From: a virus
Reading direction: 5' to 3' (one strand)
Virus record (IMG/VR): IMGVR_UViG_3300028610_001329
Span: 1-39,974 of that record
DNA: 39,974 nt
The position numbers and the translations under genes are program-made. The notes under the pieces are model-generated. The model saw only the letters and a list, made by a program, of their open reading frames with translations, had not been told where the DNA came from and did no database searches. Position 1 is the stretch's first letter. Each line of letters begins with the position of its first letter. Below, piece by piece: positions 1-39,974 of the stretch.

Positions 1-144
1 ACACATATTCAACCGACATCATTGAACACATCAGAGCTGGTAACTCATTAGAAGACTTTGCAAAGCTCAAATGCGTCACTGTTGACTCTGTTTATCTATG
101 GTTTGAGAAATATCCTGAATTTTATACATCTTATAAAATCGCAA
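1..144. repeat. Left copy of 144-bp terminal direct repeat
   Basis: Bases 1-144 are identical to bases 39831-39974. This means either a circular genome whose contig ends overlap, or a true terminal redundancy. Because an open reading frame runs continuously through the join, circular closure at 39,830 bp is consistent. The repeat lies inside a coding region, which favours an assembly overlap of a circular or permuted molecule over a dedicated packaging repeat. Confidence 0.95.
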
Positions 145-167
145 CTCGAGACACAATCGTGCATTAA
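1..167 (+). CDS. HTH protein, C-terminal part (gene crosses the contig join)
   Basis: This is the 3' part of the gene that starts with ATG at 39803; the frame is read from base 3 and stops with TAA at 165-167. The joined product is 64 residues and looks like a helix-turn-helix: LEDFAKLKCVTVDSVYLWF, followed by EKYPEFYTSYKIA. The second half resembles the same part of the small terminase at 1459 (IHRWKLMHEDFSKSLKNA). It could be a small DNA-binding regulator or a shortened relative of the terminase small subunit. The fold call rests on sequence pattern only. Confidence 0.75.
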   Translation, partial: TYSTDIIEHIRAGNSLEDFAKLKCVTVDSVYLWFEKYPEFYTSYKIATRDTIVH

Positions 168-188
168 ATTGATACAAACAGCTGAAAT

Positions 189-217
189 TACACAATATTA
201 AGATGTAATGATATAAA
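189..217 (+). promoter_or_regulatory. Candidate sigma-70 promoter for the small gene at 240
   Basis: TACACA at 189-194 and TATAAA at 212-217 are 17 bases apart. A start of transcription near 224 would leave a short leader with GGGAG ahead of the ATG at 240. The -35 box is weak, so this is a pattern match only. Confidence 0.35.
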
Positions 218-239
218 CTACTTCTATAAGGGAGTGTTT

Positions 240-404
240 ATGAAAAAATTATGTCAGATATGTAAAAGACCATTAGATTATAAAAACCCCATAGGGATTA
301 ATAAAGACATAAATGGTAAGCCAAAACTGTGTTTATTCAATTGTAAATGCGGAGGAACATACGCGACAAAAATAGAAATGAAGAAATACGCCTGCCACGT
401 TTAA
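240..404 (+). CDS. Small zinc-finger-like protein (54 aa)
   Basis: A 54-residue reading frame with an ATG preceded by GGGAG. It contains CQIC near the N-terminus and CLFNCKCGG in the second half, the spacing expected of a small zinc ribbon (CxxC...CxC). It lies between two candidate promoters at the head of the late-gene block, so it may be transcribed separately. No family is recognised. A DNA- or protein-binding role is inference. Confidence 0.7.
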   Translation: MKKLCQICKRPLDYKNPIGINKDINGKPKLCLFNCKCGGTYATKIEMKKYACHV

Positions 405-411
405 GTCTAGA

Positions 412-441
412 TTGACAATTGTAAATTGTTCATGCTTTGAT
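412..441 (+). promoter_or_regulatory. Strong promoter with palindromic operator for the late genes
   Basis: TTGACA at 412-417 is a perfect -35 box. An extended -10, TGC followed by TTTGAT at 436-441, lies 18 bases on. Between and overlapping these is the 15-base palindrome ACAATTGTAAATTGT at 415-429, two 6-base arms around GTA. A palindrome over the -35 and spacer is the usual place for a repressor or activator site. The first gene served would be that at 490, and possibly the whole packaging and head block. No binding protein is identified. Confidence 0.55.
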
Positions 442-489
442 CCGTTTTAGATGCAATGACGCATTATTGATAAGCAAGGATGATTAATC

Positions 490-1041
490 ATGGCTGATAA
501 GCAAAAACCTATTGAGCGCGTCTATAAGGGCACACAACAATTCCACCACGACCTTTTTAAATTATCAGTATCAAAAATGTTAAAGTTCGTCGGCTATCAA
601 ACATCTTCAAAAGCCTGGTTTAAAGCTGACAACGGTCAAACCAACCCAGATTGGCTAGAACTAGAGCACACTCATATATATCATTCTGTTGATTCAAGCG
701 GCAAAATACAAATTTACTCAGCTCCTGTAGGTGGACACTTCCATGAGATTGAAGTGATTAGAGACAAAAAAGATCCAGATTTAATCATTCAAGCTAAATG
801 CAAATCAGGCCCATTAAAGTGGGAAGTTAAAATGAGAAACGGCAAAGCACAAAAAATAGCTGTGCCTGTTAGTGAATTTGATAAACACAAACATACAGTT
901 GATTATGTCAGGTCTGATATGATTGAACGCACAAAACTAAGCGCAGAAGCTGCAAAAGTAATAGGCCAAGACGCCACCAGATCTCAAAGAGACGTGTTTG
1001 ACGAAACAGGAAAACGACTAGAGAGCTTACACCTAGGGTGA
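490..1041 (+). CDS. Phage protein of unknown function ahead of the terminase (183 aa)
   Basis: ATG at 490 with AAGGA nine bases upstream. The protein is 183 residues, soluble and hydrophilic, with many His residues (FHHDLF, EHTHIYH, GGHFHEIE, DKHKHT) that could bind metal or form a beta-sandwich surface. The C-terminal third is charged and probably helical. I do not recognise the family. Its position upstream of the terminase suggests a head or packaging role, but that is inferred from order alone. The stop overlaps the next start as TGATG. Confidence 0.85.
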   Translation: MADKQKPIERVYKGTQQFHHDLFKLSVSKMLKFVGYQTSSKAWFKADNGQTNPDWLELEHTHIYHSVDSSGKIQIYSAPVGGHFHEIEVIRDKKDPDLIIQAKCKSGPLKWEVKMRNGKAQKIAVPVSEFDKHKHTVDYVRSDMIERTKLSAEAAKVIGQDATRSQRDVFDETGKRLESLHLG

Positions 1042-1448
1042 TGCTGCGCTTTGTCAAGAAGCATTATGATAATTATGTGAGTAATCATAAAGCTATTCCA
1101 ACTGAGATGAAAGTCAGCCTTCGCCGTCATCCAAAGATGAGAAAGTTCATTCGGAACATGGCTATAGAGCTTCAAATGGTTCAGGAGCTGCAATTAAAAG
1201 GAGGTCGTAGGGCTTTAAAAAAAGAGACTTTAAAGGGCGCCGTAGAGGACATGACAGAACTTTTCATAAAAGGATTTAAAGGCCATGCTGATCGGCGTAT
1301 TGAATCTGATCTTGCTAAGAGTATGCAAAAAGAAAAAGTTGATAATCTTGATGATATGCAATCAGCACTCGAAGGCAATTCAAAAGGTGTTTATGAAGAC
1401 ATGGGTTTAGAGATACCAGAAGATCAACAAGAGAAACCCATGGTATAA
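1041..1448 (+). CDS. Phage protein of unknown function (135 aa)
   Basis: I place the start at ATG 1041, which overlaps the upstream stop; a GTG at 1038 would add one residue. The product is basic at the N-terminus (LRFVKKHYDNYV, MKVSLRRHPKMRKF) and helical, with no cysteine. It sits between the first late gene and the small terminase and is presumably co-transcribed with both. No family is recognised. Confidence 0.8.
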   Translation: MLRFVKKHYDNYVSNHKAIPTEMKVSLRRHPKMRKFIRNMAIELQMVQELQLKGGRRALKKETLKGAVEDMTELFIKGFKGHADRRIESDLAKSMQKEKVDNLDDMQSALEGNSKGVYEDMGLEIPEDQQEKPMV

Positions 1449-1458
1449 TGGTATCGTT

Positions 1459-1893
1459 ATGGCAAAGATGGGCAGACCAACAAAACTAACACAAGAAGTT
1501 AGAGACACCATCATGGCAATGTCAGGGGCCGGGAAAACAGATAAAGAAATTGCTCAAGCTGTAGGCATTAATGAATGCTCAATACATAGATGGAAATTGA
1601 TGCATGAAGACTTTAGCAAGTCCTTAAAGAATGCAAAGACGTTTGCCGATGATTTAGTTGAGGCAAGTTTATTAGCAAAAGCAACGGGTTATGAACATGA
1701 AGAAGTTAAAGTATTCTGTCATGAGGGCATGATTACAGAGCATACTGTCACCAAGCATTACCCGCCAAGTGATACTTCTATGATATTTTGGTTAAAGAAT
1801 AGAAGGCCTGATAAATGGCGAGACAGAGTAGAAGTGGCTGAGGCAGATATAGATGAGATGGAATTTAAAGATAAAGGGGTTAAAGATGGGTAA
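1459..1893 (+). CDS. terS: Terminase small subunit
   Basis: A 144-residue protein beginning MAKMGRPTKL, typical of HTH-type small terminases. Residues about 10-45 form the helix-turn-helix (KEIAQAVGINECSIHRWK). A later segment, SDTSMIFWLKNRRPDKWRDR near residues 103-122, is the hallmark of this family, in which an Nxxp..WR motif closes the oligomerisation domain. It would recognise the packaging site and load the large subunit encoded 290 bases downstream. The ribosome-binding site is weak, but the start fits the family. Confidence 0.9.
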   Translation: MAKMGRPTKLTQEVRDTIMAMSGAGKTDKEIAQAVGINECSIHRWKLMHEDFSKSLKNAKTFADDLVEASLLAKATGYEHEEVKVFCHEGMITEHTVTKHYPPSDTSMIFWLKNRRPDKWRDRVEVAEADIDEMEFKDKGVKDG

Positions 1894-1948
1894 GTATGGT
1901 GCAACTGAAAAACCAAAGCCTAGACGCAAACCAAGAAGGCGCAAATGA
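1886..1948 (+). CDS. Arginine/lysine-rich 20-residue microprotein
   Basis: ATG at 1886 lies inside the end of the small terminase gene and follows a purine-rich AAAGGGG. The reading frame is MGKYGATEKPKPRRKPRRRK and ends at TGA 1946-1948, overlapping the next ATG (1945) as ATGA. About half the residues are Lys or Arg, alternating with Pro. The tight coupling on both sides suggests it is translated. A nucleic-acid-binding role near the packaging enzymes is inference. Confidence 0.55.
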   Translation: MGKYGATEKPKPRRKPRRRK

Positions 1949-2166
1949 ATAATGTTATCAGCTTCCCCAAAGACAAAACGACTATTACGGCCGACTACCT
2001 ACTGGATAAGGTTAAAGAAGATATCGATAATGTTGAATCGATGATGATCTTAGTTAAGCGTAAAGATGGCAGTATCGCACCAAGCTTTACTGATATGGGT
2101 GGGTTTGAGGCTGTTGGAATGGCTGAGATATTAAAGGCAATAGTCTTAGATATGGTAAGGGTATAA
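1945..2166 (+). CDS. Small phage protein of unknown function (73 aa)
   Basis: Start ATG at 1945 overlaps the stop of the basic microprotein. The product is acidic to neutral, starts MNNVISFPKDKT, and has a helical C-terminal half (MAEILKAIVLDMVRV). It sits between the two terminase genes. No domain is recognised; a packaging accessory role is only suggested by position. Confidence 0.75.
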   Translation: MNNVISFPKDKTTITADYLLDKVKEDIDNVESMMILVKRKDGSIAPSFTDMGGFEAVGMAEILKAIVLDMVRV

Positions 2167-2182
2167 TTGCAGAGGGCGATGA

Positions 2183-3433
2183 ATGGCCAAACTAACCTGG
2201 ATTTATGAGAAAAACCCTCATCAAGCTGAATTCCACAAGGACACAATAAGCCCTAGACTTCATCTTTCTACAGGCGTAGGCGGCGGTAAAACACACGGCC
2301 TGATAATGAAGACATTCCAATTATCATGGTTAAACCGTCATCTTAATGGTGGGTTTATGGCCCCTTCATACAAGGAATTCAAGAAAGATTGTCTGCCATT
2401 ATTTGAAGAGATCTTAGATAAGCATAAGATTAAATACAGCTACAACAAGACAGATATGATCTTTAGATTCCCATGGTCTAGGGGCAAGCTTTATGTTGTA
2501 ACGGGTCAAGAGAAGATAAGGGGCCCTAACTGGGCCTATGCATGTATTAATGAACTCACTCTAATTCCCTTAGTGCGTTATCAAGAAGTCATCGGTCGAG
2601 TGCGCATTAGATCTGCCAAAGCTCCTCAAGTGGCATCATGTGGCACACCGGAAGGCTGGGCTAACGAATATTACGAATTTATGATTGAAAGCCCTAGAGC
2701 TAATACTCGAATTATATATGGCAATACTCGAGACAACCAACAAAACCTAGCTGTTGATTATGTCACTAATCTAGAAGAAACCTATGACTCTCAAATGCTT
2801 CAGACATACCTCGAGGGCCTTTGGGTTAATTTGTCAGGCCATTCTTTTTACTACAACTTCTCGCCCGATCGAAACGAAGATAAGACCTATAAGGCTACTG
2901 ATTGGGGCATCTATCATATCGGCATGGATTTTAACGTCGACTACATGTCATGTAATATATGGCAATATGACGGCTACAAACTAAGAGGGGTTGACGAGAT
3001 CACACTACCAAAGAACGCCGACACTAAGAAAATGTGCATTGCATTAGGCGTCAGAGGATATAATTCTGAGAATACTATTTTATATCCCGACCCGGCCGGG
3101 AATGCTCGTTCAACTAAGGGAAAGCCTGACATTCATATATTAAGAGAAAATGGATTTTGGAATATAAAAGTGAAGAGCAAGGCCGCTACTCATAGACAAA
3201 GACAATTACACATGAATAATCTATTAGAAAAGGGTAGAATAATCATCAACCCAGAGAAACAAAAAGCGGTTAAAAAGGATTTGATCGGTGTTGAGATGGA
3301 CCCAATAAGACTTGAGAAGGTCAAAAAGAATGAGAAATTGACTCACCACTCTGATGGCCTAGACTATCTCTGTGATATCTTAATGCCATTTAAAAAGCCT
3401 TCTTCACGATCAATCATAGGGACGAGGTTGTAA
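2183..3433 (+). CDS. terL: Terminase large subunit
   Basis: A 416-residue packaging motor. The N-terminal ATPase has Walker A GVGGGKT at residues 31-37, a Walker B-like ACINE at 120-124 with the catalytic acid at E124, and the coupling motif SCGTPEG at 152-158. The C-terminal RNase H-like nuclease has acidic residues at D249/D253 (IGMDFNVDY), D303 (LYPDPAG) and D391/D394 (HHSDGLDYL). It cuts concatemeric DNA and pumps it through the portal encoded directly after it. ATG at 2183 follows AGAGGG. The stop TAA at 3431-3433 shares its last base with the portal start. Confidence 0.97.
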   Translation: MAKLTWIYEKNPHQAEFHKDTISPRLHLSTGVGGGKTHGLIMKTFQLSWLNRHLNGGFMAPSYKEFKKDCLPLFEEILDKHKIKYSYNKTDMIFRFPWSRGKLYVVTGQEKIRGPNWAYACINELTLIPLVRYQEVIGRVRIRSAKAPQVASCGTPEGWANEYYEFMIESPRANTRIIYGNTRDNQQNLAVDYVTNLEETYDSQMLQTYLEGLWVNLSGHSFYYNFSPDRNEDKTYKATDWGIYHIGMDFNVDYMSCNIWQYDGYKLRGVDEITLPKNADTKKMCIALGVRGYNSENTILYPDPAGNARSTKGKPDIHILRENGFWNIKVKSKAATHRQRQLHMNNLLEKGRIIINPEKQKAVKKDLIGVEMDPIRLEKVKKNEKLTHHSDGLDYLCDILMPFKKPSSRSIIGTRL

Positions 3434-5214
3434 TGAGACTAATGTCAGAAGATGAAATTCTAAAAGATGATGTGCGTCAAAAGATAGTTGATGAGATTGA
3501 GCAGCCAGAGAATCAACACCGGAAAGATGAGGCGTATAGGCGATTTGAGGTGTGGAGAGATCGCACTAAGAAGTTTGTCCGTCACATGCTCAGAAAACAA
3601 CTCAACCACACCACGGTTGAGGAGATGGAATACGCCATGGCTAATATCTCAGTGGTTAGGAAAATCATTGATAAGCTAGCTAAGGTCTATACTAACGGGG
3701 TTGTAAGATCATTTGATGATGATGGCGATACTGAATGCCTAAATCTCCTAGAAAAGAAGCTAAAAGCCACAACTAACATGAAAACTGTTAACAGATTACT
3801 TAAGTTGCACAGAAATGCAGCATTATACATTAAGCCGACACAATTTATAGATGGTGAGGGGAATACTAAATTTAAGCCTGTATGGCAGCCGATGAGCCCT
3901 TATTTGTATGATGTGGTTGAACAGTTCTATGATCGCACCAAGCCTTTGGTATACATCTTTTCTAATTATGAGATTCGACATCAACACCATCATGGTCCTA
4001 ATACAACAGATTCCTTTGCTCGTCGGGGACACGGACATGGTCACGGGCATGGGCATCATCAGCATGGCGATAGGCGAGATCAGAAGATAGCAGATAAGAA
4101 AGAAGACACTGACATAGATCTACCCAAAAAGAAATATGTTTGGTGGACTGATAAGTGGCATTTTACCACCATGGGCAGTGGGATTGTGGACCCTGTAACT
4201 CTTCAGCCCTTTACAGATCAAGAGGATCTAGAAAAAGCTATTATCAATCCGATAGAAGAAATCCCAGTTGTTGATTATCATATTGATCAAGAGGGTTATT
4301 ATTGGGCTGAGGGTGGAGAAGATTTAATTGATGGAGGCATCTTAATTAATGCTCTACTGTCAAATGCTCATCATATAGGCGTTACTCAAGGGTTTGGTCA
4401 GCTGGTATTAACAGGCCGTGATCTACCTTCTACGGTCCTTTTAGGGCCAAATAAGACAATAAACTTAGCTCATAACGAAGAAGAACCGCAGCCGACAGCT
4501 CAATTTATAACCTCAAATCCTCCCTTACAAGATTTGGCGAATCAAGTTGAGATGTATTTAGCCTTACTTCTAACTACTAATAATCTCTCAACAAGTGGCA
4601 TCTCATCTAAGTTAGAGGGTGGGATGGCGGCTCCCAGTGGTATCGCTCTTGCCTTAGATAAGGCTGAATCATTAGAAGATGTTAAAGACCAGAGAAGTAT
4701 TTTTGAAGATGGCGAGATACCAGCGTGGCGTAAGACGGCTAAATGGATTGAAGTATTCTCACAACAAAACGAATTAGATTCTGAATTTGATGAGTGCAAA
4801 ATACCTGTTGAGGAAGATATCAAAACAGAATTCAAAGAACCTAACATGATCATGAGTGAGGCTGAGAAATTAACTAACCTAAATACTCGCAAGACTTTAG
4901 GCATTAACACTGAAGTTGAGCTCATCATGGATGATCGCGGTATAAATAAAGAGGAAGCTGAGAAGGTCTTACTTGAGATTCAAGCTGATAAGCTTCGCAA
5001 GATGGCTGATATGATGGGCGAGGGTGGTCATACGCATGAGTTAAATGGTGAAAGAATACCGTCTGATAGTGTAGACCCGGGCGCTCCTCATGACCATGGT
5101 GGAACTGTGGAGAGTGCTCCTAATAATCCCGGCCATATACATCAAAGCGAAGATGGCCCAACCGGACCGGACATAGAAGTTGGAAGTCAAGAAGACGAAA
5201 GTCAGCAGATCTGA
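3433..5214 (+). CDS. Portal protein with histidine-rich insert
   Basis: A 593-residue protein directly after the large terminase, with the helix-rich layout of SPP1 gp6-type portals. An odd insertion at about residues 183-213 is dominated by His and Gly (HQHHHG, then GHGHGHGHGHHQHG). The C-terminal tail again carries GGHTHELNGE, APHDHGG and PGHIHQ, so the protein could bind metal at two places. Portal rings form the DNA channel at one capsid vertex. The start overlaps the terminase stop. The stop lies 35 bases inside the next gene. Confidence 0.93.
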   Translation: MRLMSEDEILKDDVRQKIVDEIEQPENQHRKDEAYRRFEVWRDRTKKFVRHMLRKQLNHTTVEEMEYAMANISVVRKIIDKLAKVYTNGVVRSFDDDGDTECLNLLEKKLKATTNMKTVNRLLKLHRNAALYIKPTQFIDGEGNTKFKPVWQPMSPYLYDVVEQFYDRTKPLVYIFSNYEIRHQHHHGPNTTDSFARRGHGHGHGHGHHQHGDRRDQKIADKKEDTDIDLPKKKYVWWTDKWHFTTMGSGIVDPVTLQPFTDQEDLEKAIINPIEEIPVVDYHIDQEGYYWAEGGEDLIDGGILINALLSNAHHIGVTQGFGQLVLTGRDLPSTVLLGPNKTINLAHNEEEPQPTAQFITSNPPLQDLANQVEMYLALLLTTNNLSTSGISSKLEGGMAAPSGIALALDKAESLEDVKDQRSIFEDGEIPAWRKTAKWIEVFSQQNELDSEFDECKIPVEEDIKTEFKEPNMIMSEAEKLTNLNTRKTLGINTEVELIMDDRGINKEEAEKVLLEIQADKLRKMADMMGEGGHTHELNGERIPSDSVDPGAPHDHGGTVESAPNNPGHIHQSEDGPTGPDIEVGSQEDESQQI

Positions 5215-5830
5215 GATCTCCTCTGAGATTGATTTAGATCTACCTAGCTCCTTATCTCTTCGCCAACAAAACAAGGTGAAAGATGAGGTGGGTGATTTAC
5301 TTATTGATTTCATACTGGATCAGGTGGGATCTGAAAAATCACCAATTAAGGGTGAGAGCTTTCCTAAATTAGATCCAAAATACAGAGAAATTAAGAAAAA
5401 AGCTGGTCGAGGAACTAAGGCTAATCTGGAATTCAGTGGAGATATGTTAGATGCGTTGGAGAAAAAACGGACGGCTGATGGTGTTAAGTTACAAATTAAA
5501 GGTACTCAAGCCCCGAAAGCCGACGGGCACAACAACTTTTCAGGCAAATCTAGAATCACTACCCGTCAATTCTTGCCCAAAGAAGGCGATAAATTTAAAC
5601 CATCAGCTAAAAAAGAGATTGATAGAATTATTCAAGAAGCGGTTGTGGCAGGTCAGAAAATTAAAAAGAGTGCGATTAGGAATATTACCTCTAAAACAGA
5701 ATTGAATATGTTTCTGACGACCATGTTCCCTGATCTCTCTTCAAAAGAAGCACAGCGTGCTATAATTCTAAATGAAGAATTAAGAGAGTTATTTGGTGAG
5801 TTTAATTTGATTGAGCTATTCGATGTCTAA
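5180..5830 (+). CDS. HK97 gp10-like connector protein, copy 1
   Basis: TTG at 5180 is the only start giving a full-length product; it overlaps the end of the portal gene. The 216-residue protein has the family pattern VGSEKSPIKGESF, Y.EIKKKAGRG and LEFSGDMLDAL, typical of HK97 gp10 or virion-morphogenesis proteins that complete the head-tail joint or neck. The C-terminal part (DLSSKEAQRAIILNEELREL) is an extra helical tail. The neighbouring gene at 5823 encodes a second protein of the same design. Confidence 0.75.
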   Translation: MEVKKTKVSRSEISSEIDLDLPSSLSLRQQNKVKDEVGDLLIDFILDQVGSEKSPIKGESFPKLDPKYREIKKKAGRGTKANLEFSGDMLDALEKKRTADGVKLQIKGTQAPKADGHNNFSGKSRITTRQFLPKEGDKFKPSAKKEIDRIIQEAVVAGQKIKKSAIRNITSKTELNMFLTTMFPDLSSKEAQRAIILNEELRELFGEFNLIELFDV

Positions 5831-6356
5831 AGTCACAGTTAAGGTTAAGTTTCCTGGTTTAGATTCCTTAAACAAAGAAAAGATCGTGACAGATTCTTTC
5901 AGAAAAAAACTAGGCAAGAGGGTTTTAAAAGATGTTCTAGATAGTATTGCGGTGGGCAAAAGTCCAGTTAGGGGCCAGGGTAGATTTAAAGGGTATAAGG
6001 TTGATAGGTCTGCTGGAGAGCCTGCTAGTCAATTATATCCTAATACTGTTAAGAAAAAGTTTCCTGATAAGCGCAAAAGACCAGTTAATTTAAAGCTTAA
6101 CGGTGATTTATTAAAGGCTTTCGGATGGAAATCTATTAAAGGTGGCATTGAATTTGGACTTATAACCACAAAGGAGAAACTAAAAAAGATCTTTGAAGCT
6201 CACAATGAAGGCACAAACACTAAAAAGAAAGTTCCTAAAAGACAATTATTGCCAACGGGGCCAAAAGATAAATTCATTATTACCATACAACGCCGCATTA
6301 GAAACCTTTACTTAGCTAGGATTAGACAGTTATTATCAAAAGCAAAAAGAAAATGA
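5823..6356 (+). CDS. HK97 gp10-like connector protein, copy 2
   Basis: I choose ATG at 5823 (MSKVTVKVKF), which overlaps the previous stop by eight bases; a TTG at 5811 would add four residues. The 177-residue protein repeats the pattern of its neighbour: VGKSPVRGQGRFKGYKV, then VNLKLNGDLLKAFG, then FEAHNEG...RQLLPTG. It is strongly basic at the C-terminus. Tandem paralogues in this place are unusual; one may act in the head connector and the other in assembly. Confidence 0.75.
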   Translation: MSKVTVKVKFPGLDSLNKEKIVTDSFRKKLGKRVLKDVLDSIAVGKSPVRGQGRFKGYKVDRSAGEPASQLYPNTVKKKFPDKRKRPVNLKLNGDLLKAFGWKSIKGGIEFGLITTKEKLKKIFEAHNEGTNTKKKVPKRQLLPTGPKDKFIITIQRRIRNLYLARIRQLLSKAKRK

Positions 6357-6370
6357 TCTAAGGAGAGATT

Positions 6371-7012
6371 ATGTCTGAAGAGAACACTGAGGTTCAGCCT
6401 GAGCCTACAAAGCCCATCGTTAAAGAAGAAACACCCACAGAACCAGTTGTTGAATCAGTTTCTATGGATGCTCACAAGAAAGCATTAGCAGAATTAGAAA
6501 AATTCAAAGAAAAGGCTAATGTATTTCAAGAAGGCCTGAAGGCTAAAGAATTAGAACAAATGAAAGCTCAGAACAAATGGCAAGAAATTGCAGAGTTGGA
6601 GAAAAAAGAGAAAGAAGAAATAAAAGAAAAATATGGTCAATTAAATCAGGCCGTGGCAAACCGCGAAAAGATGACAGCAATTAAATTAGCTGCTCAACAA
6701 GCAGGCATTAGAAGTGACGCGCTAAATCATTTAGAACATTATCAATGGTCTGATGTACAGATTGAGACTACTTCTTTGGGTAACATTAATATAGTCGGTG
6801 CGAGTGAGGCTATTGCTAGGTTTAAGATGGAATCTCCTTTTATGTTTGGCAAAAAGTCTACCTCATTAAATAGTGCTGGCCCCGAAGTGGTAGAAGGTGC
6901 TAAAATAACAATTCAACAGGTGCTTGCTGCGCAGAAAAAGGCGCAAAAGAGTAATCAACCGTCAGATTATGACTCCTATTCTAACATTTTAAGAAAGTAT
7001 CAAACCCAGTAG
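6371..7012 (+). CDS. Capsid scaffolding protein
   Basis: ATG at 6371 with AAGGAGAG upstream. The 213-residue product starts with a Glu/Pro-rich unstructured region (residues 1-30), then a long Lys/Glu/Ala coiled coil (about 35-115, KELEQMKAQNKWQEIAELEK), and ends in a basic tail. This composition, and its place just before the major capsid gene, identify a scaffold that directs procapsid assembly. Confidence 0.88.
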   Translation: MSEENTEVQPEPTKPIVKEETPTEPVVESVSMDAHKKALAELEKFKEKANVFQEGLKAKELEQMKAQNKWQEIAELEKKEKEEIKEKYGQLNQAVANREKMTAIKLAAQQAGIRSDALNHLEHYQWSDVQIETTSLGNINIVGASEAIARFKMESPFMFGKKSTSLNSAGPEVVEGAKITIQQVLAAQKKAQKSNQPSDYDSYSNILRKYQTQ

Positions 7013-7024
7013 GAGGTTTAATCT

Positions 7025-7867
7025 ATGGCTGATCAACAAATGACGGCCGGATCAGAACTCTCGGCAATTGTCCCAGAGATCTGGTCTGCAAACTTTTACG
7101 ATGTGCTCTTAACCGAGCTTCCATTTAACTCAATCATCAGCCGAGACTATGAGGGTGAGATTGCTAACCTTGGTGATACGGTTAGAATTCCGACTATCCC
7201 TGAGTTTGATGTAGCTCAAGAGCTACCAGAAGGGGCTAGAAACGATGCTGAGGCAGTAACGGTCACTACTCAGAACCTTGTCATTAACAAGAATATCGTT
7301 AAGGACTTTATCGTCACTAAGACAGCTCAACTGCAATCGCTTCCTCACATGGATAAATTGCAAGAGCTTGCTATCTTCTCTATTAATAAGAAGATTCAAG
7401 CGTTGATTATCGAGCTTACAGTGCCTAGTGCTGCTGCTCCTGATCATCAGATTCCTTATGACAGCGGTTCCACTTTGGCACTAGCTGATCTATTGGAAGC
7501 TAAAGAGCTTTTGGATACCCAAAATGTTCCTGGTTCTGACAGAGATTTGGTTGTGTCTGCGGCTCAATTAAATGACATTTTCAATCTGACCTCATTCACC
7601 TCAAGTGATTTCATTACTTCTGGTTCGCCAATGCAGTCAGGTGAGATTGTTTCTCCTTTGTTGGGCTTTCGTCCTCACTTCACTAACGAAGTGGCTGGGG
7701 TTACTCATTTATTTCATCGTTCTTATTTCACTATGGCAGCTCAGCAAGGCATTACTGTTGAACAGTTTAACCTTGGTGTTAATGGTGAGAGAGGGACTCG
7801 AGTCAACACTGGTTGGCTTGGTGGTTTTAAACAACTCGACGACAAACGCGTTGTTACAATTAGCTAA
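7025..7867 (+). CDS. Major capsid protein
   Basis: A 280-residue protein with an ideal AGGAGG sequence and ATG at 7025. Features of the P22-coat/HK97-fold family include the N-terminal IWSANFYDVLLTELPFNSII, the phrase GDTVRIPTIPEF, and a C-terminal part with GVNGERGTRVNTGWLGGFKQ. It should build the icosahedral shell. Codon use in this gene is more balanced than in neighbours, as expected of a highly expressed gene (a judgement by eye). Confidence 0.93.
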   Translation: MADQQMTAGSELSAIVPEIWSANFYDVLLTELPFNSIISRDYEGEIANLGDTVRIPTIPEFDVAQELPEGARNDAEAVTVTTQNLVINKNIVKDFIVTKTAQLQSLPHMDKLQELAIFSINKKIQALIIELTVPSAAAPDHQIPYDSGSTLALADLLEAKELLDTQNVPGSDRDLVVSAAQLNDIFNLTSFTSSDFITSGSPMQSGEIVSPLLGFRPHFTNEVAGVTHLFHRSYFTMAAQQGITVEQFNLGVNGERGTRVNTGWLGGFKQLDDKRVVTIS

Positions 7868-7879
7868 AGGAGATTTTAA

Positions 7880-8317
7880 ATGTCAGTATCATTAAACAAC
7901 AAACATACTCAAGAATACCTGTATGATTTCGCTGTAGATGGCGGAACTGCAGGCGCTATTGATCTATCGGCAAAGGATGGTTTTGCTGTCTTGCCTCAAG
8001 GTGCCATTATCACCAATGTACACCTCAGCGTTCTCGATGCTGTTGTTGGGACATCGTCTACTCTGGCTTGTGGCAACACGACCGATCCCGATGGTTATAT
8101 GGAAGTTATCGCAGAAGCAGTTCTGATTGATGAGGCTGTTATCCGTGTTGGAGAGCAACCAGGCGCTCTAATGTGGGATGACACTAATGATCACATGCTT
8201 AGTTTTCTTGTTAACTCTGCTAATGACGCTGTTTTCAGCATCACTATTGGTACAGCTGATTTGACTGCAGGTAAGGTCCTCTATTTGGTCGACTATTACA
8301 TGCCTTCACTGAGCTAA
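7880..8317 (+). CDS. Head decoration-like virion protein
   Basis: ATG at 7880 with AAAGGAG upstream, straight after the capsid gene. The 145-residue beta-rich product contains LPQGAIITNVHLSVLDAVV and ends DLTAGKVLYLVDYYMP. The same domain pattern (LPANAVIYQSWWFTET... AGVLTLWVMYTV) forms the C-terminal half of the protein at 8792, so the two are paralogues. Its position suggests a capsid-surface or neck protein. Confidence 0.8.
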   Translation: MSVSLNNKHTQEYLYDFAVDGGTAGAIDLSAKDGFAVLPQGAIITNVHLSVLDAVVGTSSTLACGNTTDPDGYMEVIAEAVLIDEAVIRVGEQPGALMWDDTNDHMLSFLVNSANDAVFSITIGTADLTAGKVLYLVDYYMPSLS

Positions 8318-8496
8318 TGAAATTAGTGTTTTTCTCAAGTAAGTCCCCAGAGAAGCTGATTGAGTTTATCAATCGTCTGGGAACAGAGTTTAGACATTTA
8401 GGGGCTCCACAATTCGACGGTAAAGCGTGGGTTATGTGGGGCCAAGTGTCTAAAGACTCTCTTAAGATTATCAAACAAATAGGAGATATCGACTGA
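8317..8496 (+). CDS. Small phage protein of unknown function (59 aa)
   Basis: ATG at 8317 shares its first base with the previous stop. The product, MKLVFFSSKSPEKLIEFINR onward, is 59 residues and mixed alpha/beta (AWVMWGQVSKDSLKIIKQIGDID). Its TGA at 8494-8496 overlaps the next ATG. The coupling on both sides supports a real gene. No family recognised. Confidence 0.75.
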   Translation: MKLVFFSSKSPEKLIEFINRLGTEFRHLGAPQFDGKAWVMWGQVSKDSLKIIKQIGDID

Positions 8497-8729
8497 TGGA
8501 AATGAAATATTACGGCGACAGAATGCTTGAAAAACAGATGGGGTATGCTGAGAAAAAAGGCAACAAAGAATATGCTGAAGCATGTAAGGCTGAGTTAGCA
8601 GGGCGCAAGAAGATGCGTGAAACTAAAAGAGCTGCAAAGCGTGCTGAGGGTATGCCTAAAGCGCCGAAGCCGCCCGTTATGATGAAGCCACCTGTTATGA
8701 AGAAGGCTAGTGGCAAAAAAGGAAAGTAA
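8496..8729 (+). CDS. Basic, Met/Pro-rich small protein (77 aa)
   Basis: Starts at ATG 8496 with an AGGAG sequence 15 bases upstream inside the previous gene. The first half is helical and charged (MGYAEKKGNKEYAEACKAEL). The second half is Lys/Pro/Met-rich, with near-repeats PPVMMK and PPVMKK, and ends KKASGKKGK. It may be a nucleic-acid-binding or internal capsid protein. Function unknown. Confidence 0.75.
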   Translation: MEMKYYGDRMLEKQMGYAEKKGNKEYAEACKAELAGRKKMRETKRAAKRAEGMPKAPKPPVMMKPPVMKKASGKKGK

Positions 8730-8799
8730 GTTTGTAATCAACCTATGGCCAGCAATTAAATGGCTATGGCGTAAATTTAAAAGGGGTAAAAATGAATAA
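8710..8799 (+). CDS. Possible 29-residue basic amphipathic peptide
   Basis: A GTG at 8710, preceded closely by GAAGAAGG, opens a 29-residue frame (MAKKESKFVINLWPAIKWLW, then RKFKRGKNE) that overlaps the gene before it by 20 bases and the gene after it by eight. The Trp-rich, basic design looks like a membrane-active peptide. It fills an otherwise non-coding gap. Evidence is limited to the reading frame and spacing. Confidence 0.3.
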   Translation: MAKKESKFVINLWPAIKWLWRKFKRGKNE

Positions 8800-9457
8800 A
8801 GTCCTGTTTATGTTAATTTTCATGATTCCAGTGTTGTCGTTTTCTAGTCTGCGTGGTGTTCCATTTATGCCAGAAGAAGATGCTAGGTTCTCAGCTATTG
8901 AGACTCTATCTGATGGTGATGGCCTTGAGGTGCCAAGCGGTGAGATTATCGTAGGCGATGCTAGTGGCAATGGTAATGCTGTTGCGATGAGTGGTGACGC
9001 TACTATGGCTAATACTGGTGCATTAACGCTTGCTGCTGGTTCTGTTGAAGAATCGATGGTTGTTGTTCCAACTGCTGATGGCAAAAACGTCATGAGAGTT
9101 GTGAGAGCTAATCTTGATTGTGGTGTTTCTAGTTGCGTAGCAGGCACAGTAAGTATGGTTGAGACCTTACCCGCAAACGCAGTTATTTATCAGAGTTGGT
9201 GGTTCACAGAAACTCAATTCGTAGATGGTGGTTCTGGCACTGTGGCTTTCCATTGTGAGGATGCAAATAATATCTTTACTGCTGCTGACATAACAGGGAA
9301 TGCAGACGGCTCTATCGTGGCAGGTAATGCTACAGGCGTTATTGCTACCATGACAGCGGGCATTGCTGCGGGCTGTACAATTACAGCTACAATTGCTGTA
9401 GCTGAACAGACAGCTGGCGTGCTTACTTTGTGGGTTATGTATACAGTTCACGATTAA
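8792..9457 (+). CDS. Virion-like protein with N-terminal signal peptide
   Basis: ATG at 8792 follows AAGGGG. Residues 1-20 are a clear signal peptide or membrane anchor (MNKVLFMLIFMIPVLSFSSL). Residues about 45-85 carry the phage structural motif SGEIIVGDASGNGNAVAMSG followed by DATMANTGALTL. From residue 120 a beta domain shares its pattern with the decoration-like protein at 7880. It has four Cys residues, consistent with disulfides outside the cytoplasm. A signal peptide on a virion-type protein is unusual. Confidence 0.8.
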   Translation: MNKVLFMLIFMIPVLSFSSLRGVPFMPEEDARFSAIETLSDGDGLEVPSGEIIVGDASGNGNAVAMSGDATMANTGALTLAAGSVEESMVVVPTADGKNVMRVVRANLDCGVSSCVAGTVSMVETLPANAVIYQSWWFTETQFVDGGSGTVAFHCEDANNIFTAADITGNADGSIVAGNATGVIATMTAGIAAGCTITATIAVAEQTAGVLTLWVMYTVHD

Positions 9458-9479
9458 TAATAATTGAGAGGGGTTATTC

Positions 9480-10139
9480 GTGGCCGTTTTAGATGATCAA
9501 GCTGCAGAGCTTATTAGAAAGGCTATGGAGCTTGTCGTCTCAGGCGTTAATACCGACTCATATCTTAAGGTTGGTGGATTACCCTCTAGTTCTGTTGGCC
9601 AAATACCGCCCATCCCAGTCACTACATCTGCACAGCCTTTGGGTGATCTTATATTTGAAAAAGCATTAGATTCTGGCGGATCTCCTGATATGAATGTAAT
9701 TGCTAGTTTAATAGCGCCAGTGGAATTTACAATAGACGCAGACGCAACAGAAAGAAAAGTAATTGAAGAAATGACGTTTAAGGCTTTTGATTCAGGCATT
9801 AAAAATAATAATTTCTTAGGTTTAAACTCAGCATTAACTAACGGAATAACTATAACCATTAAATCACAAAACAATTCGAGTTCTTTTATACCTATTTTTG
9901 ATACTGTGGACTTTGATGCTCATTTTGCATTAGGTCCAGGTGGTCGATTTAATACGATATTTGCTGCAGGACAGGACTCAGTGGTTGCTAAATTTTCTCC
10001 GCAAAATCCTTTTATTTTAGAGCCAGTCGGAACTTTTAGCCCAGACCCTGATGATAGTGTCATTATAACCATCAATGATAATCTGTCTACAGTAACTTTT
10101 TTAGATATGACAGTTTTCGGATTTTTGGAGGCTGTATGA
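9480..10139 (+). CDS. Virion structural protein, unknown (219 aa)
   Basis: GTG start at 9480 with GAGAGGGG upstream. The first 30 residues are helical (DDQAAELIRKAMELVVSGV); the rest is beta-rich (ITITIKSQNNSSSFIPIFDT, and TFLDMTVFGFLEAV at the end). No catalytic motif. Its place between the decoration-like and lectin-like proteins suggests a virion surface or neck component. The stop overlaps the next ATG. Confidence 0.75.
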   Translation: MAVLDDQAAELIRKAMELVVSGVNTDSYLKVGGLPSSSVGQIPPIPVTTSAQPLGDLIFEKALDSGGSPDMNVIASLIAPVEFTIDADATERKVIEEMTFKAFDSGIKNNNFLGLNSALTNGITITIKSQNNSSSFIPIFDTVDFDAHFALGPGGRFNTIFAAGQDSVVAKFSPQNPFILEPVGTFSPDPDDSVIITINDNLSTVTFLDMTVFGFLEAV

Positions 10140-10660
10140 CGTTTGTTCCAGAAAAAGATTCAGCAGGTAGGACAAAATCTAGCGTAGTGACAGAATTAGA
10201 TTCTTGTATTGAAGCAGATGCCGCCTATACATGTTCTACTAAGCTAATAACAATGCCTGCAAATACAAATGAAATTCCTATTTTATTATGTAAATTTCCT
10301 GAAGGCGAAACTATCTCTGGTAAGATTAGATCTTTATGTATTGGGATTAACTCTGCCACGACCAGAGCTATCATAAGGTTTTATAAAAACCCAACAATCA
10401 CAGAAGATGGGTCTGCACTAGCGCGTGAGAATTCACATTTTAAAACCTCTCAAAGCACTGCTAAGATGACTACATTTAAAAGCCCAACTATATCAAACAA
10501 CGGAACATTTTTAAATATGTTACTTTATAGAGCTAATAGTTCTACAAATGTTTTTGAAAAAGAATATGTTTTAGATGCTGAGCAAAACTTTCTAGTAACT
10601 ATTCAAAATAATGAAAACTCTAAAGATGTCCACATAGACATGGATTGGCTGGAGTCATAA
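10136..10660 (+). CDS. Virion structural protein, unknown (174 aa)
   Basis: ATG at 10136 overlaps the previous stop (ATGA). The product is beta-rich, with a short Cys-bearing segment (CIEADAAYTCSTKL, ILLCKFPEG, RSLCIGI). It shows no signal peptide. The TAA at 10658-10660 shares its last base with the next start. A small beta-sandwich virion protein is likely; function not known. Confidence 0.7.
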   Translation: MTFVPEKDSAGRTKSSVVTELDSCIEADAAYTCSTKLITMPANTNEIPILLCKFPEGETISGKIRSLCIGINSATTRAIIRFYKNPTITEDGSALARENSHFKTSQSTAKMTTFKSPTISNNGTFLNMLLYRANSSTNVFEKEYVLDAEQNFLVTIQNNENSKDVHIDMDWLES

Positions 10661-11559
10661 TGGCTATTAGGTTTGCAGTCAGAGGAGATAGTTTAGACGC
10701 TAGATTTTCAAACGAGGGGAAAGTAGGCATACCACGTGCAGCTAGAAGTAGCGGACTGGTCGGGGTTCCTCAAGTGGCGGCCGACGCTGGTGTGCTGGGC
10801 GGCTCCAAACTAGATCTAAAAACTAGCAACGCTCAATGGCTAGATGTTGAGTGGCCGGGGCGCGGTAACTTTTCTCAGAATAAAGCCTTCTCGATGTTAT
10901 TTAGATACAAACTAGAAAATAATTTTAACTTTGGCCAGCCACGCGGTATTTTCTTTTTCTCCGCTTTTACTAATCATATGGTCGGTTCTTTACGGCTATC
11001 TTCTGGTAATATGTTATTGATATGGCCGCGCTTTGATAACTTAACCCCTAGTTTTAATACCACATTTGGCCCAACTTTAGGTGCATCGGGTGCAGGTGAT
11101 GAGGTTGATTTTTTTATTAGAACATCGGGCCTTAACGGCGCAGATCTTGATTTATATATAGATGGCGTTTTACATGGTTCGGTAACCTGGCCCCATGATA
11201 ATACATCAAGTGATTCGGGCGCAGGCTTCGGCTATCTTGGCGTAGGCCAATCAACACAGCTACCTATCGGTGATTTAGTAGAGATGGTTATATGGGATTC
11301 TAGAGAAGATGTTGACGCCATTACTCTTGCTGATGATTCAGTAGGAACACTTGACGGAGAATCAAGAACTCAGTTCGTAAAAGTATCAGCTTTTGATGCC
11401 TTAGATTTTACTAATCTTGATGTTTCTAAGGTTCAGGCGGGCCAGGTATATACGGCCGCGGGCGTTGCTAAGACAGGCACTCTAGACACGATTGAACTTA
11501 AAACAGATTTATTGCCAGCGAGTCTTGTTGGTGGCACTTTAACAGGGGTTTTAGAATGA
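10660..11559 (+). CDS. LamG/concanavalin-like lectin-fold virion protein
   Basis: I use ATG at 10660, with GGAG five bases upstream; a TTG at 10645 would add five residues. The core (about residues 65-210) follows the LamG or ConA-like pattern: AFSMLFRYKLE, SSGNMLLIW, and ADLDLYIDGVLHGSVTW, then GYLGVG and EMVIWD. A short C-terminal beta module ends AKTGTLDTIEL. Such domains bind glycans, so adhesion to the host surface or head decoration is plausible. Confidence 0.7.
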   Translation: MAIRFAVRGDSLDARFSNEGKVGIPRAARSSGLVGVPQVAADAGVLGGSKLDLKTSNAQWLDVEWPGRGNFSQNKAFSMLFRYKLENNFNFGQPRGIFFFSAFTNHMVGSLRLSSGNMLLIWPRFDNLTPSFNTTFGPTLGASGAGDEVDFFIRTSGLNGADLDLYIDGVLHGSVTWPHDNTSSDSGAGFGYLGVGQSTQLPIGDLVEMVIWDSREDVDAITLADDSVGTLDGESRTQFVKVSAFDALDFTNLDVSKVQAGQVYTAAGVAKTGTLDTIELKTDLLPASLVGGTLTGVLE

Positions 11560-11897
11560 GTGTAACTGTAACATATTTCAAAGGCACAGATGCTGCGATT
11601 AGAATTGCTGTAGATGATTCTTTGATTAGAGCTCAAGGAGTAACTGATTTCACATTAGTAGGATCGACAATTACTACTGAATTTGAATCAGAAAATGGTG
11701 ATTTTGTTAAGTTTGATAATAGTAAGGTAACTATAGTTGACGCGCTGACCTACGACATTGCGCCAACTGCTGCTGACGTTGTAGCTTTTCAATTGGGTGT
11801 GCATGATATATCTGGATTGGTACAGGTATCAAGTGGTGCAAAGTTTGGTTTTAAAATTAAAAAAGATTTTGAAGTTGATCGGTTAATTCAAACATAG
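11556..11897 (+). CDS. Small beta-rich phage protein, unknown (113 aa)
   Basis: ATG at 11556 overlaps the previous stop. The 113-residue protein is beta-rich (TVTYFKGTDAAIRIAVDD; SSGAKFGFKIKKDFEVDR) with no Cys. It lies between the lectin-like protein and a probable tail-joining protein. Could be a head-tail joining or spacer protein; not recognised. Confidence 0.7.
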   Translation: MSVTVTYFKGTDAAIRIAVDDSLIRAQGVTDFTLVGSTITTEFESENGDFVKFDNSKVTIVDALTYDIAPTAADVVAFQLGVHDISGLVQVSSGAKFGFKIKKDFEVDRLIQT

Positions 11898-11904
11898 GAA
11901 TTTT

Positions 11905-12942
11905 ATGCTTTTTCCATTTGTTACATTAGAGAAGAAAGTTCAAGTTGATGATAAGACTCGTTTTGATGGGATGAGATCCTATATATCAAAAGGCTCTGAT
12001 CCTCTTACGACAATGACTATTAAGCCCGGTGCTGATGGATCGGCCATCAATGTATTTAATTCTGATCCTGAGAATCGATATCTAGATTGGCAATTCTCTT
12101 CATTTCAGATTGATATTGACGCAACCAACAATAAGTTAGATTTTAATGAGGGTGGTTCGGAGCTAAATGCTACGTTAACAACAGCGACATACACGCTGGC
12201 AACCTTAGCGACTGAGATTAAGACGCAAATGGATGCCGCCGGGGCCCTAACCTATACAGTTACAGTGTCGACTGATGATAAGATCACCATAGCAGCCACG
12301 GACGGGTTTTCTTTGCTTCCCACGGACGGGAGCAACCCTTTAACTAATATATTACCAATAATCGGATTTAAGCCTAAAACTGGCTTTGGTGACAATGATT
12401 TTGCCACCAAGACCACTCAGACAGGTAAGCGTGTGCGAGAGATGCCAAGAGCTATTGAGATAGTTATTGGTGATGGCACAACGACCCAATCAAAGACTGA
12501 ATATATTCAACTATTGTCTAAAGACGGCGATGCGTTGTTTTCAAATGATCAGGATTTGATTTTTCATCGCCAAGACATCTTAGACTTCGTTGTAGATGGT
12601 AGGAATTCGTTCTTAAATGTCCACAGAAGAGCTCAAGACCTGATCTTAGCGTTTTTAGATAAAGAGGGTTATGTCGACATTAATGGTGATCCGTTAGAAA
12701 TAAGAAATCTAACCAACTCTGAAGAGTTCAGACAGTGGTCTACATTCCTAACATTACGCATTATACATGATGAGCAGAGCAATTCTCAGGATGATGATTT
12801 ATTTGCCAAGGCTAGGGAGTTTGAGTCTCAGGAGAAAATTCATCGCGACCGGACTATTATTCGTCTTGATGTGGATAATGATGGAAAGGCTGATGTGGGT
12901 GAGGGTATACAATTTCGCGGTGGGACGGCCTTGAGACGATGA
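11905..12942 (+). CDS. Neck/tail structural protein with inserted virion domain
   Basis: ATG at 11905 with AGGAA upstream. The 345-residue protein has an inserted beta domain at about residues 74-150 (LDFNEGGSELNATL... MDAAGALTYTVTV... ITIAATDGF), which recurs in the protein at 16972. The C-terminal half (LDFVVDGRNSFLNVHRRAQD; FRQWSTFLTLRIIHDEQSN) is a conserved phage core of unknown name. Position before the tail completion and tube genes suggests a neck or tail-initiation role. Confidence 0.75.
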   Translation: MLFPFVTLEKKVQVDDKTRFDGMRSYISKGSDPLTTMTIKPGADGSAINVFNSDPENRYLDWQFSSFQIDIDATNNKLDFNEGGSELNATLTTATYTLATLATEIKTQMDAAGALTYTVTVSTDDKITIAATDGFSLLPTDGSNPLTNILPIIGFKPKTGFGDNDFATKTTQTGKRVREMPRAIEIVIGDGTTTQSKTEYIQLLSKDGDALFSNDQDLIFHRQDILDFVVDGRNSFLNVHRRAQDLILAFLDKEGYVDINGDPLEIRNLTNSEEFRQWSTFLTLRIIHDEQSNSQDDDLFAKAREFESQEKIHRDRTIIRLDVDNDGKADVGEGIQFRGGTALRR

Positions 12943-13361
12943 GTTTAGCTGTACCAAGAGCTCTTATTATTGATATAATGACCGAAGAAGGTTTTGATGA
13001 GGAGAAGACGGCTTTTGATTGGGAGAATTTAGGAGATACAAAGATTAAAAAAGGGTTCCACGTGGAACAGGGACCAATTTCTAATTTTCAGACCAACCAG
13101 ACATCAAATGCTTTGGAGAATGAGTTAACTTTAAGAGTGTGGCAAAAAGGTTTTAGAAATGAGTCCGAAGCCTTACAAGAAATGCTAGTGAAGATGACAG
13201 ATATATTAAACAATATTTTAGACATTTCAAATAGAACAAATGGTGTTAAGAATATTGTATTAGGTGATTTCACACCCGTCCCGATTAGTGACGACAACGA
13301 CAAAATAGTTCGTGGTGAGTTAACTCTCACTGTGAAACAGGAGATTTGTTTTAGTCTATAA
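12939..13361 (+). CDS. Probable tail completion/terminator protein
   Basis: ATG at 12939 overlaps the previous stop. At 140 residues it has the usual size of tail-terminator proteins and lies directly before the tail tube gene, where such proteins are normally encoded. The sequence (ENELTLRVWQKGFRNESEAL, then MLVKMTDILNNILDI and GELTLTVKQEICFSL) fits the alternating strand-helix layout of that family. The call rests on order, size and pattern. Confidence 0.6.
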   Translation: MSLAVPRALIIDIMTEEGFDEEKTAFDWENLGDTKIKKGFHVEQGPISNFQTNQTSNALENELTLRVWQKGFRNESEALQEMLVKMTDILNNILDISNRTNGVKNIVLGDFTPVPISDDNDKIVRGELTLTVKQEICFSL

Positions 13362-13381
13362 CTAATTAGGAGGGCCACGGA

Positions 13382-14272
13382 ATGGCTAATGATGTTTCAA
13401 ATATACGGATTGAGCCCGTAGAGCTAAACTGGGGTAATCCAGAAACGACCAGTGTAATTGTCACAGTTGCTGTGGGAGATGGAACCTCTTTTCACATCGA
13501 TGCAACAGATGGAACTCAGTTTTATGTGTGGGGCGATTCTGGAGCGTCTGCTGATCCTGCACCAGCTGGTCGAACAGGCATTACATTCGACACTTCTGGA
13601 TTAACAACTGCTTCAAATGCAGCCACTATGGTCACGGCCATTGCTGCTGTTGCGAACTTTAATTGTAAAATTGACCCTGATAACGCATCTAAAGTTATCA
13701 TTCAAAATGTCGGTATTGGCGCTGCGATAGCCTCTGTTGATGTAGATTCTACTTATACAATTGCTCAAGTAAGACTTGGATCTGATTTTGATCTTGGCTT
13801 TTTAGATGGTGATATTGATTTCTCGCCAACTGAAGATCTCTTTGATGTCACTGCTCACCAAACAGGGACTCAGATTGTTGATAAGATCAGAACGGGTAAC
13901 AATGTGGAAAACATTGCTGTTGCCATGAAAGAGTCTGTCGCGGCTAAGCTTAAAGTGATCTTAGAGGCTGGTGGTGCTTCTGTGACTCCTGGTGGTGGAA
14001 CTGAGGTTACTGGGTGGGGTGAATCTAAGCGGTTTTTGAATATCTCAAATGATACTCGTCAACTGATTTTCCATCCGGTTAGAAATGCTGCTGCAAATCT
14101 TGCTGATGATTTGGCTGTATGGAGAGCATATCCTAACTTAACAGGGCTTAACTTTTCAGGCGAGAGTGACAGGCTTATTAACGTAGAATTTCAGGTTATA
14201 CCTGACCCATTAATATTGGCTGCTCAAAATATGTTTATTTTTGGCGACCACGAACAGAATTTACTTAAATAG
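13382..14272 (+). CDS. Major tail tube protein with inserted domain
   Basis: A 296-residue protein with an AGGAGG sequence upstream of ATG 13382. Its ends match tail tube proteins: an N-terminal IRIEPVELNWG and a C-terminal part with RQLIFHPVRNAA and RLINVEFQVIPDP. Residues about 24-130 form an insertion of a type common in phage structural proteins (FYVWGDSGASADPAPAGRTG, then ITFDTSGLTTASNAATMV). It polymerises to make the tail tube. The chaperone pair and tape measure follow immediately, as in many siphoviruses. Confidence 0.85.
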   Translation: MANDVSNIRIEPVELNWGNPETTSVIVTVAVGDGTSFHIDATDGTQFYVWGDSGASADPAPAGRTGITFDTSGLTTASNAATMVTAIAAVANFNCKIDPDNASKVIIQNVGIGAAIASVDVDSTYTIAQVRLGSDFDLGFLDGDIDFSPTEDLFDVTAHQTGTQIVDKIRTGNNVENIAVAMKESVAAKLKVILEAGGASVTPGGGTEVTGWGESKRFLNISNDTRQLIFHPVRNAAANLADDLAVWRAYPNLTGLNFSGESDRLINVEFQVIPDPLILAAQNMFIFGDHEQNLLK

Positions 14273-14280
14273 GAGATTAT

Positions 14281-14532
14281 GTGAAATTAGTTAAGGAGCA
14301 AATTACCTTTGATTATGAAGGGGCTACCCACAAGGCCGATAGAGCTACATTTTCACAAGCTGAAATGATTTTAAAAGAGTTATCAGAGATTGGTGAAGAT
14401 GGCTTGAAGGCTTTGGCGCTTCAAAAAAAGTTCTTGATGAAGTCGGGCTTGAAAGAAGATTTAATAGCAAGTCTTCAAATGCATCACATAACTTTGCTCT
14501 TTGAGGAGATTATAGGCTCAAAAAAGGATTAA
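14281..14532 (+). CDS. Tail assembly chaperone, short form (gpG-like)
   Basis: GTG at 14281 after AGGAG; the ATG two bases earlier runs straight into TGA and cannot be used. The 83-residue product is helical and lies between the tail tube and tape measure genes, the position of lambda gpG-type chaperones. It ends just after the slippery heptamer at 14520-14526, so a fraction of ribosomes should continue into the -1 frame. Confidence 0.85.
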   Translation: MKLVKEQITFDYEGATHKADRATFSQAEMILKELSEIGEDGLKALALQKKFLMKSGLKEDLIASLQMHHITLLFEEIIGSKKD

Positions 14533-14816
14533 CAGAGTCGTGGATGATAAGGGCCCGATTAGTTAGGTTCTACGGCTTTAGCGATAAAGAATTAGATGTA
14601 ATGCGTGCTGATAAAGCTTTTAATTATTGGCACGCAATTAATCATTTAGAAGCAATAGAGTTTTTAAACGAGTTACAATTGATTAAATATTCTAACCTTC
14701 AGAAAAAAAGTGATCGTTTAAGTTTTGAAAATAAACTCAAAAGACAAACCGAGGTTAATAGAAATAAAAAAGCTTTGACCACCAATGAGATTATTAAAGA
14801 ATTAATGAGGCAATAA
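14281..14816 (+). CDS. Tail assembly chaperone, frameshifted long form (gpGT-like)
   Basis: Join of 14281-14526 and 14526-14816 through a -1 shift. The short form reads tcA AAA AAG GAT TAA. After slipping, reading continues GGA TTA ACA GAG TCG TGG ATG with no stop until 14816, giving 82 plus 96 residues. The downstream frame (MIRARLVRFYGFSDKELDVM) has an ATG at 14544 but no ribosome-binding site, which supports entry by frameshift. GT-type proteins bind the tape measure during tail assembly. A separate second gene starting at 14544 is the less likely alternative. Confidence 0.8.
14520..14526 (+). promoter_or_regulatory. Programmed -1 ribosomal frameshift site (A AAA AAG)
   Basis: The heptamer A AAA AAG is in the correct frame of the short chaperone, two codons before its stop. 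This is an efficient slippery sequence in bacteria. The open -1 frame downstream and the tube-chaperone-tape order make it very likely to be used. I see no strong stem-loop directly after it. Confidence 0.8.
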
Positions 14817-16975
14817 TGGCCGATATAATTACAGTCCAAATAGAAATAGACGACAAAAAGGCTGTTAAGCAAACTAAGGCTTTTAAACGAAAAGCTATTA
14901 AAGCTGGCGGCGAAGGTGGAGATGGTTTTGGTAAGGGTTTTGTTGGTGGGGTCAGTGGTCAATTAAAAAGATTGGGCCCACTTATCGCTGCTGCGTTTTC
15001 TGTTGCTGCAGTTATAGATGCCGTAAGAGAGTTCACAAATTTTGAAAAAGCACTGGTCGGCGTTGGTAAAACTACTGATTTAACAAAAAAACAATTAGCA
15101 AGTTTTGGCGATACATTACAAGAATTATCTGAAAGAATACCATTAAGCGCTACAGAATTAGCTAATTTAGCAGAAACTGCTGGTAGATTTGGTATTAGAG
15201 GCAGTAAGAACTTAAAGGTTTTTACAGAAACACTAGCAAAATTACAGGTAACGACTGATCTGATTGGAGAAGAGGGCGCTGAATCTTTAGCTAAAATATT
15301 AGGTATTACCAGAGAAGCACCACAAAATATTAAAGTTTTAGGTGCAGTTATTGTGGATCTTGGTAACAACTTCAGAACTTCTGAATCACAAATAGTAAGT
15401 GCAGCTAATGAAGTGGCTAGGGCTACGACACAATTTAGATTAACCTCTGCCCAAGTAGCAGCTACAGCTGCAGCATTAAAAGATTTAGGCGCAAGATCTG
15501 AGGGCGCGGGCACTGCTGTAGGTAAATCTTTTAGAGTTATTGAAAAAGCTATAAGAAACGGTGGTGTAGCGCTTAATCAATTTATAGAATTAACAGGTTT
15601 AAGTGCTGATGAATTAAAGAAAACATTTGCTGAGGATGCTTTTGAGGTTTTTAGACTTTTTATAAAAGGATTAAATCGGGTTGAAAAGTCTGGGAAAAGT
15701 CTTACTGCAACATTAGAGAGTTTAAAGCTAAGTCAAGATCGCACTATTAAAGTCTTAGCTCCATTAGCCACTGGATATGATCGATTACAATCAGCTATTG
15801 ATCGAGCCAATGCTCAAGTAAAAAATGCAACTGCATTAGAAATTGAGGCATCAAAAGCCTTTGATACATTAGGAAGTGATTTAATAAGGGCAGGTAGTGC
15901 TTTTAGAAATCTTGCAAATGATATTGTAGAACAATTTTCACCAAAGCTAAGACAAGCCACAAAAGACGTTACCGCATTCTTTCAAAGACTTTCAGAAGGA
16001 TTTAAAGCGACTCGAGGTGATGAATTAGCTCGAATAAATATTCAGATTGGTGCTTTACAAGACAAAATCGGAGAAATAAAAAAAGCTGGCGGTCTAGTCA
16101 CTGATTTTAGAGAGTTTTTAGGATTATCTGGTCCTAATATTGCGGCTCAAATACAGCCCTTGCAAGAAGAATTAACTAACCTTTTAGTCACTCGTTTAAA
16201 TTTAGTTAGAGAGCGTGCTGGGCGCGAAGGTAATCAAATAGGCAAAGAAATAGGAAATGGTATTTCTTCTGGCATTAATGAATCTGTAACAACTACTATA
16301 GCGCTATCGTTACAACAAATGGCAGATCAAATTAGAACAGTAACTCAAGACGAAATATCAGGGATCATTTTCCCTAATTTTGTTGTTAATATAGCCAAAG
16401 ATCTTAAAAAATTAACAGCCATTGTTAGGGTTGAGACTCAAAGGATTGCTTCAGCATTTAAATCAGCTTTTGTACGGGGTATCGGTAATTCTTTTGCTGC
16501 TTTTGGTTCAGCTTTAGTCCAAGGCGAAAATGGTTTAAAAGCATTAGGGAAATCAGTATTAAGCACATTAGGTTCTTTAGCCATTCAAGTAGGGCAATTT
16601 TTTATTTTAGTTGGAGTTGGCATGAGCGCCGTAGGTACATTTTTAGGCCTTTCTGGTGGTGCAGCAATTGCGGCGGGCATAGCTTTAACAGCTTTGGGTG
16701 GAGTTTTAAAGGCTGTAGGCGGGGCAACAGAAGCGCCAGCTGTTGGCGGCGGTGGGATGATGGCTCCTACGGATGATGCAAAAGCTCCCACCGGGGGGGT
16801 TAAGGGGCCTTTTGTGCCTGGTGAAGAACTAGAAGGGGGTGGGCGCAGAACAGAAATAATTATCAATGTGGAAGGCGTTGCAGCAATTGGTGATAAACGA
16901 GATCTTGCCACGGCCATTGCTGAAGTAATTAAAGATGGCATTGCATCAAACGATATAGGACTAGCATTAGCATGA
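14816..16975 (+). CDS. Tail tape measure protein
   Basis: A 719-residue protein, the third longest here, following the chaperones. Residues about 60-370 match the TP901-type tape measure core (FTNFEKALVGVGKTTDLTKK; LAETAGRFGIRG; VAATAAALKDLGARSEGAGT). The C-terminal part has hydrophobic Gly/Ala segments (ALTALGGVLKAVGG). Tape measure length sets tail length; at roughly 1.5 angstroms per residue this would mean a tail near 110 nm, an estimate by rule of thumb. The start overlaps the chaperone stop by one base. Confidence 0.93.
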   Translation: MADIITVQIEIDDKKAVKQTKAFKRKAIKAGGEGGDGFGKGFVGGVSGQLKRLGPLIAAAFSVAAVIDAVREFTNFEKALVGVGKTTDLTKKQLASFGDTLQELSERIPLSATELANLAETAGRFGIRGSKNLKVFTETLAKLQVTTDLIGEEGAESLAKILGITREAPQNIKVLGAVIVDLGNNFRTSESQIVSAANEVARATTQFRLTSAQVAATAAALKDLGARSEGAGTAVGKSFRVIEKAIRNGGVALNQFIELTGLSADELKKTFAEDAFEVFRLFIKGLNRVEKSGKSLTATLESLKLSQDRTIKVLAPLATGYDRLQSAIDRANAQVKNATALEIEASKAFDTLGSDLIRAGSAFRNLANDIVEQFSPKLRQATKDVTAFFQRLSEGFKATRGDELARINIQIGALQDKIGEIKKAGGLVTDFREFLGLSGPNIAAQIQPLQEELTNLLVTRLNLVRERAGREGNQIGKEIGNGISSGINESVTTTIALSLQQMADQIRTVTQDEISGIIFPNFVVNIAKDLKKLTAIVRVETQRIASAFKSAFVRGIGNSFAAFGSALVQGENGLKALGKSVLSTLGSLAIQVGQFFILVGVGMSAVGTFLGLSGGAAIAAGIALTALGGVLKAVGGATEAPAVGGGGMMAPTDDAKAPTGGVKGPFVPGEELEGGGRRTEIIINVEGVAAIGDKRDLATAIAEVIKDGIASNDIGLALA

Positions 16976-17751
16976 GTTTAACTACGTTTTCTATATTCTA
17001 TTTTGGAACTGAGATTACTGAAGACAATCAGAATCTTAACTTTGACGAGGGTGGTCCTGAATTAAATGCTGTTTTAGAGATAGGATCTCACACACATAAT
17101 GAATTACAAACTGTTATAAAAACGGCCATGGATGCGGCCGGGGCATTAACATATACAATTACTTTTAATCGCGCCGATAGAACATACACAATTGCTGCGA
17201 CAGGGACCTTTGCATTATTGGTCTCAAGTGGCACACAAATAGGCACTGGTCCGTATACATTGCTAGGCTTTACGGGGGCTGACCGGACCAGTGCCTCTAC
17301 CTATACAGGAAACACAACAGCAGGACAAGCCTATGAGCCTCAGTTTAAATTACAAAGTTTTGTAAGTGATGATGACCAGCAAGAAAGTATAGATCCTTCT
17401 GTTAACGAGTCGGCAACAGGTGAGCTTGAGGTTATTGCTTTTGGTACAAGAAAAATCTTAGAGGCTGATATTAAGTTTGCCACCGATCGAGATGTGACAA
17501 GCAGCGGTGTGATTAAAAATAATCCTACAGGAATAGCGGACCTTAGAACATTCATGCAAGATATTACAGGCAAGGGCCCTTTTGAATTAATGGAAGATAT
17601 CAGTGTGAGAACAACTTTTAAAAAAGTATTGTTAGAATCTACTCCTGATAGTTCAGAAGGAACTGGATATAAATTAAAAGAATTGATTTTAAATGGCGGC
17701 CCGACAGAGGTTTTTGAAACGGGTATTTTAAGGTTTAGGGTGTTTACATGA
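16972..17751 (+). CDS. Distal tail/baseplate protein with inserted virion domain
   Basis: ATG at 16972 overlaps the tape measure stop. Of 259 residues, about 18-118 are the domain shared with the protein at 11905 (LNFDEGGPELNAVL... MDAAGALTYTITF... TYTIAATGTFALL). The rest (FGTRKILEADIKFATDRDV; KLKELILNGGPTEVFETG) is typical of small tail proteins that follow the tape measure. Likely distal tail or tail-tip component. Confidence 0.7.
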   Translation: MSLTTFSIFYFGTEITEDNQNLNFDEGGPELNAVLEIGSHTHNELQTVIKTAMDAAGALTYTITFNRADRTYTIAATGTFALLVSSGTQIGTGPYTLLGFTGADRTSASTYTGNTTAGQAYEPQFKLQSFVSDDDQQESIDPSVNESATGELEVIAFGTRKILEADIKFATDRDVTSSGVIKNNPTGIADLRTFMQDITGKGPFELMEDISVRTTFKKVLLESTPDSSEGTGYKLKELILNGGPTEVFETGILRFRVFT

Positions 17752-19562
17752 GAATATTAAATTGGCAACACGGAATATATACTCAAGGTTTTTGTTTTAC
17801 AGTTTCTGATGGCCAACCTGCCGATCAAGCGACTTTCAATGCGGCCTTTGCTTCTAAGACCGCTGACAATACATTGGCTGGTGAGCAGACAATAAATAAT
17901 GATGTGAATATTAACGGTGATTTAACGGTTACGGGCACTCAAACAACAATTGACACAACAAATTTAGACGTTACAGATAAAAATATCACTGTAAACGATG
18001 GCGGCAATGATGCTAGTTCTGAGGGCGCTGGAATTACGGTTGAAAGAACTGGTACAGATGGCTCTATTGTTTATGAAGACGCTTTGGCTACTAAGTTTAA
18101 GGTTGGGGCCGTAGCATCTGAGGTTGAAGTGGTTGACGTTTCAACAGCTCAAACTCTGACAAATAAGACCATTGATGCTAATAATAATCCCATTACAAAC
18201 TTAGCTCATGGCGCTGAGGTAGATAATCCCTCTAGTGGTGTGCATGGGGTTGCGGGTGACGTTGTTGGCGCTACAGACGCTCAAGTATTAACAAATAAAA
18301 CGATAGATGCTGATCTTAATACAATTAGTAATCTTGCTCACGGGGCAGAGGTGGATGAACCATCGGCGGGTGTTCACGGAGTGTCGGGCTCTATAGTTGG
18401 CACAACAGATACACAGGCTTTAACCAATAAAGATATAGACGGTGTAACTGCTGCTGACACATCACGGATTACATTGCCAAAAGAAACCACAGTAAATCTT
18501 GATGCCTTGACCGATAAGGAAGGCACAATGTGGTATGACACCACGCTTGTAAAGCCTGTTTTTAATGATGGCACTGATAATATTGAGCTAGCAAGTGTTG
18601 CTGATGTTGCTGGCGGGAATGCTAATTCTTCTGATTTGATTGAGAATCATAGTTTAGCTGCTGCGGCAAGTGTGGGCGCCCTAACTGTTGATTTAGAGAC
18701 TCAAGCGGCCGCAACTCCTTCTGCGGGTAGTCCTGTCAGGATTTCTCATTTGAATGCAACTTTAGCGACTGGCACCTATGATATTAGATCTGCAGTAGTT
18801 GATACAGATGTTGTGATTCCTTCTACGGCTACCTTGGGCTTTGTCGATGGTGATGATGCCAGAGTACATGTTTATTCAATTGATAATGCTGGGACAATAG
18901 AATTAGCTGTTGCAGGATCTAGGACTTTTGATGAGTCTGAGCTACATACAACTGTAGCAATTACGACAGGATCTGATTTAGGAACAACTCTTTATTCAAC
19001 AACTCTTCGATCTAATGTTACAATTCGCTATCTAGGATTTATTCAAATTGACGCAATTACAACCGCTGGCACATGGACAGCACCAGACGAAATAAGATTA
19101 CATCAAGGGCAGCAGAGCGCTGAAGAACGTTTAGAAGCAGAATTAACAGCCACCACTACAACAGTTACCGCAGATACAGAAATAGATGTTACCGGAGCGT
19201 CTTTACCTTTAAGAGCTGGAACTTGGGATATTGGATATGATTTTTTAGCTGTAGTTAATGAACTTAGTGCAGCACAAAATACTGTAATTGGTCGATTGAG
19301 AATAACAGATTCCGCTGATGTTTATTTAGATCAAAGTGACAAAGCCTTTGGTGGAGTTCTAGAAGCAAGTGTCACTATATTTCCTCCCGTTAGTCATAAA
19401 TTACAAATTACAATTACTGAAACAACAACTTTTAAAGTGAGAATAACGTGTAATGAGACTAATACAGCCGGGTCTGTAACTGCACAAAATCAAACCCTTA
19501 CGGGCGGTATAACGGGTGATGATACTGCCTCAATTTTCTGGGCCAGGAGAGTTCCACAATGA
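17748..19562 (+). CDS. Tail fibre protein with internal 44-residue repeats
   Basis: ATG at 17748 overlaps the previous stop. The 604-residue protein starts with a fibre attachment region (ADNTLAGEQTINNDVNINGD, then LTVTGTQTTIDTTNLDVTD). At about residues 138-225 there are two 44-residue repeats, each holding LTNKTIDA, NLAHGAEVD and SGVHGV or AGVHGV, with the start of a third. The C-terminal 300 residues are beta-rich and may bind the host. It probably forms a trimeric fibre. Confidence 0.85.
   Translation: MRILNWQHGIYTQGFCFTVSDGQPADQATFNAAFASKTADNTLAGEQTINNDVNINGDLTVTGTQTTIDTTNLDVTDKNITVNDGGNDASSEGAGITVERTGTDGSIVYEDALATKFKVGAVASEVEVVDVSTAQTLTNKTIDANNNPITNLAHGAEVDNPSSGVHGVAGDVVGATDAQVLTNKTIDADLNTISNLAHGAEVDEPSAGVHGVSGSIVGTTDTQALTNKDIDGVTAADTSRITLPKETTVNLDALTDKEGTMWYDTTLVKPVFNDGTDNIELASVADVAGGNANSSDLIENHSLAAAASVGALTVDLETQAAATPSAGSPVRISHLNATLATGTYDIRSAVVDTDVVIPSTATLGFVDGDDARVHVYSIDNAGTIELAVAGSRTFDESELHTTVAITTGSDLGTTLYSTTLRSNVTIRYLGFIQIDAITTAGTWTAPDEIRLHQGQQSAEERLEAELTATTTTVTADTEIDVTGASLPLRAGTWDIGYDFLAVVNELSAAQNTVIGRLRITDSADVYLDQSDKAFGGVLEASVTIFPPVSHKLQITITETTTFKVRITCNETNTAGSVTAQNQTLTGGITGDDTASIFWARRVPQ
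18159..18434 (+). repeat. 132-nt tandem repeats within the tail fibre gene
   Basis: Units begin at 18159 and 18291, with a truncated third at 18423, each exactly 132 bases apart (44 codons) and starting ACAAATAA or ACCAATAA. The copies have diverged at third positions but keep the same protein phrases. This points to an old in-frame duplication that lengthened the fibre shaft. Confidence 0.8.
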
Positions 19563-19930
19563 ACAAACTTTATGTAATAAAACAAAATGGACTCTTTGCA
19601 ACCGTTAAGGCTAACCATAAACCAGTTGGCTTTGTTACTGCTAAGTTTGAAGGACAGGCGTCCTCCGACATAGAGGTTATAGACATTGTCGATGATATTG
19701 ACCCAGATACTTTAAAAATAATCGGGAAAAAAGCAGTATTTAATCAGGATAAATTCGATATTAAACAACAGACCGCAACAAATAAGTTATCCGCAGAACA
19801 AGCAACAAAAGATTCTGATATCGCAGAGCGTGATGCTGTTAAGGCTATAGATGTTAATTCAATGATAGATAATTTAACAAAAGATGATTTAAAAAAGGTT
19901 TTAAGGTGGCTGATAAAGCGAGCAGGATAA
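19559..19930 (+). CDS. Tail-associated protein of unknown function (123 aa)
   Basis: ATG at 19559 overlaps the fibre stop. The N-terminal half is beta-rich (LYVIKQNGLFATVKANHKPV), the C-terminal half helical and charged (LSAEQATKDSDIAERDAVKA, then LTKDDLKKVLRWLIKRAG). Coupled to the fibre gene, it may be a fibre assembly chaperone. That role is inferred from position and layout only. Confidence 0.65.
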   Translation: MNKLYVIKQNGLFATVKANHKPVGFVTAKFEGQASSDIEVIDIVDDIDPDTLKIIGKKAVFNQDKFDIKQQTATNKLSAEQATKDSDIAERDAVKAIDVNSMIDNLTKDDLKKVLRWLIKRAG

Positions 19931-20148
19931 CAGAAAAGACTCTAGTGCCATTGTCAATTATAGGCGCATGTGCTGTTATATTAATTGGTGGGGTTTTTTG
20001 GTTCTCTCAAGTCTATTCTCTAAGTCATGCTAATGCTCAATCTATAAGTGAAAGCAAAAAGGACTCTAAAGATTATCATAAAGAGGTTTTAAAAGAGCTC
20101 AAAGATATTAATACTAGGTTGTCGCGCATAGAGGGAAAATTGCCATGA
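19906..20148 (+). CDS. Single-membrane-span lysis protein (holin candidate)
   Basis: GTG at 19906 follows an AAGG sequence and overlaps the previous gene by 25 bases. The 80-residue product has one hydrophobic span at about residues 13-31 (LVPLSIIGACAVILIGGVFW) and a C-terminal charged coiled coil (KEVLKELKDINTRLSRIEG). It lies two genes before the endolysin. It could be a holin or a spanin-like component; the single span does not settle this. Confidence 0.6.
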   Translation: MADKASRITEKTLVPLSIIGACAVILIGGVFWFSQVYSLSHANAQSISESKKDSKDYHKEVLKELKDINTRLSRIEGKLP

Positions 20149-20339
20149 GGAAAATGCTAGTTAAATTGGGGCTTTCATTGCTTGGATCTGGTTGGTTAAG
20201 ATGGCTGTTAGAAGAATATGTTTTTCCTCAGATTGACAAGTTTGTAGAATCTACCGACAATGATTACGATAATGAGGCGTCGAAATATGTTAAGTCGATG
20301 CTTCTGGCGATGGCAGACAAATTAGAAAAGGCGTTATGA
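20145..20339 (+). CDS. Small amphipathic lysis-cassette protein (64 aa)
   Basis: ATG at 20145 overlaps the previous stop by four bases. It begins MRKMLVKLGLSLLGSGWLRW, an amphipathic, weakly hydrophobic helix, and continues with an acidic segment and a helix (MLLAMADKLEKAL). Small proteins between holin and endolysin often modulate lysis. No family recognised. Confidence 0.6.
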   Translation: MRKMLVKLGLSLLGSGWLRWLLEEYVFPQIDKFVESTDNDYDNEASKYVKSMLLAMADKLEKAL

Positions 20340-20761
20340 ATTTATATGAACCAATTCCAGGAGCTAATAATTTTAAATGGATCGAAGCTTTAGCGCTTCG
20401 TGAATGGGGTTGGTCTACATATCCCTCTGATACTCAAAAAGAAAATATTATAGATATTGCTAAGCGGCTTCAACAAATCAGAGATCATTTTAAGCGGGCG
20501 ATTCATGTTAGAAGCTGGTTAAGGCCTATACAATATAATATAGCTATTGGCGGAGCAGAACTAAGCGCTCATTTAGACGGTAAGGCTGTTGATTTTACAG
20601 TTGATGGTTATCAGGGCATTGGTGGGGCTGATAGCGTTAGATCTCAATTAGAAAGAAGCTTATGTGATTTAGGTTTAAGAATGGAAAAAACTCCCGGTTC
20701 GTCTTGGATTCATATTGACACCAAAGAGCCTGGTTTAACTGGTCGATATTTCACGCCATGA
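20336..20761 (+). CDS. Endolysin, M15-type peptidase
   Basis: ATG at 20336 overlaps the previous stop. The 141-residue enzyme is one catalytic domain with the M15/VanY-like zinc site: H79 and D86 in SAHLDGKAVDF and H126 in WIHID, preceded by RSWLRP and GGA. It should cut peptide cross-links in peptidoglycan. It has no signal peptide, so it depends on a holin, and no wall-binding domain, as usual in phages of Gram-negative hosts. Confidence 0.88.
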   Translation: MNLYEPIPGANNFKWIEALALREWGWSTYPSDTQKENIIDIAKRLQQIRDHFKRAIHVRSWLRPIQYNIAIGGAELSAHLDGKAVDFTVDGYQGIGGADSVRSQLERSLCDLGLRMEKTPGSSWIHIDTKEPGLTGRYFTP

Positions 20762-23007
20762 GTTTTGATGTAACTAATTCGGCCGATGCGGCTTCAAGAA
20801 AAACTCAAATAGAGCCCACAATTATCTTAGAAATTGATGGGGTTTCCACCCTTTTTGGCGCTAGAATCATCGAAAAACGAGTTAAAATAGGCGATGTTGG
20901 CTTAGAAATAGGTAACTTTGTTATTGGTGGATTAAATGCCGTGACAGATCAGTCTTCATTAGTCTCGTTTGACGACTCTACATCTAGAATCACTCAGAGC
21001 ATTAATCCAGATAGAGGCATATCTCAATCTATCTCTTCTATGAAAATCGCTCTTATTGATAAAGACCTCGAGATTACTGAGCTAATAACTCCTGATGATT
21101 CAGTTTCTCCTGTATTTGATCTCTTAGGCAGAAAAGCAAAAGTGTGGTTAGGCTTTAAAGGGACTGCATGGAAAGATGACTTTATCATCATTTTTAGGGG
21201 TGTAATTGACGATATAATGGCGGGCCCTGGATTGATCACATTAAATCTAGCTCATCCATCAACTAAAGCTAGATCTGAGGTGTTTCAAAAGGCTGAGACA
21301 GAATTAAACGGTGGAATTAGTGATGTTCAAACTACAATTACAGTAGATGATACGACTAATTTCTTTGCCCCCGTCACTGGTCCAGATGGCACCATTGATA
21401 CTAGTATAAAGTTTTATGTGCGCATAAACGATGAGATAATGCGTTATGAGGGGAAAACGGGCACCACTTTTACCACGATTACTAGGGGCTCTCTTGGCAC
21501 TGTGGCTGTTACTCATGACGATGGAGACTCTATTGAAAGTTTTATTTCTCTTACAGGCGATGCTATCACCCTTGCCCTCAAGATACTCTTAAGTGGTAAG
21601 AATGATAATTTTCAAGAATCTGTAGCCGTCGAGAGTTTTCTAAATATTGATGCCACAACTCAAGTCACTAATTCTATCTTTTTTAGCGATATTGATTTAG
21701 TTCGTGATTTTAATTTAACTACTGGTGATTTTGTTACAACCACGGGCGCATCAAATGGCTCTAATGATGTCTCTGGCACCACTAGAACTGTGGATGAAAT
21801 TGTTAAAACAGATCTAGGATCATATTTAGTTGTCGGTGGAGCCGCCTTGGTTCAAGAGTTTGATTCGCCAGCCGTTGCAGACTTTAGAAGCCAATATGAT
21901 ACTTTAGGTCAGGGGTTATCTCTTGATCCTGATCAGGTAGATATTTTAGAGCATGAAAGGGTTTTAAGATTATTCTTATCCGGTTTTAATTATGAATTTT
22001 ATATTAAAGATACGATTCAGGGTAAGAAGTTTCTAGAGGAGCAAGTTTATAATCCTGCTGCTGCGTTTGGATTGCCTCGTAAATCTCAGTTCTCAGTCGG
22101 TATGCACGCGGGGCCATTGCCGGGCACTAATATTGTCACATTAAACTCTGATAATGTGACAAACCCCAGTGAGTTAATATTAAGACGGTCTACCACCAAG
22201 AATTTTCAAAACACAGTTACATATCAATTTGATGAGCAAGAATTAGAAGATAAGTTTTTAAAAGTTGTTGCCACCACCAATGCTGACTCGCTGGCTAGAA
22301 TTAATGTGGGTGTAAAATCATTAAATATTACTGCGCGTGGCCTAAGAACAGCCTTGCAGGGCCAAACTTTAGCAAATACAGCAACGACTCGGCGGTTAAG
22401 AAAATATAAGTTTGGCGCTGAATTTATTGAAAACGTGAAGGTTCATTTTAGAACTGGGTTTAAGATAGAGGTTGGTGATATTGTACTGGTTGATCTTGCA
22501 TCGCTCCAAATCTCAGATATTAAAGAGGGTGGTGTTAGAGATGGTGAGCCTAGACTATTCCAGGTTGACAATAAGGTAATAGATTTTAAGACTGGTGTAG
22601 TTTCATTTAAGTTAACTGATACTAATTTCGATAAGGATGCACGCTTTGGAACAATCTCCCCATCATCGCTTGTCAGATCAGCAACCTCAGCAACGTCAAT
22701 CGTTATCAAAGAGAGTTTTAGCTCAGTGTTTGGTCAAAACGAGTTCAAAAAGTGGGAGGATTTGGTCGGTGCAAATATTCGTATTCACAATTCTACTTAT
22801 TCTATTGATGGCAATGCTACACTCGATCAAATAACTGGCAATACCTTAACTTTAGGGGCTGGCCTTGGTTTTACACCAGCTGCTGATCAGATTTTAGAGC
22901 TTGGTTTATATGACAATCAGCCTGAGAATGTTAAATTAATATATGCATTTTGGTCAGATGGAACTAATAATTTTGCTGATGCTGGAATACCGTACCAATT
23001 TTTCTAA
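20758..23007 (+). CDS. Large tail hub/baseplate protein
   Basis: ATG at 20758 overlaps the endolysin stop. At 749 residues it is the largest protein here. It is beta-rich throughout, with an early domain (IIEKRVKIGDVGLEIGNFVI; FIIIFRGVIDDIMAGPG), a TTITRGSLGT segment near 245 of a kind common in phage tail proteins, and a late hub-like region (FRTGFKIEVGDIVLVDL). Most likely the central tail-tip hub. The lysis genes lie upstream of it, so lysis and tail genes are interleaved. Confidence 0.78.
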   Translation: MSFDVTNSADAASRKTQIEPTIILEIDGVSTLFGARIIEKRVKIGDVGLEIGNFVIGGLNAVTDQSSLVSFDDSTSRITQSINPDRGISQSISSMKIALIDKDLEITELITPDDSVSPVFDLLGRKAKVWLGFKGTAWKDDFIIIFRGVIDDIMAGPGLITLNLAHPSTKARSEVFQKAETELNGGISDVQTTITVDDTTNFFAPVTGPDGTIDTSIKFYVRINDEIMRYEGKTGTTFTTITRGSLGTVAVTHDDGDSIESFISLTGDAITLALKILLSGKNDNFQESVAVESFLNIDATTQVTNSIFFSDIDLVRDFNLTTGDFVTTTGASNGSNDVSGTTRTVDEIVKTDLGSYLVVGGAALVQEFDSPAVADFRSQYDTLGQGLSLDPDQVDILEHERVLRLFLSGFNYEFYIKDTIQGKKFLEEQVYNPAAAFGLPRKSQFSVGMHAGPLPGTNIVTLNSDNVTNPSELILRRSTTKNFQNTVTYQFDEQELEDKFLKVVATTNADSLARINVGVKSLNITARGLRTALQGQTLANTATTRRLRKYKFGAEFIENVKVHFRTGFKIEVGDIVLVDLASLQISDIKEGGVRDGEPRLFQVDNKVIDFKTGVVSFKLTDTNFDKDARFGTISPSSLVRSATSATSIVIKESFSSVFGQNEFKKWEDLVGANIRIHNSTYSIDGNATLDQITGNTLTLGAGLGFTPAADQILELGLYDNQPENVKLIYAFWSDGTNNFADAGIPYQFF

Positions 23008-23016
23008 GGAGTAATT

Positions 23017-23490
23017 ATGGCTAATTTGCCTAATAATTCGTTTGTAGATGTTAATGATGTTGAGACAGCACAAGGAGCTCCTGTCAGTGAGGCCTTGGCT
23101 CAGAAATTTGGTACAAATGAGAATACTAATAATAATGAAATTGTCTTAAATGATGCTGATATAGCGACAAACGCAGCTGATATAGCAACAAATGTCACTG
23201 ACATAGCGACAAACACGTCTGCTATCGCTGCATTAGTACAACCCGAAACGTTTAATGCATCGTTAAATCCTACAGGGGCTTTTGCTACTTTGAATACATT
23301 TTCTGCCACGCCTACTTTGGTTCTTGTTTCCACGGTTGACGCTGCTAATATTGCCGCTGTTATTTTGTTTCCGGGCGATACTGTGATAGCAGGCATATTA
23401 GAATATAGATTAACTGGCGCTCTATTAGAGGTGAGAGAAAATACGGGGACAGTTGGATTAACTTCATTTAATATGGTTGGTTGGGTTTAA
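23017..23490 (+). CDS. Short tail fibre protein with heptad repeats
   Basis: ATG at 23017 with TAAGGAG upstream. Residues 48-68 are three in-frame seven-residue repeats (DIATNAA, DIATNVT, DIATNTS; DNA 23158-23220) typical of trimeric coiled coils in fibre or adhesin stalks. A beta-rich head of about 90 residues follows. The stop lies four bases before the left inverted repeat at 23494. It ends the late-gene block. Confidence 0.75.
   Translation: MANLPNNSFVDVNDVETAQGAPVSEALAQKFGTNENTNNNEIVLNDADIATNAADIATNVTDIATNTSAIAALVQPETFNASLNPTGAFATLNTFSATPTLVLVSTVDAANIAAVILFPGDTVIAGILEYRLTGALLEVRENTGTVGLTSFNMVGWV
23158..23220 (+). repeat. Three 21-nt coiled-coil repeats in the short fibre gene
   Basis: Three consecutive 21-base units, starting at 23158, 23179 and 23200, encode D-I-A-T-N-x-x. 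Differences are mostly at third positions. They form one heptad each of a coiled-coil stalk. Confidence 0.75.
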
Positions 23491-23493
23491 TTA

Positions 23494-23518
23494 TATGGTG
23501 GTCCAGATAATTGTTCAT
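23494..23518 (+). repeat. Left 25-bp inverted repeat of the cassette
   Basis: Begins TATGGTGGTCCAGATAATTG and continues TTCAT. It starts four bases after the short-fibre stop codon. It contains GATAAT (23506-23511), which could serve as an inward -10 box for the gene at 23537. Confidence 0.7.
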
Positions 23519-23536
23519 AATTGAAAGGATTTGAGT

Positions 23537-23770
23537 GTGGTTCAGAGTGAAATAATTTGTCCCGATTGTAATGAAAGAAAACTAAAAGGCCCAGAGATTG
23601 CTGACGTGATTAAAGACGCCATTAAAGACACCACTTCAACAAAGGATATAGGGTTGACTATCGTTTGCGGCGATCATCCGAGTAACAAAAGTCTTTTAAG
23701 ATTATTTCAATTTCTTCGCAGAAACCTGAAAACTCTGTTCTTTTCTGAGAAAGAGTCTCTAAAGCGCTGA
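23537..23770 (+). CDS. Small CxxC protein at the cassette edge (77 aa)
   Basis: I choose GTG at 23537, eight bases after GAAAGGA; TTG at 23531 is too close to that site. It starts MVQSEIICPDCNERKLKGPE, with CPDC as half of a zinc ribbon and C-G-D-H later as a possible second half. The basic C-terminus is LLRLFQFLRRNLKTLF. Its last 113 bases overlap the minus-strand gene at 23658-23891. Function unknown; expression is plausible but not certain. Confidence 0.5.
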   Translation: MVQSEIICPDCNERKLKGPEIADVIKDAIKDTTSTKDIGLTIVCGDHPSNKSLLRLFQFLRRNLKTLFFSEKESLKR

Positions 23771-23891
23771 ATATCCCTTCGCGATCTATGACTTTAGCTT
23801 TAATTAAATAGAAAAAGATTATCGCATTTATATGTATTTGCGCATTTAGCGCCACGGATTTGTCAATGGCTGGTTTCTTCTTGACAGGCAT
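23658..23891 (-). CDS. Minus-strand small protein (77 aa)
   Basis: ATG at 23889-23891 on the minus strand, with GGAGC six bases upstream. The product has a basic start (MPVKKKPAIDK), a moderately hydrophobic middle (INAIIFFYLIKAKVI) and a charged helical end. It follows the lipoprotein gene 36 bases downstream, so the two probably form an operon. It converges on and overlaps the + strand gene at 23537. Not recognised. Confidence 0.5.
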   Translation of the reverse strand: MPVKKKPAIDKSVALNAQIHINAIIFFYLIKAKVIDREGIFSALETLSQKRTEFSGFCEEIEIILKDFCYSDDRRKR

Positions 23892-23927
23892 TTAAGCTCC
23901 ACGCTGAATTTCTTAGACGTTTCTTGT

Positions 23928-24440
23928 TTATGGCTCTTTTGTGGCACAAATGTCAAACTGTTCTTGTGTTGGGCTGCCCCATTTTGATTCGACCAATACT
24001 CTGACAATTAAACCGTTTTCAAAATCTACTTGGCACCTACAGTTTTTTTCTATTTGCATCCCGGAGCCCTGTCTTATTCTGACCTCATATTCAAGTGGAT
24101 TTTCTGGGTCAATAAAATCTTTCTTTACTACGCCTTCTGGACCAATATCAAAAAAAGATGTGCTTGTTGGGATAGTTAAGCCAAAATAAAAAACAGCAGG
24201 ATCACCTAATTCCCAATCCTGAAGATATTCACATTGTTTCTTAGTTAAGTGCGTTCCATAGGTACCATCTCGACACGAATGATCACCAGCCTCACAGATA
24301 GGAATGCCATCAATAATGGCAATAGCCCCATCTGGCAATAAGGCTGGGTCTGTAATAATATTGGAGCCACTAGACTCGTCGCCTTGCTTACAGGCACTAA
24401 TGGCTAGAAATAAAACAAAAATTAGGATTAAATGCTTCAT
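23928..24440 (-). CDS. Predicted lipoprotein, cysteine-rich (170 aa)
   Basis: ATG at 24438-24440 with AAAGG upstream. Residues 1-17 are a lipoprotein signal, MKHLILIFVLFLAISAC, with lipobox ISAC and C17 as the lipid-bearing residue. Lys at +2 does not favour inner-membrane retention in enteric bacteria. Six further Cys residues (PICEAGDHSC, KKQCEYL, KNCRCQVD, FDICAT) could form disulfides. A phage lipoprotein expressed against the late strand next to a repressor-like gene suggests lysogenic expression, for example superinfection exclusion. That role is inference. Confidence 0.8.
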   Translation of the reverse strand: MKHLILIFVLFLAISACKQGDESSGSNIITDPALLPDGAIAIIDGIPICEAGDHSCRDGTYGTHLTKKQCEYLQDWELGDPAVFYFGLTIPTSTSFFDIGPEGVVKKDFIDPENPLEYEVRIRQGSGMQIEKNCRCQVDFENGLIVRVLVESKWGSPTQEQFDICATKEP

Positions 24441-24458
24441 AAATCGCCTTTGTTTATT

Positions 24459-24475
24459 AAGATTTAGTAAATCTT
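24459..24475. promoter_or_regulatory. 17-bp palindrome: candidate operator
   Basis: AAGATTTAGTAAATCTT is a perfect 8+1+8 palindrome, placed 19 bases upstream of the lipoprotein start and 47 bases upstream of the XRE gene, in the divergent gap. The half-site AAATCTT recurs at 24502-24508 and 24780-24786, just before and just after the XRE gene (within an 11-base repeat GAAATCTTCTA at 24501 and 24779). This layout suits autoregulation by the XRE protein. Confidence 0.6.
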
Positions 24476-24521
24476 GTTATCGGTAGTCTACTCATCGGTA
24501 GAAATCTTCTATATCTAAAGA

Positions 24522-24767
24522 GTGACTTCTCAGAATGAAACAGAATCTATAAAAAAAATTGGGAATAATTTAAGGAATATCAGAAAGAGGCTAAACCTTA
24601 CTCTTGAAAATGTCGAGGAGAGAGGTTGGACCAATCATAAGCACTTACAGCGTATCGAAATGGGCCACAAAGATGTCAGGATCTCGACTCTAATTAGACT
24701 CTCTAGAATTTATGAAGTTTCTCTCAATGAGATTCTTTATGATTTAGAAACTTTACATAAACAATAA
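24522..24767 (+). CDS. XRE-family transcriptional regulator
   Basis: GTG at 24522 opens an 81-residue protein that is almost entirely one HTH_3/XRE domain (IGNNLRNIRKRLNLTLENVE; HKHLQRIEMGHKDVRISTLI). There is no dimerisation or cleavage domain, as in Cro or small C.regulator proteins. No clear Shine-Dalgarno sequence precedes it. A TATATC at 24510-24515 would place transcription start at about the GTG, so a leaderless message like lambda cI from PRM is possible. It likely controls the divergent lipoprotein operon and itself. Confidence 0.85.
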   Translation: MTSQNETESIKKIGNNLRNIRKRLNLTLENVEERGWTNHKHLQRIEMGHKDVRISTLIRLSRIYEVSLNEILYDLETLHKQ

Positions 24768-24801
24768 ATCAAATTGTCGAAATCTTCTAATAATGAGAAA
24801 A

Positions 24802-24874
24802 CCCCTCCCAAGGGATGATTAATCCTTTTTTTGGAAAGCGATTAGCTTTTGTTAATTTCTAACCAAGGAGGGGC
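24802..24874 (+). promoter_or_regulatory. 5' leader that can mask the Shine-Dalgarno of the tiny ORF
   Basis: CCCCTCC at 24802-24808 is complementary to GGAGGGG at 24868-24874, which contains the core of the ribosome-binding site for the peptide at 24877. Pairing would hide the site in an RNA stem with a loop of about 59 bases. Such masking is known in leaders of type I toxin messages and attenuated leaders. Use in this case is inferred from complementarity only. Confidence 0.45.
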
Positions 24875-24876
24875 AA

Positions 24877-24948
24877 ATGTGTTTAATATGCATTTTGAGA
24901 TTTATAATATTAATTATAGATCTCGTTCATCGTTTAGTCAGACTTTAA
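24877..24948 (+). CDS. 23-residue hydrophobic membrane peptide
   Basis: ATG at 24877 lies five bases after AAGGAGGGG, one of the strongest ribosome-binding sites in the window. The peptide starts MCLICILRFIILIIDLVH and ends RLVRL: one membrane span with Arg residues, two Cys near the N-terminus and a basic end. Size and composition resemble small hydrophobic type I toxins of the Ibs/Ldr/Fst kind or a leader peptide. It sits between the XRE gene and a strong terminator. No sequence family is recognised. Confidence 0.5.
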   Translation: MCLICILRFIILIIDLVHRLVRL

Positions 24949-24961
24949 TATTCTGATGGTG

Positions 24962-24992
24962 CCCGGTCAAGATTATTGATCGGGTATTTTTT
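24962..24992. terminator. Strong rho-independent terminator
   Basis: CCCGGTCAA at 24962-24970 pairs with TTGATCGGG at 24976-24984 (one G-T pair), with a 5-base loop, followed by TATTTTTT. It ends the XRE/peptide transcript. The following A-rich stretch and GGGTA...ATCCC symmetry (24982-25002) suggest it also works for the minus-strand transposase gene, whose stop lies at 24991-24993. Confidence 0.85.
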
Positions 24993-25794
24993 AAAAAATC
25001 CCATATTTATTATTATATGCAATATATAGGTCTAGATGTCTCTGCAGGTTTTCTTTCTTTTTAGTTGTGGCTAGTGTTGATCTTCTTAATCTGGAGATAT
25101 CTTGTCTTAACTTGAGACAAGTATAGTTAACTCTCCAGAGCTCTTTACTAGTGCCCTGGTGAGTTTTTAACTTGTGTTGAGGTAAGATTTCCTTAACTTT
25201 GCTTATGTTTATCTTAGCGTGATCACAAGAAATCAAAGATTTGAATGGTAAAACCTTATCCATCTCTAACATCATCTCGGTCATTTTCTGTGGCCTGTCG
25301 GCTATTCTTTTGGCTTCAATTCGAGCTGATTGAGACACCGCTTGGGCTTTTATAGGAATTCTAGCCACTCTGGCTGATATGATTTGACCAGTCTTAACTC
25401 TAACAGCCAGCTCAATGCCTAGAGGGTATTTCTTGCCGCCCTCAAAGGCTTCCATCTCATCGAATTGAACATACTGAGTTATCAGGTCACCACCTTTAAG
25501 CGTCTTAAGATGAGCAATCTCAGCACGATTTGAAGCTTCTATGAAATATTGTGAGACAGTTTTTCTGTTTACATTTAAAACTCTCGAGATGGCTCGTAAT
25601 GACATACCCTCACAATACATATGGAGCATCTTGCTAGCTAAATACTGCTTTTTCTTACAATAATAGCGGGTGTTTGTGCGGTTTGTAAAAGTTACAAAAC
25701 AGGCCTTACATTGAAACCTCTGAACTTTGAGGCCTTTTGCTTTGTAGCTACCTTTTTTCCTGATGTTTATCGAATTGCAATTTTTACAGATCAT
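24991..25794 (-). CDS. IS1-like transposase-family protein
   Basis: ATG at 25792-25794 on the minus strand with AGGAG nine bases upstream. The 267-residue protein has an N-terminal zinc ribbon (C3, C6, C29, C32), a helix-turn-helix at about 60-85 (MSLRAISRVLNVNRKTVSQY), then a DDE-like domain: D112 in QFDEMEAFE, D191 in ISCDHAK, and a C-terminal LWRVNYTCLKLRQDISRL. IS1 enzymes carry Glu where this has Trp (W220); E218 is nearby. It may be inactive, domesticated, or use a shifted residue. It reads inward from the right inverted repeat. Confidence 0.8.
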   Translation of the reverse strand: MICKNCNSINIRKKGSYKAKGLKVQRFQCKACFVTFTNRTNTRYYCKKKQYLASKMLHMYCEGMSLRAISRVLNVNRKTVSQYFIEASNRAEIAHLKTLKGGDLITQYVQFDEMEAFEGGKKYPLGIELAVRVKTGQIISARVARIPIKAQAVSQSARIEAKRIADRPQKMTEMMLEMDKVLPFKSLISCDHAKINISKVKEILPQHKLKTHQGTSKELWRVNYTCLKLRQDISRLRRSTLATTKKKENLQRHLDLYIAYNNKYGIF

Positions 25795-26002
25795 GTCTAT
25801 CTCCTATACAATCCTATCGGACCAAAGGCTCATAGGCTTTAGTGAAATAATTACAAATAAAAAACGGGATATTAGCTACTTAGAGTGGTAATCTTAATTT
25901 GAAACACAACCTATAACCAATTATCTGGGCCACCATAGAAAAATAACAATATACAAAGGTAAATAATTCAAGTAATCGTCTGTGATTAATGGAGGTGAAG
26001 AA
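25795..26002. other. Divergent intergenic region before the early genes
   Basis: This 208-base gap separates the minus-strand transposase gene from erf. It holds the right inverted repeat (25913-25937) and the ribosome-binding sites of both genes. TTGAAA at 25899-25904 and TATAAC at 25912-25917 are possible boxes, but their spacing does not make a good + strand promoter. A short CCTAT/ATAGG inverted pair lies at 25813-25836. An early promoter must be near here but I cannot place it. Confidence 0.4.
25913..25937 (-). repeat. Right 25-bp inverted repeat and inward promoter
   Basis: Read on the minus strand it begins TATGGTGGCCCAGATAATTG and continues GTTAT. It carries the same GATAAT (25920-25925). 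With TTGTTA at 25944-25949 on the minus strand, 18 bases away, this makes a plausible promoter for the transposase-family gene that starts at 25794. Confidence 0.65.
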
Positions 26003-26677
26003 ATGGAACAACAACAAATTTTTAAAGCAATGCCTAAAATCATGGGCGAAGTTGAAGCAATCGGTAAAAAAAAAGGTGGTAATTTAAATTATAAATTTAG
26101 AGGTATTGATGATGTTTACAATGCGTTAAATAAGGTAATGGCCGACAATGAAGTTTTTACTACTTCTGAAATTTTATCTGAAGAGATTAACGAGATAACT
26201 AGTAAAAATGGCACTCGTGGCTTTCATGCAAAGGTAAAATATAAATGGACTTTTCATGCTGGCGACGGCTCCCATGTTAATCATGAGACCTATGGCGAGG
26301 CCATGGATTATGGAGACAAAGCATTAAATAAATGTATGAGTATCTCTCACAAATATGCCTTGTTCACGGCGTTTTGTATTCCAACGGAAGACCAACAAGA
26401 TCCTGATGAGGTCAAACATGAGATTAAAGAATATAATAATAATCCTGATAAGACCGTCACTCAACCTCAATTAAAGCGGCTTATGGCTATTGCTAATAAG
26501 CGAGAATATGCCAATGAGAATGTCTCTGAAATGATCAAATATTTGTTCAAAAAAGACTCATCAAAAGAGCTCAATATGGGTGAATATGATGAGTTAATTA
26601 AGTTGATTGAGACCAATACTTATCAAGATATTAAGATGCAATTCCATGATGATTTTGAGACCAATATAGTGTTTTAA
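26003..26677 (+). CDS. erf: Erf-type single-strand annealing protein
   Basis: ATG at 26003, with GGAGGTG six bases upstream, is preferred over GTG at 25982. The 224-residue protein matches the ERF superfamily core: NYKFRGIDDVYNALNKVM, then YKWTFHAGDGS, YGEAMDYGDKALNKCMSISH and KYALFTAFCIPTED. The C-terminal part (TVTQPQLKRLMAIANKREY) is a helical DNA- or SSB-interaction module. It anneals homologous single strands in phage recombination and genome circularisation. It opens the early gene block. Confidence 0.92.
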   Translation: MEQQQIFKAMPKIMGEVEAIGKKKGGNLNYKFRGIDDVYNALNKVMADNEVFTTSEILSEEINEITSKNGTRGFHAKVKYKWTFHAGDGSHVNHETYGEAMDYGDKALNKCMSISHKYALFTAFCIPTEDQQDPDEVKHEIKEYNNNPDKTVTQPQLKRLMAIANKREYANENVSEMIKYLFKKDSSKELNMGEYDELIKLIETNTYQDIKMQFHDDFETNIVF

Positions 26678-26686
26678 AAAACAAAA

Positions 26687-26702
26687 CCCGCTTTGCGGCG
26701 GG
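26687..26702 (+). terminator. GC-rich hairpin after erf, weak terminator
   Basis: CCCGC at 26687-26691 pairs with GCGGG at 26698-26702. The following bases (CCTTGAAATCTTTT) lack an immediate T-run, so this may be a partial terminator or an mRNA-stabilising stem. The remaining gap to 26824 contains a second weak stem near 26772-26792 and no gene I can support. Confidence 0.4.
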
Positions 26703-26824
26703 CCTTGAAATCTTTTACAATGGAGCTTAGAAAAGATTGCAGCAATGAACGTAGTGAACGACCAAAACCACAGGCCCAATCTATATTGGCTCTGTGCGAG
26801 TGTCAACATTTATAGAGGGGTTCC

Positions 26825-27535
26825 ATGGCAAAAAGATTTACTGATACTGTTAAGTGGGATAAGGCCTGGTACAGAAAACTAGGCAGTAAACTAAGAGATC
26901 TTAGACAATATATATTAGATAGATGTGATCATGCTGGGGTTATTGAAATTGACTTTGACACCTTTGCTCATTACATAGGCACTAAAATAAATCTTGATGA
27001 CATTTATACGGCGTTCCGCGGCCGAATTGAGATTGCAGATGATAAGCTATTCATTCCAGATTTTATTGAATTTCAATACAAATGTACAATAAATGAACTA
27101 AATCCTGATAACAAAGTTCATAAATCAATAATCATCAGATTGAATACATTAGATCTCAAGCCCCTTGCTATAGGGGCTAAGGATAAAGATAAGGATAAAG
27201 AAAAAGATAAGGATAAAGAAAAAAGGAATTTTAATTTTGAAAATTTATATAAAAAATATCCTTTAAAAAAAGGCAAAGGTGAGGGTTTAAGAAAATGTAA
27301 GATTCAGATAAAAACCCAAGCTGATTATGACGCCCTATCCAAAGCTATTGATAAATATACAGCAGAGTGTCAGGAAAAGAATACAGAAGCTCGATACATT
27401 TCACACTTCAGTCGCTTTATGACCATATGGCGAGACTGGGCTGATGAAGATGTAGGGAGTTGTTTAATTGAGAAAGAAAATTTTGAGCAAGAACTTTTAA
27501 AATCAATCGAGGAGTATGAAAATGGTAGCAAGTGA
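26825..27535 (+). CDS. Replication initiation protein (phage O-like)
   Basis: ATG at 26825 after GAGGGG. The N-terminal domain (residues about 1-85) follows the winged-helix replisome organiser pattern: RFTDTVKWDKAWYRKLGSKL, then CDHAGVIEIDFDTFAHYIG. A Lys/Asp linker (KDKDKEKDKDKEKR) leads to a C-terminal domain that should recruit the helicase loader. The linker DNA contains tandem 18-bp repeats followed by a very AT-rich stretch, as in lambda O where the origin lies inside the gene. The next gene overlaps its end and may encode the loader. Confidence 0.8.
   Translation: MAKRFTDTVKWDKAWYRKLGSKLRDLRQYILDRCDHAGVIEIDFDTFAHYIGTKINLDDIYTAFRGRIEIADDKLFIPDFIEFQYKCTINELNPDNKVHKSIIIRLNTLDLKPLAIGAKDKDKDKEKDKDKEKRNFNFENLYKKYPLKKGKGEGLRKCKIQIKTQADYDALSKAIDKYTAECQEKNTEARYISHFSRFMTIWRDWADEDVGSCLIEKENFEQELLKSIEEYENGSK
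27185..27270. other. Candidate replication origin inside the initiator gene
   Basis: Two perfect tandem 18-bp copies of AAAGATAAGGATAAAGAA lie at 27185-27202 and 27203-27220. The next 50 bases (27221-27270) contain only five G or C by hand count. Direct repeats beside an AT-rich unwinding stretch, inside the gene for the initiator, is the lambda arrangement. The repeats also encode a charged linker, so coding selection alone could explain them. Confidence 0.45.
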
Positions 27536-27962
27536 TTTTGTAAAATGTGTAGCGATGTTGCGAATTAGATTTGGCGACAAAGCCTTTGATAAACAATTTA
27601 ACGAAATTCTTATGAAATTAGTTATAGACATGGACGCCAAATGGTTTAGCGATACGTGCATTGCTTTCGTCGGAGAAAGAAAACATACAAACCCACCACT
27701 AATCGTAAACTTTCGTGAAGCGATGCACAAAGAAAAGAATCGAGTCGCTGAGACAAGATCGTGGGAATATAACCGCCTTATGGCCTCAAACGAACGAGGA
27801 GAGCCAGGAAGCGACGGAGGGTGGTCAAGGGTCACTGAGGTATTAGGTAATGTTAAAAACGGCTGGGAGGCCGTACAGGTCCTCAACCAAAAGAAGAAAG
27901 TTAACATAGCGCAAGGTAAAGATGAATATGATGGCTTAGAGCTCTTCAGATGCAAGAAATGA
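27522..27962 (+). CDS. Possible replicative helicase loader
   Basis: ATG at 27522 lies nine bases after GAGG; ATG at 27516 is too close to it. The 146-residue protein begins VASDFVKCVAMLRIRFGDKA and has a helical N-terminal domain (NEILMKLVIDMDAKWFSDTC), followed by HTNPPLIVNFREAM, resembling G40P-loader-type proteins. A basic, Trp-containing C-terminus follows. Its overlap with the initiator gene supports a replication role. Family call is tentative. Confidence 0.6.
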   Translation: MVASDFVKCVAMLRIRFGDKAFDKQFNEILMKLVIDMDAKWFSDTCIAFVGERKHTNPPLIVNFREAMHKEKNRVAETRSWEYNRLMASNERGEPGSDGGWSRVTEVLGNVKNGWEAVQVLNQKKKVNIAQGKDEYDGLELFRCKK

Positions 27963-28219
27963 ACAAGCCTAGAGAGTTTTGGATGTGGGTGGGTGTTGGA
28001 GTCGGTTGGATCATTAGAGACAAAAAACCTGATCCAAAGATTGATGCCGACATGCCACATGAAGATGGTGTTATTCACGTCATCGAGAAGTCGGCTTATG
28101 ACAAGGCTGTGTTAACTTTAGGAGATATATCAGAACAAACAGATATGGGCGGAGCTGTTTTAGAAGAGAGTGCTTATATGGCCAAGAAAGCGCTTAAAGA
28201 GCTTGGTGAAATTGAATGA
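27959..28219 (+). CDS. Small phage protein of unknown function (86 aa)
   Basis: ATG at 27959 overlaps the previous stop as ATGA; ATG at 27950 would add three residues. The phrase EDGVIHVIEKSAYDKAVLTL resembles YHEGIGWVPKSAYDDAMALL in the protein at 36877, so the two share a small module. A Trp/Gly-rich start (FWMWVGVGVGW) is notable. Function unknown. Confidence 0.7.
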   Translation: MNKPREFWMWVGVGVGWIIRDKKPDPKIDADMPHEDGVIHVIEKSAYDKAVLTLGDISEQTDMGGAVLEESAYMAKKALKELGEIE

Positions 28220-28479
28220 GATGTGTTGCTTGTGGGACATTTGCCAACATTGATAGACATCATGTGACAAGCGTCGGTGCGGGCGGATCAGATGAGCCAG
28301 ACAATCTTATGCCGCTCTGCAGAGTCCATCATGTCCAGGTTCATAAAGAGGGCTGGTCAAAGATGTGTCAAAAGTGGCCGGGTGTTCAACAATGGCTTTG
28401 GCAAAACAAACGATTTGATGTTTTGAAAAAAATGCAGAGAATTAATTATAATCGTAAAAACGACAACAGGAGCTTTTAA
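28216..28479 (+). CDS. HNH nuclease-like protein
   Basis: ATG at 28216 overlaps the previous stop. The 87-residue protein has the HNH layout: C3/C6 (CVAC), IDRHHVTSVGAGGSDEPDNL, then PLCRVHHVQVHKEGW. It is short, with no extra DNA-binding domain, like small HNH proteins found in phage recombination blocks beside Erf genes. It probably cuts or nicks DNA. Possible relation to NinG/Ref-type recombination nucleases is not settled. Confidence 0.8.
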   Translation: MRCVACGTFANIDRHHVTSVGAGGSDEPDNLMPLCRVHHVQVHKEGWSKMCQKWPGVQQWLWQNKRFDVLKKMQRINYNRKNDNRSF

Positions 28480-28673
28480 TGGATTACACGCTTAAGGCTT
28501 ATTGTGATTCTGATAGATGTGGAGAGCGCAGAATAGGCAGATTTAAAGGTAGACCGCATAGATGGGCCAGAATGACCGATAAGATGATAGAAAAACCTAA
28601 TGCTAAAAGAGATGCCAAGTTTTGTTCTGATTGCGGTGCCGCTTTATTTTGGATAAGAAAAGATAAAAAATAA
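28479..28673 (+). CDS. Small zinc-ribbon protein (64 aa)
   Basis: ATG at 28479 shares a base with the previous stop; AGGAG is upstream. Residues CDSDRCGERRIG and CSDCGAALFW give four Cys in a C-x4-C...C-x2-C arrangement, a probable zinc ribbon. The middle is basic (RFKGRPHRWARMTDKM). Co-transcribed with the HNH gene; role unknown. Confidence 0.75.
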   Translation: MDYTLKAYCDSDRCGERRIGRFKGRPHRWARMTDKMIEKPNAKRDAKFCSDCGAALFWIRKDKK

Positions 28674-28674
28674 T

Positions 28675-28703
28675 TTGACTATGATAAACGGCGTGTGTAG
28701 ATA
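28675..28703 (+). promoter_or_regulatory. Candidate promoter for a leaderless gene at 28712
   Basis: TTGACT at 28675-28680 and TAGATA at 28698-28703 are 17 bases apart. The expected transcription start, near 28710, falls almost on the ATG at 28712. No Shine-Dalgarno sequence precedes that ATG, which fits a leaderless message. Confidence 0.4.
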
Positions 28704-28711
28704 ACTGCGTT

Positions 28712-29002
28712 ATGGAGCGCAGAACATTTTGTAGAAGAATATCTTTAACGGTAACTAATGAAAATCCTATTAAGTCAGCGGAGTGTGATGTTCACTATAA
28801 GCTAGATGACTTACCGATATTTACAAAGACGCTAAACCTCTTTTTATTTACAGCCAATGGCCAAGCTATTGAGACTCACCAAGTACAAGCTAAATATATT
28901 TATCAAGCGTTAGATGATTTCTTAGACACAAACTTTCAAGGAATGTGTGAGGAATATGACAGAGAACTAGAACAATCCTTTAAAGATCAAAGGTGGAATT
29001 AA
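28712..29002 (+). CDS. Phage protein of unknown function (96 aa)
   Basis: ATG at 28712 has no ribosome-binding site but has a promoter-like sequence just upstream. The protein is beta-rich at first (RRISLTVTNENPIKSAECDV) and helical at the end (YIYQALDDFLDTNFQGMCEE). The TAA overlaps the next ATG. No family recognised. Confidence 0.7.
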   Translation: MERRTFCRRISLTVTNENPIKSAECDVHYKLDDLPIFTKTLNLFLFTANGQAIETHQVQAKYIYQALDDFLDTNFQGMCEEYDRELEQSFKDQRWN

Positions 29003-29349
29003 TGGGCTATAAGGACCCAGACAAACAGAGAGAATATCAACGTAAATGGATGGCTAATAAATTAAATAAAATGCGTAAATTAAAAAACGAAACAGAGGAG
29101 TTTGACAATCATTTAAAGCGTCGCAGGTATAGTAATAAAAAACATAGGGAAAAAGCAACAATAGAAATCAATAAACAATTACAAGAACTTTTAAAAGGAG
29201 AGCAAAATGGAAATCAAGTTAACACAAATTCAAAAGAGTCAGAATTCAAACAGAAGACAGTATACAAAGATCAACGAACTGATGGACTCAATCAAATCAA
29301 ACGGCCTGTTGCAGGCGATAGTAGTAGAAAAGACGGGGAAGAAATATAA
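29002..29349 (+). CDS. Basic coiled-coil protein overlapping the ParB-like gene
   Basis: ATG at 29002 overlaps the previous stop. The 115-residue product starts MGYKDPDKQREYQRKWMANK, a phrase common at the N-terminus of small phage DNA-binding or HNH-related proteins, followed by a highly charged helix. Its last 143 bases lie in another frame of the ParB-like gene, whose own ribosome-binding site is inside this gene. The C-terminal part may be unconstrained. Confidence 0.6.
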   Translation: MGYKDPDKQREYQRKWMANKLNKMRKLKNETEEFDNHLKRRRYSNKKHREKATIEINKQLQELLKGEQNGNQVNTNSKESEFKQKTVYKDQRTDGLNQIKRPVAGDSSRKDGEEI

Positions 29350-29989
29350 GATTGTTGCTGGTCATCGTCGCTTTGAAGCATGTAAAAAGTTAGGCCACAA
29401 GACAATTCAAGCTAGCGTAAAAGCGTTTGATGGCAAGGCTGACAAAGTCTTTGCTCAAATTACAGAGAATGTTAGCCGTGTTGATATTTCATTAGAAGAA
29501 TTAGGCATAGCTTTTAAAGACCTTAAGAGGTTTAAATTCACTGATTTGGAAATGGCAACACGACTGGGCATTTCAATTGCTCAAGTTAAACAAGCCAAGA
29601 GCGCCTTAACAGTCATTCCCAAAGAGTTTCATAATAAGATTAAACGTGAGGCTAGAAGTAAAAAGAATGAATTTAGTTTTAAGAAAGCTAATTCTATTAT
29701 TAGTGCAGCAAAAGAATTTAGTTTAAAGAGACCACAAATTAAATTGTTAACTAAGGAATTTGCCACATCAAGTCCTGAAAAGATTAGACTTGCGGCGGCT
29801 GCAATGAGTAGTGGGAAAGAGGTTAAAACTATTACAAAAGCCATAGATAAGATTGCTTTAAATAATGTGCGTGTTATGGTCAATCGCACAAAGAAAGCAG
29901 CATGGGAAAGAAAAAATAAAAAGAGCTTTGTTGTAGAAGCAGCAAATTTTCTTAAGAAGAAAAAAGAATTTAACGGCGTGATTGTGTAG
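29207..29989 (+). CDS. ParB-like protein (orphan)
   Basis: ATG at 29207 with AAAAGGAGAG upstream. The 260-residue protein has the ParB/Srx fold pattern: an early NSNRRQYTKINELMDSIKSN, GLLQAIVVEK and the GHRRFEAC box, ITENVSRVDISLEELG, then a helix-turn-helix at about 105-130 (LEMATRLGISIAQVKQAKSA). The basic C-terminal half is helical. There is no ParA gene in the window, so plasmid-type partition is unlikely. A DNA-binding regulatory or nuclease role is more probable. Confidence 0.85.
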   Translation: MEIKLTQIQKSQNSNRRQYTKINELMDSIKSNGLLQAIVVEKTGKKYKIVAGHRRFEACKKLGHKTIQASVKAFDGKADKVFAQITENVSRVDISLEELGIAFKDLKRFKFTDLEMATRLGISIAQVKQAKSALTVIPKEFHNKIKREARSKKNEFSFKKANSIISAAKEFSLKRPQIKLLTKEFATSSPEKIRLAAAAMSSGKEVKTITKAIDKIALNNVRVMVNRTKKAAWERKNKKSFVVEAANFLKKKKEFNGVIV

Positions 29990-29995
29990 GTAGAT

Positions 29996-30229
29996 ATGAA
30001 AACATTTTGTAAAGAATTAAAAAAGGCCAGAGAAAAAGCGGGCTATAGTCAGGCACATGTAGCAGAGGTTCTTGAGTATGCCTCTGCTCAATTTGTTAGC
30101 AATTGGGAGAGGAGCCTGTCTATTCCGCCCCTAGAAACATTAGTTTTTTTGCAATCGTTTTATAGAGCGAATACAAAAAAGATGTATTTAGATTATCAAA
30201 AACGTCGTATTAATAGATTGTGGAAATGA
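29996..30229 (+). CDS. Second XRE/Cro-type regulator
   Basis: ATG at 29996, just after the ParB-like stop. The 77-residue protein is an HTH_3 domain (LKKAREKAGYSQAHVAEVLE, then SAQFVSNWERSLSIPPLETL) with a short basic tail. Unlike the XRE protein in the cassette, it is co-directional with and likely co-transcribed with the early genes, which fits a Cro-like or late regulator role. Confidence 0.85.
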   Translation: MKTFCKELKKAREKAGYSQAHVAEVLEYASAQFVSNWERSLSIPPLETLVFLQSFYRANTKKMYLDYQKRRINRLWK

Positions 30230-30297
30230 CAAAAGTAATACCAATTAAAAAAAAGAAAGAAAAGGAATCTGAACCAAGACCAGACGAAGCTGCATGA
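30226..30297 (+). CDS. 23-residue charged microprotein
   Basis: ATG at 30226 overlaps the XRE stop (ATGA). It encodes MTKVIPIKKKKEKESEPRPD, then EAA: a Lys-rich start and acidic end. It is the last reading frame before the terminator at 30321. The overlap suggests translation by coupling; function unknown. Confidence 0.45.
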   Translation: MTKVIPIKKKKEKESEPRPDEAA

Positions 30298-30320
30298 TGC
30301 TTAAGTTGAATCTAATTGTT

Positions 30321-30345
30321 GTGGGTCTCTTGGGGCCCACGTTTT
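30321..30345 (+). terminator. Rho-independent terminator of the early block
   Basis: GTGGGTC at 30321-30327 pairs with GGCCCAC at 30334-30340 (one G-T pair), with a 6-base loop, followed by GTTTT. It separates the replication/regulation unit from the accessory genes. Confidence 0.8.
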
Positions 30346-30397
30346 AATATGTTGGTGATAAAAGTTAGAAGTAAGTGTATAGCATAGGAAGAAATAA

Positions 30398-30769
30398 ATG
30401 AGATTAAGGCAGGGCAGCGAGCTTAAATCGTTACAATCAAGGCTTGTTAAGTTGCAAGAAAAAGAGAAGGGCGCTCTCGCTGAGCTGAATGACGCCCGTA
30501 ACTCTTATGAGAAAATTAAAAACCAAACCGCACAAATACAAGATAAAATTAAGAATATCTCAAACAAACCTAAAAAAATTGTAGTCACAGAACATGCAAC
30601 GCTTAGGTTTATTGAACGAGTTAAGGGTATAAATATTGAGACAATAAACAAAGAGATTCTTGATAAGATCGGAAATATTGAAAACACAGGGAGTGTGACG
30701 ATTAAAGCTGATAATTATCGAATAGTAATAAAAAACAATTCAGTGGTTTCGATATTAGAGGCCACATAA
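30398..30769 (+). CDS. Coiled coil plus possible RNase-like C-terminal domain
   Basis: ATG at 30398 with AGGAAG upstream. Residues 1-55 form a coiled coil (LKSLQSRLVKLQEKEKGALA). From residue 65 there is a compact domain: VTEHATLRFIERVKGINIET, then beta strands (VTIKADNYRIVIKNNSVVSI). The H-x-x-x-R-x-x-E-R pattern followed by a strand with NNSVVS recalls the DUF4258/BECR-type ribonuclease fold. This is a resemblance seen by eye. The gene starts a new transcription unit after the terminator. Confidence 0.6.
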   Translation: MRLRQGSELKSLQSRLVKLQEKEKGALAELNDARNSYEKIKNQTAQIQDKIKNISNKPKKIVVTEHATLRFIERVKGINIETINKEILDKIGNIENTGSVTIKADNYRIVIKNNSVVSILEAT

Positions 30770-30805
30770 GATTAATAGAACTCTCGGTCGTGATTGGAGA
30801 AGTGA

Positions 30806-31087
30806 GTGGACTTTAAGGAAGTGAAAGAAATAGCCAAAAAAGAGAAATGGGAGCCTATTGAGGGTGTTTCTGACCCTTATATGGTGTCTTTTTCGCGCTC
30901 TTTCCAGGGCCACCCAGCTCGAATCAATGTTTGGATCGGCAAGCGCGGCATTACGGTAGGGACTTATATCAATCATCCAAAACAAGGCAAAACTCAGTTG
31001 TTTCGTAGGCATGTCACCAAGAAGCTGATGAAGAAATTATTTAAGAATCCAAGGGAGCATACATCCCATGGGTATAAGAACAGTTAG
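30806..31087 (+). CDS. Small conserved phage protein (93 aa)
   Basis: GTG at 30806 with TGGAGA upstream. The N-terminal half is charged, the core beta-rich (MVSFSRSFQGHPARINVWIG, then ITVGTYINHPKQGKTQLFRR), and the end is basic (NPREHTSHGYKNS). The phrase GTYxxHPxxGKTQLFRR is one I associate with a widespread unnamed phage family. Function unknown. Confidence 0.75.
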   Translation: MDFKEVKEIAKKEKWEPIEGVSDPYMVSFSRSFQGHPARINVWIGKRGITVGTYINHPKQGKTQLFRRHVTKKLMKKLFKNPREHTSHGYKNS

Positions 31088-31117
31088 AAGGAAGTTAACC
31101 CAATAAGGAGAAATACA

Positions 31118-31411
31118 GTGGCAAATAAGATAGCAGCATTAATCACCACGGATAACACCAAGCGCGGAGTTTTTATGGGCTTAATTGATCCTGAAGATTC
31201 CGAAAAAGACATTATCACAGCAGAAGAAGTAAGGATGGCTGTCTATTGGCCTAGCGATGTGCACGGCGTTGTCGGGCTGGCGGCGAAAGGCCCAACATCA
31301 GGTTGTCGTATCAGCCCCGCCGCCAAACGAGCCACTCTTAAGGGCGTCACCGCGGTCATGGAGGTGACCGACGAAGCTCTCGCCGCATGGAGAAAGGAAC
31401 CATGGTCATGA
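31118..31411 (+). CDS. DUF6948-like phage protein
   Basis: GTG at 31118 with AAGGAG upstream. The 97-residue protein fits the DUF6948 pattern: KRGVFMGLIDPED, VRMAVYWPSDVHGVVGLAAK, GPTSGCRISPAAK and VTAVMEVTDEALAAWRKEPW. Its 3' half is markedly GC-rich (77 of 120 bases at 31261-31380) compared with its 5' half and neighbours, which suggests recent recombination. It is start-stop coupled to the Gly-rich repeat gene. Function unknown. Confidence 0.75.
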   Translation: MANKIAALITTDNTKRGVFMGLIDPEDSEKDIITAEEVRMAVYWPSDVHGVVGLAAKGPTSGCRISPAAKRATLKGVTAVMEVTDEALAAWRKEPWS

Positions 31412-31743
31412 TTTTTAAAGGTCTACTTAAAAAATTAATTGGCTCTGGCTCTGGCTCTGGCTATGGCGATGGCTCTGGCTCTGGCTCTGGCGATGGCTCT
31501 GGCTCTGGCGATGGCTCTGGCGATGGCTCTGGCTCTGGCTATGGCTCTGGCTCTGGCTATGGCTCTGGCTATGGCTATGGCTATGGCTCTGGCTCTGGCT
31601 ATGGCTCTGGCTATGGCTATGGCTCTGGCTATGGCTCTGGCGATGGCTCTGGCTCTGGCGATGGCTATGGCTATGGCTCTGGCTCTGGCTATGGCTCTGA
31701 AAAAGATTGGTCTAAAGCGGGCGCGGAGGTGTTAAGTGCTTGA
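31408..31743 (+). CDS. Gly-Ser/Tyr/Asp dipeptide-repeat protein
   Basis: I choose ATG at 31408, which overlaps the previous stop as ATGA and lies nine bases after AAGGA; ATGs at 31402 and 31387 are less well spaced. The 111-residue protein has a short start (MIFKGLLKKLI) followed by 43 Gly-x dipeptides in which x is only Ser, Tyr or Asp, and a short end (EKDWSKAGAEVLSA). It is likely disordered and hydrogel- or silk-like. It precedes and overlaps the PcfJ-like gene, an association I recall from other phages. Confidence 0.75.
   Translation: MIFKGLLKKLIGSGSGSGYGDGSGSGSGDGSGSGDGSGDGSGSGYGSGSGYGSGYGYGYGSGSGYGSGYGYGSGYGSGDGSGSGDGYGYGSGSGYGSEKDWSKAGAEVLSA
31441..31698 (+). repeat. 43-unit hexanucleotide repeat (GGCTCT/GGCTAT/GGCGAT)
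   Basis: A continuous array of 258 bases made only of GGCTCT, GGCTAT and GGCGAT units. Gains or losses of units keep the frame. The array is also open in the next frame, giving Ala-Leu/Met repeats, a by-product of the unit. Confidence 0.95.
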
Positions 31744-32419
31744 ACAATTAGAAGAATATGCCACGGGTATTAATGCTAGTCAAGAAGTCTGTGAGTGGCT
31801 CAAAACAGTTGGCAAAAAAGCTCTCTATAAAAAGCAAGCCACTGTGGGTGAGACTGAACACGTTCTAGATTTCTTAAACTCTGATGCGGCACCAGTGCGT
31901 CTAAGGCGAATGAGCTTTCAGGATGCAAAAAGGAAATCCGTAGAGTGGAGTGAGAGAAATCAGAAAAAAGGCCGAGATTTAATAGATTCCTCAGAAGATT
32001 TGGAGTTGATTCACGACTTTCTCGATGGAAAGAAAATAGTTCGGTTGAAAACTAAAAAGGCTTTTCAACGCGAAGGCTTTTTAATGAATCATTGTGTCGG
32101 TGGCTACGATAACGCAAGCCAAGACTGCCTGATCTATTCTTATCGAGATTCTCAGAACATGCCTCATGCAACCTTTGAAATACGCAAAGAAGATAATGAG
32201 ATTGTGCAGATCAAAGGCAAGGGAAATGGCCCAATTCATCCTAAATACATCCATCCAATACTGTCATTTTTAAAGTCAGTGGGAATGGATATTCGGCCAA
32301 GCGATATGAGTAATCTTGGCTATCATCATATTCACAAAAGCCATATTGAATTTTTAAAAACTATTGAAGCGGCGTGGAAGCAAGTCACGATGATTAATGG
32401 TGAGGCTTACGCGCACTAA
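31736..32419 (+). CDS. PcfJ-like protein
   Basis: GTG at 31736 with GGAGG six bases upstream, overlapping the repeat gene by eight bases. The 227-residue protein carries the PcfJ-like core: LKTKKAFQREGFLMNHCVGG YD, IYSYRDSQNMPHATFEIRK, then VQIKGKGNGPIHPKYIHPIL. PcfJ proteins were named from a conjugative plasmid and are common in phages. The conserved HCVGG and Q-x-K-G-x-x-N motifs are present; biochemical role is not established. Confidence 0.85.
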   Translation: MLEQLEEYATGINASQEVCEWLKTVGKKALYKKQATVGETEHVLDFLNSDAAPVRLRRMSFQDAKRKSVEWSERNQKKGRDLIDSSEDLELIHDFLDGKKIVRLKTKKAFQREGFLMNHCVGGYDNASQDCLIYSYRDSQNMPHATFEIRKEDNEIVQIKGKGNGPIHPKYIHPILSFLKSVGMDIRPSDMSNLGYHHIHKSHIEFLKTIEAAWKQVTMINGEAYAH

Positions 32420-32458
32420 AGTTTAGAAGACGTTAACCCTATTAGGAGGAATTAAACA

Positions 32459-32773
32459 ATGAAAGAGGTATTGCTAACAATCATAGGAATCGGGGCTCTT
32501 GTCACGCTTTGGTTCTTCGGTCCAGACATTTATCGATTCATGGGCGGTCGATATGAAGAGGCTAGGCATGGCATCTATAAAGAGAGCACGGCTCATGTTC
32601 ACGGCACAATTGAGCATTTAAACAGGCTTAAATTGGAATATGAAACAGCCGAGACTGATGCTCATAAAATTGCGATACGAGAAACTGCTTTAACATCAAT
32701 GGGCCAAACAGAAGAACATCAACTTCCAAGCCATTTAAGCGCTTGGATCAGAACTTTAAGGGGTAATTACTAA
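32459..32773 (+). CDS. Single-span membrane protein (104 aa)
   Basis: ATG at 32459 with TAGGAGG upstream. Residues 4-22 are a membrane span (VLLTIIGIGALVTLWFFGP). The rest is a soluble helical domain rich in charge and His (STAHVHGTIEHLNRLKLEYE). Its stop shares a base with the following lipoprotein gene, so the two may work together at the cell envelope. Confidence 0.75.
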   Translation: MKEVLLTIIGIGALVTLWFFGPDIYRFMGGRYEEARHGIYKESTAHVHGTIEHLNRLKLEYETAETDAHKIAIRETALTSMGQTEEHQLPSHLSAWIRTLRGNY

Positions 32774-33264
32774 TGAAATTTTTAATTCTACTAATTTTAG
32801 CTGGCCTAACAATGGGAAATGAAGGCTGCAACTCACAACAAACTGGTGACTCTAAGCAGGGTAAGCAAATGGCTAAGGCACAAGCCGAAGCTAATGCTAA
32901 GATTGGACCTCCAGGCATTGTAAACTTTACTGAAAAACGCTTTGCTAAAATGATCTATGAACTGCGCGATAAAGAGGTTAAAACCTATTCCTATTACCTA
33001 GATATGATGGGCAAGAAACATTTTCTTTGTAACTCAATAGGCTATGGTTTACCCGCCAGTGTTCAGTATGTGAATCCAATGAAACCTATTACCGGATGGC
33101 CAGCAAACTATACAGAAACAACAATTCCACAACCAGAACCAAATGGTCTTTTTATGCCCGACAGTTTATCAGCGACCTATGTTTTGTGTATTGATAAAAA
33201 AGGTAAAGTTAAGCCTGTTTATTTTGAACCGCTGTTGATTGTCAGCCCATTTAAGTTGGACTAA
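32773..33264 (+). CDS. Probable lipoprotein (163 aa)
   Basis: ATG at 32773 overlaps the previous stop. The N-terminus MKFLILLILAGLTMGNEGC is a signal sequence with C19 as the possible lipid site, though NEGC is a poor lipobox. A Ser/Gln/Lys-rich tether follows. The conserved-looking part has YELRDKEVKTYSYYLDMMGK, then HFLCNSIGYGLPASVQYVNP and ATYVLCIDKKGKVKPVYFEP. A phage envelope protein, perhaps modifying the host surface; this is inferred. Confidence 0.75.
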   Translation: MKFLILLILAGLTMGNEGCNSQQTGDSKQGKQMAKAQAEANAKIGPPGIVNFTEKRFAKMIYELRDKEVKTYSYYLDMMGKKHFLCNSIGYGLPASVQYVNPMKPITGWPANYTETTIPQPEPNGLFMPDSLSATYVLCIDKKGKVKPVYFEPLLIVSPFKLD

Positions 33265-33307
33265 CTCAACCCGTTGAAGTGAAGTTAACCCTTAATAGGA
33301 GAATATA

Positions 33308-33622
33308 ATGAGTTTAGAAGATGAGTTATCAAAAGTTTTGGCAGATAAAATTACAGAGGTAGCTGAGGAATTATCCAAGTCTGTTACGGCAGACATGGTT
33401 ATGGCTGCTGTCAAAGAGCCTTTAGGCAGATTAATTGATGGCAGAGACCATTCTCGTAGCCATTATTTTTCTGATAAGGTCTTAACGATAGTGACGGAGG
33501 AAGTCGCCCACAAATATGTGTCTGAGAATTATGTCGATCTAGTAAAGAAAATTGACCTAGATTCACTTCAAAAAATATTACACTTGAAAATTGCGGCTGA
33601 TGTAAAACACGCATCGTTATAA
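33308..33622 (+). CDS. Acidic helical protein of unknown function (104 aa)
   Basis: ATG at 33308 with ATAGGAG upstream and a CAAC-CC-GTTG hairpin (33267-33276) in the leader. The product is helical and acidic (LEDELSKVLADKITEVAEEL). No motif or family recognised. Confidence 0.7.
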   Translation: MSLEDELSKVLADKITEVAEELSKSVTADMVMAAVKEPLGRLIDGRDHSRSHYFSDKVLTIVTEEVAHKYVSENYVDLVKKIDLDSLQKILHLKIAADVKHASL

Positions 33623-33660
33623 TTAACGTTTGAAAAACGCTGAGGCGTGAGGAGAGAATT

Positions 33661-34011
33661 ATGGACGTTTTACAACAACTAGTAGACATGGTTAAGGACA
33701 TGCCTAGCCTTGCAATATGGGTCTTGGCGGGGCTGTTAATGTACAAAATAGTAATGATTGGCTCTTGGTTCGGTATTGCCCGGCTGGTGATTCTAAAAGG
33801 CCATGAGTGTATAGTTAAGCCCCGAAAAAAAGAATACCTCTTTGGCAGTCACTTTATCGGTGGCGCTGGGATTGCAAACGAATTTCTAGGCCTGATAGCT
33901 AGCATTAAGAACTCAAACGGCAGTAGTTACGTTTCTGAGTATGTCCATGATGGTGATTTGTCATGGTTTCGAGAGGCAATTAATGACAAGAAGCTAAAAG
34001 ACAAAAAGTAA
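33661..34011 (+). CDS. Membrane-associated protein (116 aa)
   Basis: ATG at 33661 with GAGGAGAG upstream. One membrane span at about residues 15-34 (SLAIWVLAGLLMYKIVMIGS) and a basic, mixed C-terminal domain (KPRKKEYLFGSHFIGGAG). Preceded by the recurring leader with hairpin ACGC-TGAG-GCGT at 33637-33648. Function unknown. Confidence 0.7.
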   Translation: MDVLQQLVDMVKDMPSLAIWVLAGLLMYKIVMIGSWFGIARLVILKGHECIVKPRKKEYLFGSHFIGGAGIANEFLGLIASIKNSNGSSYVSEYVHDGDLSWFREAINDKKLKDKK

Positions 34012-34053
34012 CTCAACGAGTTTTAGAAACGTTACCAGCTCGGGAGGGCTAAT

Positions 34054-34368
34054 ATGGACTATTGGGCAGAGTGTGTAAATGAGGCATTTGAAGATGCTGG
34101 CATCACTGCAACCAAAGAACAGACCGACACGGTTATTAGCTGGGTTGAAGGCGCGCACGAAAACTATGGTATGTCTCACGGTCACGATTGCATTCCTGAT
34201 CCAAGAGATACTGAGCTTGATAATCTTAAGGCCGCCCATAAAAAAGAGGTTGAGCGGCTAGAAAATAGAGAGCTTTGTTATCAGAAAAGCGTAGCTCAGC
34301 GACGAAACGTACCTGTTGGTGATGTGTATTTAGATGACTATGGCACGGTTAGGTACGACCGGAGATAA
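34054..34368 (+). CDS. Conserved phage protein of unknown function (104 aa)
   Basis: ATG at 34054 after GGGAGGGC. It starts MDYWAECVNEAFEDAGITAT and has VEGAHENYGMSHGHDCIPDP, phrases I recognise from small proteins in many phages, followed by a charged helix (LDNLKAAHKKEVERLENREL). No function is established for that family. Confidence 0.75.
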   Translation: MDYWAECVNEAFEDAGITATKEQTDTVISWVEGAHENYGMSHGHDCIPDPRDTELDNLKAAHKKEVERLENRELCYQKSVAQRRNVPVGDVYLDDYGTVRYDRR

Positions 34369-34398
34369 TTAAAGTTTAAGTAACGCGCAGGAGTTAAA

Positions 34399-34539
34399 AT
34401 GCTTTTATCAGCCGATCAGCGTTTTATTTTAAGAATGAATAGGCGAGGGCATGAAACTGTAATTGGCGGATGTTTAGAAATAAAAATTGCATGGTTGAAA
34501 CTTATTAGAGAAATAAAAAGAGAACTAAAGTTAATCTAA
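34399..34539 (+). CDS. Small basic protein (46 aa)
   Basis: ATG at 34399 with CAGGAG upstream. The product (MLLSADQRFILRMNRRGHET, then VIGGCLEIKIAWLKLIREIK and RELKLI) is basic and helical. It has its own leader of the recurring AACG type (34382-34393). Function unknown. Confidence 0.65.
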   Translation: MLLSADQRFILRMNRRGHETVIGGCLEIKIAWLKLIREIKRELKLI

Positions 34540-34564
34540 CGCTAGGGCTATGAGGAGAGAATGA

Positions 34565-34822
34565 ATGAAGAAAAGGATTTTAAAATATCCAGTGCACGCG
34601 GTCCAGGCAACAGAGATGCCTTTGGATGCCGAAATAGTAAAGTTTGATTTTCAAAATTCAACGCCTACTGTTTGGGCCGTGACAGTAGACTCTGAGAAAT
34701 GCGGTCTGAGAAAATTAAGAGTAGTAGCAACGGGACAAGCAGTGCCGTTGAGATGGAAATATATTGATACCGCTTTTGATGGTCCTTTTGTTTGGCACCT
34801 TTATCTTGAGCCGTGGGACTAA
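34565..34822 (+). CDS. DUF7352-like phage protein
   Basis: ATG at 34565 with GAGGAGAG upstream. The 85-residue beta-rich protein shows the pattern YPVHAVQATEMPLDAEIVKF, then TPTVWAVTVD, RKLRVVATGQAVP and FVWHLYLEPWD, which I recognise as a small phage family (DUF7352). Function unknown. Confidence 0.7.
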   Translation: MKKRILKYPVHAVQATEMPLDAEIVKFDFQNSTPTVWAVTVDSEKCGLRKLRVVATGQAVPLRWKYIDTAFDGPFVWHLYLEPWD

Positions 34823-34830
34823 AACAACAG

Positions 34831-34863
34831 CCCCCTAAAGGGGGATATTAACCCTGAGAGGGT
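34831..34863 (+). promoter_or_regulatory. Double hairpin in the gap after 34822
   Basis: CCCCC-TAAA-GGGGG (34831-34844) is followed by ACCCT-GAG-AGGGT (34851-34863). The first lacks a T-run and is not a classical terminator. The second lies directly before GAGATG, so it would cover or expose the ribosome-binding site of the 9-residue leader frame at 34867. Confidence 0.5.
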
Positions 34864-34866
34864 GAG

Positions 34867-34896
34867 ATGAACGTTATTAAAACGGGTGATGTGTGA
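34867..34896 (+). CDS. Possible 9-residue leader peptide
   Basis: ATG at 34867 follows the perfect hairpin ACCCT-GAG-AGGGT and reads MNVIKTGDV before TGA at 34894-34896. That stop overlaps the GTG start of the next gene (GTGTGA), so translation of the short frame could deliver ribosomes to it. Confidence 0.3.
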   Translation: MNVIKTGDV

Positions 34897-35057
34897 GAAA
34901 GCAAATAAGGGACTGTGAGGATTGCGGAGAATGGCAGGAGCAAATTACCTACTGTCCTGAATTTGACGTCGACCTTTGTTCCTACTGTGCCGATCAAAGA
35001 GATAAGCAGGAACAAAACGCAGAGCTCTATGACGATGAAGAATCAATGTGGAGTTAA
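34893..35057 (+). CDS. Small zinc-binding acidic protein (54 aa)
   Basis: GTG at 34893 after ACGGGTGAT. It encodes MRKQIRDCEDCGEWQEQITY, with C-x2-C, a further Cys in YCPEF and LCSYC later, followed by an acidic tail. The CxxC...CxxC arrangement indicates a zinc ribbon. Its leader closely matches that of the gene at 37398 (AACG...AAAACGGGTGA). Function unknown. Confidence 0.65.
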   Translation: MRKQIRDCEDCGEWQEQITYCPEFDVDLCSYCADQRDKQEQNAELYDDEESMWS

Positions 35058-35093
35058 AGTAAGAAACACGCGTGAGCGGTGAGGAGCAATATA

Positions 35094-35498
35094 GTGGACA
35101 CAGAGGGCAAAATAAAAGTCACGACCGTAGAACTTAGGAAGCCTGCGACAATAGTAATGGCTATGACTATTACTGACATGGTTAAAGAGCAGGAGGGTGT
35201 TTTACAGGAAATAAAAGAGCAAAATCAATTCATCGACAACTTAAGAGAATCTCTAAACACATCTGAAAAAGAGGTTTTTAAATTACAGGATGAGATTGAT
35301 GAGCTTAAAGACAAAAACGAATCGGCAGACCCACAAGACGATTTTACTTGTCCAGTAGAGTGGAAAGAATATTACGGCGATGACGGCAATAAGGTTCTGT
35401 GTCCTTTTACCTTAGATAAGTCGATAAATTGGTGGGAGTTAAAGGGTAAAAAAGGCACTTTTACATTTAGAGAAGAAACAGAGTCAGCACAAGTCTAA
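35094..35498 (+). CDS. Coiled-coil protein of unknown function (134 aa)
   Basis: GTG at 35094 with GAGGAG upstream is chosen over GTG at 35079, which lies inside the Shine-Dalgarno region. Residues about 28-78 are a coiled coil (VLQEIKEQNQFIDNLRESLN). A C-terminal domain with two Cys (DDFTCPVEWKEYYGDDGNKV, LCPFTLDK) follows. Leader of the recurring type at 35065-35086. Confidence 0.7.
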   Translation: MDTEGKIKVTTVELRKPATIVMAMTITDMVKEQEGVLQEIKEQNQFIDNLRESLNTSEKEVFKLQDEIDELKDKNESADPQDDFTCPVEWKEYYGDDGNKVLCPFTLDKSINWWELKGKKGTFTFREETESAQV

Positions 35499-35523
35499 CC
35501 AACTCGCCTAGTGGGAGAACGAA

Positions 35524-35700
35524 ATGAACGGCATTACAATAGAGACTGATGGTGTTGGATTTATGATTATACACATGGATGGCTACAACCTGATTTTGTA
35601 TGTTGACTCTGAGTACCAAGGTCTTTTGGAATTCGATACACTTAAAGATGCAGAGTATGGCTTGAGATGTTGGAAGCGATTAGCCGACCACAAGTATTAA
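35524..35700 (+). CDS. Small phage protein (58 aa)
   Basis: ATG at 35524 with GGGAG upstream. The product is beta-rich at first (MNGITIETDGVGFMIIHMDG, YNLILYVDSEYQG) and ends in a helix (AEYGLRCWKRLADHKY). It lies in the run of small genes each with its own leader. No family recognised. Confidence 0.65.
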   Translation: MNGITIETDGVGFMIIHMDGYNLILYVDSEYQGLLEFDTLKDAEYGLRCWKRLADHKY

Positions 35701-35736
35701 CTTTAACCAAACGCTGAGGCGTGGAGGAGTAATATA

Positions 35737-36117
35737 GTGGCTAAGATATTGAAAACAAAAAAAGATAAACAGCAATTCACGCGGTGGTTAAAAGCATTGA
35801 GGTCTGAAAAATATAGTCAGTGTAGAGGCAGACTGCAGGGCCCCGATGGGTTTTGTTGCTTGGGAGTGGCTTGTGATGTGCTCATACCTGATAAAGAAAA
35901 GCACATGAGTGGGGATTTTTTATCGGGTTATTTCCCAAATCATCAGGCCGCACCGCAATGGTTAAATCATGTCAATTGTGATTTTTCTGAAAAAACAAAA
36001 ATAGAGGGTAAGAGTCAAAACTTATCAGAAATGAATGATAATCAAAGCATGCCTTTTGCGCTAATAGCAGATTGCCTTGAGATTGTTTATGAGAATGAAC
36101 TCAACGAGTTTAAATGA
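35737..36117 (+). CDS. Conserved phage protein with CCLGV motif
   Basis: GTG at 35737 after GGAGGAG, with the hairpin leader ACGC-TGAG-GCGT at 35711-35722, nearly identical to that at 33637. The 126-residue protein has FTRWLKALRSEKYSQCRGRL, GFCCLGVACDVLIPD, LSEMNDNQSMPFALIADCLE: the recurrent pattern of a widespread but uncharacterised phage and bacterial family. Cys residues may bind metal. Confidence 0.75.
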   Translation: MAKILKTKKDKQQFTRWLKALRSEKYSQCRGRLQGPDGFCCLGVACDVLIPDKEKHMSGDFLSGYFPNHQAAPQWLNHVNCDFSEKTKIEGKSQNLSEMNDNQSMPFALIADCLEIVYENELNEFK

Positions 36118-36141
36118 AGTACAGGCTTGAAAGGGCGATAT

Positions 36142-36402
36142 ATGAGTTTTGAAGAAAATAGAAAAGAAAAGCTGCACATACTCAATTGTCATAATAATTG
36201 GAGTAACCAAGAATCCGAGATCTGGTTATGGGGCACAGACTGGGCCAAGCAAGAGGCCATCCCTTTGATGAGTGAGCTTTACCACGCCTATAAACAAAAG
36301 TCGCGGCTTGAAAGATCCAGGGTTGAGCATGATCTCTGCCGAAAGGTTGAGCGGTTTCTTTATGCAAATGAGGCCGAAGTTGCCCCGGTGGTGACGAAAT
36401 GA
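36142..36402 (+). CDS. Small helical protein (86 aa)
   Basis: ATG at 36142 with GAAAGGG upstream is preferred over TTG at 36127. The product (MSFEENRKEKLHILNCHNNW; ELYHAYKQKSRLERSRVEHD) is helical and charged. Its start MSFE resembles that of the protein at 37556. Overlaps the next start by four bases. Confidence 0.65.
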   Translation: MSFEENRKEKLHILNCHNNWSNQESEIWLWGTDWAKQEAIPLMSELYHAYKQKSRLERSRVEHDLCRKVERFLYANEAEVAPVVTK

Positions 36403-36647
36403 GTTGGGTTTTAAATAACAACAAGGTTTTTCATGGGCCATCAATCTCAGAAGCAGAATTCATAAAGGTTATCGGAATGAGTGAACATTACGCCGTGATT
36501 GATCGGCTAAAAGCCAATATCAAAGAACTTACTGAGGTCGCTGAGATTTGGATGAATGACTACGACAAATTAAAGGCTAAATATGAGCCAAGTGTTTTGG
36601 TTGAGAGTACAAGTGATGTCGAAGCTAGCTCTAAGGGGGAGTCGTGA
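36399..36647 (+). CDS. Small helical protein (82 aa)
   Basis: ATG at 36399 overlaps the previous stop (ATGA). Middle part is a coiled-coil-like helix (YAVIDRLKANIKELTEVAEI). Part of a tight group of five overlapping genes (36142-37376) without individual leaders. Function unknown. Confidence 0.65.
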   Translation: MSWVLNNNKVFHGPSISEAEFIKVIGMSEHYAVIDRLKANIKELTEVAEIWMNDYDKLKAKYEPSVLVESTSDVEASSKGES

Positions 36648-36877
36648 AGAGACTTGATGAATTAGAAGAAGAAGGCCCAATGGCTAACGGTGAGATTATA
36701 TTGAAACTGATCAAAACAATCAGAACTCAGTGTGTGGCTCTTAAGACTTTATATTTTGATGAGGAGATATGTTCATGTTGTGAAGATAATTTTGAGGTAA
36801 AAAAAGAAGCCTTGGGGCAAACAGAGAAAGACTGGGGCAAAGATACTGCTGACGTTAATAGTGGCGGTGACAAATAA
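36644..36877 (+). CDS. Small protein with CSCC motif (77 aa)
   Basis: GTG at 36644 overlaps the previous stop and has GGGGAG upstream. It contains the compact motif EEICSCCEDNFEV and an acidic tail. Overlaps the next ATG by one base. No family recognised. Confidence 0.6.
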   Translation: MKRLDELEEEGPMANGEIILKLIKTIRTQCVALKTLYFDEEICSCCEDNFEVKKEALGQTEKDWGKDTADVNSGGDK

Positions 36878-37170
36878 TGGACCAGTGCCAGCATTGCCTT
36901 GAGTATCATATACCAGACAAGGTCTGTGACGAGTATATCGAGGCCGTTAGAAAAGGGAGGGTGACAGTGGCAAAGCTACGCATCGTTTATCACGAGGGCA
37001 TAGGTTGGGTGCCGAAGTCGGCTTATGACGACGCTATGGCACTACTTAGTAAGATGTCTGAGGTTGTTGGCACACACGCAGCATTGGGGCAAGAGAAGTG
37101 TATCGCTCTTATGGATCAATATAAGAAGATCACAGATAACACAGAAGTTAAGCCTGCGGGGGAGAAATGA
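36877..37170 (+). CDS. Small protein with CxxC and a shared SAYD module (97 aa)
   Basis: ATG at 36877. The N-terminus has CQHCLEYHIPDKVC, a possible zinc site. The middle (YHEGIGWVPKSAYDDAMALL) resembles HEDGVIHVIEKSAYDKAVLT in the protein at 27959, showing reuse of a small module in two distant gene groups. Function unknown. Confidence 0.65.
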   Translation: MDQCQHCLEYHIPDKVCDEYIEAVRKGRVTVAKLRIVYHEGIGWVPKSAYDDAMALLSKMSEVVGTHAALGQEKCIALMDQYKKITDNTEVKPAGEK

Positions 37171-37376
37171 TCGACAGCACACAGGTATTTAAGAATCATG
37201 ACTTTAAAACTTTCACGTGGTCAACCCTACACAAAAAAGTGGTTCAAATTGTGGTAAGTGAGCCGACTGATTCAGATATTAACGAAGGTAATTTTATGGC
37301 CCAAGTAATGGCTATGGACGATAAGTTGAATCTTTATGTAATAGATGAATGGGATATAAGAAAAGAAGTAAAGTAA
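37167..37376 (+). CDS. Small phage protein (69 aa)
   Basis: ATG at 37167 overlaps the previous stop and follows GGGGGAG. Beta-rich (FTWSTLHKKVVQIVVSEPTD; DDKLNLYVIDEWDI). Last of the overlapping group. Not recognised. Confidence 0.65.
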   Translation: MIDSTQVFKNHDFKTFTWSTLHKKVVQIVVSEPTDSDINEGNFMAQVMAMDDKLNLYVIDEWDIRKEVK

Positions 37377-37397
37377 CGTTTGCAAAACGGGTGACGT

Positions 37398-37526
37398 ATG
37401 AATTGGATTAAAAAACTATTCCACAGACATAAATGGATAGACCATGATTGGAAAAAAGAGAGTCAATTCTGCTCGTGCGGAGCGACTCGCCACTGGCTTT
37501 ATCAAAGATGTGAGTGGTCGGATTAA
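37398..37526 (+). CDS. Trp/His/Cys-rich small protein (42 aa)
   Basis: ATG at 37398 after ACGGGTGACGT. It encodes MNWIKKLFHRHKWIDHDWKK, then CSCGATRHWLYQRCEW. His and Cys residues could make a zinc site; the pattern FxRHKW...CxC resembles small prophage zinc fingers. Its leader, AACGTTTGCAAAACGGGTGA, has a CGTTT/AAACG stem. Confidence 0.6.
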   Translation: MNWIKKLFHRHKWIDHDWKKESQFCSCGATRHWLYQRCEWSD

Positions 37527-37555
37527 CTGAACGCTCTATGCATGAGAGGCAACAC

Positions 37556-37975
37556 ATGAGTTTTGAAGATAAAGCATATGAACTTTTTGAAAAGACGTAT
37601 CCGAATACATGTAGAATGCCTAGTGGTGATAAATGGCCAATTGAGAAGAGTAAAACTTTACAATTAATTCATGAGGCTTTTGATTTGGCCAAGCAAGAGC
37701 AAGAGGGCGCAGCGGAAATAAGCAGAGATTGTCCACTATGCCCAAAGGGTAAATTGGCCTATGAGAAGACGGTTGAATATGGAGTGAATTGCATCATTGA
37801 AAGGTGCGGCTCTTGCGATGAATACATAACTAGGGGTGACGTTTGGGGTAGGGTAGAATCTAAAATATTCTTAGATCGTATCAAATCAGGTGAGACAGAA
37901 ATCGAAGAACTTAAAAACGAAATTGCTCATCTGTGTAAAGAAGTACATAGGCTAGAAAATTTAGCAGCATATTAG
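37556..37975 (+). CDS. Zinc-ribbon-like phage protein (139 aa)
   Basis: ATG at 37556 with GAGAGG upstream; the upstream in-frame GTG at 37514 lies in the previous gene. The N-terminal half is helical (MSFEDKAYELFEKTYPNTCR). The middle holds CPLCPKGKLAYEKTVEYGVN and ERCGSCDEYI, a CxxC...CxxC zinc ribbon. The end is a coiled coil. Function unknown. Confidence 0.7.
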   Translation: MSFEDKAYELFEKTYPNTCRMPSGDKWPIEKSKTLQLIHEAFDLAKQEQEGAAEISRDCPLCPKGKLAYEKTVEYGVNCIIERCGSCDEYITRGDVWGRVESKIFLDRIKSGETEIEELKNEIAHLCKEVHRLENLAAY

Positions 37976-38007
37976 CGTTAGAGAAAATTCAATAGTATGG
38001 GAGACAA

Positions 38008-38499
38008 ATGAAGCGTATTAAGGCATCAAATAGAGATGTAGAAATTATTATAGACGATAAACACCACCCCCTCATCAAAAAATATAAGTGGTGGATATTT
38101 AAGATCAAAAAACAATATTATGCTAGGGCCAGGATTAGCGGCAAAGATATTTACTTGCATCAAATGATAATGGGCAGTCCTCCTGTTTATAATTTTGCAG
38201 TGGACCATATAAATCATGACACTCTCGACAACAGAGAAGAAAACCTTAGGTGGGTATCTAAGCAAAAGAATTCTAATAACTTGAGGGCGGGCCCATGTCA
38301 TTCTCAATATATTGGAGTCACAAAATCAAGAAGTAAAAACAAGCCGTGGAAAGCCTCGATAATGAAAAGTGGCATAAGATACCCGCTTGGATTCTTTGAA
38401 AATGAAATAGATGCCGCTGAGGCATATGACAAAAAGTCGGTTGAGTTAAATGGCGAATTTGCTCCGGTAAATTTTCTACCTACTCAACCCGCTAGCTAA
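38008..38499 (+). CDS. HNH homing endonuclease with AP2 domain
   Basis: ATG at 38008 with GGGAGA upstream. The 163-residue protein has an HNH core (IYLHQMIMG, then VDHINHDTLDNREENLRWVS and KQKNSNN) and a C-terminal AP2/ERF DNA-binding domain (YIGVTKSRSKNKPWKASIMK, LGFFENEIDAAEAYDKKSVE). This combination is typical of free-standing phage homing endonucleases, selfish genes that cut related phages lacking them. Confidence 0.92.
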   Translation: MKRIKASNRDVEIIIDDKHHPLIKKYKWWIFKIKKQYYARARISGKDIYLHQMIMGSPPVYNFAVDHINHDTLDNREENLRWVSKQKNSNNLRAGPCHSQYIGVTKSRSKNKPWKASIMKSGIRYPLGFFENEIDAAEAYDKKSVELNGEFAPVNFLPTQPAS

Positions 38500-38527
38500 A
38501 CGCTCGGTAGAGCAGGGAGAATATAGA

Positions 38528-38947
38528 ATGGAACCAGTACAAAAATTTAAGGCCGATGATGGAACGCTTTTTGATGACCCAGAAAAGGCAGAGAAAAGAG
38601 ATCGGCTGATTTCAAAAATTAGCCTTTTAAAGAAAACAGTAAGGGCTGACGAAGTTGAGGAGGGATGCAGCTTTAGCAACGGTGATGGATTTAAGCAGCT
38701 TACACAGGCCGCCGTGGACACTTTTACATATGAATTAGAGCAGATCATTGAAGACGAGCATGGTGAAGAATATGCTAAGATGTTCAAGAAAAAACCCAAA
38801 GGAATTATTGGTCGCTATCTGTGTGATTCCGGGGGCCCTGTAAACAATTTGTACCAATATATACTTTGCATCGATTCAAGTAACAGACTATGGGGGCAGC
38901 CTTATTTTGCTATTAACCCACATCAAGGAAAACAAGTCGCTCTTTAG
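38528..38947 (+). CDS. Phage protein of unknown function (139 aa)
   Basis: ATG at 38528 with AGGGAG upstream and a GCTC-GGTA-GAGC hairpin in the leader (38503-38514). The start VQKFKADDGTLFDDPEKAEK is a phrase seen in small phage proteins that I recall from several genomes. A helical middle and a beta-rich end (LYQYILCIDSSNRLWGQPYF) follow. Function unknown. Confidence 0.7.
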   Translation: MEPVQKFKADDGTLFDDPEKAEKRDRLISKISLLKKTVRADEVEEGCSFSNGDGFKQLTQAAVDTFTYELEQIIEDEHGEEYAKMFKKKPKGIIGRYLCDSGGPVNNLYQYILCIDSSNRLWGQPYFAINPHQGKQVAL

Positions 38948-38979
38948 AGCACGAGTTATAGAGAAGTTAAGGGCTGAAA

Positions 38980-39132
38980 ATGGATTTAATTAAGAATGAT
39001 AATAATGAAACTATATGCAGTATTTGTCGTAAATTGATCATCGTTTGTTTGGTGATTATTGAGGGTAGTTGGTGGTGGAAGAAAGAGAAAAAGGTCTGCC
39101 CTTATTGCTATTCAGAGACTTTGAGGGGTTAG
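38980..39132 (+). CDS. Small zinc-ribbon protein (50 aa)
   Basis: ATG at 38980 after AAGGGC. It has ICSICRKLI and VCPYCYS, two CxxC knuckles about 30 residues apart around a hydrophobic strand (IIVCLVIIEGSWWW). A zinc ribbon is likely; too short for further assignment. Confidence 0.65.
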   Translation: MDLIKNDNNETICSICRKLIIVCLVIIEGSWWWKKEKKVCPYCYSETLRG

Positions 39133-39133
39133 A

Positions 39134-39355
39134 ATGAGCAGAGAGCGTTTGATGTGTTGTAAATGTATGGGTTGGCTAGACCCTAATGATGAAATATATC
39201 ATGAAAGCCCATGTTGTTGTGGGTTTGTGGAGGTAATTAATTATGATGAAGATAGAAATCAAAGAAACGACAGTAATAACACTAGCGATCTCAGCACTAT
39301 TAGCTGGCTTAGCTATTCTGACCATCATGTTAATAACCTTCAAAAACTTCAGTAA
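39134..39355 (+). CDS. Cys-rich small protein (73 aa)
   Basis: ATG at 39134, one base after the previous stop. N-terminal half has MCCKCMGWLDPNDEIYHESP and CCCGF, a probable zinc ribbon. Its last 113 bases overlap the next gene in another frame, and the Asn/Ser/Asp-rich C-terminus coded there looks unstructured. Confidence 0.6.
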   Translation: MSRERLMCCKCMGWLDPNDEIYHESPCCCGFVEVINYDEDRNQRNDSNNTSDLSTISWLSYSDHHVNNLQKLQ

Positions 39356-39512
39356 GGTATTGACCGAGACCAGAAGATTCGAGACCATTCAACTCTTAGG
39401 GAATTCTAATGAGTTTTATGATCGAGCTATTGAAAATGCCAATGCCGCCCACTCTAAACAAGGCCTACGCCACATTCAAAAGAGGCGGGTCAGTACGAAG
39501 GGTACCAAGTAA
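39243..39512 (+). CDS. Small membrane protein (89 aa)
   Basis: ATG at 39243 with GGAGG six to seven bases upstream, inside the previous gene. One membrane span at about residues 9-33 (TVITLAISALLAGLAILTIM). The C-terminal part overlaps the RusA gene by 104 bases. Could be a small inner-membrane protein; role unknown. Confidence 0.6.
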   Translation: MMKIEIKETTVITLAISALLAGLAILTIMLITFKNFSKVLTETRRFETIQLLGNSNEFYDRAIENANAAHSKQGLRHIQKRRVSTKGTK

Positions 39513-39816
39513 ATATCTAACGGCCTACAAGGCTAAGTTTTTATTTTGGTCAATGCGTAACCCCGACACTAGAAATATTGGTGGCGAGAGAATATTAGAA
39601 CTTAAATTAAAATTCTACTTCCAGCATCAAGATCTCTATACAAAAAAGAATGAAGTTAAGCGTTTAGATGTTACAAACCGCATTAAGATTATTGAAGATC
39701 AGCTGGCCCAACATATAGGAATTGATGATAGATACTTTTTTAAAGTGACGGCCGAAAAGATTTTAGGCGATCATCAGTATGTAAATGCGGAGATCACAGA
39801 GTATGAGCCGTCTTAA
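39409..39816 (+). CDS. rusA: RusA-like Holliday junction resolvase
   Basis: ATG at 39409 with TAGGGA upstream. The 135-residue enzyme shows the RusA pattern: KMPMPPTLNKAY near the N-terminus, VPSKYLTAYKAKF, then KRLDVTNRIKIIEDQLAQHI and GIDDRYFFKVTAEKI, with the conserved Asp residues in RLDVTN, IEDQL and IDDRYF. It resolves four-way junctions made during Erf-type recombination and replication, before packaging. The stop overlaps the HTH gene that crosses the join. Confidence 0.92.
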   Translation: MSFMIELLKMPMPPTLNKAYATFKRGGSVRRVPSKYLTAYKAKFLFWSMRNPDTRNIGGERILELKLKFYFQHQDLYTKKNEVKRLDVTNRIKIIEDQLAQHIGIDDRYFFKVTAEKILGDHQYVNAEITEYEPS

Positions 39817-39974
39817 ATATGGATATAAACACACATATTCAACCGACATCATTGAACACATCAGAGCTGGTAACTCATTAGAAGACTTTGCAAAGCTCAA
39901 ATGCGTCACTGTTGACTCTGTTTATCTATGGTTTGAGAAATATCCTGAATTTTATACATCTTATAAAATCGCAA
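39803..39974 (+). CDS. HTH protein, N-terminal part (continues at base 1)
   Basis: ATG at 39803 lies inside the RusA gene end and opens MSRLKYGYKHTYSTDIIEHI. Within this copy it runs off the window; on the circle it continues to base 167, giving 64 residues. See the entry at 1-167 for the helix-turn-helix and its similarity to the small terminase. Confidence 0.75.
   Translation, partial: MSRLKYGYKHTYSTDIIEHIRAGNSLEDFAKLKCVTVDSVYLWFEKYPEFYTSYKIA
39831..39974. repeat. Right copy of 144-bp terminal direct repeat
   Basis: Exact second copy of bases 1-144. It starts 28 bases into the gene that begins at 39803 and carries that gene back to the start of the window. Confidence 0.95.

Follow-up and report, generated by a model that had tools for sequence, protein, structure and literature searches.

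Eighteen gaps between 30.3 and 39.0 kb in the window, meaning the whole 39,974-nt stretch of viral DNA analyzed here, share one element made of two half-sites, ARMGTT-N5-AAMGYT. The recurring unit is a single two-box motif, not several distinct hairpin designs. Each copy is 16-17 nt long, with half-sites (box1 and box2) of ~6 nt whose centres are 11 nt apart, and the copies span 30361-38968, in the gaps listed in the original prediction and in others (Table 1). Half-site pairs at distance 11 occurred 8 times compared to 0.31 expected, while distance 10 never occurred and distance 12 was seen once. Element-bearing starts all belong to non-structural genes in one orientation.

The motif score was 224 compared to 148 +/- 5 in shuffles; measured over the 18 leaders against dinucleotide shuffles it was 223.5 compared to 150.8 +/- 5.3 (z ~14), and z was still 10.1 after look-alike copies were removed. 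Control starts carried no motif signal, with z of 1.7 for late starts and 0.5 for other early starts. Held-out sites ranked at 0.00003 to 0.0075 of all positions, and the 18th site (gene 30398) was recovered by a model that had not been trained on it. Different gaps also had 32 8-mer pairs in common, compared to 3.9 +/- 2.5 in shuffles (reached by 0/500), in a count that takes in the Shine-Dalgarno (SD) sequence. The original prediction had proposed a family of related leaders ahead of many small genes that a model should separate from shuffled gaps, and this was borne out: the sequence model lies far above shuffles, the leaders are positioned by the start, and the genes behind them are non-paralogous. 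Mutual BLASTP among the downstream proteins gave no match at E 0.01. Gene duplication was considered as the origin of the leader similarity and rejected, as there is no paralogy among these genes.

Table 1. Element copies and neighboring features in the window, with box1 as the first half-site.
Feature	Sequence	Position	Strand	Remarks
XRE-type helix-turn-helix protein, 77 aa		29996..30229	+	Pfam HTH_3 29 bits (cut-off 23); phmmer to ICEBs1 Xre regulator 7t8i, E 5e-7
Intrinsic-terminator-like hairpin		30320..30341	+	directly ahead of first element
Element of gene 30398	AAAGTTAGAAGTAAGTG	30361..30377	+	held-out find, score 10.3; box1 to start 35
Element of gene 31118	ACAGTTAGAAGGAAGTT	31080..31096	+	
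Element of gene 32459	AAAGTTTAGAAGACGTT	32418..32434	+	
Element of gene 33308	CCCGTTGAAGTGAAGTT	33270..33286	+	
Element of gene 33661	AACGTTTGAAAAACGCT	33625..33641	+	second half-site is the predicted copy at 33636
Element of gene 34054	CGAGTTTTAGAAACGTT	34017..34033	+	
Element of gene 34399	AAAGTTTAAGTAACGCG	34371..34387	+	box1 to SD only 16 nt
Element of gene 34565	AAAGTTAATCTAACGCT	34527..34543	+	first half within upstream gene's end
Element of gene 34893	AGGGTGAGATGAACGTT	34859..34875	+	register ambiguous; equally good second register AACGTTATTAAAACG, 34870-34884
Element of gene 35094	AAAGTAAGAAACACGCG	35056..35072	+	
Element of gene 35524	CAAGTCTAACCAACTCG	35490..35506	+	weakest; held-out scores 1.6 and 2.4, near background
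Element of gene 35737	AACTTTAACCAAACGCT	35699..35715	+	
Element of gene 36142	CGAGTTTAAATGAAGTA	36105..36121	+	mostly within upstream gene's end
Element of gene 37398	AGAAGTAAAGTAACGTT	37364..37380	+	register ambiguous; second register AACGTTTGCAAAACG, 37375-37389
Element of gene 37556	CGGATTAACTGAACGCT	37519..37535	+	
Element of gene 38008	AGCGTTAGAGAAAATTC	37974..37990	+	gene encodes HNH endonuclease
Element of gene 38528	CCCGCTAGCTAAACGCT	38488..38504	+	
Element of gene 38980	CGAGTTATAGAGAAGTT	38952..38968	+	box1 to SD only 15 nt

The position of the element is tied to the downstream SD and not to the upstream stop codon. Box1 begins 23-25 nt before the SD in 14 of the 17 leaders measured, with a standard deviation of 2.8 nt compared to 11.4 nt for the distance to the upstream stop, and where the gap is short the element extends into the upstream gene. 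The two-box pair lies ~9 nt ahead of the SD (the second half-site precedes the SD by about 12-14 nt), with box1 26-39 nt and the conserved block about 21-40 nt before the start. SD-linked matches numbered 16 on the coding strand and 0 on the other. The SD itself is ordinary, and its flanks are not conserved.

The original prediction had described these leaders as hairpins whose stem ends where the ribosome-binding site starts. The strings it quoted are all present within 1 nt of the positions given for them (AACGCTGAGGCGTG at 33636 and 35710, AACGCTAGGGCTATGAGGAG at 34538, AACACGCGTGAGCGGTGAGG at 35065, AACGTT...AAAACGGGTGA at 34870 and 37375, GCTCGGTAGAGC at 38502, and AACTCAACGAGTT at 34010 and 36098), and single gaps at 33636, 35710, 38502, 37375 and 34870 do have a stem that abuts the ribosome-binding site. 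The family as a whole does not: stems abutting the SD occurred in 7/17 leaders compared to 5.0 +/- 1.7 in shuffles (p 0.20), and folding energy over 19 gaps was ordinary (mean z -0.28, combined p 0.13). RNAalifold returned an empty consensus structure for the leaders, a box1-box2 stem would pair in 57.8% of cells compared to 62.2% in shuffles with no base-pair covariation, and a search of Rfam matched no family. The compensatory changes of a structured RNA leader are absent among these copies, and RNA structure is not supported as the common design. Hairpin leaders serving processing, protection or insulation are therefore hardly probable at all, despite good single stems at 33636, 35710, 38502 and 37375, and we found nothing positive in favor of the suggested processing, insulation or recombination roles.

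The genome maps as a complete siphophage of ~39.83 kb with an ERF-type recombinase gene at 26003. The long intergenic region at 25794-26003, a possible place for an early promoter operator, has no element match. No sigma factor or RNA polymerase was recognized among the proteins scanned. A 267-aa HTH protein (24991-25794, minus strand) was considered as a sigma factor and rejected, being an IS1-like transposase. A single-sequence AlphaFold model of the 77-aa XRE protein was of low confidence and was set aside. Relatives were sought with TerL, MCP, ParB, HNH, ERF and one small-gene protein in IMG/VR, and with MCP in GTDB contigs. In the relatives found (57% TerL, 72% MCP) the element is absent wherever the early regions of the contigs could be read, and leaders of this type are likewise missing from the gaps ahead of the HNH homologues in L041 and L042. 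Scanning IMG/VR for the DNA pattern gave 0 and 29 loci; the 29 are chance matches, apart from an unrelated operator-like site shared by four near-identical contigs. Homologues of the leader-bearing genes in named phages were few and distant.

We give an even chance to the reading that this is a start-associated cis-regulatory element ahead of ~18 accessory genes, whose sequence is recognized by a protein, most likely one encoded by the phage. The putative reader would grip the two half-sites one helical turn apart; among the phage's own regulators, the XRE protein at 29996 is a candidate for it. Unrelated accessory genes dropped into the block would then be expressed or silenced together. We lean toward binding at the DNA level, to an operator or stoperator-like site, over recognition of the mRNA close to the ribosome-binding site, because averaging the copies gives a dyad-symmetric motif (column symmetry 0.82 inverted, 0.71 direct) while base pairs are not preserved within individual copies. 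Against this, the early intergenic region at 25794-26003 carries no copy, an operator needs no tight coupling to the SD, and such coupling suits an RNA-level role equally. A more specific proposal, which we put forward only tentatively, is that an XRE-type regulator on operators at a fixed SD distance forms a phage-wide switch, working at elongation or at translation initiation. If so, any gene acquired behind the leader would join the switch, and the leader would serve as a plug-in control tag for accessory genes.

Half-sites in the mRNA could instead tune initiation, either close to the 30S subunit or by recruiting an RNA-binding protein, a possible but not probable reading that agrees with the rigid SD distance, the irrelevance of the upstream stop and the restriction of SD-linked copies to the coding strand; for the SAS of cluster K, a comparable role in translation initiation has been proposed (PMC3203893). 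It is weakened by the lack of conserved structure or an Rfam family and by the dyad symmetry that appears when copies are averaged, a feature not required for recognition of a single strand. A phage-specific promoter, with box2 as a -10-like box, box1 as an upstream box and a very short leader starting at the SD, is unlikely. The terminator-like hairpin directly ahead of the first element means that transcription of the block may need to start there, and the phages of clusters EC and EI, whose motifs are similar, carry a sigma factor gene (PMC7302621), but no polymerase or sigma factor was recognized among the proteins scanned here, sigma-70-like sites are at chance level (34 compared to 36.7 expected), a start-site consensus is absent, and the stretch from box2 to the SD is G+C-rich (47% compared to 26% before late SDs). 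Still less probable are recombination joints, in which leaders would be kept as short homologies while the ERF-type recombinase shuffles gene modules. Similar leaders do precede unrelated genes, the recombinase is encoded in this genome, and a few leader pairs share longer identity (15 nt between 33637 and 35711), but most pairs share only degenerate boxes that are insufficient for homologous exchange, the fixed SD distance is left without explanation, and a swap of leader plus gene was seen in no relative.

The cis-regulatory reading has partial parallels in known systems. The stoperators of L5 and other cluster A mycobacteriophages are likewise many short sites oriented with transcription in short intergenic gaps, as found here, and are gripped across two successive major grooves (PMC9283540), which for this element is only proposed. 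They are 13-bp sites, bound by the immunity repressor, that also occur in promoter regions; in this phage the SD distance is fixed, no site was found in the early intergenic region at 25794-26003, and no repressor of the stoperator kind was found. PeSL cassettes of T4-type phages (Arbiol 2010, Comeau 2014), as cited in PMC4503421, are also intergenic units between small non-essential genes and have been proposed to aid module shuffling; as described there, each carries an early promoter and a stem-loop, neither of which recurs here, where promoter-like sites and stems are at chance.

The closest arrangements are the start-linked repeats noted in actinobacteriophages since 2011, whose function is unexplained (PMC3203893, PMC7302621). 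SAS/ESAS of cluster K mycobacteriophages (PMC3203893) and of cluster EF are, like the element here, start-linked, oriented with the gene and confined to non-structural genes of varied families, and their authors found little support for mRNA hairpins (PMC3203893). SAS differs in being a 13-bp sequence (GGGATAGGAGCCC) that takes in the SD and lies 3-7 bp from the start, whereas the conserved part here is upstream of the SD, and ESAS consists of two 17-bp inverted repeats, located upstream of SAS, rather than ~6-nt half-sites. The 18-bp motif of Microbacterium cluster EC (Quhwah) and the related EI and EG repeats, also without an assigned function (PMC7302621), have about 5-12 copies per genome in short intergenic gaps, 14-30 bp upstream of starts. 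Like the EC motif, the 18 copies here share one orientation and precede the ribosome-binding site in short gaps, with box1 26-39 nt from the start, and cluster EI phages also encode ParB-like and Erf genes. The EC consensus TAGaCTCTaGGTgTaAgC is unrelated to ARMGTT-N5-AAMGYT, the EG motif is an inverted repeat, EC and EI phages encode a sigma factor whereas none was recognized here, and the hosts of all three clusters are Actinobacteria. Judged from sequence, the element appears to be a further example of this known but unexplained phenomenon, resembling the cluster K and EC/EG/EI motifs without their sequences, which suggests that the arrangement arose more than once. The element would account for how a phage keeps control over a changing set of accessory genes, and, being rich in copies and unrelated in sequence, with its spacing measured and a candidate reader encoded close by, it offers a testable model for such repeats.

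The strings quoted by the original prediction, which had claimed a recurring leader in the gaps before many small genes, were all found at positions off by at most one base, and words common to the gaps were far more numerous than in dinucleotide shuffles. An unbiased search for a 16-nt motif in the region from -60 to -13 of 17 starts, which excludes most of the Shine-Dalgarno (SD) sequence, gave a score of 224, whereas shuffles scored 148 ± 5 and random stretches 150 ± 7. Adding an eighteenth gap gave 223.5 compared to 150.8 ± 5.3, and the motif still reached z 10.1 when look-alike copies were removed; the controls, 18 structural-gene starts and 18 other early starts, returned z 1.7 and 0.5. 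In held-out scoring of all positions on both strands, the sites fell within the top 0.00003 to 0.0075, and the model also picked up the site at 30361, which had been kept out of training. There were no mutual BLASTP matches at E 0.01 among the proteins of the block, showing that one leader type stands before unrelated genes and ruling out gene duplication as the source of leader similarity.

The motif consists of two half-sites, ARMGTT and AAMGYT, spaced 11 nt apart. Upstream of element-bearing starts, [AC]G[CT]T pairs occurred 8 times at distance 11 (0.31 expected), whereas a distance of 10 gave 0 and a distance of 12 gave 1. The first half-site lies 23-25 nt before the SD start in 14 of 17 measured cases (15, 16 and 21 nt in the remaining three), and its position varies by 2.8 nt relative to the SD versus 11.4 nt relative to the upstream stop. 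Where the gap is short the element extends into the preceding gene, indicating that it belongs to the downstream start. All 16 SD-linked matches at score 6 lay on the coding strand; the opposite strand had 0. Symmetry of the averaged motif was 0.71 direct and 0.82 inverted, which cannot be separated cleanly because the half-site is nearly palindromic. Four leaders also have in common a stretch, ACTCAAC(G/C), which could represent an additional box or a remnant of shared ancestry.

The 144-bp direct terminal repeat of the 39,974-base IMG/VR record indicates a complete circular map of ~39.83 kb. The terminase, the major head protein and the tape measure protein identify the phage as a siphophage, and the non-structural part encodes an ERF recombinase, a ParB-like protein, HNH nucleases and RusA. 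The element-bearing block is rightward and made of small genes, most without a name.

Features of the phage genome and of the element-bearing block
Position	Strand	Feature	Remarks
1-144 = 39831-39974		Direct terminal repeat	
24991-25794	-	IS1-family transposase-like gene	NF033558 E 5e-19, under NF033558 cut-off; opposite strand, separates late from early block
29.2-30.2 kb		ParB/XRE	One boundary of block
29996-30229	+	XRE protein gene	77 aa; Pfam HTH_3 above cut-off; ICEBs1 Xre regulator match E 5e-7
30320-30341		Terminator-like hairpin	Immediately upstream of first element
30361-30377	+	Element copy	Before gene 30398
31408-31743	+	111-aa protein gene	Mainly Gly/Ser/Tyr/Asp repeat (GSGSGYGSGDG...); underlying DNA repeats 12 and 18 nt
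33262, 34009, 36097, 38486		ACTCAAC(G/C) stretch	Upstream of first half-site
33625, 34870, 37375		Element copies	Match in both orientations
34527, 36105, 37364		Element copies, short gaps	Overlap 3' end of preceding gene
34830-34846		Perfect C5-TAAA-G5-type hairpin	Long gap separating genes 34565 and 34893; no T run on coding strand
39.4 kb		RusA	Other boundary of block

The original prediction had also read the leaders as a hairpin family, and this part did not hold. Folding energies of the gaps were unremarkable, with a mean z of -0.28 and a combined p of 0.13. Stems adjoined the SD in 7 of 17 cases (5.0 expected, p 0.20), and the two boxes could pair in 57.8% of cells compared to 62.2% with shuffled partners. 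Two-sided changes among copies within this genome were rarer than in shuffles, RNAalifold on 18 aligned leaders gave zero predicted pairs, and an Rfam search returned no match. Only two gaps had notable folding energy, the one containing the C5-TAAA-G5-type hairpin and another at 38497. The hairpins seen earlier arose because AACGTT-like half-sites are palindromic and several single spacers fold by chance.

Average dyad symmetry without base pairs kept in each copy suggests a protein-binding site, and we put first a candidate operator or stoperator-like site that would be gripped by a phage-encoded protein, ahead of action at the RNA level. Half-sites one helical turn apart suit a dimeric helix-turn-helix protein, and the XRE protein encoded immediately upstream of the block is a candidate reader, although the early intergenic region 25794-26003 has zero sites and an operator would not have to hold a fixed distance to the SD. 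That fixed distance agrees with an RNA-level translation element, our second choice, a reading to which neither the absence of structure nor the dyad symmetry lends support. The elements could possibly be promoters, as the terminator-like hairpin ahead of the first copy would allow, but the stretch between the second box and the SD is G+C-rich (47% versus 26% before late SDs), sigma-70-like sites are no more frequent than chance, and the proteins scanned included no recognizable sigma factor or polymerase.

The nearest relatives found have the head module in common (MCP 54-72%, TerL 54-57%). Their early regions, readable in two contigs from bacterial MAGs and in two viral ones, differ in gene content and contain no leaders of this type, with 0 and 0 to 1 SD-linked matches in the two MAG contigs. 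IMG/VR was scanned twice for DNA patterns, and neither scan revealed a genome carrying a set of leaders like these. The functional role is thus putative, based on recurrence and spacing within this genome. Among unrelated viral contigs, L061 (4994-5024), L067, L069 and L080 carry GAACGTTAGATGAACGTTCGTTGAACAAGGAGG, three AACGTT-like repeats with a period of 11 bp, which run up to the SD of the first gene beyond a divergent region; these repeats are operator-like. Two further contigs, L056 and L057 (relative by head protein), have a near-identical ribosome-binding stretch, AAAGGAGAAAACAA, ahead of many genes, which is another recurring start context.

Short start-linked or intergenic repeats within single phage genomes include the SAS/ESAS of cluster K (PMC3203893), motifs of Microbacterium phage clusters EC, EF, EG and EI (PMC7302621) and the L5 stoperators (PMC9283540). 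T4 PeSLs, as cited in PMC4503421, require a promoter and a stem-loop, whereas the present element has neither. The best positional match is the EC type, which likewise stands before the RBS in the same orientation and in many copies, but its consensus is unrelated. The element belongs to a known kind of phage repeat.
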